NCBI GenBank assembly: GCA_029864405.1
Contig: JAOTTP010000013.1
Location: 1-49,764, forward strand
DNA length: 49,764 bases
Direction: 5' to 3'
Source: Nitrospirota bacterium
Lineage (GTDB): Bacteria > Nitrospirota > Nitrospiria > Nitrospirales > UBA8639
Part shown: positions 1-49,764 of the stretch, in pieces
Layout of the letters: each line of letters starts with the position of its first letter
How positions within the stretch are numbered: position 1 is the first letter of the stretch
Notes under the pieces: generated by a model
Databases searched by the model: none
Seen by the model: the letters and a program-made list of their open reading frames with translations, nothing else
What the model was told of the DNA's origin: nothing
Program-made: the position numbers and the translations under genes

Positions 1-1
1 C

Positions 2-544
2 CTGACATTCTATAGCAAATATCATGTGGTGGGGACTCCGATCGGACTCGACGAAGCCGACAATTATGTGACCCCAGAGGTTGAGATCACGTTGACCTCC
101 GACATTAGCTATGTGTTCAATCCCGATTGTCCCACGGGCAATCAATGGGACACTCTTGTTCACGGATGCGCTGGGATCGTCACAGAGCTAACAGAAACCG
201 CCACTGCGTCGACTACCTCGGCTTCCTATGTCGTGCTTACCGGAATGACCACCACGCCCATTGCGGGGTCCTATCTGGTGTCGTTTTCGGCTTCCGGGCG
301 AACCACTACGTTTGGTCAAGACTGTCAATATGCCATCTTTCAAAATGGCTCTATCATTTCCCATACAGAACGCAATCTGGATTTTAATTCCGGGGGGACC
401 CAAGCTGACGATATCTACATGGCTATGCATACCCAAGCCCTCGTCTCCGTGAATGGATCGGAAGTGGTGGAAGTCCGGTACCTAGGAAATGGCAATAATT
501 TCAATGTGGAAGAAAGAAGTTTGCTTCTACACAGACTGCCCTGA
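2..544 (+). CDS. Pilin-like or surface protein, C-terminal part (5' end outside window)
   Basis: The frame is open from base 2, so the gene starts upstream of the window. The visible 180 residues have two parts. The first carries the segment GTPIGLDEADNYVTPE, which recurs almost unchanged as GTRIGLDEADPYATPE near the end of the next gene. The second, about 115 residues, is rich in Thr, Ser, Val and aromatic residues in a beta-strand pattern and ends in a strand-like RSLLLHRLP. It resembles the jelly-roll heads (C1q/TNF-like or fibre-tip type) on surface fibres, but I cannot assign it to a family by eye. Because the neighbour has a prepilin N-terminus and shares the middle module, this is probably also a type IV prepilin-like protein with an added C-terminal head. 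Exact function is unknown. Confidence 0.65.
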   Translation: MTFYSKYHVVGTPIGLDEADNYVTPEVEITLTSDISYVFNPDCPTGNQWDTLVHGCAGIVTELTETATASTTSASYVVLTGMTTTPIAGSYLVSFSASGRTTTFGQDCQYAIFQNGSIISHTERNLDFNSGGTQADDIYMAMHTQALVSVNGSEVVEVRYLGNGNNFNVEERSLLLHRLP

Positions 545-697
545 TTGCCTGCGTATGAGCCGGGGTTTTGCCTCTTCCTTCTTCCCTTCTCCATGAAGTT
601 AAGGCCCACATCTTCTTCTCCGATACAAAGCCTGAATGCCCTGTCCAGGGGGAGAGTTTCGCGTTCATGGGCCAGGACAGGAAGATATTGGGGCTGT

Positions 698-1501
698 ATG
701 TTGCAAATTCATTTTTTTCACCCGGCATTGCGGTCTTCCATCTTACGATGGCGGGAGGTCCGTGGGTTCACACTTGTTGAAATGATCGGCGTGGTGGCCA
801 TACTGGCTATTCTGATCGGCGTATTGGCCCCGAATGTTATTGGCCGCATAAAGTCAGCAAACCAGGATGCTGAGAATCAAAATTTACAAGCGATTGCCAA
901 AGGGGTGAACTTGTACCTTCAACAGAACGGGGCGTTCCCTCCAAATCTTTCGGTACTCAGCCCGGACAATATTCAGCTCCCTCCAGCTCAACTCACGGCC
1001 AACACTAATGGGTATACCAGATATTATTTTTTGCAACCCAATCTGAGTGGTTTCAGCAATGCCACCGGACTCTCATCAACCCAAATCGCGGATGCGCGGT
1101 TTTTGTTGATTTCTAATCTTTCACAAAATGAGAGCCCAACCATTACCAACGATGCAGAGTTTGAGACCTGGTGGGGCACCGATGAAACCCCGACGCCTGA
1201 TCTCAAGATTCATCGGGGGCATGTGGCAGATCTTTTTCACCTACTTAGTCTCAGGGCCGAAGGTGCCGGTGGAAGCTTTTCGATCGATGGGACCGTCACG
1301 AATTCAGGCGGTGGCACCCTTTCTTCTCATGTACAATATCACCTGAGCGGTACCAGGATTGGACTGGATGAAGCCGATCCCTATGCGACGCCTGAGATTC
1401 TATTTATCCTGACCGATGAGGTTGCTTACCAGTTTGACACAGATTGTGTAGCTGGATCATCGCAATGGCGAGTGATTACTAAGGTGTGCTACAGCCCCTA
1501 G
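698..1501 (+). CDS. Type IV prepilin-like / pseudopilin (GspG-type) protein
   Basis: Residues 23-45 carry the class III signal: a basic leader, then GFTLVEM, where the prepilin peptidase would cut after Gly and methylate Phe, followed by a hydrophobic helix (IGVVAILAILIGVLAPNVIG). The next stretch, with QNLQAIAKGVNLYLQQNGAFPP, resembles the GspG/PilE alpha1 spine and the start of the globular head. The C-terminus repeats the GLDEADxYxTPE module of the preceding gene and ends with two cysteines that could form a disulfide. I chose ATG 698 because it gives a short basic leader; the frame is open back to 545 but lacks a pilin-like leader there. It probably lies in the inner membrane or a pilus/type II-like filament. 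About 150 bp separate it from the upstream paralog, so the two are likely co-transcribed. Confidence 0.75.
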   Translation: MLQIHFFHPALRSSILRWREVRGFTLVEMIGVVAILAILIGVLAPNVIGRIKSANQDAENQNLQAIAKGVNLYLQQNGAFPPNLSVLSPDNIQLPPAQLTANTNGYTRYYFLQPNLSGFSNATGLSSTQIADARFLLISNLSQNESPTITNDAEFETWWGTDETPTPDLKIHRGHVADLFHLLSLRAEGAGGSFSIDGTVTNSGGGTLSSHVQYHLSGTRIGLDEADPYATPEILFILTDEVAYQFDTDCVAGSSQWRVITKVCYSP

Positions 1502-1862
1502 GAGAGTGCGTTGTTCGTATTTCGTGAAAGCGAAATCCACCCCCTCCGATGGAATACAAAATACGAGATACAACAGTAGAATGACCTGGTGTCAAGGCAA
1601 TTAACAAACCATTCTTGACCCTTTTCTGATTCTCCCTCCGGCTTCCTGCCTTGTTCGTGGTCAAGGACCAAATCCCCGGAAGCTGAGACGCTCCCGAGCT
1701 CTAAATCTCATGAGGTACAAGGCCGGGTGTGGCAGGTGGAATTTTCTTCCAGTTGTTTACTCCACGTGAGGATGCGGCAACGGGTAGTCCAGGGATGTTT
1801 CCGGCCAGACAAAAAGTAAGGCCCACACTTTACGAGTGTGGGCCTTACCGGATCCGCTGGAA
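1502..1862. other. Intergenic region between convergent genes
   Basis: This gap separates the plus-strand pilin-like gene from the minus-strand TPR gene. I see no convincing coding sequence. Its only clear structure is the hairpin at 1816-1848, described separately. Confidence 0.6.
1811..1848 (-). terminator. Rho-independent terminator of the TPR gene
   Basis: A perfect 14-bp stem (1816-1829 with 1835-1848) closes a 5-nt loop. Read on the minus strand the stem is followed by a run of five T (AAAAA at 1811-1815 on the plus strand). It lies 15 bp beyond the TPR gene stop, which fits an intrinsic terminator for that gene. It may also stop plus-strand transcription from the pilin genes. Confidence 0.85.
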
Positions 1863-2651
1863 TCAAAATTGCGAGTTTGAGCGGGATTGCAGGTCAAGGA
1901 GAGCGATGCCGGCGAAGGGATCTCCGAGTTTGGAGGCTTGATCGAATAGTCGACGAGCGGTCTGAGGATCTGAATGACCAACGTGGCCATCTACATAGAG
2001 ATACCCCAGGAGAACGAGTGCGGAAGAAAGTTGGGGGTTGAGTTCAAGCGCCTGTTGAATGGCTTCTTTGGCATGTTCAATATAGCCCAGACTTTTTAGC
2101 GCGATGCCGAGGCCGACATGCGCGTTGGCCGAGCTTGGATGATTCCTGATGGCTTCTCGATAGGCAGTCATCGCGTCTTCCGGCCGGCCGTTTAGTAATG
2201 ACCGCCATCCCATGTTCGTCTGGATTTGTGTGTCGTTTTTGGGTAGCCGATCTGCCGAGGGTATGGGGTTCTTTGCTGGAGTGGAATGGGGTTGTTGAGA
2301 CGGTGCAGCTTTGAGTTCGGTAGTCTGCGGTTGAAGGGAAGTGAGGGGAAGAGTCGAATGCTCAACAGTTGGTGAGGTGTTGGGATCGAGACGAGACTGC
2401 GAGTGAGGAGAGATATATTTGTTGATCGTTTCCAGTTGGCGGATGAAAGGCTGATAGTCAGACTCCTGTCCGTGACTCAGGTCTTGGGACCCCGGTAGGG
2501 TCAAATGGCTTCCTAGAGCGGAAGACCACGTTAATATTCCTAGCCCGATGAGGGTACCGGGAAGCCACGTGGCCCAGGAAGCCCTTGGCGTCGTTGATGT
2601 TCGGTTGGCTATTGCCCTTGGTCCTGGACATGAAGAGATATGGTGTCTCAT
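1863..2651 (-). CDS. Membrane-anchored TPR protein
   Basis: This 262-residue protein has a basic N-terminal stretch and one hydrophobic segment at about residues 28-48 (WLPGTLIGLGILTW). A Ser/Pro/Gln-rich low-complexity linker runs to about residue 145, and tetratricopeptide repeats fill the C-terminal 110 residues. Visible repeats include GWRSLLNGRPEDAMTAYREA, then AHVGLGIALKSLGYIEHAKE and a Sel1-like final unit around DPQTARRLFDQASKLGDPFA. TPRs mediate protein-protein contacts, so a scaffold role at the envelope is the most that can be said. Another ATG in frame is not obvious, and the start at 2651 gives a normal signal-anchor. The gene is monocistronic, with a strong terminator just after it. 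Confidence 0.8.
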   Translation of the reverse strand: MRHHISSCPGPRAIANRTSTTPRASWATWLPGTLIGLGILTWSSALGSHLTLPGSQDLSHGQESDYQPFIRQLETINKYISPHSQSRLDPNTSPTVEHSTLPLTSLQPQTTELKAAPSQQPHSTPAKNPIPSADRLPKNDTQIQTNMGWRSLLNGRPEDAMTAYREAIRNHPSSANAHVGLGIALKSLGYIEHAKEAIQQALELNPQLSSALVLLGYLYVDGHVGHSDPQTARRLFDQASKLGDPFAGIALLDLQSRSNSQF

Positions 2652-2884
2652 GAACGCTCATTGCACGGATGGTTCCAGGTTGAAGGTATCGGACAATAGG
2701 CGACATGCTTAAGAGAATTACGTGCGAAGTGGGAGCGAATAGTCAAAAACTCAAATCAATGAGCTGACAACGGGCAACAAGAGCATACATGCGTCTGTGT
2801 TGAGGCATTAGACGGTTCTAGGATACAAAATAGAAATAGCCCTGCGAGGATTCAGCGCCTGAGATGAGGCCTGAGGCAGGTAAC

Positions 2885-2914
2885 AAGGCCCACCCGTAGA
2901 TTCAGGTGGGCCTT
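2885..2914 (-). terminator. Hairpin downstream of bolA-grx
   Basis: A 10-bp perfect stem (2885-2894 with 2905-2914) lies about 30 bp beyond the glutaredoxin stop. The stem sequence AAGGCCCACC nearly matches the stem of the terminator at 1816-1848. No T-run follows on the minus strand, so it may act weakly or only as an mRNA 3' end structure. Confidence 0.5.
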
Positions 2915-2943
2915 CTGGGCGTGGGAGACGTATGTCTCGATTG

Positions 2944-3276
2944 TTAGGTGGCTTGATCGGGAAAAGCTGCTTTTAAAAGGGGTTGCAATTCCCCTTTTTC
3001 TTCCATCGGGCCCAAGACATCCGTATCGCCATAAAACTGGCCATTAATGAAGACTTTTGGCAAAGTCGGCCAGTTGGTCATTTTGGAAAGAGCCTCCCGC
3101 TTTTCAGGACTTGGCAGGGCGTTGATCAATTCGTAGGGGTAGCCGAACTTGTTGAAAAACTCCATGGTCTCCACGGTAAATCCGCACTGCGGTGCCGTCT
3201 TGGTGCCTTTCCCGTAGATGAGAATTTTGTGTTTGGCGATTTCTTTGTTAATTTCGTCTTCAATGGGCGTACTCAT
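2944..3276 (-). CDS. grxD: Monothiol glutaredoxin, Grx4/GrxD family (CGFT variant)
   Basis: This 110-residue protein is typical of single-domain monothiol glutaredoxins, which bind a [2Fe-2S] cluster with glutathione and pass it on, often together with BolA. The segment KGTKTAPQCGFT places the active cysteine at residue 31; the family consensus is CGFS, so Ser is replaced by Thr here. WPTLPKVFINGQ holds the cis-Pro glutathione site, but the usual GGxDI loop reads GDTDVL. The ATG at 3276 is chosen because a strong AAGGAGG lies 7-8 nt upstream; an in-frame ATG at 3300 would lie inside bolA. The Shine-Dalgarno sequence overlaps the last codons of bolA, implying translational coupling. Function is confident from family and partner gene. 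Confidence 0.9.
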   Translation of the reverse strand: MSTPIEDEINKEIAKHKILIYGKGTKTAPQCGFTVETMEFFNKFGYPYELINALPSPEKREALSKMTNWPTLPKVFINGQFYGDTDVLGPMEEKGELQPLLKAAFPDQAT

Positions 3277-3280
3277 TGGG

Positions 3281-3529
3281 TTATCCTCCTTGGGCTTCAT
3301 TACGGGTTTTTGCCTGAATTTCTAGGGCATGAATGCGTCCGTCTTTCATGGGCGCGTCAAGGGCTTGGTAAATCATTCGATGACGGTCCAACAAATTCTT
3401 TCCTTCGAAGGCATTGGAAATAACTTTGACGGTAAAATGGTCCATGGTACCTGTTCGATCAAGAACCGAGACTTCGGCATCGCCCAAGGCTTGCTGAAGT
3501 TGAGTGCTGAGATCTTCAAATGTCATCAT
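3281..3529 (-). CDS. bolA: BolA family protein
   Basis: This 82-residue protein matches BolA in size and pattern: an N-terminal helix (LSTQLQQALG), a strand containing DHFTVKVISNAFEGKNLLDRH, and the motif RHRMIYQALDAPMKDGRIHALEIQAKT, which includes the conserved RH and HAL positions. BolA proteins form heterodimers with monothiol glutaredoxins and take part in Fe-S cluster handling and iron sensing. The grx gene begins 4 bp after this stop, with its ribosome binding site inside this gene's 3' end, so the two are clearly one operon. Two adjacent ATG codons (3529 and 3526) are possible starts, and the upstream Shine-Dalgarno signal is weak. Confidence 0.92.
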   Translation of the reverse strand: MMTFEDLSTQLQQALGDAEVSVLDRTGTMDHFTVKVISNAFEGKNLLDRHRMIYQALDAPMKDGRIHALEIQAKTRNEAQGG

Positions 3530-3651
3530 GGGGAAGGTGTAATCCTAGTGAAAAAAAGATGGGATGTTCAGACATCACTATACCGGAGAGAGAATTTTCT
3601 GCGCAATGTGGATTTGAAATAATTGGGCGTGAAGCGTGAGGGAGTGAGGTG

Positions 3652-3780
3652 TAAGGCGTGAGGGGGTAAGGAATACGAGGGAAGATATGGAGAAGTTGAG
3701 GAGAATGTGGAGGAGAAATTCTTTGTTTTGACTCCTGGCCCCTGACTATTAACGCCTTACGCTTTACCCCTCACGCCTTA
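3652..3780. repeat. Inverted repeat of GTAAGGCGTGAGGG type
   Basis: The sequence at 3652-3669 and its near-exact reverse complement at 3764-3780 bracket about 94 bp. Around each arm are degenerate extra copies of GCGTGARG/CTCACGCC (for example at 3628-3650 and 3751-3763). The right arm includes the stop codon of the esterase gene. The region codes for nothing convincing. Confidence 0.7.
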
Positions 3781-4512
3781 CTTCTGACTGTTCACTTCAG
3801 GATACAGTACGGATTGCAGAAAGGCTTCGAGGCCTTGCAACACTTGAATGGGAATTTCATGCCCCCCACGGAATTCTACCCAACTGACGGGTAAACCGGC
3901 CGTTTGGATATGCTCACGAAGTTGCTGCGCCATGGAAAACGCTAAAATGGGATCATCGGTGCCATGGCTTTGAAACACCGGGAGACCTTGGCGGTTGGGC
4001 AGGCGAGTGAGCCATTCTTGCCTGGCAATGAGGGTGCCTGATAGCAGTGCCAAGCCTGCCAGGGGAATTTCGGAATGGAGGACCAGGTCGGTCGACAGCA
4101 TGGCTCCCTGGGAAAACCCTCCAAGGACCAGCGACCGAGAGGGTACCGATAAGGTTTCTGTGGCGAGAGAGAGTAGGTCGTGCACTTGTGTGCGGGCCGG
4201 TGGCAGCCCACGAGGAATTTCTTCTGACAATGCATCCCACTGCCCCTGAGCTCTGGCTTTTGTGATGCGTTCCATGTCCAGCATCCACCAGGCTCGGGCA
4301 TCCCCAAAGCCCATGTCCAGTTTCAGTGGGGCGGCAGGAAAGAGGAAACGGACTTCATCCGGGATATTGAGATAGCGCCATAAGGCGACTAAATCATCCC
4401 CTGGGGCTCCAAATCCATGCAAGAGAACCACAAGTGGTCCCTCGCCGCTTCCTTGGCGATCCAGGCCACCCGTAATACACACATCTAATCCGGCCCAATG
4501 TTCGTGTCGCAT
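3778..4512 (-). CDS. Carboxylesterase / phospholipase-type alpha/beta hydrolase
   Basis: This 244-residue alpha/beta hydrolase belongs to the small serine carboxylesterase group (PF02230-like, similar to YpfH and bacterial lysophospholipases). VVLLHGFGAPGDD at about 28-40 forms the oxyanion-loop region. GGFSQGA places the nucleophile at Ser134, SHGTDDPIL the acid near Asp187, and FRGGHEIP the base at His218. No signal peptide is visible, so it is probably cytosolic. Its substrate cannot be told from sequence; the family hydrolyses short carboxylic and thioesters. The stop codon lies inside an inverted repeat, so the last few residues (about NSQK) may have been changed by that element. Confidence 0.85.
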   Translation of the reverse strand: MRHEHWAGLDVCITGGLDRQGSGEGPLVVLLHGFGAPGDDLVALWRYLNIPDEVRFLFPAAPLKLDMGFGDARAWWMLDMERITKARAQGQWDALSEEIPRGLPPARTQVHDLLSLATETLSVPSRSLVLGGFSQGAMLSTDLVLHSEIPLAGLALLSGTLIARQEWLTRLPNRQGLPVFQSHGTDDPILAFSMAQQLREHIQTAGLPVSWVEFRGGHEIPIQVLQGLEAFLQSVLYPEVNSQK

Positions 4513-4625
4513 ACAGTCAGAAATCTAATGATGAGGAAGAGAACAGGGAAAAATATTCGATTGCCTATGCATCGATGAGATGAAAGGGCAACTCTGATAC
4601 TGGAGGGTGAATCTTATTGAAGATG

Positions 4626-4805
4626 CTAATGTCCCATTTTGGGGGCGCCAGCGTTGGCGCCTTGTGTGATAAGCGGAATCCGCAAGATCTGGTGACAGTG
4701 ATTGCAGACGATTTTCAAGGTATTCTCATCGGCATATTCAATGTCTTCTTCTTTTTTCCAAAATAACTTGCTGCATTTTGGACATTTTCTGACTAACATC
4801 GACAT
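4626..4805 (-). CDS. Small zinc-ribbon protein
   Basis: The 59-residue product begins MSMLVRKCPKCSKLFWKK and has a second pair CNHCHQ, so two CxxC knuckles about 27 residues apart likely hold one Zn ion. I placed the start at 4805 because AAGGGAG lies about 9 nt upstream; the frame stays open to 4943, but that would run over the divergent gene's start. A second ATG at 4799 is also possible. The function is unknown. Such ribbons serve as nucleic-acid or protein docking modules. It is divergently arranged with the GNAT gene. Confidence 0.75.
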   Translation of the reverse strand: MSMLVRKCPKCSKLFWKKEEDIEYADENTLKIVCNHCHQILRIPLITQGANAGAPKMGH

Positions 4806-4847
4806 CGGCACGACTCCCTTTTCCTGTCGCGTATTTCTAGTGGACTT

Positions 4848-4877
4848 AGTGTAATACATCTTGCCACAATCTGCCAA
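4848..4877 (-). promoter_or_regulatory. Candidate sigma70-type promoter of the zinc-ribbon gene
   Basis: On the minus strand TTGGCA (4872-4877) and TACACT (4848-4853) are 18 bp apart and lie 43 bp upstream of the ATG at 4805. Both boxes fit the -35/-10 consensus reasonably. This is prediction only. Confidence 0.4.
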
Positions 4878-4880
4878 CGC

Positions 4881-5300
4881 ATGATCAATTTTTTGGATTC
4901 CCCCGATATTCAGGCGCAACAGCTTTTGGCATTGTTCTGTCAAACGGATTGGGCTGGTGATCGTTCACTGGATGACACTCAACGCATGCTGGCTCATACG
5001 GATGTGGCCATTTCTGCCTGGGATGGTCCCAGACTGGTCGGATTCGGGAGGGTGTTGACTGATTTTATCTATCGGGCCTCGATTTGGGATGTGATTGTCG
5101 ATCGGGCCTATCAGGATCGAGATATTGGGAAAGAGATTATCCAGCGAATTTTGAAGCATCCCAAACTGGAACGAGTAGAGCTGTTTTGGCTCTGCACCAG
5201 GCGCTATCAAGGGTTTTATGCCTCTTTGGGATTTTCTGATAAAGAACAGACCGGTATGGTCTGGAATCGGCGCAAACAGATTCCACCTCTCACGGAATAA
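4881..5300 (+). CDS. GNAT-family N-acetyltransferase
   Basis: This 139-residue protein has the GNAT order of elements: an N-terminal helix, the central strand VGFGRVLTDF and SIWDVIVDRAYQDRDIGKEI, where motif A appears as a variant of the acetyl-CoA pyrophosphate loop (RDIGKEI in place of RGxGxG/A), and the C-terminal LFWLCTRRYQGFYASLGF, a standard motif B ending. It would transfer an acyl group from CoA to an unknown small molecule or protein amine. The start at ATG 4881 lacks a strong ribosome binding site. It is divergent from the zinc-ribbon gene and about 90 bp upstream of anmK on the same strand. Confidence 0.85.
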   Translation: MINFLDSPDIQAQQLLALFCQTDWAGDRSLDDTQRMLAHTDVAISAWDGPRLVGFGRVLTDFIYRASIWDVIVDRAYQDRDIGKEIIQRILKHPKLERVELFWLCTRRYQGFYASLGFSDKEQTGMVWNRRKQIPPLTE

Positions 5301-5390
5301 TTCTTTGAGTAGCGATGGGCTTTGGTGAGACTTGGAATGTGTCGATAGTCATTCCATTGATGAATCCAGGCCAATGAATCGAGGTGATGA

Positions 5391-6551
5391 GTGATTGTTG
5401 TGGGGTTGATGTCAGGGACGTCCGCGGATGGCGTGGACGCGGCGGTGGTGGATATTCGAGGAATGGGACATGGTCTTACGAGTACACTGCTCAAACATGT
5501 TGGTCGTCCGTATTCTTCCAGGCTTCGGCAATTCATTTTACAAGTTTGTGAGCAAGGGACAGTCGGGCAGATCTGTCACCTCAATGTGGTCCTGGGGGAA
5601 GTGTTTGCTAAAACCGCGCTGTCAGCGATAAAACATTCCGGTGTTTCTCCTCAACGAGTGGCGTTGATCGGCTCACATGGTCAAACGATTCATCATCGGC
5701 CCGCCGCGATCTATGAGCCTGGTATTGGTCAGATCCGTTCGACGCTGCAAATTGGAGATCCCCACGTGATTGCGGAACGTACCGGAATCACGACCGTATC
5801 GGATTTTCGAGCCAGAGACCTGGCCGCGGGCGGAGAGGGGGCTCCATTGACTCCTTATGTCCATGCCCTCCTCTTTGCTCAGAAGCGTGCCACGCGAATG
5901 GTGGTCAATCTGGGAGGGATTGCCAATGTGACCGTACTGCCTGGCGGTGGAAAATTGGCAATGGTGCAGGCGTTTGATACAGGACCGTGCAATATGTTGT
6001 TGGATGGATTGGTGGCTATCGAGACGAAGGGGAAGGCTAGATTTGACCAGGGTGGTCGTCTTGCCAGGAAGGGGCAGGTGGATGGGAGCTTGCTTCGTTG
6101 GCTGCTTGCTCATCCCTATGTGTCTCGACGGCCTCCCAAATCCACGGGGCGTGAGATGTTTGGAGAGGGCTATATTCAGCGCGTGTGGGCTCAAGGGCAG
6201 CGTCGCCATTTGGCTTTCCCCGATCTTTTAGCGACGAGCTGTCGGTTTATTGCTCAGGTGACTCACAACGCTCAAAAGTGGACGAGGAATGTCACTGATG
6301 AGGTGGTGGTTGGAGGCGGGGGGGTGCGGAATGCTCGTCTCTGGTCAGAACTGTCCGGTGTATTCGATCCCATTCCCGTGAAGCGCATGGATGCTTATGG
6401 GGCATCCAGCCAAGCATTTGAGGCGCAAGCCTTTGCGGTGTTGGCGTATCAAACAGTTCAGGGAGTCTGTGCCAACCTTCCTAAGGTCACGGGGGCGCGC
6501 CGTCCGGTTATTTTGGGGACGGTGACTCCTGGTATTCACGGACTTCCCTAG
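5391..6551 (+). CDS. anmK: Anhydro-N-acetylmuramic acid kinase
   Basis: AnmK phosphorylates and opens 1,6-anhydro-N-acetylmuramic acid released from murein during wall turnover, giving MurNAc-6-phosphate for recycling. The 386-residue product starts VGLMSGTSADGVDAAVVD, the family's signature phosphate-binding strand. Further matches are GSHGQTIHH, LQIGDPHVIAE, DFRARDLAAGGEGAPL, VNLGGIANVT, AFDTGPCNMLLD and VVGGGGVRNARLW. Length is normal. The start is GTG 5391, preceded by GAGGTGA about 5 nt upstream. It acts in the cytosol. The next gene begins about 40 bp downstream on the same strand and is probably co-transcribed. Confidence 0.96.
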   Translation: MIVVGLMSGTSADGVDAAVVDIRGMGHGLTSTLLKHVGRPYSSRLRQFILQVCEQGTVGQICHLNVVLGEVFAKTALSAIKHSGVSPQRVALIGSHGQTIHHRPAAIYEPGIGQIRSTLQIGDPHVIAERTGITTVSDFRARDLAAGGEGAPLTPYVHALLFAQKRATRMVVNLGGIANVTVLPGGGKLAMVQAFDTGPCNMLLDGLVAIETKGKARFDQGGRLARKGQVDGSLLRWLLAHPYVSRRPPKSTGREMFGEGYIQRVWAQGQRRHLAFPDLLATSCRFIAQVTHNAQKWTRNVTDEVVVGGGGVRNARLWSELSGVFDPIPVKRMDAYGASSQAFEAQAFAVLAYQTVQGVCANLPKVTGARRPVILGTVTPGIHGLP

Positions 6552-6590
6552 GATCTTCCTCATGGTTCATTGTTTTTTCACCCTGGCGAA

Positions 6591-7136
6591 ATGACGGATG
6601 GGTTGATGCCTCAGAACGGACTCTCACTGATTCTCTTGGCGGGCTTCATGCTCGGAGTGGTGCTGTTGTTGCGATGGATCTGGCGCCGCCCCCTTCCAGC
6701 AGGCTCCCTACCACCTTTGAGTCCTGAATCTGGTGAGAGCGTGGTGACTGCTCGACCTCTCATGTCTCCGGAAGAAGCGACTCTGTACAACTTGATTACC
6801 TTGGCAGCCCGTGACCATATGCTGGTTTTGGCCAAAATCCCCCTCTTAAGTGTCCTGTCCGTTGTCGATAAAGATGAAGAAGCTCGAAAGGCGGCCATGC
6901 GAACGATTCAACCTGTTCGCTGCGACGTTGTTCTTGCGCATCCCGGCACACTGAAAGTCATGACGGTGATTACCTTGAAGAAGGATGCCTCCAGTGCGGA
7001 AGGACGAGAGGATCGGGATCGATTTGTGGAGACCCTGTTGAAAGCGGCAGGAATTCAATCGATTGTTCTTCAGGTCACTCAGACCTATTCGGTGGATCAA
7101 CTCACGGGATTGCTTGGTCTGGCTGAGGAAGAATAG
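6591..7136 (+). CDS. DUF2726-like protein with N-terminal membrane anchor
   Basis: This protein of about 181 residues opens with one transmembrane segment (LSLILLAGFMLGVVLLLRWIW), followed by a Pro-rich linker and a domain starting LMSPEEATLYNLITLAARDHMLVLAKIPL. That domain resembles DUF2726 (PF10881), a compact nuclease-like fold of unproven function found at the ends of membrane and topoisomerase-associated proteins. The usual D-x-V core appears as CDVVLAHPGTLKVMTVITLK. ATG 6591 and ATG 6606 are both possible starts; no good Shine-Dalgarno separates them, and a TTG at 6570 would add seven residues. It follows anmK on the same strand. Confidence 0.65.
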   Translation: MTDGLMPQNGLSLILLAGFMLGVVLLLRWIWRRPLPAGSLPPLSPESGESVVTARPLMSPEEATLYNLITLAARDHMLVLAKIPLLSVLSVVDKDEEARKAAMRTIQPVRCDVVLAHPGTLKVMTVITLKKDASSAEGREDRDRFVETLLKAAGIQSIVLQVTQTYSVDQLTGLLGLAEEE

Positions 7137-7195
7137 GGCAGGGAGCCTCAGGTCATTTTTTGGCAAAGAACCTGTGCGCGGGTGGTGTCGTGCGA

Positions 7196-7816
7196 TTATA
7201 TCGTGATGATCGGTAGGATCGCCTGAAAGGCCTTAAGACCCTCATCAACGATGGTACCTGTTTCGATTGCCGGATCATCTATTGGAAGAAACCGCGCAAT
7301 TTTAAAGAACGTGCGATGGTCGAGTGTGGCGGCGATTGCTGATCGTCGATCGTGTGTGATCGGAAGAGTCAAGCCTGGTCCGGCTTTCCACTCCCAGAGA
7401 GAGGGGCTGAGACAGAGACAGAGATGATGGTCTGCCACCTCCGAGTATCGATTAAACAGATTGCGTCGGTACTGCTTCACAAGTGAGCCCTCAACCATAA
7501 GGGCGAAGACCATGTGGTGACCCCACCAGAACAGGGATCGGAACGCGAGCTTGTTCTCACGGGTGTAGAATCTGGGGAAATCCACATATTGATACGGGAA
7601 ATCTTCCAGGTGTTCGCCTTTGACAAATTGCCTGGCTTGAGGATCGAATCCTTCAGGAGCCAGAAGGGGCTGCGAGGCGATTTCTGCCTCGAGCCGGTGA
7701 TGGAGGCTTTCCAGTACCTGTTTGATTTTGACTGAAATCGCGGCTTTCTTTCGGAAAAAATCCTGATCGGCCAAGAGGGCCAGTTCACCAGCGGTGAAGG
7801 AATGATTGGTATTCAT
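7196..7816 (-). CDS. Conserved-looking protein of unknown function
   Basis: I do not recognise this 206-residue protein. It is soluble, with no signal peptide or membrane segment. The N-terminal 60 residues look helical (ELALLADQDFFRKKAAISVK, then VLESLHHRLEAEI). The middle is aromatic-rich (FPYQYVDFPRFYTRENKLAF, FRSLFWWGHHMVFAL) and holds a His pair, and the C-terminus has several strand-like segments. It sits alone on the minus strand between anmK/DUF2726 and xthA, with its 5' end about 100 bp from the divergent xthA start. Composition matches its neighbours, so nothing suggests recent transfer. Confidence 0.7.
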   Translation of the reverse strand: MNTNHSFTAGELALLADQDFFRKKAAISVKIKQVLESLHHRLEAEIASQPLLAPEGFDPQARQFVKGEHLEDFPYQYVDFPRFYTRENKLAFRSLFWWGHHMVFALMVEGSLVKQYRRNLFNRYSEVADHHLCLCLSPSLWEWKAGPGLTLPITHDRRSAIAATLDHRTFFKIARFLPIDDPAIETGTIVDEGLKAFQAILPIITI

Positions 7817-7913
7817 CGGGTCACATGACCAAGGATCGGTTGTGGAGGGGCATCTGCCTTTTTCCTTTGAGGAATGTGCGTCGCGTGTGTGGCGAATGGG
7901 AGTCTCAGGACGG

Positions 7914-8690
7914 ATGAAAATTGCGACCTACAATGTCAATTCTATTCGAAAGCGGATCGGTATTCTTCACAAGTGGTTACAGCAACACAACCCGGATGTC
8001 GTGTGCCTTCAAGAGACCAAAGTACAAGATCATGAGTTTCCGCTGCAAGCATTTGCCGACTTACCCTATGTCATCAACTTTTGTGGTGAGAAATCCTACA
8101 ACGGTGTTGCCATATTCAGCCGGACACCACCGGAACTGGTGTCATTCGGTTTTGAAGACGGGGAACCCCAAGAGGATCCCACTCGTCTGGCTCGGGTGGC
8201 GGTCAATGGCATCACGATTATCAATACCTACATTCCGCAGGGATTTGCGATTGATTCGCCGAAGTATGCCTATAAATTAGGGTGGTTCCAGCGATTGAGA
8301 CGGTATTTTTCGCGTGTGGTCTCACCAGGACAATCCGTGATTTGGTGTGGAGATATGAATGTGGCCCCTGAACCGGTTGACGTGCATAGCCCGGAAAAAC
8401 ATCTCAGGCATGTGTGTTTCCATGAAGAGGTTCGTCGGGCCTATCAGGAGACGGTGTCCTGGGGATTCGTGGATGTGTTTCGGCATCATTTCCCGCGTCG
8501 CCAGGAATTTACGTTTTGGGACTATCGACGTCCAGATGCTCTGGAAGCCAACCGTGGGTGGCGGATTGACCATATTCTGGTCACCCCGCCGCTCCTTCCC
8601 TATTCCCACACGGTGAAGGTGGATGTTCAGCCCCGTCGAGCAGAGAGTCCATCGGACCATACGGTGTTGTGGGCGGAATTCTCACTGTGA
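7914..8690 (+). CDS. xthA: Exodeoxyribonuclease III
   Basis: This 258-residue enzyme is an AP endonuclease and 3'-5' exonuclease of base-excision repair. It has the full exonuclease-endonuclease-phosphatase set: MKIATYNVNSIRKR with the metal-site Asn7, CLQETKVQ with Glu34, WCGDMNVAPEPVDVH with the Asp-Asn pair, and the C-terminal RIDHILVTPPL and SPSDHTVLW, giving the catalytic Asp-His. ATG 7914 is chosen because it begins exactly at the conserved N-terminal strand; the frame remains open upstream but that part has no similarity to the family. Its stop overlaps the left arm of an inverted repeat. Confidence 0.95.
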   Translation: MKIATYNVNSIRKRIGILHKWLQQHNPDVVCLQETKVQDHEFPLQAFADLPYVINFCGEKSYNGVAIFSRTPPELVSFGFEDGEPQEDPTRLARVAVNGITIINTYIPQGFAIDSPKYAYKLGWFQRLRRYFSRVVSPGQSVIWCGDMNVAPEPVDVHSPEKHLRHVCFHEEVRRAYQETVSWGFVDVFRHHFPRRQEFTFWDYRRPDALEANRGWRIDHILVTPPLLPYSHTVKVDVQPRRAESPSDHTVLWAEFSL

Positions 8691-8840
8691 GGGAGTGTTG
8701 AAAACAAGTGTTGCACCTTTCGGGATGCTTTTAGCGATGCGTTCTCGCCGCCGCCTGGCCGTGCTCACGTACTCCTCCGAACGCTCCGCTCGTCCAAGCA
8801 GCTGCGGCTTTGCCTGACGAGCCTTTTTGAACACTCCCTC
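8689..8840. repeat. Inverted-repeat-bounded intergenic element
   Basis: GAGGGAGTGTTGAAAA (8689-8704) and TTTTGAACACTCCCTC (8825-8840) are inverted with one mismatch and enclose about 120 bp rich in CGCTCCGCTCGTC and GCTGCGGC runs. The left arm begins inside the xthA stop codon. It probably folds as one long cruciform or transcript hairpin. Short open frames inside it are not credible genes. Confidence 0.65.
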
Positions 8841-9060
8841 ATCTTCCCCGGGTGGGTCTCTGTCACTCATATGCAAATGAAAAGGCAAGAGAATTGAAAT
8901 ATTATCCAGCCCGTGTGAGGGGGAAAAGATCGGTTCTTGCTGAACCGATCCTGGCAAATGAGGCGTATTCCTACTGCGTAAAGAGATGTTCGAATGTAGT
9001 CTTGTCTGGTTGATAAAGACTCAAGGGCAGAAGCAATCATTCACGAGAATGGTTGCCTCA
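8841..9060. other. Intergenic region before pdaD 3' end
   Basis: I see no coding sequence here. The terminator hairpin at 8924-8950 is the only structure. Confidence 0.5.
8924..8950 (-). terminator. Rho-independent terminator of the pdaD transcript
   Basis: GATCGGTTC (8928-8936) pairs perfectly with GAACCGATC (8942-8950) over a 5-nt loop. On the minus strand four T follow (AAAA at 8924-8927 on the plus strand). It lies about 110 bp past the pdaD stop, the first good stop signal for that strand. Confidence 0.7.
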
Positions 9061-9660
9061 TCAACGACTCTGTTTTGATTTTCTGTGGCGAGGCTTTGGA
9101 TCACCATTGATGTTTTCGAGAGGAATGAAGACCGCACATGCCACCACGGTGGTCCAGAGATTCGGTTTCCCGATAGCAGATTGGGTGATGTTCTGAGTTC
9201 GAACAATATCCCTTCCCATTTTAAACACCTGCTCCCGTTCCTTCCAGGCGACATTAGGATCGAATTTGATGCCAAGAGTGGTCGCGAGCATTTGGGCTGC
9301 GAGATCCTCGGTGTACTCTCCGGCTTCTTCGTCCGTTTCGCCGTAGGCATGATGTTCGGACAAATAGCCATAATTGACATTTCTGCCAGAGGGGATGGCC
9401 AAGCCGATTGAGGCGGAAATCAAGCGATTCCGCTCATTCGTTTCGGATCTGGCCATGACGCAAAAGGTAATTTCGCCTGGATTGAGTAGCTGCTCACCAC
9501 GTTTTCTCGGGATGATTTTACAATCTGGAGGAAATATGGATGAGACCGTCACCAGATTGCAGTACGCAATTCCTGCGCTACGGAGGGCTTCTTCGAAAGA
9601 GGTCAGTTTTTCCTTGTGAACACCCACACCTCTAGTAAGAAACATTTGCGTTGGGACCAT
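9061..9660 (-). CDS. pdaD: Pyruvoyl-dependent arginine decarboxylase
   Basis: The 199-residue product matches PvlArgDC, which decarboxylates arginine to agmatine, the first step of polyamine formation. The proenzyme cuts itself between two serines to make a pyruvoyl group: [13 protein letters not shown] places that pair at Ser40-Ser41. Other family matches are [37 protein letters not shown] and [12 protein letters not shown]. The C-terminus is slightly extended and basic ([11 protein letters not shown]). The ATG at 9660 follows a purine-rich stretch (AAGGAGT). It is the last gene of a minus-strand series that also contains a deoxyhypusine-synthase-like enzyme, so a polyamine role is likely for both. 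Confidence 0.93.
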
Positions 9661-9907
9661 CGGGACTCCTTACGTCAATCAGTTAGTGGTGGATTAGGAT
9701 AGGCAGGAGATGACGAGGTGATCGTCGAATCTGATTCACATCCTCGCTCTCCAACCTGTCTACGAAAATTATAAATGGGAAAGCATGGACGATTCGGACG
9801 GCCACGGGAAAGAGCAACCTTGCCACGTACGCGGATATTTTTACCAAGAGTGGTTGGCAAGGTGCAAGATCGTAAGGGCTAAACGTTCAAGAAAAGACGA
9901 GGAGGCT

Positions 9908-11341
9908 TCAAGGAGACGTTTTGACCACTAACAATTTAGGATCGGTCAGTTCCTGGATGGCATACCGAACCCCTTCCCGCCCTAATCCTGACTGTTTGAT
10001 CCCCCCATAGGGCATGTGATCGGCGCGAAAGGTCGGAATTTCATTCACCAGGAGCGCCCCGACTTCTAATTGTGAGTAAGCACGATACATCGTGTCGATA
10101 TTGCTGGTGAATATTCCGGCCTGGAGGCCGAAATCAGAATTATTGTGGAGGCTGAACGCTTCTTCGAGGTCTGCATAGGGTGTGACGGTGACGACCGGCC
10201 CGAAAATTTCTTCACAACAGACCTTCATGTTGTTGCTGACGTGAGTCAGGACCGCAGGTTCGATGAATGAATTCTTTCGTGTCCCGCCGGTCAGGAGTGT
10301 TGCCCCATGCGAAACGGCTTCTTGGATCCATGTCTCGACTCGTTGTGCGGCTTGTTCGTTGATGAGGGGACCTACGACCGTGTTCTCGAGCGAGGGATCG
10401 CCCATGGGCAATGATCGAACCCGGTCGACAAAGGCCTTGAGGAAGTCGTCGTACCGCGATTCATGGACGAAGATCCGTTGCACGGAGATACAGGTTTGTC
10501 CAGCATATCCGTATCCTCCCACCACGCAACGGTCAATGGCCACATCGAGATTGGCGTCCGGTTCTATGATCACCCCGGCATTGCCTCCGAGTTCCAGTAG
10601 GACCCGTTTGTATCCGGCTTTCCCTTTCAGCATCCACCCAATCGTCATCGAGCCGGTAAAGCTCAAGGCTTGGAAGCTCGGATGGATCACCATCTGTTCC
10701 GCCAGGGTATTGGAGCACGGGATGATGGTCAGCATTTCTGGTGGCAGTTCCGTCGTCAAAAAAACTTCGCCCAACATGAGCGAGGTTAACGGAGTTTGCG
10801 GGGCTGGTTTCAACACCATAGGGTTTCCCGCAGCCAGGCAGGGGGCCACTTTGTGGGCCACCAGATTGAGTGGAAAATTAAATGGGGTAATGCCAAGAAC
10901 CGTCCCGATCGGGAAGCGCTTGACAGATGCTGAATAGGCCTCACCTCCAGGGGTGAGGTCCATCGGGAGGATTTCTCCGGGGATGCGCGTGCTTTCCTCT
11001 GCAGCCAGGCGAAAGGTCTGAATGGCCCGGTCGACTTCACGGCGTGCGTCAGTAATCGGTTTGCCGGCTTCCTGACAAATCGTGGACGCAAATTCTTCCC
11101 GTCTGGTGGATAGGCCCGACGCGATGTGCAGGAGCGCCTTTGCTCTGGTATGTGCCGGGATGGTGGCACATACGGTCGAGACTCGTTTAACAGATTCGGT
11201 GACCTGGTGGATATGCTCAGCCTCGGCCTGGCAGACCATGGCCAACACATCATGGGAATAGGGATTCCGTACCGCCTCGACAGAGGAGGTCTGGACCCAT
11301 TGGCCACCTACAAGAATTGGCTTTGCCGTGGCCACAGTCAT
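9908..11341 (-). CDS. NAD(P)-dependent aldehyde dehydrogenase
   Basis: The 477-residue protein is a full-length ALDH superfamily member. It has the cofactor-binding GITPFNFPLNLVAHKVAPCLAAGN run split across the Rossmann fold, FTGSMTIG, the general base in LELGGNAGV, and the catalytic cysteine in YGYAGQTCISVQR. CCEEIFGPVVTVTPY and SGLGREGVRYAIQELTD complete the fold. Its overall style is that of the lactaldehyde / non-phosphorylating glyceraldehyde-3-phosphate / phosphonoacetaldehyde dehydrogenase group, but the substrate cannot be fixed by eye. Given pdaD and the DHS-like gene nearby, an aminoaldehyde from polyamine breakdown is one option. The gap to pdaD is about 250 bp, so it may be a separate unit. 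Confidence 0.9.
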   Translation of the reverse strand: MTVATAKPILVGGQWVQTSSVEAVRNPYSHDVLAMVCQAEAEHIHQVTESVKRVSTVCATIPAHTRAKALLHIASGLSTRREEFASTICQEAGKPITDARREVDRAIQTFRLAAEESTRIPGEILPMDLTPGGEAYSASVKRFPIGTVLGITPFNFPLNLVAHKVAPCLAAGNPMVLKPAPQTPLTSLMLGEVFLTTELPPEMLTIIPCSNTLAEQMVIHPSFQALSFTGSMTIGWMLKGKAGYKRVLLELGGNAGVIIEPDANLDVAIDRCVVGGYGYAGQTCISVQRIFVHESRYDDFLKAFVDRVRSLPMGDPSLENTVVGPLINEQAAQRVETWIQEAVSHGATLLTGGTRKNSFIEPAVLTHVSNNMKVCCEEIFGPVVTVTPYADLEEAFSLHNNSDFGLQAGIFTSNIDTMYRAYSQLEVGALLVNEIPTFRADHMPYGGIKQSGLGREGVRYAIQELTDPKLLVVKTSP

Positions 11342-11373
11342 GGAAAGGTGAGAACCTCGTGAAATGGAGGTGG

Positions 11374-11643
11374 CTAGATCGATGAAGTTGCCTGGTCAGA
11401 GCCAGGCTTGGAAGAAGAGGACGAAGAAGGCAACTGTTCGGCTTTCTGGATTAGATTCTCCGTGCCCCATTCCCGGATCGCGTCCATGCTAAACGGTTCG
11501 AATGCGGCAATCGCTCCGCAACTCGGACATCCGTCGACTGGCATCTTGGCTTTGAATACTTCATCAAAACAGGTTAAGCACACAAACAAATCCGGTTCAC
11601 CTTGCGCACATTCAACAGGCCAAAAAGATTGGGATTCAGTCAT
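11374..11643 (-). CDS. Small zinc-ribbon protein of unknown function
   Basis: This 89-residue protein has CLTCFDEVF and GCPSCGAIA, two CxxC pairs 17 residues apart that probably bind zinc. A low-complexity tail with six Ser in a row ends it. It does not match a family I can name. It is about 30 bp upstream of the aldehyde dehydrogenase gene on the same strand, so the two are likely co-transcribed. Confidence 0.75.
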   Translation of the reverse strand: MTESQSFWPVECAQGEPDLFVCLTCFDEVFKAKMPVDGCPSCGAIAAFEPFSMDAIREWGTENLIQKAEQLPSSSSSSKPGSDQATSSI

Positions 11644-11762
11644 AACATCAAAACCGTTGTGTAAGTAAAAATATGTCTATCACCATCTACCTGTGCAAAT
11701 GTACACCTAATTGCATTGTCAGATCAATGAGAAATTGCGTGGAAAGCTGATGAATGAAGGAT

Positions 11763-12470
11763 CTATGTCCCTTCAATTTGAGCGGAAGACGGAACCGGCA
11801 AAGACATCGAAGAGGTTGAGGCTCCATGAAGCTTGAGTAATTTGTCTATTTCTTCCTTGAACGTCTCATAGGGGAAGGCGCCAGGAATCAAAATGAGATG
11901 AGGATCCTCGGGCACCGTGGTGGGGAAGAGGACGAAGGCGGGTGTGCCTCGAATGCCCAGGGAGCCGGCATCCTGCAAATCTTTTTCAATATCCTGCATA
12001 TAGCGATGGGAAGCCAAGCATTCGGAAAATTGCTCGCCGTGGAGGTTGAGTTCCTTGGCATATTGTTTGAGATTATCCGGAGCCAACTGGCCTTCGCTGT
12101 TAAAGAGACGATCATGCATGGGCCAATAGGCATGTTGCTCTCCTGCGCATCGGGCGGCATCGGCTGCACGAAGGGGGCTGCCCATGCCTCGTGGGAAGTC
12201 CCGATAGACAAATCGGACTTTGCCGGTCTCAATATACTCTGAAAGCAATTTAGGAAAGGTTTCATGGAAAAACTTTTCGCAAAAGCCACAGGTGAAGTCA
12301 GAGTATTCCAACAGGGTGATGGGAGCCTTAGGGTCCCCTCTCACCACATCATCATCCTGGATCAAAAAATCCAGAGTTTTCCCATGAGTCGTGGGACTCA
12401 TGAGCAATGTGCCGAGAAGGATGGTCAGCGATATGGTGGATTTGAGGGGCTGGGCAATATTCATCATCAC
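11763..12470 (-). CDS. DsbA-family periplasmic thiol oxidoreductase
   Basis: This 235-residue protein begins with a signal peptide (about residues 8-30, ending TTHGKT). The thioredoxin-fold domain follows, with ITLLEYSDFTCGFCEKFF placing the redox pair at Cys61 and Cys64 (CGFC), a helical insertion (residues ~95-165), and RGTPAFVLFPTT with the cis-Pro. It is close to the DsbA/BdbD-like DSBA_2 or Thioredoxin_4 groups that introduce or shuffle disulfides in the envelope. A Ser/Pro-rich tail ends it. The gene lies in the minus-strand series just downstream of the deoxyhypusine-synthase-like gene. Specific substrates are unknown; the copper protein at 14.1 kb and the paired Cys proteins at 37.6-38.4 kb are possibilities only. 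Confidence 0.88.
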   Translation of the reverse strand: MMMNIAQPLKSTISLTILLGTLLMSPTTHGKTLDFLIQDDDVVRGDPKAPITLLEYSDFTCGFCEKFFHETFPKLLSEYIETGKVRFVYRDFPRGMGSPLRAADAARCAGEQHAYWPMHDRLFNSEGQLAPDNLKQYAKELNLHGEQFSECLASHRYMQDIEKDLQDAGSLGIRGTPAFVLFPTTVPEDPHLILIPGAFPYETFKEEIDKLLKLHGASTSSMSLPVPSSAQIEGT

Positions 12471-12545
12471 TCCGTTACGGTTATTGTTGCATTCCTGGCG
12501 GACCTTGTCGAGGGAAGAGGTTGGGCGTGGGCCAAGGTGTTGTGG

Positions 12546-13640
12546 TTACCGGCGACGGGCTCTTTCCAGGAGCCCCATCATAAGAAGAGGCCAGACCACC
12601 GTGGCATCACTCAAGACTTCCGCAAACATCCCGCCCTCTTTTCGAGGCACAAATTTTCCCCATGATACACCCTCCTCATAGGTGCATCCGCTGAGGCCAC
12701 CCCAGTAATCCGGCTCCGGGCAGATGCGAACACCGTACTGATATCGCGGAGGGGTTAACTGTGTACCCATCCGGAGATTGAGGATATCAATATAGGGGGG
12801 AGTTTGTTGCGCCCAATTGCGTGGAACTCCGCCCCCGATGGTGAAAATCCCCAACCGTTTGGCAGACAGCAGTTTTTCCGTATAGCTATTGAGATCTAAA
12901 AACGGATTAAACGCCGGACGAGATTGCTGCAAGATCTGCCAGGTTTCCTGATCAGAGAGATCGGGGGATTGAGGCGTGCCTTGAGATTGTCTTCTCTCCT
13001 TCATGGCCCAAATGGAGACATCCAGCCCCATTTCAGAATCGGTAAACGCAGGGATATAGACCGGGACACCCTGCTCATACGCACTTTTCAAAATCCCTGG
13101 TCCTTCGTAATGGTCGTGGAGAGTTTTCCCGATTTCGCGAGTCAGGATTTCCGAGGAGATGGGCGTGTCAGGAGTGATGCGCTTTAAGGTTTGGCTGACG
13201 ACCCGTTCGACGTGATTCAGATTCGATTCCATCTCCAACGTGTCGTACACGCGGTTATAGCCTTTTTCATAGAGCTCGGTGTCCGTCATGGATGGGTGAT
13301 ATTTATAGTGGGTTTTGCCCACGGCTTCACTCAGACCATGAGCAATCAATGCGCCAGTGGACACCACCGCCTGCACCATGTTTCGATCGATCATGCTGCA
13401 GATAATCTTTCCCATTTTCGCAATGGTCATGGCCCCGGATAAGGTCAAGATCACCGTACAATCCGGATCCTCGATCATCTTGCTTAAAATCTCAAAGGCG
13501 TCGCCCAGCCGACGTCCGCCAAACGCGGTCTTTTTCATGGCTGACAGAAGATCGGAAAAGGATTGAATGGTTTCAGGGTCCAGAGCCTCCAGGGCTTCCA
13601 GGCCGTCGCTTTCGCCATCATGAAAAGTTCTCGTAGTCAT
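12546..13640 (-). CDS. Deoxyhypusine-synthase-like enzyme (probable polyamine synthase)
   Basis: The 364-residue protein belongs to the deoxyhypusine synthase superfamily, NAD-dependent aminobutyl transferases. Family features are VILTLSGAMTIAKMGKII, the NAD-contacting VVSTGALIAHGL, PVYIPAFTDSEMGLDV, GIFTIGGGVPRNWAQQ, and the catalytic-lysine motif EGVSWGKFV with Lys at 329. In eukaryotes and archaea the acceptor is eIF5A; bacteria lack that substrate, and bacterial homologs are known or proposed to make homospermidine or related polyamines from putrescine/spermidine. The arginine decarboxylase pdaD 2.9 kb downstream on the same strand supports a polyamine role. The start at 13640 gives a normal length. 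The exact reaction is inferred. Confidence 0.88.
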   Translation of the reverse strand: MTTRTFHDGESDGLEALEALDPETIQSFSDLLSAMKKTAFGGRRLGDAFEILSKMIEDPDCTVILTLSGAMTIAKMGKIICSMIDRNMVQAVVSTGALIAHGLSEAVGKTHYKYHPSMTDTELYEKGYNRVYDTLEMESNLNHVERVVSQTLKRITPDTPISSEILTREIGKTLHDHYEGPGILKSAYEQGVPVYIPAFTDSEMGLDVSIWAMKERRQSQGTPQSPDLSDQETWQILQQSRPAFNPFLDLNSYTEKLLSAKRLGIFTIGGGVPRNWAQQTPPYIDILNLRMGTQLTPPRYQYGVRICPEPDYWGGLSGCTYEEGVSWGKFVPRKEGGMFAEVLSDATVVWPLLMMGLLERARRR

Positions 13641-13812
13641 CAGTTTATTTTTAATCCTCTGTAAGTTTCTTCATGAATAATCAGGCTGTTGAATAGGGCG
13701 AGGTGGAAGATCTGGCCAGGTGGGGAAGGTGCTATGTCTTTAGCAATCACGGTTTGGTTGAGCGTATAACGCTACGTTCGAACCAGTCCTCCTACGCCAA
13801 AGCCCCGGCGGA

Positions 13813-13867
13813 CAGCCTTCGTGGCAACGTCTGTTTGGCATGCCAGCCAAAGCCTTTGCGAAGGCTG
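13813..13867. repeat. Inverted repeat reaching into tRNA-Glu 3' end
   Basis: CAGCCTTCG (13813-13821) and CGAAGGCTG (13859-13867) are perfect inverted arms. The right arm overlaps the encoded CCA end of the tRNA gene (minus strand). Just left of it is the GC-rich run TACGCCAAAGCCCCGGCGGA, a style of intergenic repeat common in such genomes. Confidence 0.5.
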
Positions 13868-13943
13868 GTGATCCCAACGGGATTTGAACCCGTGTCTGCA
13901 CCTTGAGAGGGTGCCGTCCTAGACCAGGCTAGACGATGGGACC
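13866..13943 (-). tRNA. tRNA-Glu (anticodon CUC), CCA encoded
   Basis: On the minus strand the acceptor GGTCCCA pairs with TGGGATC (one G-T). The D arm follows, the anticodon stem GCACC/GGTGC encloses CTCTCAA with anticodon CTC, and the T arm contains GGTTCAAATCC. Discriminator A and CCA are at 13866-13869. It reads GAG codons. It is divergently placed from no gene, lying between the DHS-like gene and the cupredoxin gene on the same strand. Confidence 0.96.
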
Positions 13944-14130
13944 AGTCTGTGTCTTATTCCTTGAACAACTGAAATTCGTATTTCCTGCCCTCACCAGGGA
14001 TGTCAGAAATGTACCATTAGGGACTTATGGCATGCAACGAAAAAAGGGCAGATGACATGAGCCAGAGAGGTGAAATCACCTGTGGTGACAAGGGGTGACA
14101 GTCGCAACAAGGAAAAATAAGGGACTTGAA

Positions 14131-14535
14131 TCAGATGTCAGAGGATGGTGGGTGGGGGGTATGGATGGTTAACAAGCCCCGCATGAAGGGATGCAATCCA
14201 CAGTGGTAGGGATAGCGCCCGGGGGATAACCGGGTTAAGACAAACTGATGATCAGGACGAATGACTCCTGAGTCAAATGAGCATTGTGATCGGGACTGAC
14301 AGTCGTCTGCGACGATGGAATGAGCTTCACGAGTATGATTTTCCCAGGTGAGAGCCGTATCCAATCGGATCATCAGATGGTTGGGAGAAAAGAATGGCGG
14401 TTCTGCTTGGATAGTAATCTGTGGAGAAGAGGCCCACAGAATCGGTTGAGTGAAAATGGGGTATAGGAGTATGACCATGTAGCAGAGCAGCTGGCTTATT
14501 TGAAAGAATGTTTTGGATGAACAAAGAGGCGTCAT
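14131..14535 (-). CDS. Secreted cupredoxin (type 1 copper protein)
   Basis: The 134-residue precursor has a hydrophobic N-terminal segment at about 15-35, likely a signal peptide or anchor. The mature domain of about 95 residues has a plastocyanin-like pattern: FFSPNHLMIRLDTALTWENHT, then His72 in REAHSIVADD, and the terminal loop YPYHCGLHPFMRG. That gives copper ligands His72, Cys112, His115 and Met118, all present. Two further cysteines (79 and 85) may form a disulfide. It would carry electrons or bind copper in the periplasm. Its partner is not evident; the gene lies about 40 bp upstream-side of the htrA 3' end... both on the minus strand, with htrA transcribed first. Confidence 0.85.
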   Translation of the reverse strand: MTPLCSSKTFFQISQLLCYMVILLYPIFTQPILWASSPQITIQAEPPFFSPNHLMIRLDTALTWENHTREAHSIVADDCQSRSQCSFDSGVIRPDHQFVLTRLSPGRYPYHCGLHPFMRGLLTIHTPHPPSSDI

Positions 14536-14578
14536 GGTTGTTCCGCTATCAGGCCAAGGGGATGCACATGTCCTGTCG

Positions 14579-16135
14579 CTATGGTTTGATTGTCAGGAAA
14601 ATGGCGCCTTTTCCACGCTGCAAGAGCACTAAGACGGAGGCTTGAGCGTCAAGTCGCTTCACGAGCTGTTCGAAATCCTGTACGGAACGAATGGGTGAAC
14701 GATTCAGTTCCAGAATCACATCACCTAGTTGAAGACCCGCGCGTTCCGCCGGAGAGTTTGGCGCAACTTGGGTGATAACCACGCCATGGCCATCACTTGT
14801 TTGTCCAGGCTTGACGGGCTCGACGGAAAGACCCGAGAGTGCGTGGTTGCCGGAGACCGATCCGGGAGCCTCCTTCGTCAAAGAAACGGCATCTTTAGGC
14901 ATTTCAGTAATGGAAACAGAGAGATTGACAATTTTTCCGTTTCGCAACACCGCAAGAGGAACCGCACTCTCCGGTGTCGTTTCGGCCACAAGCGTGCGCA
15001 AATGGGTCGGATCTTTCACGGTGATGCCATTGTACGTGCGGATAATATCGCCACGTTTCAATCCGGCTTGTCCCGCCGGGCTATCGCTAAACACATCTCC
15101 CACCAACGCGCCCTGGGTGTCAGGTGCATCGAATTGGGTCGCGAGATCCTGCGACAGTTCCTGGATCGACACGCCCAGCCATCCACGAATGACTTTGCCA
15201 TGCCCGATCAGGCTTTGCATGACGCTTTTCACCATTTGGCTGGGAATGGCAAATCCAATGCCCATGTAGCCGCCCGTTCGGGAGAAGATGGCGGTATTAA
15301 TGCCGATGAGTTGGCCTTGCAAATTGACGAGCGCACCCCCGGAATTCCCCGGATTGATGGCGGCATCGGTTTGAATGAAATTTTCATAATCGACGATGCC
15401 GACATTGGCGCGGCCCACGGCGCTGATAATTCCCATCGTGACCGTTTGATTCAACCCAAAGGGGTTGCCGACCGCCAAGACCAATTCTCCAACTTCCAGT
15501 GCTGTAGAATTTCCCCAGGGTAAGGTGGATAATCCGGTGGCTTCAATCTTGATCACCGCTAAATCGGTTTTGGGATCCGTACCAATCAGTTTAGCCGGGA
15601 ACTTCCGTTTATCTCCCAAGAGCACCATCAAGTCATCGGCCTGTTCCACCACGTGATTATTGGTGACGATGTATCCGTCGTCGCTGACAATCACCCCAGA
15701 GCCTAAGCCTTGCTCCTGCCGTTCGCGGGGTTGTTGAAACCGCCGTTCAAATTCCTCTCCAAAAAACCTCCGGAAGAAGGGATCTTCAAACAGGGGATTA
15801 GTGCCGGGAGCTTGGACTGTGCGTTTGGTCGCAGCGATATTCACCACCGAGGCCATAGCTTCTTTGGCGATTTTGACAAAGGTTTCGTTTGAGGCCAAAA
15901 GTGGGGTCGAGACGTTAACCACGGTAGGCGAATCAGCTGCATGGACGACTGGTACGCGGAGCTCGGCTTCGCTTGGGGCCGCGCTTATTGATGGGGGAGT
16001 CTCGGAAGGCGTGGAGGATGGGGCCTGGGAGCATTGAATGTGGGTAATACCAAGGAGGCCCACCACGACCGCCACCATCCAAAAATGGTGTCTGCTTCTC
16101 ACAGGGGATGTTCGTTCGGCATATGGTCCTCTCAT
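14579..16135 (-). CDS. degP: HtrA/DegP-type periplasmic serine protease
   Basis: This 518-residue envelope protease/chaperone degrades or refolds damaged exported proteins. A basic N-terminus and hydrophobic segment (WMVAVVVGLLGITHIQC) form a signal anchor or, less clearly, a lipoprotein signal with Cys35. The trypsin-like domain has the triad His161 (TNNHVV), Asp191 (KTDLAVIKI) and Ser265 (NPGNSGGALVN). Two PDZ domains follow: one starting VIRGWLGVSIQ near residue 310, the other near 430 with GVVITQVAPNSPAERAGLQLGD. The linker before the protease domain is Pro/Ser-rich. Length is typical of DegP/DegQ. It precedes the cupredoxin gene with a 43-bp gap on the same strand, so co-transcription is possible. 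Confidence 0.95.
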   Translation of the reverse strand: MRGPYAERTSPVRSRHHFWMVAVVVGLLGITHIQCSQAPSSTPSETPPSISAAPSEAELRVPVVHAADSPTVVNVSTPLLASNETFVKIAKEAMASVVNIAATKRTVQAPGTNPLFEDPFFRRFFGEEFERRFQQPRERQEQGLGSGVIVSDDGYIVTNNHVVEQADDLMVLLGDKRKFPAKLIGTDPKTDLAVIKIEATGLSTLPWGNSTALEVGELVLAVGNPFGLNQTVTMGIISAVGRANVGIVDYENFIQTDAAINPGNSGGALVNLQGQLIGINTAIFSRTGGYMGIGFAIPSQMVKSVMQSLIGHGKVIRGWLGVSIQELSQDLATQFDAPDTQGALVGDVFSDSPAGQAGLKRGDIIRTYNGITVKDPTHLRTLVAETTPESAVPLAVLRNGKIVNLSVSITEMPKDAVSLTKEAPGSVSGNHALSGLSVEPVKPGQTSDGHGVVITQVAPNSPAERAGLQLGDVILELNRSPIRSVQDFEQLVKRLDAQASVLVLLQRGKGAIFLTIKP

Positions 16136-16300
16136 GCAGGGTACCTTCTTCCTTTGTCAGTTATGTAGGGGATTCATCGTACAAGGTGCTGATTTCTTGA
16201 ACCTTATTCATGCTCCCCATTTTATCAACTTTGAACGCAAGGGCGGTGGCATTCAATGGCGAACAATCTTCTGCTAATTCTATCAGAGAAGACGCAAGAC

Positions 16301-17002
16301 TCAAGATGCGCGGGTGAGCATGGGACCGTCATTCGTGCCGGTAATCACCAAGGATGCCATCATCAGGAAGAGCCCGCATTCGACCACGCCCGGAATCTGC
16401 TTGAGGGACGACTCGAGGGCTGAGGGTTCGGCAATATCAGGAATATGTAGATCCAGAATATAATTCCCGTTGTCGGTCAGGAAAGGCTGTCCAGCCTTTT
16501 GACGCAAAGGGGAAGGCCATCCCAGATTCTCAAGATGCCGTTGTGTCGTTGGCCAACCGAACGGCACGATTTCAACGGGTAAGGGGAAAGGAAGTCCAAG
16601 ACGGGCTACCTGTTTGGCCTGATCCACAATAACCATGAACTGCCGTGCCGCCTTTGCCACTATTTTCTCCCGCAACAACGCCCCGCCTCCACCTTTAATC
16701 AGATTCAGATGGGGGTCGATCTGATCCGCGCCATCTATGGCCACATCAATGTCCCAGAGTTCCTCGTTGCTCAGTAAAGGAATGCCCAATTGTCTGGCAT
16801 AGACTGCTGTGGCTTGGGAGGTCGGCACGCCACGGACCCGTAGTCCTTGTTGTACGCGCTGGCCCAAGGCCGTCAAAAAATGATGAACCGTGGAGCCGGT
16901 GCCGAGACCCAAGATCTGGCCATCTTCTATGAATTCAAGGGCTTTGTGGGCGGCTTGGATTTTTTGCTGATCGGGTGTCAACGGTGACGATGAGAATGAC
17001 AT
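16301..17002 (-). CDS. rpiA: Ribose-5-phosphate isomerase A
   Basis: RpiA interconverts ribose-5-phosphate and ribulose-5-phosphate in the pentose phosphate pathway. The 233-residue product has the family's phosphate loop ILGLGTGSTVHHFL, the substrate-site IDGADQIDPHLNLIKGGGGA and the catalytic Glu in LLREKIVA, followed by VIVDQAKQV. The C-terminus (VVECGLFLMMASLVITG) matches the usual VETGLF...A...G ending. Length and start are standard. It is about 235 bp downstream of the glucokinase gene on the same strand, placing two sugar-phosphate enzymes together. Confidence 0.96.
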   Translation of the reverse strand: MSFSSSPLTPDQQKIQAAHKALEFIEDGQILGLGTGSTVHHFLTALGQRVQQGLRVRGVPTSQATAVYARQLGIPLLSNEELWDIDVAIDGADQIDPHLNLIKGGGGALLREKIVAKAARQFMVIVDQAKQVARLGLPFPLPVEIVPFGWPTTQRHLENLGWPSPLRQKAGQPFLTDNGNYILDLHIPDIAEPSALESSLKQIPGVVECGLFLMMASLVITGTNDGPMLTRAS

Positions 17003-17236
17003 AGAAGGGTCTCACTCAGGGGAATTATTTAATGGCAAACGGCCAGATACGGTGGTTGTCATCAAAACTACCGGACATCATGTCTCGAAGCGTGGTGGAC
17101 CGCGAGTCTCATCAGGCAAGACGGCAGGGACGAGGATAGGAAGAACAGTCGCAAAGGTCCGTCATCCTGAAACCGGACTGAAGATGGGGCTTGGAGATCC
17201 TGACGGATACCCCGGGCATGCTGTGATCCCATGGTG

Positions 17237-18298
17237 TTAGACAGCCATGCCGGCAGCGATGGAAGCGGCCCCAAGTAGCGCGGTATGGGGATTCAAAATG
17301 ACCCGAACGGGCATCTTGGCCAGCAATCGTTTGTACCGGCCCTTTGCCAGAAAGGCTTTCATGAAGGTGTCTCCCTGTAACGCGGGAAGGATCTTGGGGG
17401 CAATGCCTCCGCCAAGGTAAACGCCGCCCGTTGCTAGGGTTTTGAGAGCCATATTGCCGGCCTCGGCTCCGTAAATAGACACGAACAGCTGAAGAGCGTC
17501 TTTGCAAATATCGGGTTTCCCTGTGAGGCCGGCTTCAGTAATCAACACAGCCGGATCGCCGGTTGGGAGCTTCTCAGCAAACCAGGTGGGCTCGTTTTTC
17601 TTGGTATCGCGGAGAAATTGATAAATGCTGTGAAGCCCCGGGCCGGAGAGCACCCGTTCGTAACTCACATGTAAATAACTGGTTCGCAAATATCGCAGCA
17701 GATCGATCTCCAAATCGTTATTGGGAGCGAAATCCGCATGGCCCCCCTCGGACGGACAGATGTGATAGTCCTTCCCCGTCCACAACAACAGCGATTCTCC
17801 CAGACCTGTTCCAGCGGCCAATAACACCCGCGTGCCATCAGGTGTGGGAGAAGGGGCGTTGGGGTTGAGATCCTCGATTTCATCCGGTCGAAGAAGCTGT
17901 AGCCCGTAGGCGGTGGCCTCCAAATCGTTTAACAAACGGACATGAGGAATATTGAGAAACTCGGCGAGTTTGTCCCCTTCAAGTGTCCACGGAACATTTG
18001 TGGTTCGGCAGGTATTGTTCAAGACTGGTCCCGGCACACCAAAGCAGGCGGCCGTCAAGGGTCCCAGTGGAGAAGGAGAGGTGGGTTCAGACGAAAGGTC
18101 ATCGCTGTCGTCTGCGGCTTCATCCAATTCGGAATCGGCAGGAGCCGGTTCCTCGAGAAATTCGGTTAACACTTCTTCGAACGATTCGTAGTCAGCCGTC
18201 CAAACCGTGTCTTCCCGAATAGGGTCTACCCGTTCCTTGTTCCAGTCATATAGGGCCAGATTGATTTTTGTCCCACCGATGTCAGCCGCTAAAATCAT
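17237..18298 (-). CDS. glk: Glucokinase (proteobacterial Glk type)
   Basis: The 353-residue product phosphorylates glucose with ATP. MILAADIGGTKINLALYD is the first ATP-phosphate loop, and VRLLNDLEATAYG carries the catalytic Asp. VLLAAGTGLGESLLLW is the second phosphate loop, CPSEGGHADFAP the sugar-contact loop and TGGVYLGGGIAPKILP the adenosine motif. An acidic insertion rich in Asp, Glu, Ser and Pro at about residues 60-80 is unusual for the family. I chose ATG 18298 because it starts directly at the conserved strand; the frame extends to 18346. It could feed glucose released by the beta-glucosidase at 48.6 kb into central metabolism. Confidence 0.94.
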   Translation of the reverse strand: MILAADIGGTKINLALYDWNKERVDPIREDTVWTADYESFEEVLTEFLEEPAPADSELDEAADDSDDLSSEPTSPSPLGPLTAACFGVPGPVLNNTCRTTNVPWTLEGDKLAEFLNIPHVRLLNDLEATAYGLQLLRPDEIEDLNPNAPSPTPDGTRVLLAAGTGLGESLLLWTGKDYHICPSEGGHADFAPNNDLEIDLLRYLRTSYLHVSYERVLSGPGLHSIYQFLRDTKKNEPTWFAEKLPTGDPAVLITEAGLTGKPDICKDALQLFVSIYGAEAGNMALKTLATGGVYLGGGIAPKILPALQGDTFMKAFLAKGRYKRLLAKMPVRVILNPHTALLGAASIAAGMAV

Positions 18299-18452
18299 GA
18301 CATGTTTCCCATGAAAAATGGTTAAAGGGTCAATCCTCAGCCTCACGGCACCATAGCCCAGGTAAAATCCTCAGGGCAAGCGAGAGCCTGATAGTCTCAT
18401 GGCAGATCCGTATCACAAGCAAGGGGCAAGTATGAGGAGAGGGGACGGTCGC

Positions 18453-18917
18453 CTACAGGAACGTCCAGGTTGAAAATGTGGCGGCCTGACCTAGGGGGGT
18501 CCCATCCGGTTTGCGAAGGTTCCATACCGTGGCGCGATCCACTAAAAATCGTTTCCCGGTGCGGGAAATTCTGACACCACGATAATCGGAAATGTAACCC
18601 TGAGATCTGGCCTGGTCGAGCATGCGGGCACGTTCTTCACGATTCACGGGCTCGGCCGTTTGCCGAGAGGGCGTTTGAGTAAGTTGGTCCCAATCCATTT
18701 CCCACAGGATCAACGCGGTCCGGTTTCCATAATTGAGGATGGGGTCATCCTGCAGTCCATGAGAGACGACCACAAATGGGCAGGTGAACAAGCGTTCCGC
18801 CTGTTCCAGTGAAGTACCCTGACGGGGAATCAGTTCTTTTTTCAGCCAATGGGCATAGCTGTCTAACAGACATTGGGACCATTCCACGACCCAAGGCTGA
18901 CGCCAGATGTCTTCCAT
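18453..18917 (-). CDS. MEKHLA-domain protein
   Basis: The 154-residue protein matches the MEKHLA domain (PF08670), a PAS-like fold named from plant HD-ZIP III proteins and found alone in some bacteria. Matching segments are LFTCPFVVVSHGLQDDPILN, YGNRTALILWEMDWDQLTQTPSRQTAEP and YISDYRGVRISRTGKRFLVD. The family is thought to sense small molecules or redox state, but no reaction is known. It is soluble with no signal peptide. About 100 bp separate it from glk. Confidence 0.82.
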   Translation of the reverse strand: MEDIWRQPWVVEWSQCLLDSYAHWLKKELIPRQGTSLEQAERLFTCPFVVVSHGLQDDPILNYGNRTALILWEMDWDQLTQTPSRQTAEPVNREERARMLDQARSQGYISDYRGVRISRTGKRFLVDRATVWNLRKPDGTPLGQAATFSTWTFL

Positions 18918-19021
18918 TAACGTTCCCTAGTCATTAATATGGTGCATGAGGTGATTCCATGACAAAATTATAGTTTCTGCCTCTAATACCTTCCGCTTTT
19001 CTCGGTATCTTTTTCTTGCCT

Positions 19022-19762
19022 ATGCACTACCCGAAAAAATTGAATTTGATTCTATTGCCTGGCCTTGATGGAACCGGAATTCTTTTTCAACCACTGGTCG
19101 AACAATTAAGGGATATTTTCCATGTTACCGTTATTGCCTATCCAAAAGATCGACCATCTTCCATGCCGGAAATGGCCGAAATAGTAAAAGAACAGTTGAG
19201 CACCCCTGAAGACACGATCTTGTTAGCTGAATCTTTTTCAGGATTAGTGGCACTTACCATTTTGGAGCAATGTGCTATTCCCCTTCGTGGCATTATTTTT
19301 TGCGCAGCTTTTGCTGAATCTCCTCGCCCTTTTTTGCTCAATTGTCTGACAATGCGGCCTGTGGGTCTGTTGTTATTTCCTTGGATACCAGGGATTTTTT
19401 ACCGTGTGCTTTGTCTGGGATTATCTGCTAACCCTCTTCTAGTAAAGAACCTACAAGGGGTATTAGCAAACGTGCCTTCTCATGTTCTTGTGCATCGGTT
19501 ACGGTTAATAGCGAGGGTTTCCTTCTCCAATCGTTCAAACGTTTGGTCAATACCTTGTGGGTATCTTCAGGCGTCTCAAGATAAATTAGTGCCAGACCGA
19601 TGCGCCGTTTGGTTTGCTCACCACTTCCAATTCTTTAATCTGAAGAAAGTTGATGGCCCTCATTTTCTCCTCCAAGCGAAGGTGCAGCAATGTGTACAGT
19701 ATATTTTGGAATTCGATCAGCATTTTCAGGCTGCCCACGATAGCGTTTGCCATCCGTTATGA
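19022..19762 (+). CDS. Alpha/beta hydrolase
   Basis: This 246-residue protein has the alpha/beta-hydrolase outline. LNLILLPGLDGTGILFQPLV is the oxyanion region, LLAESFSGLVAL has the nucleophile in the elbow E-S-F-S-G, QASQDKLVPD holds the acid Asp and VDGPHFLLQ the base His. It resembles hydrolases of the pimeloyl-ester/BioH-like group, but the substrate is unknown. ATG 19022 is used; a TTG two codons upstream is possible and no ribosome binding site is clear. The gene looks more AT-rich than its neighbours (many TTT, TTA and ATT codons), which hints at separate origin. It is isolated, with repeats downstream. Confidence 0.8.
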   Translation: MHYPKKLNLILLPGLDGTGILFQPLVEQLRDIFHVTVIAYPKDRPSSMPEMAEIVKEQLSTPEDTILLAESFSGLVALTILEQCAIPLRGIIFCAAFAESPRPFLLNCLTMRPVGLLLFPWIPGIFYRVLCLGLSANPLLVKNLQGVLANVPSHVLVHRLRLIARVSFSNRSNVWSIPCGYLQASQDKLVPDRCAVWFAHHFQFFNLKKVDGPHFLLQAKVQQCVQYILEFDQHFQAAHDSVCHPL

Positions 19763-19910
19763 ACCCTTGCAAATTGATTGTTATTGAAAGGGGCGCGGTC
19801 TTTTTTCCCTTTTCCGCTGATTCGAGAAAAGTGAATCGTAAGCTAAGAGAGAAACTCGGAATTCTTTAGAACCTGGTTGGCAATTGATTCGGGGGTTTCG
19901 TTATCGCACT

Positions 19911-19937
19911 CGGGGTCAGGTCTTGCAATCATGCATC
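19911..19937. repeat. CGGGGTCAGGTCTTGCAA tag
   Basis: This short sequence recurs as CGGGGTCAGGCCTTGCAA at 40471-40488, both followed by A/T-rich AC/ATxCAT sequence. The GGGGTCAGG run is a common mark of repeats linked to RAYT-type transposases. One related CCTGACCCC copy lies inverted near 39025. Confidence 0.45.
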
Positions 19938-20044
19938 TATCAAGTCGAGACCATCTGAGCTGGTCCGGCCGTGGCGGCTCCCATTTCAGCTTCCCTGGGC
20001 AAGGATGACTTGTATCCAAAAAAGGAACCGGCGCCTTCTTGATA

Positions 20045-20270
20045 TCTTTTTGTGCCGGCTTTCGCCCGGCGGACGAGGTCCTTTTGTTTCGGCAAAAGGA
20101 CCCAAAACCATGGTGGCCGTGGCGTGGCCCTTCGGGTGCCCTGCGCCGTGTCGCCGACTCCGGCGGCGCGCAAACTCGCTGCGCTCAAACAATGCGCGCC
20201 TTCCTCCGAAGTCGGCAACACGACTTGGCCTCGCCACAAGGCCACGGGATTCCAATGATGCTCTGATCTT
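20045..20270 (+). repeat. Structured intergenic repeat (GTCCTTTTG hairpin family), copy 1
   Basis: Two adjacent hairpins define the core: GCCGGCTTTCGCCCGGC, then GTCCTTTTG-TTTCGG-CAAAAGGAC, followed by CCCAAAACCA and a GC-rich tail containing CTCGCTGCGCTCAAACAA. The same core occurs at about 41776-41840 and 44366-44420, and inverted at about 20500-20556. Confidence 0.75.
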
Positions 20271-20374
20271 TTGGCACGATTCTCGGCATCACAAAAACCG
20301 CTCGTGCTCATTTGGAACGTGGTATGTGAAAACCCCACTTTACCTTTCCACCTTTGCCTCATCCGACGCCTGCT

Positions 20375-20560
20375 GACAGGCTCAAGGGACGGACGCTCTG
20401 ATCATTCAGCAGACCTTGTCTGAGCGTAGCGAGTTGGTCTGCTCTCCTAAGGCTCGCGTCTGTCCCATCCAATGAAGCCTGTCTGGGCGTCACTGGTTTT
20501 GGCCACTTTTGCCGAAACAAAAGTGGCTCGGCTGCCGGGGCGAAACCCGGCATCTCCAAA
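20375..20560 (-). repeat. Structured intergenic repeat, copy 2 (inverted)
   Basis: Read on the minus strand it starts GCCGGGTTTCGCCCCGGC, then a hairpin CCACTTTTG-TTTCGG-CAAAAGTGG, then CCAAAACCAGTGACGCCC. This matches the elements at 41.8 and 44.4 kb more closely in its GACGCCC part than copy 1 does, and lies head-on to copy 1. Confidence 0.75.
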
Positions 20561-20807
20561 AACGACATGGATACCATAGTTGGTTAACTGCATTAGACTG
20601 CTTTATTACCCACTCCTATACTGTTTGGCGTTTCCCCTCCCCCCAATGGGGCGAGGGTTGAAAGAGAACCTGGTCTGTGGCGTGGTGAAGCCGTATAGCT
20701 GACACCGGAGAAAAGGCGGGCAGTAGTGAGCCCAGCGGAGTTTCTTGCGCTCTCTCTTTTCTTTGGCAATGACCGATGCTTCCTGTCCGGCCCCCTGAGT
20801 GAACGCT

Positions 20808-21314
20808 CTAGGTCGAAATGCGGGAAAGAATGGTATCAGCAATGTGTTCCGGGGAAATTTGGTCGGTTGGAATAACATGGTCGGCGGCGGCTTGGTATTT
20901 GGGCGTTCGTTCTTTGAGAATGTCCTCGATTTCCTCTACGAAGGATTTGGTACCTGACAGAGAGGGCCGTTGATTGTCGCCGGAAATCCGGCTGGCAATA
21001 GTCGAGACTTCAGCGGTCAGCCAAAAAATTTTCCCATTCCCTCTAAGAATTTTGACGTTTTCTTCCTTCAGGATGAGCCCTCCGCCTGTATCGATCACCA
21101 ATTCGTTTTGATCCTGCAACTTCCGGCACATCTGAGTTTCCAGTTCCCGGAAATGATCCCACCCGAATTGTTCGACGATCTGGGGAATGGATTGGCCTGC
21201 CTCTTTCACGATTTCCGCATCGGTGGATATGACCTCCCGCTTCAGGCGTTGTCCCAGGATTTTGGCCACGGTGCTTTTCCCTGTTCCCCTGTACCCGATT
21301 AAGACAATATTCAT
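20808..21314 (-). CDS. aroK: Shikimate kinase
   Basis: The 168-residue product phosphorylates shikimate at the 3-hydroxyl in the chorismate pathway. MNIVLIGYRGTGKSTVAKIL contains the Walker A loop. ISTDAEIVKEAGQSI carries the shikimate-binding Asp and FRELETQM the Arg; VIDTGGGLIL is the Walker B-like GGG, and ISGDNQRPSL is the lid with its Arg. I placed the start at ATG 21314, where the conserved strand begins; the frame runs upstream to 21467 but that part is repeat-derived. aroE, the preceding pathway step, is about 260 bp upstream on the same strand. Confidence 0.95.
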   Translation of the reverse strand: MNIVLIGYRGTGKSTVAKILGQRLKREVISTDAEIVKEAGQSIPQIVEQFGWDHFRELETQMCRKLQDQNELVIDTGGGLILKEENVKILRGNGKIFWLTAEVSTIASRISGDNQRPSLSGTKSFVEEIEDILKERTPKYQAAADHVIPTDQISPEHIADTILSRIST

Positions 21315-21571
21315 AAATTTCGTGTTTTGAAGTTCTTGTGAGGTGTCGTTTTTGGAAGAGTTGAGGAGGAATCCAAGATGGATTCCCGATTGAGGACGTC
21401 GGGAATGACGGAGAGGGGCCAGCAGAGTTTCTTGTTTTTTCTTGCTATCGGAAGGGGCAAATACCATTCCTGGAGGGATGAAAAGGCTACGCCTCCTTCT
21501 GGTATTGATTTAAGGATCACAAGGGCTCTCGCTGAAGTTAGTAAACACATCAGAACTCAATTGCCTCTCAT
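21315..21571. repeat. aroE-aroK spacer with palindromic repeat
   Basis: The spacer contains ATTCCCGA (21382-21389) pairing with TCGGGAAT (21399-21406) inside GGATTCCCGATTGAGGACGT, a very common type of short palindromic intergenic repeat in bacteria. A second imperfect hairpin follows around 21470-21510. Confidence 0.5.
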
Positions 21572-22426
21572 TCATGAGAAGTGGCTGGTGAGCACGTTTC
21601 GCATCACGTCGATTGGTGCGGATTCGCCTGTCCAGAGTTCAAATTGTCCGACAGCCTGATGGAGAAACATGTCGATCCCTTGGATGGTGCGGCATCCTGC
21701 CGCCTGTGCGTCTTGCAACAAGCGCGTATTGAGTGGGTTGTAGACGATATCCATCACCGTCAGATCGCGGTGTAGCAAATGTTTGGGGACACAGCTTTCC
21801 TCGACCTTTGGGTGCATGCCAATGGGGGTGCAATGAATTAGCAATTGGGTTTGCGCCAATGCGGATTGCAATGTTTCAGGCGTCAAAGAGGCGTCATGCA
21901 ATGGGATGGATGTCTTGGCTTTGAGGTCGTTCGCCAAGGTTGTTCGCTCCTGATCATCAACGCCCAGGAGGGTGAGATGTTTAATCTTGCCTTCCACGCA
22001 GAGTCCGAAGGCAATGGCGCGAGCGGCTCCCCCGGATCCCAGAATGACGACCCGTTGTCCCGAGCGTTCCACTCCACCTTGTTGTAAAGCTTGGAGGGCA
22101 CCGGAAGCATCAGTGTTGGACCCCACCAATAGGCCACGGTCTTTGACGATGGTATTCACCGAGCCAATGTGTTTCGCGGTGGTTTCGACGGAATCTAACA
22201 GAGGGAGAACGGCGACCTTATGGGGAATGGTCACGCTGAGTCCCCGGATATGGCCCAAAGCCCGGATACCCCGAACCGCTCCCTCGAGATCCTGGACGGG
22301 AAACGCCAGGTAGACGAAATTCAATCCCAGTTGGCGAAAGGCCGCATTGTGGATGGCCGGAGAAAGGGAATGATCGACCGGGTTGCCTAACAGGCCACAC
22401 AGCTGAGTTTGTGCATTAATGTCCAT
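21572..22426 (-). CDS. aroE: Shikimate dehydrogenase
   Basis: The 284-residue enzyme reduces 3-dehydroshikimate to shikimate with NADPH. CGLLGNPVDHSLSPAIHN is the substrate-binding start, LSVTIPHKV has the catalytic Lys, GSNTDASGALQAL the Asp partner, and VVILGSGGAARAIAFGL the NADP-binding glycine loop. Further matches are HCTPIGMHP, MDIVYNPLNTRLL and GIDMFLHQAVGQFELWTG. ATG 22426 is preferred, with GGGAAAG upstream; a longer start at 22474 adds sixteen residues with no similarity. It is probably co-transcribed with aroK. Confidence 0.95.
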   Translation of the reverse strand: MDINAQTQLCGLLGNPVDHSLSPAIHNAAFRQLGLNFVYLAFPVQDLEGAVRGIRALGHIRGLSVTIPHKVAVLPLLDSVETTAKHIGSVNTIVKDRGLLVGSNTDASGALQALQQGGVERSGQRVVILGSGGAARAIAFGLCVEGKIKHLTLLGVDDQERTTLANDLKAKTSIPLHDASLTPETLQSALAQTQLLIHCTPIGMHPKVEESCVPKHLLHRDLTVMDIVYNPLNTRLLQDAQAAGCRTIQGIDMFLHQAVGQFELWTGESAPIDVMRNVLTSHFS

Positions 22427-22594
22427 GACGGGTGCTTTCCCAATGAACGGGCAATAGTGATCGGGAGTTATCACATAACCTGGCCGGCAAACTCAACTTG
22501 TGTGTGTGAACGTTGGCCGTGCAGTCGAGAAGGATAAAAAACGATTTGGAGGCTTGAGAGGGTTGGGAGTGTAATCCGGGGAGTAGAATCGACC

Positions 22595-22624
22595 CCCCGG
22601 ACCTACACATGGTGATGTCCGGGG
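22595..22624 (-). terminator. Hairpin after the small Lys-rich gene
   Basis: CCCCGGAC (22595-22602) pairs with GTCCGGGG (22617-22624), four bases beyond the stop of the 28-residue gene. There is no T-run, so it may be an mRNA-stabilising hairpin rather than a full terminator. Confidence 0.45.
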
Positions 22625-22627
22625 ACG

Positions 22628-22714
22628 TTATCGAGACGCCTTTTTCTTCCCCGCGGACTTCTTCATTCGCACGGCTGCTTTTTTTGCCGGTTTCTTTTTC
22701 GCGACTTTTGCCAT
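22628..22714 (-). CDS. Very small lysine/alanine-rich basic protein (28 residues)
   Basis: The product reads MAKVAKKKPAKKAAVRMKKS followed by AGKKKASR. About half its residues are Lys or Arg. A strong Shine-Dalgarno GGGAGGTGG lies about 6 nt before the ATG and a hairpin follows the stop, so it looks like a deliberate gene. Its composition resembles histone H1-like/AlgP-type KKxAKK tails and could bind nucleic acid, but no function is established. It is on the same strand as, and between, the histidine kinase and aroE genes, with about 165 bp to each. Confidence 0.65.
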   Translation of the reverse strand: MAKVAKKKPAKKAAVRMKKSAGKKKASR

Positions 22715-22880
22715 GATTCCACCTCCCTTCCAATAATGTCGTAAGCAATACTATCCACGTTTATCGGTAGGACGACAAAAATCCTGAGGGATTGCAAGGA
22801 ATTTCCTGCCGACCTGTGACAAGACGAATAGGAGGAGAGGAACCTGAGGGAACGGTTTCTATGCAGCCTTGAGCAAATTC

Positions 22881-25241
22881 TTAGATAGGAGGTTCATGGA
22901 GGGCCAGAGGGGAGGGTGAGAGAGTTGAAGGACAGACTGCGGGAAGACGAAGATGAAATGTGGCGCCTTCTCCAGGTTCGCTTTCCACAGAGATCGTCCC
23001 ACCGTGCAGTTCCACCAATTGTTTCACAATTGAGAGGCCCAACCCCAGGCCTTGCGTGCCGATTTCTGGGACCCGGTGGGCCTGGTAGAAGGGCTCAAAG
23101 AGATTGGCTTGCGCTTCCTGAGGGATGCCAGGGCCGGTATCGGAGATGGACAAGTGGATGTGACCCGGAGGAGCCGGACAGGCTTTCACCCGGATGTGTC
23201 CATCTTGCGGGGTAAATTTATGGGCATTGTGCACGAGATTGGTCACGATTTGGTGCAGGCGGTCCTGGTCGCCCCAGGCCGTCAGTTTTTCTTCTGTGAT
23301 TTCGACTGTCAGGTTTTGACCCTTGCTCTGTGTGAGCAGCAGCAACTCCTGTGAGACGTCCTCAAGGAGTTCGGACAGTGCCACAGATGTGTGAGTTAAC
23401 CGGACGGTACCTGCCTCAATACGAGACAAGTCGAGGAGGTCGGCAATCATACGGGTGAGTCGATTAGCGTTTGCACTGATTCTGGTGAGGTAGAGATGTT
23501 GGCGTTCGCCGAGTGGTCCCACCATGCCATGAAGCAGGTTTTCCGTGAATCCCTTAATTGAGGTCAAGGGGGTGCGCAATTCATGGGAGCAATGCGAGAG
23601 GAATTGGGATTTCATCCGGTCCAGTTCCTTGAGCCGGTGATTGGCGGATTCTAAGTCTGTGTTGGCCTGTTGTAATTCAAGTGTTCGCTCCTGCACTTTG
23701 GTTTCCAGGCCGATGTTCAGGGCTTCAATCTCGTCATAGGCCAATGCCGTATCAAGGGCAATCGCCATTTGGTGCCCGACCGTGGACAATAAGTTTTGTT
23801 CTGCGATGGGGATGGGTTTCAGGTGCGTACTTCCAACGATCAGCACGCCAAGCGGTTGATTCTGACTCATCAGGGGAAGCGCGAATCCACTTTTGGTCCC
23901 GGCCTCGTCCAGCATCTGTCGAGTGGTGGGGTGACACTGATTCAGAATCTCCTGGATGTCTTCGATCACGATGGGAGATGGGGTGTTGAACAGTAAGTGG
24001 AGCAGGTCTCGTGGAGTTGATGGGATGTGAGCATCTTGAAACGCTGTCTTCCAGCCTGCCGACATCCCTTCCGCTTGAATCTTGTGAAAGAGTTGACGAG
24101 GTGCGTCCCATACGGCTGCCCAGGCATGGTCATAGGGGAGGGAGCCTGTAATGGCTTTGAGTCCTGACCTAATAATGGTTTCCCGGTCGAGGGTTGAGCC
24201 GATGTGGAGGGTGAGTTGATGGAGCATGGTCAATTCATCGACTCGCCGTCGGATCTCGATCAACGTATGTTCTTGTCCGAGATAGGCCTCCCGCAATTCT
24301 TCGTGCCGCTGTTCAGCCGACTCCAATTGTTCTTGAATGATTTTCCCGCGCTCTTGAAGTTCTAGGTGATCTCTCCAGAGTCGTCTTGCCAAGGGAAGAA
24401 TCAGCAACGGGAGCAGGGAGAGTCCGGCAGTGACCCACAAGGGCTGATCGGGAGCGAAGACTCTCAAGGTCGCGACCGTGGCAAATCCCAATGCGATTCC
24501 TCCCAGAATCCATCCCCGGATGGTCTGTCGCCCGGGTTCCCAGGTAAAGGCCCATTCGCAATAGGGGGCACCATCGGCGATGCAGCACCGATCCTGGATG
24601 GTGGCGGCCTGTCTGCCAAACATGCGGGCCGGGACTTCCGCAACAGTCGCCTTTGTGGATTGGCATATCCGTTCGGCGCAGCCTCGAAGGTAAGGGCCGA
24701 ACTGCCTGATAGTGGACTCGGACAATTGTAGCCGTATCACGGCATGTCCATTGGTGACCGATATGACCTCGGGTATGAGGGAACCTTTGGTGAATTTTTC
24801 TACAAAGTGGGGGAAGAGGCGGTAAATCTGGGCAATGGAAAAGGGCCGCCCGAGGATTTGAATAATGGGCGAGAGAAATTTTTCCCGTCCCAGATTGAAG
24901 TGGAAATTGTCCTGGTGCGAGAGTTGAACCGAAAACTCGGCCAAAAACATGGCGAATTCATAGGAATAGCTGTTCCAGTGATTTTTGAGGAAATCGACGG
25001 TCACATGATAGGTCCGGTCGGGAATCCGCTCGTTCAGCAAGACGACAAGGGTGTCTAACGCCGCTTCTGCGGCCTCAGATCCCTGCTGATGCTTGATGGC
25101 ATCTTCAAGATATTCAAGATTGGCTCGGATGGCCATCCCGCTCACATCCTGAATGGTTGCGCCCTGAAGATTCTTCCCGAATGGACGAAACTCCATGAGC
25201 GGGCGCTCCAGGATGCGATGGGTTTTTGGTAAGAGCGGCAT
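22881..25241 (-). CDS. Hybrid-sensor histidine kinase: V4R-like, TM, GAF, HisKA, HATPase
   Basis: This 786-residue kinase has, in order: an N-terminal cytosolic domain (about 40-235) ending in a V4R/heme-NO-like signature (RGCAERIC, then CCIADGAPYCEWAFTWEP); two hydrophobic segments at about 243-290; a coiled coil; a GAF domain at about 350-490 (LHQLTLHIGSTLDRETIIR, FALPLMSQNQPLGVLIVG); a second coiled coil; HisKA with phospho-acceptor His553 in SHCSHELRTPL; and HATPase with N box NLVHNAHKFTP, DTGPGIP and GLGLGLSIVKQ. No receiver domain and no adjacent response regulator are seen. V4R domains are known to bind small hydrophobic molecules. The upstream neighbour on the same strand is a FadL-type porin, 93 bp away. 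The start may be 25241 or 25196. Confidence 0.88.
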   Translation of the reverse strand: MPLLPKTHRILERPLMEFRPFGKNLQGATIQDVSGMAIRANLEYLEDAIKHQQGSEAAEAALDTLVVLLNERIPDRTYHVTVDFLKNHWNSYSYEFAMFLAEFSVQLSHQDNFHFNLGREKFLSPIIQILGRPFSIAQIYRLFPHFVEKFTKGSLIPEVISVTNGHAVIRLQLSESTIRQFGPYLRGCAERICQSTKATVAEVPARMFGRQAATIQDRCCIADGAPYCEWAFTWEPGRQTIRGWILGGIALGFATVATLRVFAPDQPLWVTAGLSLLPLLILPLARRLWRDHLELQERGKIIQEQLESAEQRHEELREAYLGQEHTLIEIRRRVDELTMLHQLTLHIGSTLDRETIIRSGLKAITGSLPYDHAWAAVWDAPRQLFHKIQAEGMSAGWKTAFQDAHIPSTPRDLLHLLFNTPSPIVIEDIQEILNQCHPTTRQMLDEAGTKSGFALPLMSQNQPLGVLIVGSTHLKPIPIAEQNLLSTVGHQMAIALDTALAYDEIEALNIGLETKVQERTLELQQANTDLESANHRLKELDRMKSQFLSHCSHELRTPLTSIKGFTENLLHGMVGPLGERQHLYLTRISANANRLTRMIADLLDLSRIEAGTVRLTHTSVALSELLEDVSQELLLLTQSKGQNLTVEITEEKLTAWGDQDRLHQIVTNLVHNAHKFTPQDGHIRVKACPAPPGHIHLSISDTGPGIPQEAQANLFEPFYQAHRVPEIGTQGLGLGLSIVKQLVELHGGTISVESEPGEGATFHLRLPAVCPSTLSPSPLALHEPPI

Positions 25242-25334
25242 GAGCGTCCTTACGAGAGGGTAAGCCGGTGGGGGGACTGTAATGGAAAACGGAGAAAGGG
25301 TGAAGGGGGGGAGTCCAAATTCAGGGCAGAAGCA

Positions 25335-26720
25335 TTAGAAATTCACCCGCAGGGACAACGCTCCGACGTGAAGAATTGTGTCCCATTCCCCGTTCAACAC
25401 GGGCTGTTGGTTATTGTGAACGCCCCGTGTCTGGTACAGCAAAACCTGATAGGCCAGATCAAGTCCTATGGCTTTTGCGCCTAAAATGTCACAGGGGAGT
25501 ATCCCTAGCAATTTCCCTGGAGCGTGGCAGAGAAAGCCCACACCCGCTGAAAAGGCATTGAAATCCGAATCCGGAACCGCGGGCTCGAATGTTTTGTTGG
25601 GAATAGGACTTTCGGAACGGACGTATCCTGTTCGAAAGGCCACATCCCAATTGGGGAGTGCAGGGGGAGAGAGGGCTTTGAATTCAGTTCCCACCATGAG
25701 GACCCAGGCATCTCCATAGTTGCGGGGTTGAGGGATCGTCTGGCCAAAGATCAGTTGCTGAGTAGGATCTTTAAAATTGGAAAGTTGCAGATCGAGATCT
25801 TTGAAGTCGGTCCAATCCGCATACTCCACGTCCACTTCAATTTTCCACTCGTGCCGAGCATTTCTGATGGGCCAGCCGGCAATGGCCCAGGTGTAAATAT
25901 CGGGGAGTTCAATTGTCGCCGCCGCATCGGCAACCTTTGCACCATTGGCAAGAAAGTTGCCTTTCAGTTTCAGGTCAGCCCCATTGCGGTAGACAAATCC
26001 AAAATTGAGCAAGGGTTTCCCAGCCTCATTGCGAATGGGCGTCAGGAGAAGGCTGGCATTAAAGCCCAAAGCGGTATCGGTTCCATTGGCCTCCAGAGTT
26101 GCGCCGACATTTCGCCGGAATTCCCCATGGCCTTCTCCAATGAAACTGGCAAAGGTATAAATGTCCAGCCCCCCCCCAACGGAAAGATAATCGTTGAGCT
26201 TGTAGGCCAGGGTTGGTTTGATATCAAGGAGGGGAAGGGCGGCATGGGTATTGACGGGTGCAATGAGACTATTGTCGGGGTAATCAATCCTAAGGGCATA
26301 GGGATTGGTGACACCAATGCCAGCTGTCCAATTAGGTAAACCGTGTAATCCTAAGGCCGGTAAGTGGGCCGTCAAAAAGAACGTGCTGGGGGGAGGATTA
26401 GCAACGGCCCCGTCAAAATCTCCCTTTACCTTTCCCCCTGAGGCACTTTTAAACTCAATGCTTCCACCAATCAAGAGGGTTCCAGCAGAAAATTGGATAC
26501 CCTCCAATTGGGCCATGCCGGCTGGATTATAATGAAGGGCTGAAGGATCATCGGCTTGCGCTGAGAATGCGGCGCCTTGGCCCGTGGCTGATGCACCATG
26601 ATCGAGAACACGAAATCCTTCAGCACCCACTGTTTGAGGAAGCATGAAGGGGTTGATGAGCCCGATGAGCCCAATGATGAGGCAAAAAAGGGTCAGGCGG
26701 CGAGAGATCATTGTCGTCAC
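25335..26720 (-). CDS. FadL/OmpP1-type outer membrane channel
   Basis: This 461-residue outer membrane beta-barrel takes up hydrophobic compounds. A signal peptide (about 10-33, ending TVGAEG) is followed by the FadL plug and first strand: GFRVLDHGASATGQGAAFSA, then DDPSALHYNPAGMAQLEG. The C-terminal half shows alternating strand patterns and ends VGALSLRVNF with terminal Phe, as outer membrane proteins need. AAGGAGGAG lies close to GTG 26720 and 13 nt from ATG 26711; either may be the start. The histidine kinase with a V4R-like domain follows 93 bp downstream. Substrates in this organism are unknown; the family moves long-chain fatty acids and aromatics. Confidence 0.9.
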   Translation of the reverse strand: MTTMISRRLTLFCLIIGLIGLINPFMLPQTVGAEGFRVLDHGASATGQGAAFSAQADDPSALHYNPAGMAQLEGIQFSAGTLLIGGSIEFKSASGGKVKGDFDGAVANPPPSTFFLTAHLPALGLHGLPNWTAGIGVTNPYALRIDYPDNSLIAPVNTHAALPLLDIKPTLAYKLNDYLSVGGGLDIYTFASFIGEGHGEFRRNVGATLEANGTDTALGFNASLLLTPIRNEAGKPLLNFGFVYRNGADLKLKGNFLANGAKVADAAATIELPDIYTWAIAGWPIRNARHEWKIEVDVEYADWTDFKDLDLQLSNFKDPTQQLIFGQTIPQPRNYGDAWVLMVGTEFKALSPPALPNWDVAFRTGYVRSESPIPNKTFEPAVPDSDFNAFSAGVGFLCHAPGKLLGILPCDILGAKAIGLDLAYQVLLYQTRGVHNNQQPVLNGEWDTILHVGALSLRVNF

Positions 26721-26948
26721 GTCTCCTCCTTGAGAACGGGAACTGATCAGAAATTTCGGGAAAGTCTATGAAAAACGGGAAAAGATAGCAATGTTGATCA
26801 TGGAGGAGCAACGGGTGACAATAGCCAGGGGGGAAGTCTTAAGGCCGGTGATCGCTAACTCCCTCTCTATTTTTGAAAGAGTGCTGGCTTGTGTCCAGGG
26901 ATTCATTTCACGAAGTCGGACCGGTTGAATTCTGAAAAGGAGAACGGC

Positions 26949-27347
26949 ATGCGGGTGAAAAAACTGTTGCATACGCGAATGCGGGTGAGTGACATGGAGC
27001 AGACACTGGCCTTCTATCGAAACGTGTTAGGGCTGGAAGTGGTGGAGCAAAAAGTGTCGCCAAGAGGGTCGCATCTGGCTTTTTTGGCGGTCCCCAATAG
27101 CGAAGAACTGATTGAGCTGTGCAGTTTTCCGAGTAGCGGGGCCGTCAAGGTTCAAGAGGATCTCGTCCATTTGGCCTTTGAAGTGGAGGATTTGGACCAG
27201 ACGATTCAGGAATTACAAGCCAAAGGTGTGCCGATCACGGATGGCCCCACGCAATCCTCATCGGGCAGCCGGTTTATTTTTATCGATGCGCCCGATGGCT
27301 ACGAAATTGAACTGATTCAACGACCGGCGGGAGTGGTTATCGTCTAA
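26949..27347 (+). CDS. gloA: Lactoylglutathione lyase (glyoxalase I) family
   Basis: The 132-residue product is a single VOC domain. LLHTRMRVSDMEQTLAFYRN with metal ligand His8 and the FYRNVLGL motif, FLAVPNSEELIEL with a ligand Glu, VHLAFEVEDL with a ligand His, and DAPDGYEIELIQ with the final Glu match the glyoxalase I metal set. The enzyme converts the methylglyoxal-glutathione hemithioacetal to lactoylglutathione. AAAAGGAG precedes ATG 26949, which is why that start is used over upstream codons in the frame. It is 21 bp upstream of uvrC and likely in the same operon. Confidence 0.93.
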   Translation: MRVKKLLHTRMRVSDMEQTLAFYRNVLGLEVVEQKVSPRGSHLAFLAVPNSEELIELCSFPSSGAVKVQEDLVHLAFEVEDLDQTIQELQAKGVPITDGPTQSSSGSRFIFIDAPDGYEIELIQRPAGVVIV

Positions 27348-27367
27348 CCTTCACGTGGCAAGGCATC

Positions 27368-29107
27368 ATGAATACACCCACGATCACTCCCCAGGTCCTC
27401 TCCGACCAACCAAGCCGCCTGAGCGGAATACTGAGCCATCTTCCCAAGCAACCAGGGGTCTATCTCTTTAAGGATCGACGAGGGGATATTATTTATATTG
27501 GAAAAGCCGCCGTGTTATCCGACCGTGTGCGATCGTATTTCAAGCATGGAGCCGATCTGACTCCTAAGGCCCGTGCGTTGTTCTCGCAGATTGTGGATCT
27601 GGAAACGATCGTCACTCACTCTGAATTCGAAGGGCTCATTTTAGAAAGCAATCTGATCAAGCGGCATCGTCCACGGTTCAATGTGGTACTCCGGGACGAT
27701 AAGCAATATCCCTATCTCCGGCTGCCGATTCACGATGATTTCCCCAGGTTGTCTATTGTCCGCCGGGTCAAACAGGACAAGGCGTTATATTTTGGCCCGT
27801 ATGTCCCCACAGGGGCCATGCGCGACACCTTGAAAGTTATTCGCAAGGTCTTCCCCCTGGCCACCTGCACTATCGATATTAATGGGACCGCTGAGCGGGC
27901 GTGCCTGGAATTTGAAATTAAACGATGCATGGCCCCTTGCACGGGCAATCAGACAAAGGAAGCCTATCATCAGATTGTCAAACAGGTTCGTTGGTTTTTA
28001 GAGGGACGAGACACGGAATTGCTCGAGTCATTGCGGTCAGGCATGCAGGGAGCGGCGGAGCGGGAGGCGTTTGAAGAAGCCGCTCGCCTTCGTGACCAGA
28101 TAGGGAACATTGAGCGGATGTTGGCCAAACAACGGGTCGCGCAAATAGGCGCCCGGGAGCAGGATATCGTGGGATTGGCCAGAACCGGTGAGGCGGTGGA
28201 TGTGCAGATGCTGTTTGTGCGAGGCGGCTTGTTGATCGGTCGTCGGGATTTCTTTTGGTCCGACGCTCAAGGCGTCACCGATGAAGAACTGGTGCGGTCG
28301 ACCCTCGAACAGTTTTATGCCAAATCAGTCGTTCCCCCCAAAGAGATTTTGCTGCCTGTGGGGTTTGAGGATCAATCATTAGTCCAGCGCTGGTTGTCTG
28401 AGAAAAAAGAGCAAACCGTCCGTGTGCTGGTTCCGGAACGAGGAGCCAAATATCAACTGCTCCAGCTCGCCCAGGAAAATGCCGCAGTGGCTCTCAAAGA
28501 ACATCTTCGCGTCCAAACCGAATCCAGTGAGGCGGTGGAAGAGCTTCAGGCGCTCTTAGCGTTGCCACAGATTCCGGTTCGCATTGAATGTTTTGATATC
28601 TCCAATACCATGGGAACCCATTCAGTGGCCTCCATGGTGGTCTGGGAACATGGCAGAATGAAGAAATCAGACTATCGGCGATTTCGCATTAAAACGGTAG
28701 AAGGCGCCAACGATTTTGCCAGCATGCATGAAGTGGTGAAACGTCGATACGGCGGATCGTTGGCCAACAAACCTGGGAAAACGTTGCCGGAGCCGGACCT
28801 GGTGGTGATTGATGGTGGAGCCGGACAATTAGGCGCGGCCATGGAAGCGATGGCGGCCGTTGGTCTATCACAGGTAGCTATTTGTGGATTAGCCAAGGCG
28901 AAAGGTGAAAAAGACGAACGGATCTTCCTCCCCGGTCACAAGTCCCCAATTGTGTTGCCGTTGAAATCTCCCGCTAGCCGTCTTGTGCAGACCATTCGAG
29001 ATGAAGCTCATCGCTTCGCCATTACCTATCACCGCAAGTTGCGTGGTGACGCGATGATTCCTATTCACCCCCTTCGTTCGTCCAAACCTTCGAAAGCCGT
29101 ATCCTAA
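27368..29107 (+). CDS. uvrC: Excinuclease ABC subunit C, lacking the usual C-terminal HhH domain
   Basis: UvrC makes both incisions in nucleotide excision repair. The 579-residue product has the GIY-YIG domain (PGVYLFKDRRGD, IIYIGKA, EFEGLILESNLIK) and a four-Cys cluster (ATCTID, ERACLEF, IKRCMAPCTG) known to hold an Fe-S centre in E. coli UvrC. A UVR motif follows (EREAFEEAARLRDQIGNIER), then the RNase H-like endonuclease domain (RIECFDISNTMGTHSVASMV, DLVVIDGGAGQL). It ends soon after RDEAHRFAITYHRKLR with a short Ser/Pro/Lys tail, where the family normally continues into tandem helix-hairpin-helix motifs (E. coli UvrC is about 610 residues). No HhH-like sequence is seen in any frame just after the stop. 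Confidence 0.94.
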   Translation: MNTPTITPQVLSDQPSRLSGILSHLPKQPGVYLFKDRRGDIIYIGKAAVLSDRVRSYFKHGADLTPKARALFSQIVDLETIVTHSEFEGLILESNLIKRHRPRFNVVLRDDKQYPYLRLPIHDDFPRLSIVRRVKQDKALYFGPYVPTGAMRDTLKVIRKVFPLATCTIDINGTAERACLEFEIKRCMAPCTGNQTKEAYHQIVKQVRWFLEGRDTELLESLRSGMQGAAEREAFEEAARLRDQIGNIERMLAKQRVAQIGAREQDIVGLARTGEAVDVQMLFVRGGLLIGRRDFFWSDAQGVTDEELVRSTLEQFYAKSVVPPKEILLPVGFEDQSLVQRWLSEKKEQTVRVLVPERGAKYQLLQLAQENAAVALKEHLRVQTESSEAVEELQALLALPQIPVRIECFDISNTMGTHSVASMVVWEHGRMKKSDYRRFRIKTVEGANDFASMHEVVKRRYGGSLANKPGKTLPEPDLVVIDGGAGQLGAAMEAMAAVGLSQVAICGLAKAKGEKDERIFLPGHKSPIVLPLKSPASRLVQTIRDEAHRFAITYHRKLRGDAMIPIHPLRSSKPSKAVS

Positions 29108-29445
29108 TCATCAACCGAAAAGTTGTGATGGTGTCCGTCATGGTTGTCGATGTCCCCTGATTCTCGCGAGGTGTGAGAGGGGATCTCTTTGAAAAAATGT
29201 GCGGTCGGATTTCTTTCATACTTGATGGGAAGACAGTATGGAGTGAAGTGGTTTCAGCTTCATGAAAAAATTTGGGGGATGGCTGGGATGATAGGAGGAT
29301 GAGAACGAGCATATTCTGGAGATTGTGTTATCCTGGTGTGCGTTTTTCGATGAACACGAGGCTTCTTTTCATGAGTAAAAGATTTAAGGTCTATGATGGC
29401 TCCACCGATGGATACACACATCACGTATGAGAGGAGATGTGACTG
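29108..29445. other. Intergenic region after uvrC
   Basis: I see no clear structure. A 19-codon frame at 29371-29430 with a weak GAGG ahead of it is possible but not convincing. The zinc-ribbon gene's Shine-Dalgarno (GAGAGGAG) lies at its right end. Confidence 0.4.
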
Positions 29446-29694
29446 ATGCAATGCCCCCGATGTCAGGGAACCATGATTGTCGATCACTTTGTGGATATGG
29501 CCACGAGTGGTGAGATTTGGATGCCTGGCTGGCGGTGTCTGATGTGTGGAGAAGTCATTGATCCGCTGATTGAGTATCATCGTCAATTGCAGCGTGACCA
29601 TCAGGAAGTGGTGGGTGCCATTTCCGGATCAACGGCCCGTCCTCCCTCACCCCTTTCCGTGAAGTCGCGCAAGGCGACGAAGCGGTCGTTCTAG
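29446..29694 (+). CDS. Small zinc-ribbon protein
   Basis: The 82-residue product starts MQCPRCQGTMIVDHF and has a second knuckle RCLMCGEVID, so CxxC pairs 25-30 residues apart probably bind one zinc. The tail is basic and Ser/Pro-rich. Similar small proteins are common in sulfate-reducing and Nitrospira-like bacteria and have no assigned function. AGGAG about 9 nt before ATG 29446 supports the start. It stands alone between uvrC and leuS. Confidence 0.75.
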   Translation: MQCPRCQGTMIVDHFVDMATSGEIWMPGWRCLMCGEVIDPLIEYHRQLQRDHQEVVGAISGSTARPPSPLSVKSRKATKRSF

Positions 29695-30007
29695 CCTTTC
29701 TGTTTTTCCCCCTTTCCCCGTCCCCGTTTTCGCCATCCTGTTGCCTGAATGGCAACCTCGTGATTGGCTTGTGGGGTGGGTTTCTCTATGCTAGATTCCT
29801 CAGCATGATGTTGAAAAATCAGCGTTTCCTGACGTCAAATCTGGAGGCGGATGCCCTCACTCATTCCGACCTTCTCTTTCCAGGTTGACGAGGAGATTTT
29901 TTTGACCCACCCCCACATTCCTCAACAGATGTGACCAGGAAACAGGGGATTTTTTTGTGGCTCATCCATCAAAGCGATGACCGTAATTTCTCTCATAAGG
30001 CATAAGC
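29695..30007. other. leuS upstream region
   Basis: The region is pyrimidine-rich at its left end. A 6-bp hairpin GTTGCC-TGAAT-GGCAAC lies at 29740-29756 without a T-run. I looked for a T-box leader before leuS and found no recognisable T-box sequence or tRNA-like stem. Confidence 0.45.
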
Positions 30008-32638
30008 ATGGCGCATACGTACGATCATCAGACCGTTGAAGCAAAGTGGCAGGCATATTGGGTTCAATCCGGGACTTTTCATGTTCAGGAAGATCCGGAT
30101 AAACCCAAATATTATTGCTTGGAGATGTTTCCCTATCCCTCCGGCCGGATTCACATGGGCCATGTGCGCGTATATGCGATCGGGGATGTCGTGGCCCGCT
30201 ATAAAACTATGCGTGGGTACAATGTGTTGCACCCGATGGGGTGGGATGCCTTCGGGTTGCCTGCCGAAAATGCCGCGATTGAGAAAGGGGTGCATCCCAA
30301 CGTCTGGACTCAAGAGAATGTGGCCTATATGAAAAGGCAACTCCAGCGGATGGGTCTGTCCTATGATTGGGATCGGGAGGTGAATACGTCTCAGCCAGAA
30401 TATTACCGCTGGAATCAATGGATCTTTGTGAAAATGGTTGAGCGTGGGCTGGCCTATCGAAAACGCTCGGCAGTGAATTGGTGTCTGTCTTGTGAAACGG
30501 TATTGGCGAATGAGCAGGTGTTGGCGCAAGAGGGAAAAGATGGAGGGGTGTGCTGGCGATGCGAGTCGGTGGTCATTCAAAAAGAGTTGGAACAGTGGTT
30601 TTTCCGCATTACGTCGTATGCCCAGGAATTATTGGATGGCTGTGATCGATTGACGACATGGCCGGCTCGGGTGCTGGCCATGCAACGGCATTGGATTGGG
30701 CGGAGCGAAGGCGTGGAACTGGATTTTCCCTTGGCGGAGACATTAGCCGGGTTGAAGGCGATTCGAGTCTTTACCACGCGACCGGATACCATTCATGGAG
30801 CCACCTTCATGAGCCTGGCACCGGAATCCCCCCTGGTCGAACAATTGATTGCCGGAAGGCCTGAGGCCGCCGGGGTTCGAGAGTTTGTGACTCGTGTGTC
30901 TCGTCTGGATAAAGCGACCCGTACGGCGGCCGACCGGGACAAAGAAGGCGTGTTTACCGGCGCCTACGCCATCAATCCGTTTACCAAGGAACGTATCCCG
31001 ATTTGGGTGGCGAATTTTGTGTTGTATGAATATGGAACGGGGGCCATTATGGCCGTTCCCGCGCATGACCAACGAGATTTTGAATTCGCGAAAACCTATC
31101 ACATACCGGTTCGGCTGGTGATTCAAGACCGGGAAGGCAAGCTGGCCTCTGAAACCCTGGAAGCGGCCTATGAAGAACAGGATGGCGCCGGACTCCTGGT
31201 GAACTCCGGGAATTTTTCCAGCTTGTCCGTGTCGCAAGCCAAACAGGCCATCGGTGAATATGTGGAAACACAGGGATGGGGAAAGCGAACCATCAATTTC
31301 CGATTAAGAGATTGGGGCATCTCCAGGCAACGCTATTGGGGGACGCCCATTCCGATGTTGTATTGTGATCGGTGCGGCATTGTCCCGGTTCCCGAAGGCG
31401 ACTTGCCGGTTGTGTTGCCTGACGATGTGCCGTTCACCGGGAAAGGCGGCTCTCCGCTCAAGGAATCTCCTTCGTTTTCGCAAGCCACATGTCCGACATG
31501 TGGCGGTCCGGCACGCCGTGAAACTGATACCATGGATACCTTTGTGGATTCGTCCTGGTATTTTCTTCGTTATTGTTCGCCGAAAAACACGACCCAGGCG
31601 GTGAATCCCCAAGCCGCGCACCATTGGATGGCGGTGGACCAATATGTCGGCGGGATCGAGCATGCCGTGTTGCATCTGCTGTACGCGCGCTTCTTTACCA
31701 AAGTCTTACGTGACCTGGGTCTCACCACGGCTGATGAACCCTTCACCCATTTGCTCACGCAAGGCATGGTGACCAAGGAAACCTACTGGTGTGAAGAGCA
31801 TCGATGGCTGCTTCCCACTGAAATCAAAAAAGATGGCGGGCAGCGGGTCTGTGTCCACTGCGGACGGACTATTGTGACAGGCCGCACCGAGAAGATGTCC
31901 AAGTCTAAAAAGAATATTGCCTCGCCAGAAGACTTGTGTGAGCGATACGGGGCGGACACGGCCAGAATGTTTTCGTTATTTGCCGCGCCACCGGAAAAAG
32001 ACCTGGAATGGAGCGATTCCGGAGTGGAAGGGTGTTACCGGTTTCTCAACCGGGTATGGCGTCTGGTGCAGGAACTCCTTCCCGTGGTGAATGGCGCGGA
32101 TACCAAGCCGGGGTCCGGTGAGTCTGTGCTTCTCCCTCAACTGCAGCGGGCGACGCATCAGACGATTAAGAAAGTCACGGAGGATCTTGAGCGGGGCTTT
32201 CAATTCAATACGGCCATTGCCGCTCTCATGGAATTCGTGAATGAGTTGTATAAGTTCTGGAAAGAGTATCCTGGGGAGGTGTTAACTGTTGCCGAGCGAG
32301 CAGCGTGGCGAACGACGGTGGAAACCTTACTCCTCTTGCTTGCACCCTTTGCTCCCCATGTAACTGAGGAGTTGTGGGAAACCTTAGGGAAGCGTCCAGG
32401 CATGAGCCGGCAGGCGTGGCCTGATTTTGATCCCGTTCTTGTGGCCAGTGCCGAATGGACGATTCCCCTACAGGTGAATGGAAAACTCCGGAGTAAGATC
32501 GTGGTTCCGGCCGGATCGACAAAGGAGCAGATCATTGCTGGGGCTCAGGAAGATCCTAAATTGGCCGAATGGTTGCAAGGCAAGGCGGCCCGCAAAATTA
32601 TTTACGTCGAACAGAAGCTGGTGAATTTTGTCATCTAA
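30008..32638 (+). CDS. leuS: Leucyl-tRNA synthetase
   Basis: This 876-residue class I synthetase charges tRNA-Leu. The HIGH-type motif is in MFPYPSGRIHMGHVRVYAIGD split over residues ~40-60. The CP1 editing domain carries FTTRPDTIHGATFMSLAPE and YGTGAIMAVPAHDQRDFEFA, both hallmarks of LeuRS editing. The catalytic KMSKS loop is TEKMSKSKKNIASPED. CxxC zinc knuckles are visible (CDRCG, CPTCGG). Start ATG 30008 has the AAGGC-type upstream AG-rich stretch and gives normal length. lptE overlaps its 3' end by 11 bp and holA follows, the same order as in many Gram-negative bacteria. Confidence 0.98.
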   Translation: MAHTYDHQTVEAKWQAYWVQSGTFHVQEDPDKPKYYCLEMFPYPSGRIHMGHVRVYAIGDVVARYKTMRGYNVLHPMGWDAFGLPAENAAIEKGVHPNVWTQENVAYMKRQLQRMGLSYDWDREVNTSQPEYYRWNQWIFVKMVERGLAYRKRSAVNWCLSCETVLANEQVLAQEGKDGGVCWRCESVVIQKELEQWFFRITSYAQELLDGCDRLTTWPARVLAMQRHWIGRSEGVELDFPLAETLAGLKAIRVFTTRPDTIHGATFMSLAPESPLVEQLIAGRPEAAGVREFVTRVSRLDKATRTAADRDKEGVFTGAYAINPFTKERIPIWVANFVLYEYGTGAIMAVPAHDQRDFEFAKTYHIPVRLVIQDREGKLASETLEAAYEEQDGAGLLVNSGNFSSLSVSQAKQAIGEYVETQGWGKRTINFRLRDWGISRQRYWGTPIPMLYCDRCGIVPVPEGDLPVVLPDDVPFTGKGGSPLKESPSFSQATCPTCGGPARRETDTMDTFVDSSWYFLRYCSPKNTTQAVNPQAAHHWMAVDQYVGGIEHAVLHLLYARFFTKVLRDLGLTTADEPFTHLLTQGMVTKETYWCEEHRWLLPTEIKKDGGQRVCVHCGRTIVTGRTEKMSKSKKNIASPEDLCERYGADTARMFSLFAAPPEKDLEWSDSGVEGCYRFLNRVWRLVQELLPVVNGADTKPGSGESVLLPQLQRATHQTIKKVTEDLERGFQFNTAIAALMEFVNELYKFWKEYPGEVLTVAERAAWRTTVETLLLLLAPFAPHVTEELWETLGKRPGMSRQAWPDFDPVLVASAEWTIPLQVNGKLRSKIVVPAGSTKEQIIAGAQEDPKLAEWLQGKAARKIIYVEQKLVNFVI

Positions 32639-33356
32639 TTCAAGCCGACCGGCTTGGCTCCTTCAGCGTGTGAGATGCCTTTTGGGGGGGTGGGCGGTTC
32701 TACTGTGCCTGAGTGCCGGATGTGGGTATCAATTTACGGTCGAAGGGCCTGGTCCGGTGGTGGGGGGGAGTGCCGGCCTTGTTGCGCAAGGACCGCCGGT
32801 TCGCCTGAACTTTTCTGGGCTCAAGAATAACAGCTTTGAACCAAATCTGGAATTTAAATACAACAGGTATCTTCGTCAGGCAATGCAATCGGCCGGCAGT
32901 GCGGAATTTGTCGATGATGCATCCGCCGATTATATTTTGGAAGGCGCGATCCTGTCGGTGACGCTTCCTTCGTTGGCTTTCTCTCGTACGCAAACGCAAG
33001 AAAGCCGAGTGATGGTGACGGTGGCGTTGAACGTGAAGGATCGAAAAACTGGAAAAGTCCGATGGTCTCAAACCGGATCCAGTACAGCGGAATTTTTTGT
33101 TGGAGCCACATCGACGTCAAGTACTTCGAGCGGATTGCAATTTAACCGGGTCTTGCAAGACCGGGCGATTGAACAAGCAGGGCAACAGGTGTCTGCCGAT
33201 TTAGCTGATCAATTTTTGGGTGCCAGGGAGCAGGGGGTTTTCGACAGGGAGGGAGGGAAAGTGGTCCCGACTCCGCCATCATCGAGTCGCATCGAAGTTC
33301 CTGAGATCTCTGAGCCTCAGGGAGACCTCTTACCTCCAAGTTCTTTGAGCAATTGA
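32628..33356 (+). CDS. lptE: LPS-assembly lipoprotein LptE
   Basis: LptE plugs the LptD barrel that places LPS in the outer membrane. The 242-residue product has a signal ending LCLSAGCGYQF, with lipobox Cys32 and the GYxF start typical of LptE. The body shows FEPNLEFKYNRYLRQAM, ADYILEGAILSVTLPSLAF and the repeated VTVALNVKDRKTGKVRWSQT pattern of the family. A Pro/Ser-rich tail of about 30 residues extends past the usual end. TTG 32628 overlaps leuS by 11 bp; GTG 32670 is an alternative and both keep the signal peptide. Its place between leuS and holA is classical. Confidence 0.88.
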   Translation: MSSNSSRPAWLLQRVRCLLGGWAVLLCLSAGCGYQFTVEGPGPVVGGSAGLVAQGPPVRLNFSGLKNNSFEPNLEFKYNRYLRQAMQSAGSAEFVDDASADYILEGAILSVTLPSLAFSRTQTQESRVMVTVALNVKDRKTGKVRWSQTGSSTAEFFVGATSTSSTSSGLQFNRVLQDRAIEQAGQQVSADLADQFLGAREQGVFDREGGKVVPTPPSSSRIEVPEISEPQGDLLPPSSLSN

Positions 33357-33405
33357 GCGACAGAGTCTTCTTTCAGAATTGTCTGTGTAGTCGGTCGTAC
33401 TCACC

Positions 33406-34497
33406 GTGAAAGTTCATGAACTCCAGAGTCAGATCACCCGACAGGGGTTGTCCCCTCTTTATTTGGTGATTGGGGAAGAGCCCTATTTTCGTGATCAGGC
33501 CTTAAGCATTCTTCGTGTGGCGGGTCAGGAAAAGGGTGCTTCAGGGTCCTCTGACGATTCAACGGCCAATGATTCCTCCCAAATGTTTCATGTCGATGTC
33601 GTCTATGGCGATGAAACCGACGCGTCGGAAATATTAGCCATTTCGGAAGAGGCCTCGTTTTTTTCAGTGAGGCGACTCCTCATCCTTAAATGGGCAGATA
33701 AACTTTCTGCTCGAGATGGTGAAGCCCTCATGCCATATTTTCAAGCTCCTAATGACACCACGACGCTGGTCATCACGGCGGCAAAATTGGACGGGCGGAC
33801 GAAGTGGGTTCAAGAACTTAAAAAACGGGCGACGGTGGTGGAGTGCGCTCCGGTATTTGAGGGGCAGCGAGCAGGGTGGGTCACGCAGCGAGCGCTAGAG
33901 TTAGGCTTGCAACTGGAAGACAGTGCACTCGAGATATTGAAGGATCAGGCAGCCGAAGGGTTGTATGGGACTGCCAGTGAATTAGAGAAATTGGTGGCGT
34001 TTATGCCAGAGGGGCATCGTGTCCGGGCACAGGACGTGGAAATGGTCAGAGGGAAGCCACCGGGTATTTCCGTGTTTGATTGGTCGGAAGCCGTGGCGCG
34101 AGGGGATCAGGGGCGAGCATTGGACATTGTCGCCAAAAATTTAGAAACGGGGGAAGCTCCCTTGCGTATGTTGGGTGCTTTCCTATGGCAGATGCGCAGG
34201 GTCTGGAAAACGCAGGCATTGATGAAGGAAGGGCTTGATGGGGGACAGGCTGCACGCCAAGCGGGAATTCCGCCGTTCCGTGCGCGGGAATTTGTCCAAC
34301 AGGTGCAGCGGTGGAAGGAGCCACACCTTCGTCGGGCATGGGAGTTATTCGCTCAAGCTGATTCTGCTCTCAAAGGCGGGCGGGCCTCACGTCCGAAGCT
34401 CATCTTAGATGACCTCGTCATCCAACTCTGCCAAGCCACAAAGGCTGGGCCGGGAAACAAAGCCCTAGCTGGCCGCACGAAATCTCACAGGGCGTGA
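33406..34497 (+). CDS. holA: DNA polymerase III delta subunit
   Basis: HolA is the clamp-loader subunit that opens the beta clamp. The 363-residue protein begins LSPLYLVIGEEPYFRDQAL, the family's degenerate AAA+ start, and continues with FFSVRRLLILKWADKLS, TTTLVITAAKLDGRTKWV, YGTASELEKLVAF, ISVFDWSEAVARGD and LRMLGAFLWQMRRVW. A Gly/Ser/Asp-rich insertion of about 20 residues near position 45 is not usual. GTG 33406 is the start. It ends the leuS-lptE-holA operon and faces rpsT 24 bp beyond. Confidence 0.92.
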   Translation: MKVHELQSQITRQGLSPLYLVIGEEPYFRDQALSILRVAGQEKGASGSSDDSTANDSSQMFHVDVVYGDETDASEILAISEEASFFSVRRLLILKWADKLSARDGEALMPYFQAPNDTTTLVITAAKLDGRTKWVQELKKRATVVECAPVFEGQRAGWVTQRALELGLQLEDSALEILKDQAAEGLYGTASELEKLVAFMPEGHRVRAQDVEMVRGKPPGISVFDWSEAVARGDQGRALDIVAKNLETGEAPLRMLGAFLWQMRRVWKTQALMKEGLDGGQAARQAGIPPFRAREFVQQVQRWKEPHLRRAWELFAQADSALKGGRASRPKLILDDLVIQLCQATKAGPGNKALAGRTKSHRA

Positions 34498-34521
34498 GAT
34501 CCCGTGACCATTGTGTACCTA

Positions 34522-34794
34522 TTATTTGGTTGAAAGAGTGTTGACGCGGGACGCGAGACGGGAAACCCAACGAGAGGCGGTGTTCCGATGAAGCGTGCCT
34601 TTGGTTACGGCTTTATGAAGCTCAGAAGTGGCTTCCCGCAAAGAGGCCTTGGCCTCGTCAGTTTTATTGTCTTTGACCGCTCCATGAACCCTCTTGATAT
34701 AGGTTCTGACCCGCCGAAGGATAGACCGGTTGCGCTCTTGTCGCTTCAGAGATTGACGAGCTGCCTTGATTGCTGAGTGATGCCGATTAGCCAT
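34522..34794 (-). CDS. rpsT: 30S ribosomal protein S20
   Basis: This 90-residue, highly basic helical protein matches S20: MANRHHSAIKAARQSLKRQERN, then RVRTYIKRV, and the C-terminal LHRNTASRWVSRLASRVNTL. It binds 16S rRNA in the small subunit. GGAGG stands 6 nt before ATG 34794. The gene is convergent with holA, an arrangement seen in several Nitrospirota and other Gram-negatives. A candidate promoter lies at 34825-34854. Confidence 0.97.
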   Translation of the reverse strand: MANRHHSAIKAARQSLKRQERNRSILRRVRTYIKRVHGAVKDNKTDEAKASLREATSELHKAVTKGTLHRNTASRWVSRLASRVNTLSTK

Positions 34795-34824
34795 ATATTC
34801 CTCCAGAAAAAAAACCGAATTGAA

Positions 34825-34854
34825 TTTTTACCACAGTTTCATGAAAGTGGTCAA
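34825..34854 (-). promoter_or_regulatory. Candidate promoter of rpsT
   Basis: On the minus strand TTGACC (34849-34854) and TAAAAA (34825-34830) are 18 bp apart and 30 bp before the rpsT ATG, followed by an A/T-rich leader. Plausible but weak -10 box. Confidence 0.4.
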
Positions 34855-35027
34855 TTAAAAGCGTCTGAAATTTTGTTGGTGCTCAAGAAGCCTCATGCGC
34901 CATGAGATATGATTTTCTCCCGAGTGAGGTCAATCATGATTCGGTGGTCGCCAACGGTATTTGGCTTGCGACCCCTACGGGCCTCTGATAAGATTGCCCT
35001 CTTCTCCGCTCGATACTTCCATGTGAT

Positions 35028-35105
35028 GGTGGGTGTAGCTCAGTTGGTTAGAGCGCCGGATTGTGGATCCGGAGGTCGCGGGTTCGAAACCCGTCACTCA
35101 CCCCA
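35028..35105 (+). tRNA. tRNA-His (anticodon GUG), CCA encoded
   Basis: Acceptor GTGGGTG pairs with CACTCAC (one G-T). The anticodon stem CCGGA/TCCGG encloses TTGTGGA with anticodon GTG, and the T arm has GGTTCGAAACC. The extra G at 35028 opposite discriminator C35102 is the His-specific G-1:C73 pair. CCA is at 35103-35105. Confidence 0.97.
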
Positions 35106-35129
35106 TTTTCCTTTTCTTCGTTCTTCCGC

Positions 35130-35790
35130 AAAACGCCAATAAATTGAAAGACTATTAGGAAGGCATGGAGAGCTCTCCCTGTGCTGTCGATACGCCATGT
35201 GAATCTGTCGCGACTGCTCGCCGTGAGGATGAAACAAGACAGGTAAACGCGGCCGCTGCGCCTGCGTCTGCCGAGGAGGACTGTCTCGAAGCACCCGATT
35301 GGGCTGATGCTGCGCAACAAACTCATCGGAACCCAGATAGATCTGGCCCGTGAGCTAGCCCCAGGGTGGCGGTTCGCCACGACTCCCGGCCACGAAGGCT
35401 CACGGGCACTCCTCTGCAGGCCTCTCTCGCTTGTCAAAGTCCCCGAGAATCCAGTCCATTTTCAGATAAGCGGGAGCACGAGTCTCCCCCACCGTCGCAC
35501 GAGAGTTGTTACACGCCCACTGTCGGGGATGCGGCACTATCGTCGCCTCGACGGGATTGAGGACCAGGTAGCGTCCGAGTTCGAGCAGGTGTGCATTTTT
35601 CTCCACCAGAATTGACGTGAACCGTCCTTGAAATAGATGCCCGCCTTGCTGATATCGGCGATGGTATCCCCTGACCATTTAGCTGCCGCATACCCAAAGA
35701 CAGATTCGGTTGTGGTGTTTCAATGAGGAGATGATTGTGATTGTTTATAAGGCAGTAGGTGTGACAGCGTCATCCCTAGCGATCGATCAC
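35130..35790 (-). pseudogene. REP-associated tyrosine transposase (RAYT, IS200-like), decayed
   Basis: On the minus strand, conceptual translation across frames gives family pieces in order: CLINNHNHLLIETPQPNLSL and GMRQLNGQGIP in one frame (about 35600-35760), then GHLFQGRFTSILVEKNAHL and LLELGRYLVLNPVEAT in another (35400-35678), then GQIYLGSDEFVAQHQPN and PRQTQAQRPRL further on. The first frameshift lies near 35680 and at least one more follows; the N-terminal His-containing part and the C-terminal helix are missing or broken. It is therefore not functional. The 3' limit abuts tRNA-His within about 25 bp. RAYTs mobilise or maintain REP repeats, and repeats are abundant in this window. Confidence 0.8.
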
Positions 35791-35966
35791 ATGGCCGAGC
35801 AATGGGCCGCGGGCACTCATATGCTGAGGAAATGGAAAAATTTTTGAAATATTCAACAGCCTCATGACTATAGCTTGGTGAATTTAGTTCAGCGTTTAAT
35901 TTTCGTGAAGTTGACAATGTCGGGGCTTTGAGTTTTTGACCATACGATGGGAGTTATGTTGACTGC

Positions 35967-35985
35967 TGTGCATGAACAGTGCACA
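35967..35985 (+). promoter_or_regulatory. Candidate HigA operator upstream of the toxin-antitoxin genes
   Basis: TGTGCA (35967-35972) and TGCACA (35980-35985) form a perfect inverted repeat with a 7-bp spacer, ending 9 bp before the toxin ATG, with TTGACT just upstream (35959-35964) and TATAAA just downstream (35987-35992). This placement suits autorepression by the antitoxin. Confidence 0.5.
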
Positions 35986-35994
35986 CTATAAAGA

Positions 35995-36273
35995 ATGATT
36001 GTCAGTATTAAGCATCGGGGCCTGAAACAATGGTTTTATAAAGAAAACCCATCGGGCTTAACCCCGCATCTGGTGCCGATCATTGACGATATCCTGGCGC
36101 GGTTGAATGTGGCCGCGGATGTGAAGGCCATGAGCCTTCCGGGATGGAACCTGCATCCGTTAAAAGGGGAGTTGAAAGGGTTTTGGAGTATTAAGGTCAC
36201 AGGAAACTGCCGCATTATTTTTCGTTTTGAAGGCGGCAACGTCTTGGATGTGAATTTGGTTGATTACCACTAG
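35995..36273 (+). CDS. higB: HigB/RelE-type toxin
   Basis: The 92-residue protein matches the HigB/GraT branch of RelE toxins, ribosome-dependent mRNA endonucleases. Matching segments are IKHRGLKQWFYKENPSGL, LNVAADVKAMSLPGWNLHPL and the C-terminal core FWSIKVTGNCRIIFRFEGG with DVNLVDYH, whose conserved Arg, Arg and final His are typical. It precedes the antitoxin gene, the reversed order characteristic of HigBA. The spacing to higA is 13 bp. Confidence 0.92.
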   Translation: MIVSIKHRGLKQWFYKENPSGLTPHLVPIIDDILARLNVAADVKAMSLPGWNLHPLKGELKGFWSIKVTGNCRIIFRFEGGNVLDVNLVDYH

Positions 36274-36286
36274 AAAGGAGTATGTT

Positions 36287-36586
36287 ATGGGACTGCATAA
36301 TCCACCTCATCCGGGTCGCTCGATCAGGAGGGACTGTCTTGAAGCCCTTGGATTGACGGTTACGGATGGAGCCAAAATATTGGGGATTACCCGGCATATG
36401 CTGTCGAGAATTATAAATGGGCAGGCCGGCGTTTCACCGGAGATGGCCGTGCGGTTGGAAAAAGCTTTTGGCGGAACAGCGCAAAGCTGGTTAGCACTTC
36501 AGCAAGCGTATGAACTTGCAAAGGTAGCACGGGGAAAAATCAAAGTTCGTTCGGTGTCTTCGGTCCGGGAAGAAGCAAGGGTTTAG
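36287..36586 (+). CDS. higA: HigA-type antitoxin (HTH XRE)
   Basis: The 99-residue product starts MGLHNPPHPGRSIRRDCLEA, the usual HigA N-terminus. A helix-turn-helix follows (LTVTDGAKILGITRHMLSRI, then INGQAGVSPEMAVRLEKAFG) and AQSWLALQQAYELAKV ends the family core. The tail is basic. AAAGGAG 7 nt before ATG 36287 defines the start; the frame is open from 36260 but overlaps the toxin. It should bind its own promoter and neutralise HigB. Confidence 0.93.
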   Translation: MGLHNPPHPGRSIRRDCLEALGLTVTDGAKILGITRHMLSRIINGQAGVSPEMAVRLEKAFGGTAQSWLALQQAYELAKVARGKIKVRSVSSVREEARV

Positions 36587-36941
36587 GGAATTCCGTTTTG
36601 TGGTGGTCTAATGAGATCCAAAGTAGGGGAAAATGGAAGATGTGCCCTGCCTTCGGGGCCTCCCAAGTTATAGACATTCCAAATATTTTCCAAAGCATAA
36701 TTATCAAGATGAGCACCCTCCTTGCTGGCCAAACGTTCAAGAATTGAGAACCACGTAGCGGTAGCGTTCGAGCAGGTGCGCCTCTTTCTCCACCAGCATT
36801 AATCTGAACAGCCCTTGAAACGACTCAGAGGCTATAAATGATTTCCTTTTTTTTGAAGAAGGAATTTGAAATGCGCGCGTGCCAATCCATGATGCTAGGT
36901 AATGGTCCTACCGTTCTAAAAGCGAGGGCATGGCTGGATGT
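36587..36941. other. Intergenic region with RAYT fragment
   Basis: No complete gene is seen. It holds the RAYT fragment at 36743-36822 and otherwise anonymous sequence. Confidence 0.5.
36743..36822 (-). pseudogene. Second RAYT transposase fragment
   Basis: On the minus strand about 25 codons read FQGLFRLMLVEKEAHLLERY then RYVVLNS, matching the FQGRFTSILVEKNAHLLELG block of the RAYT remnant at 35.6 kb. The DNA is similar but not identical, so it is a separate decayed copy, not a local duplication. Confidence 0.65.
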
Positions 36942-37037
36942 TCACATCCAGCCACTGCCCGCAACGATTGCCGTGAGGTACACATAACTGGCCGTGATGC
37001 CAAGGCTTACAGTCAACGCCAAAATAAATGTGTTCAT
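36942..37037 (-). CDS. Very small membrane protein (31 residues)
   Basis: The product reads MNTFILALTVSLGITASYVY and LTAIVAGSGWM, one transmembrane helix with nothing more. AAAGGAGTG sits 5-6 nt before ATG 37037. A perfect hairpin GGCTGGATG-TTCA-CATCCAGCC (36933-36954) overlaps the stop and could end the transcript. Function is unknown. Confidence 0.6.
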   Translation of the reverse strand: MNTFILALTVSLGITASYVYLTAIVAGSGWM

Positions 37038-37171
37038 CGATCACTCCTTTCTACTGGCTCTCATCCACCCTGGTATTCCTCAATCTTCCAGCGGTCCGAT
37101 GCCCACCACGTCGTTAATCCACCAGAGGGGGAGGTTCAAATCCTCAAACATTCCCAATTGATCAATTTTAC

Positions 37172-37285
37172 CTACGAGGTCTTAACCGGATCGGTAGAAG
37201 AAGGGTCCTGAGGACGTTTCCCCTTCAGCATCACGATCATGCCAATAATTCCCAAAATAATAGAGAGTATTCCGAATAGTTCCAT
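37172..37285 (-). CDS. Very small membrane protein (37 residues)
   Basis: The product reads MELFGILSIILGIIGMIVML then a polar tail of 17 residues (KGKRPQDPSSTDPVKTS). A strong AAGGAGGAG precedes ATG 37285 by about 4 nt. One membrane helix with a cytosolic tail is likely. It lies upstream of the 31-residue gene on the same strand, so the two may form a transcript. No function is known. Confidence 0.65.
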   Translation of the reverse strand: MELFGILSIILGIIGMIVMLKGKRPQDPSSTDPVKTS

Positions 37286-37600
37286 GGCCTCCTCCTTGGT
37301 CTAATTTTCACTGCAAAGGTAAACGTGTATTCACCCGAATTGGCTGTATTTCGTTTACATTCACATTATATCCGGTAGGAGAAAGGGGAGGGTAAGGCTT
37401 GTCTAAGATTTGGAAATTTAAGATTTAGAGATTTTCCAAGATGAGATGAGGGCGGTGAGGTGAACAGTGATGGTGCGCCCACGTCTACGACCATTCAGCT
37501 CACGCATGCCCAACGACCTGTGTACCCTATCGATCAAGACACCCGATAAACATCTCCCTTTGACTCTGGTATTGTCCTTCCTTGTCAAAGGAGTGATAAT
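37286..37600. other. Intergenic region between divergent small genes
   Basis: This region separates the minus-strand 37-residue gene from the plus-strand tandem secreted proteins. It is A/T-rich around 37400-37440 and probably holds divergent promoters, but I could not assign boxes with confidence. Confidence 0.4.
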
Positions 37601-37636
37601 ATGAGGCTTCTTCCAGTTTTCCTTAACCGGAACTGA
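37601..37636 (+). CDS. Possible 11-codon leader ORF
   Basis: ATG 37601 is preceded by AAAGGAG at 8 nt and encodes MRLLPVFLNRN, stopping at TGA 37634-37636, which overlaps the ATG of the next gene (TGATG). The downstream gene has no good ribosome binding site of its own, so the leader may bring ribosomes to it by coupling. Confidence 0.4.
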   Translation: MRLLPVFLNRN

Positions 37637-38013
37637 TGATGAAGCTTTTCTCTCCTCTTGCCATCCTCAGCCTTGCGGTAGTGTTTTCTACTCCGACGTT
37701 TGCCGAACCCTATTCTCCATCCTGTCAGATCGCGTTAGAAAGAATTGATACAGCCCGGAAAGCGCTCGTTCCATTCCGTCGTACCATGGAAATGGCAAGA
37801 GCCCATCAATCTGGCGCGTATGGTGAAGCGGAGGCCTGTGTTGTCGGGAGCCGTGTTGGTGGGGATACACCCGTCTATTGTTCTAAGTCGCAATGGCACA
37901 GCCCAAAACCCGACGCGTTCGCGTTGGCGGCCATAGACCAATACCGGCAGGAGAGACACACGTTTGAAGAATTGTTTCAACAGGCCAAGCAGATCTGTCT
38001 GCTTGAGCCATAA
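37636..38013 (+). CDS. Secreted Cys-containing protein, tandem paralog 1
   Basis: The 125-residue precursor has a clear signal peptide (MMKLFSPLAILSLAVVFSTP, then TFA|EP). The mature part begins EPYSPSCQIALERIDTARKA and ends FEELFQQAKQICLLEP. Four cysteines in the mature part probably form two disulfides. It is clearly related to the next gene across its whole length. Probably periplasmic; I know no family for it. Translation may depend on the short leader ORF upstream. Confidence 0.8.
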   Translation: MMKLFSPLAILSLAVVFSTPTFAEPYSPSCQIALERIDTARKALVPFRRTMEMARAHQSGAYGEAEACVVGSRVGGDTPVYCSKSQWHSPKPDAFALAAIDQYRQERHTFEELFQQAKQICLLEP

Positions 38014-38054
38014 CCACGCACGATGCTCGTGAACGTTCTATCGGGAATCAATCT

Positions 38055-38438
38055 GTGATGATCAAATTCTTGTATGGGATAGGTCTCCCTCTCCTGCTTC
38101 TCCTCGCCTGGACGTGTCCTGCTGCCAGCGAACCGTATGCTCCCTCCTGTGGCCTCGCCGTAGAAAAAGTGATCAAGGCTCGAAGAAATCTGCTCCCCTA
38201 TCAACGAGCGTTACAATTAGCCCTGAACCGGGAGCGTTTAGCCTATGCTGACTTAGCGGTGTGTGCACGAGGCGGAATCTTTAGCGTAGGAAGAGCCGTA
38301 GCCTGCAACCAGGCCTCGTGGAAGGCCCCAACGCAAACGAAGGAAGTCATTGAAGCTGAAGAGAACTATTTACAGGAAAGAATTGAATTTGAGAAGTCCT
38401 TTGAATACGCTGAGAACTCTTGCCTCTTGACCCCGTAA
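38055..38438 (+). CDS. Secreted Cys-containing protein, tandem paralog 2
   Basis: The 127-residue precursor has a signal peptide (about 1-25, ending PAAS|EP). The mature part EPYAPSCGLAVEKVIKARRN runs to FEKSFEYAENSCLLTP. Shared with paralog 1: the EPYxPSC start, the AR-x-x-L-x-P helix, a central Cys-x(n)-Cys region, and the Y-x-x-E-R/FE/CLL-x-P end. Four cysteines are again present. The 41-bp spacing indicates one transcript. The pair arose by tandem duplication and has diverged to moderate identity. Confidence 0.8.
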   Translation: MMIKFLYGIGLPLLLLLAWTCPAASEPYAPSCGLAVEKVIKARRNLLPYQRALQLALNRERLAYADLAVCARGGIFSVGRAVACNQASWKAPTQTKEVIEAEENYLQERIEFEKSFEYAENSCLLTP

Positions 38439-39095
38439 TTCCTCCCGGTTCTCCATGACCTTCATCAAGAAGGCGCTTGAATTAAAGGTCTCGAATATCG
38501 GAAGTGGGCGTTTGCCATTGACGCAAAAACATGAGCAAGGGTTTCCTTAGAATTCAAAACACAACCGACGAGCCTGAGGGCGAGTGGGGGGCTCATGTGT
38601 GTTTGCAAGACCTGACCCTTCTTGCAGGAAGCATCATGGGTCATTTCGCAAAAAAAAGTATTTCGAAGGTGTAACCCATGAAAGACTCTTCCCCTCGGCA
38701 TTCACGTTGGAATACCAATGCCTCGATTGGAAATAAATGAGGGGAGCGACTATCTACCCGCTCGGGTAAAGATGTCAAGCAGTCTCTCACCCGTTGCCGG
38801 GCAGGCCGAGAAAGTGGGTACGGTCTCGATTATCGCGGACGATGTCCTGGCGAGCATTTGCTCAGACTTGTGACATGGTAGACGGCTCCGGAGTATTCAA
38901 AAAGCAGCGGACGAGCCATGGGGCGAGAGTGTGGGGGGCCATGTGTGCTTGAAAGATCTGACTCATTTCAACTCACTGGAAAAGCAGGTTCTCGCGTTAT
39001 TGAAACAATAAATCAATAGTCATGCCTGACCCCATACCCGTGAATATCACTTCCAAACATTTTCTTCGGCTGAGGGAAGCCAAGGGAGTCTGAAG
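38439..39095. other. Intergenic region with direct repeat
   Basis: More than 650 bp without a believable gene. It contains two copies of a roughly 65-bp sequence (38551-38618 and 38893-38960), listed separately. Short frames here are not supported. Confidence 0.6.
38551..38960 (+). repeat. Pair of diverged direct repeats
   Basis: Copy 1 (38551-38618) and copy 2 (38893-38960) share ATTCAAAA, GACGAGCC, GGGCGAG, GTGGGGGGC, CATGTGTG and a GACCTGAC/GATCTGAC end in the same order. They lie about 340 bp apart. The intervening DNA is not repeated. They may be remnants of one decayed gene end or of mobile repeats. Confidence 0.55.
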
Positions 39096-40043
39096 ATGAA
39101 CCAAAACACACGAAAGAAACCTATGCGGCGCATACAGGCATTTTTTATAGGTGGGCTTTGTGCCATTTTACTCTTCGGCCAATGGGGCTGTGCAACCCAA
39201 CCTTTTACTCTTCCAGCTGAAGTTCGTGCACAATTAGGCACGATTGGCTTGGTGTCGGCCCAGTATACTCCGGCGGTTGAATTCGAATTGCCCGCCAAGG
39301 GTTGGTTAGGCGGCGCGGCACGAGGAGGGGTAGGGGGAACGAAGTCCTTTATCGTTTTAGTCCCCACAGGCGGAACGCTGGCTGGCGTAGGTACCCTCAT
39401 GGCTATGGGAGCGCCTGAAGGTCTTTTGGTTGGCTTGGCAGGAGTAGGCCTTCTCCTTAAAGGGGCTGGGTATATGATTATTGGGCCGTTTTATGGGGCT
39501 GCGACGGCGGAGGCTCCTGCGACGGTGGAAGAAGCAGAGGCCCATCTCAAGGCCGCGCTGGCCTCCATGCGCATTCAGGAAAGCATGAGAGATCATGTGG
39601 TCCAGGCCGCTAGCGTGGCGAATGTGAACCTGAAGGCTTTAGACAAACAAGGCCCTGAAAGTTCCTCCGATCTCCTTACTTATTTCCCGTTAGACGATAC
39701 CGACATTGATAGTGTCCTTGAACTCCGAGTGACCCGCCTGTGGTTGAGTTCCAACGAATCGTTTTTTCATCCATTAACCAGGATGTTTGCTGATGAGGAC
39801 CAGTCTCCGCTTGACCCTTACCAAGATCTCCAGATTAACCCGCCCCTGTCGTTGGGGATGGAAGTCCGCAGCCGACTGATTCGGACCGCCGACAAAGTCG
39901 TCCTCTACGATAACACCTGGAAGTATGAGGGGGAGCCTCACTTATTCGCCGAGTGGGCCGCTAATGACGCACAACTCTTTGCGGCGCATTTTGACCGTGC
40001 CTATGACGAACTAGCTATAGACCTATCCAGGAGTATGTTCTGA
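39096..40043 (+). CDS. Lipoprotein of unknown function
   Basis: The 315-residue protein has a basic N-terminus and a signal segment FIGGLCAILLFGQWGCATQP, where the Cys at about 32 fits a loose lipobox. After a Gly-rich region with a hydrophobic stretch at about 100-130 (GGTLAGVGTLMAMGAPEGLL, then VGLAGVGLLLKGAGYMIIG), which may be a membrane hairpin, the C-terminal half is soluble and mixed alpha/beta. I do not recognise the family. Upstream AAGG is weak (ATG 39096 vs ATG 39123). It is followed 28 bp later by a truncated nuclease gene. Confidence 0.7.
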   Translation: MNQNTRKKPMRRIQAFFIGGLCAILLFGQWGCATQPFTLPAEVRAQLGTIGLVSAQYTPAVEFELPAKGWLGGAARGGVGGTKSFIVLVPTGGTLAGVGTLMAMGAPEGLLVGLAGVGLLLKGAGYMIIGPFYGAATAEAPATVEEAEAHLKAALASMRIQESMRDHVVQAASVANVNLKALDKQGPESSSDLLTYFPLDDTDIDSVLELRVTRLWLSSNESFFHPLTRMFADEDQSPLDPYQDLQINPPLSLGMEVRSRLIRTADKVVLYDNTWKYEGEPHLFAEWAANDAQLFAAHFDRAYDELAIDLSRSMF

Positions 40044-40071
40044 CAGGATTCATGTCTTTCTATAGGGATTT

Positions 40072-40398
40072 ATGAAGAAACTAGGCTTCCTAGTGTGTTT
40101 TGGTTTTGTCTTGTTCTGGCTGTCTAATTTAGCAAACGCCGCCGACTTCCAGGGCAAAGTTATTCACATTGCCGATGGCGATACCATCACCGTTCTGAAT
40201 GACAGCAAACGGCAAATCAAGATACGCCTCAATGGCATTGATTGTCCTGAAAAGGCTCAAGCCTATGGGAATAAGGCCAAAGAATTTACGAAGGACCTTG
40301 TCGCGTTGCAGATGGTCACGATCCAATCCCATGGTCAAGACAAATATAGCCGTACGATTGGAGATGTGTTTGTGTTTGGGGTCAGGCATGAGTATTGA
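40072..40398 (+). pseudogene. Truncated secreted staphylococcal-type nuclease (SNase)
   Basis: The 108-residue product has a signal peptide (ending ANA|AD) and the N-terminal two thirds of an SNase domain: IADGDTITV, IRLNGIDCPEKAQAYG and the active-site block DKYSRTIGDVFV. The catalytic Arg, Glu and Arg positions (in RLNGIDCPE and DKYSR) are kept. The sequence then stops at VRHEY, whereas the family continues another 40-50 residues (the usual LNxxLVxxGxAWxY region). No continuation is seen in other frames, so the end was lost by deletion or insertion. It may be inactive. Confidence 0.75.
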
Positions 40399-40950
40399 TT
40401 TATATTTATAAAAGCGGTTCTTTGTAGGTTCCGGCTATAGCTCGAGACCTCCGAGTGAGGGGTCACATTTCGGGGTCAGGCCTTGCAACCATAACATTCA
40501 TCGATTCCCCCTGCTTCAAACGGCGATCCACTGTCGCCTCACGTCATGGATTTCGCAATAACTATGAGAGGACCGCTCGTCCATATTCGGTACGTGGGCT
40601 TAAAATGGTATGATCAACTGAGCTGACCGCGAAGGAATTGGGAATACGATGAGCCGAATCAATATTTCGGAATTTGTCGGGCACCAGCCATCGGGGTTGC
40701 TTCTCCCCACCAGCCGACCACAGGTTTGGTTGTAACATGGCCGACTAATAACCAGTAGTTTGATTTGGTTGAAGAATGAAGGGTCGATTGTTATTGTATC
40801 TTGTAAACCATTTGACTTGCGCGACACCTGTATGGATCGGTCAATTGATTGCAGAATAATCAGCACTACCGATGCTCCGTCTCCCTAATGAAGAAGGAAA
40901 AGAATAGCGTGCAATCTGAGTCGTCTCGTGCAAGGCGCTAGGGAGGACAA
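40399..40950. other. Intergenic region
   Basis: About 550 bp without a supported gene. CGGGGTCAGGCCTTGCAA lies at 40471-40488, matching the tag at 19911. Otherwise I see nothing. Confidence 0.5.
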
Positions 40951-41310
40951 ATGAAAGGTCTTATACCACTCGCCGCGTTCATACTCCTTGCCGGATGTGC
41001 AACCCTCAATGAGCAAGGCTACGGCTTTATTTTTCATTCCAGTGATTTCGGCAATCCGTGTACACAGAATCAAGGGAATATCCCACGGGTATACGATAAC
41101 GGGTCTAGTAATCCCATCGACGTTAGCGTGAAAGTCATTAATACCGGCAACGTAAATCTCTTCATCGATGGTACCGGCTTTGTTATCCCACCCACCGGCC
41201 CCCAAGACCGACCGCGTGCCATGCGCCGTACCCTTCAGCCAGGCGAATCATTTGGTATCAAGGCTCAAGGAGCTGATTGCGGGTGGATTGCAATAGTACA
41301 TCCGCATTAA
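40951..41310 (+). CDS. Small lipoprotein of unknown function
   Basis: The 119-residue protein starts MKGLIPLAAFILLAGCATLN, with a textbook lipobox LAGC (Cys16). The mature part is beta-rich, with Cys pairs at GNPCTQNQG and GADCGWIAI and a central IDVSVKVINTGNVNLFIDGT. GGAGG precedes the ATG at about 7 nt. No family recognised. It stands alone. Confidence 0.8.
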   Translation: MKGLIPLAAFILLAGCATLNEQGYGFIFHSSDFGNPCTQNQGNIPRVYDNGSSNPIDVSVKVINTGNVNLFIDGTGFVIPPTGPQDRPRAMRRTLQPGESFGIKAQGADCGWIAIVHPH

Positions 41311-41626
41311 CGGTAATATTGGAATTGTTAACCTAGCAGCTTGCGAAGGAAATGTGGCGTATTCACAGAGTCGGTATTTCATCCTGTCAGCGCTGAAATG
41401 CCTGAGACCGCGAAAAACAGGAATTATCCCATGGAACAAATGTAGCTGCTCGTTTGGGTATCCAACACACCAGTCCGTCAAACCCCCAGAACCTTGACAG
41501 AACCGTGCCGCGTGTGAGGCTACACTATATCCGGGAAATCTCCGGAGTGGCGGGTGATGCTCGACCTATTCTTTCATCCTGTCGAAAAGCAGACTGTACA
41601 GCATGACAACAGGCCGGGAAAAATTG
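41311..41626. other. Intergenic region before element A
   Basis: No gene is visible. TTGACA at 41494-41499 might be a -35 box but I found no well-spaced -10. Confidence 0.4.
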
Positions 41627-42029
41627 GATCATTCAGAATGTATGGTTCTGGCCTTACAGCTTGACGATGTGTGTCGGGAATCCATCTTGTGGGTTGCCAG
41701 TGAAAAAATCGCTGGCAGGTGACCGCCCTGCACGTGTGGACCCAATTCTCGTGTTCACGTGATTTTCTGTGTTGCCGGGTTTCGCCCCGGCAGGCGAGGT
41801 CCTTTTGTTTTGGCAAAAGGACCCAAAACCAGCGACGCCCCGTCCGGTCTCATTAAGATGGGGCGGACGCAAGCCTTAGGAGGGCGGCCTAACTCGCTGG
41901 GCTCAAACAAAGTCCGCCGGTTCATCAGAGCGTCCGACCCAAGGACCGGACGGCAGGCGTCGGAGCAGGGGAGACAAATCTTTCAGAGACACACATGAAA
42001 GAGCCAGGACCCCTATATTCTGTATGATC
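41627..42029 (+). mobile_element. MITE-like element, copy A, ending over the start codon of the binding-protein gene
   Basis: GATCATTCAGAATGTA (41627-41642) and TATATTCTGTATGATC (42014-42029) are inverted repeats with 14 of 16 positions matching. Between them is the structured core (GCCGGGTTTCGCCCCGGC, GTCCTTTTG-TTTTGG-CAAAAGGAC) and a GC-rich tail. No transposase is encoded. The right arm includes the ATG at 42024. Element B at 44218-44619 has the same layout and length. Confidence 0.75.
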
Positions 42030-43334
42030 AAAAAAACATCGTCAAAAAAGACATCGGTCATGTTTGTCGTTGCGGTGATTGGGCTGTGTGCATTGTTTGC
42101 CGCATGCACAAACGGGAGCGGTGAGAATGACATTCTGAAAATCAAGTTCTGGGCTATGGGCCGCGAAGGGGAAATTGTTCCTGAGCTGCTTAAAGAGTTT
42201 GAACGCGAGAATCCGGGGGTTCGTGTCATTGTTCAGCAGGTTCCCTGGACCGCGGCCCATGAAAAACTGTTGACGGCATTTGCCGGAGACTCACTGCCTG
42301 ATGTCGCTCAGATGGGCAATACCTGGATAGCGGAGTTTGCGTCACTTGATGCCATTGCCAGGCTGGACGAGATGGCCAAGGCTTCTTCCGTGATTGAGGA
42401 ACAGGATTATTTCCCGGGCATCTGGGCGACGAACCGGATTGCCGATGCACTGTACGGCGTGCCCTGGTATGTGGATACGCGGCTCCTCTTTTTCCGGCAG
42501 GATATTCTCAGGGCTGCCGGGATTGGTCGCCCTCCCCGTGACTGGGCTGAATGGATGCAGGCCGCAACGGCGGTGAAGCAGTACGTCGGGAACAAAAACT
42601 TTGCTCTGTTCGTGCCCGTGAATGATTTTGAAATGCAGATTTCCCTCGCTCTTCAACAAGGTGTTCCGTTGCTGCGGGAGGGTGATCGCTATGGCAATTT
42701 TTCAAGCCCTGAGCTGGTGGCCGCTCTTGATTTTTATCTCGACTTTTTCCGCAAGGGGCTGGCTCCGGCCTCCAGTGAATCCGCCATTTCCAATGTGTGG
42801 GATGAATTCGCACGCGGATACTTTACCTTCTATCTGACCGGTCCATGGAATATTGGGGAATTTCGCCGCCGGTTGCCTGCCAATATGCAGGATGACTGGA
42901 TGACCGCCATCCTGCCGGGGCCTTCGGGTCCGGGGGCATCGACGGCGGGCGGTTCAAGCCTGGTGGTGTTTCAACATTCAGCACATCAGGATGTAGCCTT
43001 CCGGCTGGTTGAATTTCTGTCCCGTCCGGAAATTCAACAACAGTTCTACGAGTTGAGCGGCAATCTGCCGCCGCGGCGGTCAAGCTGGCGCGGAGACCGG
43101 CTTGAATCAGATCCGTATGTCGTGGCCTTCAGAGAGCAGCTTGAGCGCGTGCTTCCAACACCGAAAGTCCCTGAATGGGAACGCATCGTGCAGGAATTGC
43201 GCATGGTGACCGAGCGTGCTGTTTATGAGAAATGGACGGCTGTTGAGACGGCGCGTGAATTGGATAGCCGGATTGATCGCATTCTTGAAAAACGACGCTG
43301 GATGCTTGCGCGAAAAGGGGGAGCCGAGTCGTGA
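42024..43334 (+). CDS. ABC sugar transporter, solute-binding lipoprotein (family 1)
   Basis: This 436-residue binding protein has a basic start and lipobox LFAAC (Cys27), anchoring it to the inner membrane outside the cell. LKIKFWAMGREGEIVPELLK begins the first lobe, and AGDSLPDVAQMGNTWIAEFA, LYGVPWYVDTRLLFFRQDIL and GPWNIGEFRRRL are typical of sugar-binding proteins of the MalE/UgpB class. The ATG falls inside the right inverted repeat of the upstream element. Its 3' end overlaps the first permease gene by 4 bp (GTGA). The sugar is not fixed by sequence; a beta-linked glucoside is likely given the downstream glycosidases. Confidence 0.9.
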   Translation: MIKKTSSKKTSVMFVVAVIGLCALFAACTNGSGENDILKIKFWAMGREGEIVPELLKEFERENPGVRVIVQQVPWTAAHEKLLTAFAGDSLPDVAQMGNTWIAEFASLDAIARLDEMAKASSVIEEQDYFPGIWATNRIADALYGVPWYVDTRLLFFRQDILRAAGIGRPPRDWAEWMQAATAVKQYVGNKNFALFVPVNDFEMQISLALQQGVPLLREGDRYGNFSSPELVAALDFYLDFFRKGLAPASSESAISNVWDEFARGYFTFYLTGPWNIGEFRRRLPANMQDDWMTAILPGPSGPGASTAGGSSLVVFQHSAHQDVAFRLVEFLSRPEIQQQFYELSGNLPPRRSSWRGDRLESDPYVVAFREQLERVLPTPKVPEWERIVQELRMVTERAVYEKWTAVETARELDSRIDRILEKRRWMLARKGGAES

Positions 43335-44212
43335 AGCCGTCTGTGGCAGGTTGGCTGTTTGCCGGTCCGGCGCTGGCGATCATTGCCGTCTTTTTCTTTC
43401 TACCGGTGCTGGCGGCCTTGGCCATCAGTCTGACAGACTTTGACATCTATGCCCTGGCCGACCTGTCCAACCTGCGGTTTGTCGGTTTCCAAAACTATAT
43501 CGAGCTGTTGCAACGGCCGTTGTTCTGGCAGGCCCTGGGTAATACGCTGTATTTCGTGCTGGTCGGTGCGCCCCTCTCGGTGATGGTGTCACTGGCGGCG
43601 GCCCTGTTGCTAAACGGGCAGATGGTGCGCTTCAAGGGATTTTTCAGGACCGCATTGTTTGCTCCGGTGGTGACGACAATTGTGGCCGTGGCGGTGATCT
43701 GGCGATATCTTCTGCATACCCGCTATGGTCTGATTAACTACGGTCTCGACGGGTTGGGCCTACCCGTTGTGGACTGGCTGGGCGATCCGCGTTTTGCCAT
43801 GCCGGCCATTATCCTTTTCGCGGTCTGGAAGAACTTTGGCTACAACATGATCATTCTTCTGGCCGGCCTTCAGGCCATACCTGAGGATCTGTATGAAGCG
43901 GCACGGATTGACGGGGCCAACGCCTGGCAGCGTTTTTCCCATGTCACACTGCCTGCCCTGGTTCCCTCGCTGTTTCTCGTCGGGGTCCTGACCATGGCGG
44001 GATACTTCCAACTGTTTGCCGAACCCTATGTGATGACACAGGGCGGACCGGTCCAGAGTACGCTCAGCATCATTTATCTGATGTATGAAGAAGGCTTTAA
44101 GTGGTGGAGCCTGGGCTCGGCCTCCGCCGTGGCCTTCATTCTATTTGTGTTTATGATTGTGGCGGCCATCGGCCAGCTTGCTGTGATGCGGCGGTACGGG
44201 AGTGGAGTGTAA
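43331..44212 (+). CDS. ABC sugar transporter permease, MalF/UgpA type
   Basis: The 293-residue integral membrane protein has six predicted transmembrane helices. It carries the EAA loop ELYEAARIDGANAWQRFSHV (as DLYEAARIDGANAWQRFSHV), which docks to the ATPase, and the typical FQNYIELLQRPLFW and MVRFKGFFRTALFAPVVTTI segments. Start GTG 43331 overlaps the preceding stop. Downstream of its TAA, GGAGTG and ATG 44216 look like the original start signals of the next permease, now separated by the inserted element. Confidence 0.93.
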   Translation: MKPSVAGWLFAGPALAIIAVFFFLPVLAALAISLTDFDIYALADLSNLRFVGFQNYIELLQRPLFWQALGNTLYFVLVGAPLSVMVSLAAALLLNGQMVRFKGFFRTALFAPVVTTIVAVAVIWRYLLHTRYGLINYGLDGLGLPVVDWLGDPRFAMPAIILFAVWKNFGYNMIILLAGLQAIPEDLYEAARIDGANAWQRFSHVTLPALVPSLFLVGVLTMAGYFQLFAEPYVMTQGGPVQSTLSIIYLMYEEGFKWWSLGSASAVAFILFVFMIVAAIGQLAVMRRYGSGV

Positions 44213-44217
44213 GCCAT

Positions 44218-44619
44218 GTTCATACGGAATGTATGGTTCTGGTCTTACAGATTTACTGATGTGTATCGGGAATCCATCTTGGAGTTGGCTAGAAAAAAAG
44301 CGCTGGCTGGTTCGCACATCGCACTTGTGCAATTAACTTTCGTATCAACGTGGTTTTCTGTGTTGCCGGGTTTCGGCCCGGCAGCCGAGGTCCTTTTGTT
44401 TCGGCAAAAGGACCCAAAACCAGTGACGCCCCGTCTGGTCTCATTAAGATGGGACGGACGCAAGCATTAGGAGGGCGGCCCAACTCGCTGCGCTCAAACA
44501 AAGTCCGCCGGTTCATAAGAGCGTCCGACCCAAGGACCGGACGGCAGGCGTCGGAACATGGAAGACGAAACTTTCAGGAATGTGCATGAAGAGGGGGGAG
44601 CTATAAATTCTGTATGATT
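44218..44619 (+). mobile_element. MITE-like element, copy B, between the two permease genes
   Basis: GTTCATACGGAATGTA (44218-44233) and the complementary right end TTCTGTATGATT (44608-44619) form the inverted ends, with the core TCATAC(G/A)GAAT shared with element A. Internal parts from about 44360 to 44560 are nearly the same as element A, including both hairpins and the GCGTCCGACCCAAGGACCGG tail. No transposase is present. The right end contains the ATG at 44614. Confidence 0.78.
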
Positions 44620-45450
44620 GGTAAGCCGATGAGAAATCTGTGGAGAGGATTCGGAGGGAATATCGGCCTGTCTTTCTTTGCCGCGTTTGCCATGCTTCCG
44701 TTGCTGTGGATGCTGAGTGTGTCCTTGATGTCTCCGGGAGAGGCCAGCAGTTTTCCGCCACCGCTATTGCCGAAGCACCCGACACTCGAGAATTATATGA
44801 AGCTCTTTGAATATTCCAGCATGGGGAGGAATTTCTTGAACTCCCTATTTGTGGCGTCGTCGGCCACACTGTTGTCCCTCACGTTCAATGTCTCGGCCGG
44901 CTATGCGTTTGCCAAACTGGAGTTCAAGGGGCGGCAACTGCTGTTCCGCGGGCTTCTGAGCGCCCTGGTCATTCCGGCACAGGTTTCCATGATTCCGCTG
45001 TTCCTGATGTTGAAAGGGATGGGGCTGGTCAATAGCTGGATTGGTGTGCTGATCCCCTTTGTGGCCAGCATATTCGGGATCTTCCTGATCCGGCAGTATG
45101 CCCTGTCTATTCCAACGGAACTGATCGAGTCGGCCCGGATTGAAGGCGCGAGTGAAATCCGAATTTTCCGGTCGGTCGTGGTGCCGTTACTCACACCCAT
45201 TCTGATTACCCTGGGGCTGTTTACCTTTCTGGCCGCATGGAATGATTTCCTGTGGCCGCTGATCGTCCTGACCGACAGCGACAAATATACGTTGCCGATT
45301 GCCCTCGCATCTCTGTCGCGTGAGCATGTGCAGGATGTCGAATTGATGATGGCCGGTGCGGTGGTCACCGTGACACCGGTCCTGGTTCTTTTCCTGGCGC
45401 TTCAGCGTTTTTACATGAGCGGAACTCTTGCGGGTAGCGTGAAGGGATGA
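44614..45450 (+). CDS. ABC sugar transporter permease, MalG/UgpE type
   Basis: The 278-residue permease has six membrane helices and the EAA motif ELIESARIEGASEIRIFRSV. ISAGYAFAKLEFKGR-like (as VSAGYAFAKLEFKGRQLLF), FLIRQYALSIP and FLAAWNDFLWPLIVLTD are standard for the MalG class. ATG 44614 lies in the inverted repeat of the inserted element, without a well-spaced Shine-Dalgarno; GAGGGGGGAG is about 15 nt upstream. The stop overlaps the next gene's start by 4 bp. No ATPase gene is seen in the window; it may lie beyond the right edge. Confidence 0.93.
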   Translation: MIGKPMRNLWRGFGGNIGLSFFAAFAMLPLLWMLSVSLMSPGEASSFPPPLLPKHPTLENYMKLFEYSSMGRNFLNSLFVASSATLLSLTFNVSAGYAFAKLEFKGRQLLFRGLLSALVIPAQVSMIPLFLMLKGMGLVNSWIGVLIPFVASIFGIFLIRQYALSIPTELIESARIEGASEIRIFRSVVVPLLTPILITLGLFTFLAAWNDFLWPLIVLTDSDKYTLPIALASLSREHVQDVELMMAGAVVTVTPVLVLFLALQRFYMSGTLAGSVKG

Positions 45451-48400
45451 GATGTTCATGGTGGGCATCATCCTGTCTCCTTGCCGGAATGGTATCCTTA
45501 TCAATGGTCGTATTTGCGGCGGATAAGAGAAACGCCAATAATTTCCGGTTGCTCGACGGTTTTGAACGGATCGGGGAATGGCAGGCAGGCGCTACGGAAG
45601 ACTGTGATGCGTCTGTAAGCACGACAAAAGGCGCAAGAGGCCATGCGCTCAAACTGTCGTATACCTTCCGGGCCGCCGGTGTCGCTTATGCTCGTCGCGC
45701 ACTCCCGCTTAATCTCTCGAAAAATTTCGAGATGGCATTCCAGCTCAGAGGTCATGCCCCGAAGTCGACGCTTGAGGTAAAGCTGATTGATGAAAGCGGT
45801 GCGAATGTTTGGTGGAAACGGTTCTCTGATTATGAGTTTCCTGATGACTGGACAACCATTCGCATTCGGCGCAGTGATATCAGTTTTGCCTGGGGTCCCA
45901 TCGAAGATCATACGCTGAAAACCATCGCCAAAATGGAGTTTGTTGTTGTCGGCGCAAGCGGTGACAAGGCTTCCGTCGAGTTTGATACGCTTGAAATACG
46001 GACGCTGCCCGACCTGCCCGCCGTTCTTCCTCTGCTCGTGGCGAAAGACGGTGACGTTCCTGCTCCTGCCGCAGTTGACGGCAATCCGGAGACAGTCTGG
46101 ACTGCCGATAAGACCACGGACTTGACGCTTGATCGGGGCTATGTGGGCGAGCTTGGCGGTTTGACCTTGCGATGGGCCGCGGGGCAGGAGCCTAAGACGT
46201 TGAACATTACCCTTTCCGAGGACGGCACCACCTGGACAGTGCCGGACTGGCAACAGCATATCGCGCCTTCCTCCACAGGAACCACCGAATATCTGCGCAT
46301 GCCAAAAGCCTTCGGGCGTTATATTCGCCTTTCAATAAACCCGGCATCCGGAGGCCGTGTTGGCCTGTTGGATGCGACGGTCGAACCAACGGAGTTCGGA
46401 CAGGATGATAACCGGTTCTTGCTGTCACTAGCCCGGGAATCCGAAAAGGGAACATATCCACGCAGTTTTTTTGGGGAGCAGATCTACTGGACCATCGTTG
46501 GCGTTCCTCAGGGCGGCCGGGCGGCCCTGTTGTCGGAAGACGGCGCCATGGAACCTGGACCAGGGGCTTTCTCGATTGAACCGTTTGTGATCGAAGATGC
46601 TTCCGTGCTGAGTTGGGCGAATGCCGAACATCACCATAGTCTGCTGGATGATTATCTCCCCTTGCCGCGAGTACGCCGGACCCATGAGGGCTTGTTACTC
46701 GATATCAGTGCCCATCGTCCGCCTGTTCCCGCCGGAAGGGAAGGCGCGACTGACGGTAATGCCCGCGATGTGGTCACCAGATATCGTATTGCCAACACCG
46801 GCCATATCCGGCGAACGCTCACGCTGGCCCTTGCAATCCGCCCAATGCAAGTCAATCCGCCTACCCAAACCCTGAACTTGGTTGGGGGTGCCAGCAGAAT
46901 TGAACGGATCAGCTGGGATGGTGCAGCGTTTCAGGTGAATGGTGACTGGTCTGTGTATCCTGACCTGAAGCCGGACCACGTGTCCCTGGCAGGCTTTGAA
47001 CGGGCCGGTTTCCCGCATGTGCAAGATGCCGCCGCAGGCATGGATTCACAAAGCGTAGTAGCTCCTGGAGGCTTCGGCTCCGGCGTCATGTATTTTCATA
47101 TTGATCTGAGGCCGGGTGAGGTTCGCGATGCGACTGTGGTCACGGTGCTTGGTGATGATGACGGGCGTATGCCCGATCTGAACCACGAGGCCATTGATGC
47201 GGGCGAAATGGCTGCAATTGATGAATGGCGGGAAATCCTCAATCGGGTGGACATTTCAGGCCCTCCTGAAACCATGCCGGTTCTCAATGCCTTGAAAACC
47301 GCGTTCGCGCATATGATGATCACGCGCGAAGGGCCTGCACTCCGTCCGGGGCCACGTTCCTATGCCCGTTCGTGGATACGTGACGGGGCGATGATGAGTG
47401 AAAGTTTCCTGCGTCTTGGGCACAATGGGCCTGCGGTCGATTTTGCTCGCTGGTATGCGCCTTACCAATTCTCCAGCGGCAAGGTTCCCTGTTGTGTTGA
47501 CAAACGTGGCGCGGACCCGGTCGTCGAGAATGACAGCCATGGAGAGCTAATTTTTCTGATCGCGGATATTTACCGGTACACGAGGGATCGTGGCTTTGCC
47601 GAGGCCATGTGGCCCTATGCGGACAAGGCCGCTGCCGCTCTCGATGCACTGAGGCTGTCGGAACGCACGGAGCGCAACCGTCAGGGTGACCGCAAGGCAC
47701 TCTTTGGTCTGTTGCCGCCCTCGATCAGCCATGAAGGCTATTCGGATCAACCGGCCTATTCATTCTGGGATAATTTCTGGGGTCTGAAAGGGCTGAACGA
47801 TGCGGCATTCCTCGCTCTTGAATTGGGACACACGGACCGTGCAGCCGAACTCAGGGCGGATGCCGCCGAATTTGCCGGAGATATTGGGGCTTCTGTCCGG
47901 TTGTTGGGTGAAGAGCTCGGGCACGTGCCGGGGGCAGCCGACCGAAAAGATTTTGACCCGACATCCACGACGATCGCGCTTTCGCCTACCGGGGCCGCAA
48001 CAGCCTTGCCCAGGGAGTTGCTGATGGCCACGTTCGAGAAAGCCTGGTCGGAGTTTGTGGCGCGGCGCGATGGCCAGAAGGCGTGGGAAGTTTATACTCC
48101 CTATGAATTCCGTCAGGTGAGCGCGTTTGTGCGTCTGGGAGAGCCGGAGCGTGCCCATGCCCTGCTGGACTTTTTCATGCGGGATCGTCGCCCGGTAGCC
48201 TGGAACCAGTGGAGCGAGGTCATCAGCCGACTGAAACGGGAACCGCATTTCATTGGCGATCTGCCCCATACATGGGTGGGATCGGATTTCATCCGGGCGG
48301 TGCTTTATCTTTTTGTTTATGCGGATACTGCTAACGACTCACTGGTCATCGGCGCCGGTCTGCTGCGATCCTGGCTACAGGGTGAAGGTATCCGGGTGCG

Positions 48401-48584
48401 TGGGCTGAGAACCCCGTATGGCGAGGTGTCCTATACGGCGCGTGAGGGGGGCGGGCAAGTGCGCGTTGATCTGGAAGGATCGACCAAGCCACCTGGCGGC
48501 TATGTTCTGCCGGCTTCCCTGAAAGGTGATGTCAGGGTAACATTCAATGGAAACCCTGTGGGCGTCCCCATAAAATCCCCTTAA
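45447..48584 (+). CDS. Large secreted multidomain six-hairpin-glycosidase-like protein
   Basis: This 1045-residue protein has a signal peptide (WWASSCLLAGMVSLSMVVFA). Next come a carbohydrate-binding-like beta-sandwich (about 30-185, FEMAFQLRGHAPKSTLEVKL), an F5/8 type C (discoidin)-like domain (about 200-315, with DGNPETVWTADKTTDLTLDR) and a further beta-rich part to about 600. The C-terminal 450 residues have an (alpha/alpha)6 look: YARSWIRDGAMMSESFLRLG near 640 and YSFWDNFWGLKGL near 770 match the W-x-RD and W-D-x-F-W patterns of amylo-1,6-glucosidase/GH15/GH63-like enzymes. It probably hydrolyses an oligosaccharide outside or in the periplasm, feeding the transporter. The precise family and bond are not determinable by eye. 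Confidence 0.75.
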   Translation: MRCSWWASSCLLAGMVSLSMVVFAADKRNANNFRLLDGFERIGEWQAGATEDCDASVSTTKGARGHALKLSYTFRAAGVAYARRALPLNLSKNFEMAFQLRGHAPKSTLEVKLIDESGANVWWKRFSDYEFPDDWTTIRIRRSDISFAWGPIEDHTLKTIAKMEFVVVGASGDKASVEFDTLEIRTLPDLPAVLPLLVAKDGDVPAPAAVDGNPETVWTADKTTDLTLDRGYVGELGGLTLRWAAGQEPKTLNITLSEDGTTWTVPDWQQHIAPSSTGTTEYLRMPKAFGRYIRLSINPASGGRVGLLDATVEPTEFGQDDNRFLLSLARESEKGTYPRSFFGEQIYWTIVGVPQGGRAALLSEDGAMEPGPGAFSIEPFVIEDASVLSWANAEHHHSLLDDYLPLPRVRRTHEGLLLDISAHRPPVPAGREGATDGNARDVVTRYRIANTGHIRRTLTLALAIRPMQVNPPTQTLNLVGGASRIERISWDGAAFQVNGDWSVYPDLKPDHVSLAGFERAGFPHVQDAAAGMDSQSVVAPGGFGSGVMYFHIDLRPGEVRDATVVTVLGDDDGRMPDLNHEAIDAGEMAAIDEWREILNRVDISGPPETMPVLNALKTAFAHMMITREGPALRPGPRSYARSWIRDGAMMSESFLRLGHNGPAVDFARWYAPYQFSSGKVPCCVDKRGADPVVENDSHGELIFLIADIYRYTRDRGFAEAMWPYADKAAAALDALRLSERTERNRQGDRKALFGLLPPSISHEGYSDQPAYSFWDNFWGLKGLNDAAFLALELGHTDRAAELRADAAEFAGDIGASVRLLGEELGHVPGAADRKDFDPTSTTIALSPTGAATALPRELLMATFEKAWSEFVARRDGQKAWEVYTPYEFRQVSAFVRLGEPERAHALLDFFMRDRRPVAWNQWSEVISRLKREPHFIGDLPHTWVGSDFIRAVLYLFVYADTANDSLVIGAGLLRSWLQGEGIRVRGLRTPYGEVSYTAREGGGQVRVDLEGSTKPPGGYVLPASLKGDVRVTFNGNPVGVPIKSP

Positions 48585-48642
48585 AACCGTCTGCGGCGAT
48601 CCAAATTGTTTGCAGACATTTTATAAAAGAGGACGAGCGTAC

Positions 48643-49764
48643 ATGAAAAACAACTCGACATTTCCCCACGGGTTTCTCTGGGGTGCGGCGACATCGGCTT
48701 ACCAGATTGAGGGGGCACCGCTGGCAGATGGTGCAGGGCCGAGCATATGGCAGCGTTTTGCCCATACGCCGGGACATACCGTGAATGGCGATACCGGCGA
48801 CGTCGCCTGTGACCATTACCATCGCTGGCGCGAGGACATCGCCCTCATGAAGGAGCTGGGGCTGCAGGCCTATCGGTTTTCGGTGGCCTGGGCGCGTATT
48901 TTTCCTGAAGGCAAGGGAAGGCTGAATGAGAAAGGCCTGGATTTCTACGAAAAACTGGTTGATGGCCTTTTGGAAGCAGGGATTGAACCGCTCCTGACGT
49001 TGTATCACTGGGATTTGCCGGCAGCGTTGGACGATCTGGGCGGGTGGCTGAATCCGGACGTGGCACACTGGTTTGCAGACTATGGGGAAGCCATGTACCG
49101 GCGGCTGGATGGCCGGGTAAAAAAATGGACGACACTCAATGAACCATGGGTGGTTACGGATGCCGGCTATTTGCAGGGTGCACTGGCCCCAGGGCATTCC
49201 TGCCACTATGAAACGCCGGTTGCCGCGCATCATCTGATGCGCGCACATGGTGCGGCCGTTCAGGCCTATCGGGCGGTCGGGGTGCATGAAATTGGCCTTG
49301 TGGTGAATATTGAGCCGAAGTATCCGGCTTCAGATGATCCGAAAGACCTGGCGGCCACCAATCGGGCGGATGCCTACATGAACAGGCAATTTCTTGATCC
49401 CGCCCTTCTGGGATCCTATCCGGAGGAGATGAAGGAGATATTCGGTGACGCATGGCCTGAATGGCCTGCCCAGGATTTCGATCTTATTTGTCAGAAGATC
49501 GATTTTATCGGACTGAATTATTACACCCGCGCCGTCACCTGTGATAAGCCGGATGCCTTGCCTGTCAGGGCCGGGACCGTTCGCCAGCCCCACAAGACCT
49601 ACACGGAAACAGGGTGGGAGGTCTACCCGGACGGGCTTTCCGATACCCTGCTGTGGCTCAAGAACCGTTATGGTGAGATGCCGCTGTATATCACCGAGAA
49701 TGGCTCGGCATTTTTTGATCCGCCGAAAGCGATGAATGGCCGGGTCATTGATCCGCTACGGATG
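48643..49764 (+). CDS. bglB: GH1 beta-glucosidase (3' end outside window)
   Basis: The visible 374 residues are the start of a family 1 glycoside hydrolase (usual length about 450). FPHGFLWGAATSAYQIEGA and RFSVAWARIFPEGKG form the barrel start. TLNEPWV carries the acid/base Glu167 and YITENGSAF the nucleophile Glu352. YHWDLPAALDDLGGW and DFIGLNYYTR are family hallmarks. AAAGAGGA sits about 9 nt before ATG 48643. No signal peptide, so it acts in the cytosol on imported beta-glucosides or cellobiose. It follows the secreted protein by 58 bp and belongs to the same operon. Confidence 0.95.
   Translation, partial: MKNNSTFPHGFLWGAATSAYQIEGAPLADGAGPSIWQRFAHTPGHTVNGDTGDVACDHYHRWREDIALMKELGLQAYRFSVAWARIFPEGKGRLNEKGLDFYEKLVDGLLEAGIEPLLTLYHWDLPAALDDLGGWLNPDVAHWFADYGEAMYRRLDGRVKKWTTLNEPWVVTDAGYLQGALAPGHSCHYETPVAAHHLMRAHGAAVQAYRAVGVHEIGLVVNIEPKYPASDDPKDLAATNRADAYMNRQFLDPALLGSYPEEMKEIFGDAWPEWPAQDFDLICQKIDFIGLNYYTRAVTCDKPDALPVRAGTVRQPHKTYTETGWEVYPDGLSDTLLWLKNRYGEMPLYITENGSAFFDPPKAMNGRVIDPLRM

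Follow-up and report, generated by a model that had tools for sequence, protein, structure and literature searches.

The transport operon and its two elements

The window analyzed here is a stretch of 49,764 nucleotides and represents one of the contigs of a genome of 2.9 Mb that is 66% complete and belongs to a relative of nitrite-oxidising bacteria. Judged by the second permease of the operon described below, the closest named relatives are Nitrospirales MAGs (NPIRA06, NPIRA04, RBC_NOB5, OFTM334, MGR_bin327). The window contains a sugar-transport operon with genes for a solute-binding protein and two permeases, followed by a gene for a large F5/8-type-C domain protein (45447-48584). Two elements, termed A and B, were found in this operon, having inverted ends and a core in common and showing 84% identity to each other. 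The following features were assigned (basis of the assignment in brackets):

41603..41722, + strand, stub of the binding-protein gene read from its native start, entering element A and stopping after 39 codons (starts of relatives with an empty site)
41618..41625, + strand, left target duplication copy of A, GAAAAATT (5/8 match in the window)
41626..42030, + strand, element A, MITE inside the binding-protein gene, 405 bp (end pattern, copies, empty sites of relatives)
41626..41645, + strand, left inverted end of A (end-pattern match)
41771..41964, + strand, structured core of A, 194 bp (core alignment)
42011..42030, - strand, right inverted end of A, containing ATG 42024 (end-pattern match)
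42024..43334, + strand, gene for an extracellular solute-binding protein, its probable start being the ATG of element A (SBP_bac_1, E 2.5e-37)
42031..42038, + strand, right target duplication copy of A, AAAAAACA (paired-flank comparison)
43331..44212, + strand, first permease gene (BPD_transp_1)
44209..44216, + strand, left target duplication copy of B, GTAAGCCA, which includes the last bases of the first permease gene (read directly)
44217..44620, + strand, element B, MITE between the two permease genes, 404 bp (end pattern, empty sites of relatives)
44362..44555, + strand, structured core of B, 194 bp (core alignment, covariance model)
44601..44620, - strand, right inverted end of B, containing ATG 44614 (end-pattern match)
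44614..45450, + strand, second permease gene as read from the ATG of element B; the native start is the in-frame ATG 44629
44621..44628, + strand, right target duplication copy of B, GTAAGCCG (read directly)

The first-pass annotation had already described two elements of about 400 bp with inverted ends and a common core, as well as right arms holding the ATGs 42024 and 44614, from which both frames start with Met-Ile. Both statements were borne out, the limits given for the elements being 1-2 bases off (by reading). A promoter scan of 41500-44750 yielded 2 promoter-like sites compared to 1.5 expected. In the same range, 9 terminator-like sites were counted compared to 4.1 expected (sd 2.6), two of them falling in cores.

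Family ends, copies and target duplication

A and B belong to a family of MITE-like, non-autonomous transposons found in a Nitrospirales genus; the family is characterized by inverted ends GGATCATACAGAATWTAKGG, a length of about 400 bp and an 8-bp target duplication. Using element A as query, 47 matches were obtained in its own genome; 13 of them cover at least 330 of the 431 query bases, and the others are shorter and consist mostly of core. The 20-base end GGATCATACAGAATWTATGG (up to 3 mismatches) occurs 22 times in this genome, compared to 0 occurrences of the reversed pattern. Of 20 genomes from the genus, 16 contained a 23-base end pattern and none contained its reversed control. A looser 14-base end pattern was dropped because it was too noisy and the control also matched.

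For analysis of the target duplication, 18 paired elements of 170-517 bp from five genomes were used (6 from the own genome including A, 6 from G013, and 2 each from G018, G009 and G019; G numbers denote genomes and L numbers loci). Element B is not among the 18, as the left end of this copy has diverged too far to be recognized by the pattern. The paired flanking 8-mers match at 77% of the positions compared to 33% (sd 5%) after shuffling (z 8.7; 0 of 2000 shuffles as high). Lengths of 4-7 and 9 gave z values of 1.6-2.7, and at 10-12 z was negative. The 8-mers are identical at 6 of the 18 elements, and two elements (G009 3317k, G013 C6) match at 1/8 positions. For A, 5/8 positions match in the window and 7/8 each in G009 and G018 (by reading); the flanks of B in G018 agree better with a duplication of 9 bp, or with one of 8 bp that has an additional indel (by eye). 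The earlier statement that no target duplication longer than 3 bp is visible has to be revised in view of the 8 bp found in the paired elements. Shared inverted ends, a fixed-length duplication, a short sequence without a transposase gene and the empty sites of relatives described below characterize the elements as MITEs.

No transposase with these ends was seen at the 57 loci examined, the own genome being 66% complete. The 80 end sequences at these loci (repeats included) all run into known MITE sequence of two cargo types, and therefore no autonomous copy was seen among them. ISL3-family insertion sequences generate 8-bp duplications and have ends starting with GG. Because of this duplication length an ISL3 parent was examined, and none of the 26 transposase matches from 9 of the 20 genus genomes carries such an end in the fetched stretch. 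The best end match in the ISL3 flanks comprises 16 of 23 positions; many of the ISL3 matches are fragmentary or situated at the edge of a contig. Also, a transposase-sized interval between ends on G014 C30 turned out to consist of two separate elements with ordinary genes between them.

As far as the excerpted text of the respective paper goes, MITEAba12 of Acinetobacter is similar in having inverted ends, a fixed-length duplication (9 bp vs 8 bp here) and no internal transposase (PMC6382973). It is 111-114 bp long with ISAba12 as proposed parent, whereas the elements studied here have about 400 bp and no parent was found. Unlike MITEAba12 as presented in these excerpts, the core found here also exists alone, and two conserved gene starts lie in the element and are kept across species. 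In the open-licence PMC literature, no paper was found on the family or on two core strings, and few papers on a MITE with a start codon or on a MITE with Nitrospira.

Native sites and start codons in related species

The junction of the two permease genes, i.e., site B, was available in 11 genomes; the remaining genus genomes gave no close match to the second permease. It is occupied in seven (own, G018, G013, G009, G011, G017, G002) and empty in four (G004, i.e., OFTM334; G043, i.e., RBC_NOB5; NPIRA04; ERR2094167 MAG). G002 has only the right end, at a contig edge, and the copies of G013 and G017 lack the left arm, with a core directly following the gene end. At the empty sites, the spacing from stop codon to start codon between the two permease genes is 3-4 nt. 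The start of the second gene is preceded by a GGAG site and is ATG in three cases and TTG in G043; the empty site of G004 reads GGAGTGTAAGCCAATGAG. At site A, an element is present in the own genome, G018, G009 and G017 (in the last one as right half only), whereas the site is empty in G004, G043, NPIRA04, the ERR2094167 MAG and G013. This count leaves out G011 and G002, in which the site lies beyond the contigs. Both copies are absent from four close relatives. The shared ends, the duplication and the empty sites document the mobility of the elements; their positions, the frames described below and their persistence in related species are also shown.

The empty sites show that the native starts are 44629 for the permease and 41603 for the binding protein, so that B lies just before a gene start and A inside a gene. 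The earlier proposal of an insertion exactly at the start codon can thus not be maintained. Deletion of 44217-44616, thought to restore the normal spacing, would leave the second duplication copy in place, unlike the empty site of G004. Element B is located directly upstream of the native ATG 44629 and separates the second permease gene from its ribosome site, and element A is located 23 nt past the native start 41603.

The ATG of element B is in frame with the second permease in 7/7 occupied species, and that of element A with the binding protein in 4/4. At the B junction (ATG ATT GGT AAG CCG ATG AGA...) the native frame is joined with five residues added; the native ATG is kept in 6/7 occupied species and is GTG in G009. 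At the A junction (ATG ATC AAA AAA ACA...) the frame is that of the signal peptide. The ATG is located 36 nt (12 codons) before the same internal codon in 4/4 species, with stops and indels absent, and the four leaders differ too little to show selection. In the empty relatives the native leaders comprise 14-15 codons to the same site (by reading). As the native start at A now encodes only 39 codons, the ATG of element A is probably the start in use, and from the sequences ribosomes probably start at the ATGs of both elements. The nearest purine-rich stretch at B (GGGGAG) is about 13 nt upstream of the element ATG, which is longer than usual, and that at A is weaker. The idea of a mobile repeat supplying a start codon, raised in the first-pass annotation, is supported at A and B by the four empty relatives and by the frame agreement in 7/7 and 4/4 species. 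Empty and orthologous occupied sites together give a before-and-after view of two conserved genes in a single operon, the starts of which were probably taken over by transposon ends. Events of this kind bear on gene-start annotation and on the tolerance of bacteria to insertions.

With good confidence we regard A and B as MITE copies with 8-bp duplications that probably provide the starts of their genes, the in-frame outcome being selectively kept and not targeted. The MITE, its inverted ends measuring about 20-23 bp, would be moved by a transposase making 8-bp target duplications. As the ends read ...ATTCTGTATGATCC outward, most insertions place an outward ATG 7 bp from the edge; from this ATG to the end of the duplication there are 15 nt, or five codons. 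B was inserted directly before the native permease ATG, leaving the GGAG ribosome site 400 bp upstream, and its in-frame ATG would add Met-Ile-Gly-Lys-Pro to the second permease. A was inserted in the binding-protein gene, and with its ATG as the probable start the signal peptide has a new N-terminal portion. The two in-frame outcomes would be fortunate insertions kept by selection instead of results of targeting.

For A, the ancestral leader with the 8-bp duplication amounts to 23+29-8 = 44 nt. This is not a multiple of three and thus requires a further 1-bp change near the insertion, so that the ATG of element A may have been out of frame at first. The empty site A of G013 has one extra base on its right-hand side (alignment by eye, low complexity), which would be a weak hint at a frame-restoring deletion at A. 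More tentatively, the inverted ends could be regarded as portable start codons, since the ATG plus the 8-bp duplication make up five codons and an insertion before or inside a gene start can thereby hand over a new start. Two such take-overs would have become fixed, the one at A possibly after a 1-bp change, and the native starts could then decay. If this is true, the cost of an insertion would be lowered.

It is also conceivable, albeit doubtful, that the elements are ordinary MITE spacers with the real starts at 44629 and at 42060, an in-frame ATG at A that could serve as alternative start. The element ATGs would then be in frame by chance, for which the probability is 1/3 per site. The retained native ATG at B in 6 of the 7 occupied species agrees with this explanation, as does the finding that, across the family, genes read from the outward ATG are not clearly in excess (see below). 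However, a start at 42060 loses the charged beginning of the signal peptide, which is native in the empty-site relatives, the native ATG at B has turned into GTG in G009, and close to 44629 there is only GGTAAG, a weak possible ribosome site 3 nt before this ATG.

In-frame fusions of bacterial MITEs have been described (PMC10969869, PMC2759123, PMC2229807), and terminal start codons have been noted as a possibility for them (PMC6382973); the comparisons given here refer to excerpts of these papers. The palindromic elements of Rickettsia are likewise small repeats in frame within protein genes, but they add a peptide inside genes, whereas here the end of the element gives a start codon and a few residues (PMC10969869). 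ERIC / RU-1 and YPAL / RU-2 repeats are also fused to frames, once as part of a signal peptide; in contrast to A and B, these fusions use the internal reading frame of the element (PMC2759123, PMC2229807). In the right arm, a mini reading frame whose TGA overlaps the element ATG (seen at own A) was considered and rejected. It is intact in 22 of 42 scored arms compared to 14.5 (sd 3.1) expected from independent columns, with 2 of 44 arms left out as too short, and it stops early at own B. Changes from the consensus at codon positions 1, 2 and 3 amount to 0.208, 0.079 and 0.123 (38 arms, as 4 of the 42 were too diverged for the codon count); since they mostly affect position 1, there is no sign of coding selection.

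For the question of a bias towards gene starts, outward frames over up to 1.2 kb were analyzed at 69 ends (22 own, 13 G018, 9 G009, 7 G019, 18 G013). The outward ATG is in place at 61 of them, the ends having been selected by a pattern that includes this ATG, and frame +1 is shut immediately by TGA at 67. Frame 0 is open for at least 100 codons at six ends, namely own A, own B, A of G009, B of G018 and two others with 119 and 107 codons, for which no Pfam match was found. Eight further frame-0 stretches of 50-99 codons had no Pfam match either. In the Pfam search of all frames of at least 50 codons at the 69 ends, a recognisable gene in frame with the outward ATG was thus limited to A, B and their orthologues. 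Frame +2 is open for at least 100 codons at two ends, leading into Pirin and Exo_endo_phos genes that each have their own ATG. Without the four operon ends, the counts for frame 0 and frame +2 are 24/19 (30 codons), 10/7 (50), 5/2 (80) and 2/2 (100), so the lead of frame 0 at the shorter lengths consists of small differences.

The claim that the element inserts preferentially at start codons is not supported over the 69 ends. That the family targets translation starts is very improbable. In its favor, two copies in the same orientation lie near gene starts of one operon, and frame 0, that of the ATG, slightly exceeds frame +2 in the number of open stretches at 30, 50 and 80 codons. On the other side, the frames of 50 codons or more at the 69 ends lead from the outward ATG into no further gene known to Pfam, and the duplications look A/T-rich without a start-codon motif (by eye). 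We take A and B as exceptions and not as a habit of the family, the survey being small.

Structured core and neighboring insertions

The core was also found alone, since 11 of 12 copies aligned with their flanks have flanks other than MITE arms (by eye); the twelfth copy (L016) keeps part of the left arm (by eye). A core fold of 34 pairs was derived from an alignment of 46 cores, the same alignment being used for the pairing test. With this fold, 96.7% of the cells are paired compared to 30-51% in slid controls. Double-changed cells number 83 compared to 25.4 after shuffling (0 of 500 as high), and 13 pairs have double changes. Further pair types (27 vs 24.4 shuffled, 21 of 500 as high) are less decisive.

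The pairing would fit a regulatory role of A and B, with the core in the operon transcript setting mRNA processing or the ratio of binding protein to permeases, as would the observation that in relatives up to three junctions of the operon are filled by elements or cores. We nevertheless consider this role improbable: the core also occurs at many unrelated places, the length of the gap at site B differs among species (about 400 to 920 bp), four species having none, and the base pairing may instead serve movement at the DNA level. In the relatives, one to three cores are present at site B. A second, core-free cargo of 170-336 bp was seen within the same ends in five examples (L188-L192; G013, G009). 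Occurring alone and inside ends that carry two kinds of cargo, the core represents a separate, unexplained repeat system in a Nitrospirales family.

With strict filters, a covariance model matched the core in 4 of 148 genomes sampled from the phylum, one of them the own genome; the four belong to three genera of one family. In the other genera of this family (G022, G042, G045; L260-L278), full-length diverged cores were observed, with 17 listed per genome. Rfam gave a single match for 41500-44700 of the window (E 1.5; 18.2 bits vs a cut-off of 75), and plasmids gave no match to the core at E 0.01. Outside the Nitrospirales, the core was detected in 0 of 21 genomes around a Burkholderiales MAG (covariance model, run without positive control). 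Short blastn matches to the core in 2 of 12 genomes were, on reading, unlike the same element.

The cores of own A and own B are mutual nearest neighbors among 60 cores (94.8%). The next nearest core lies at another place in G013 (93.8%), and orthologous B cores reach at most 91%. For the right arms, the values are 0.85-0.94 between those of A and their orthologues and 0.75 between own A and own B, but those of B are scattered (0.71-0.89) without clean separation from A arms. The likeness of the cores together with the scattered arms gives only a suggestion that cores may be replaced or converted within a genome.

A further core copy without MITE ends is present in the window at 20040-20260 (+), facing a variant at 20362-20583 (-). 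About 58 bases of the 5′ part (92%) and, by eye, the AACTCGCTGCGCTCAAACAA stretch are common to the core and the variant, whereas the large stem of the variant is different.

The junction of the binding-protein gene and the first permease gene, which is intact in the window, carries an insert of about 0.86-1.95 kb in G017, G009, G011 and G013 (L086, L082, L085 and L080, respectively). These inserts contain cores and a DUF433 gene, identified by Pfam in G009 and by sequence likeness in G017 and G011. The insert of G017 also has a DUF5615/PIN-like gene (Pfam). Pairs of DUF433 and DUF5615/PIN-like genes are of the antitoxin-toxin type. The junction insert of G013 is followed by a second copy of the final 51 codons of the binding-protein gene.
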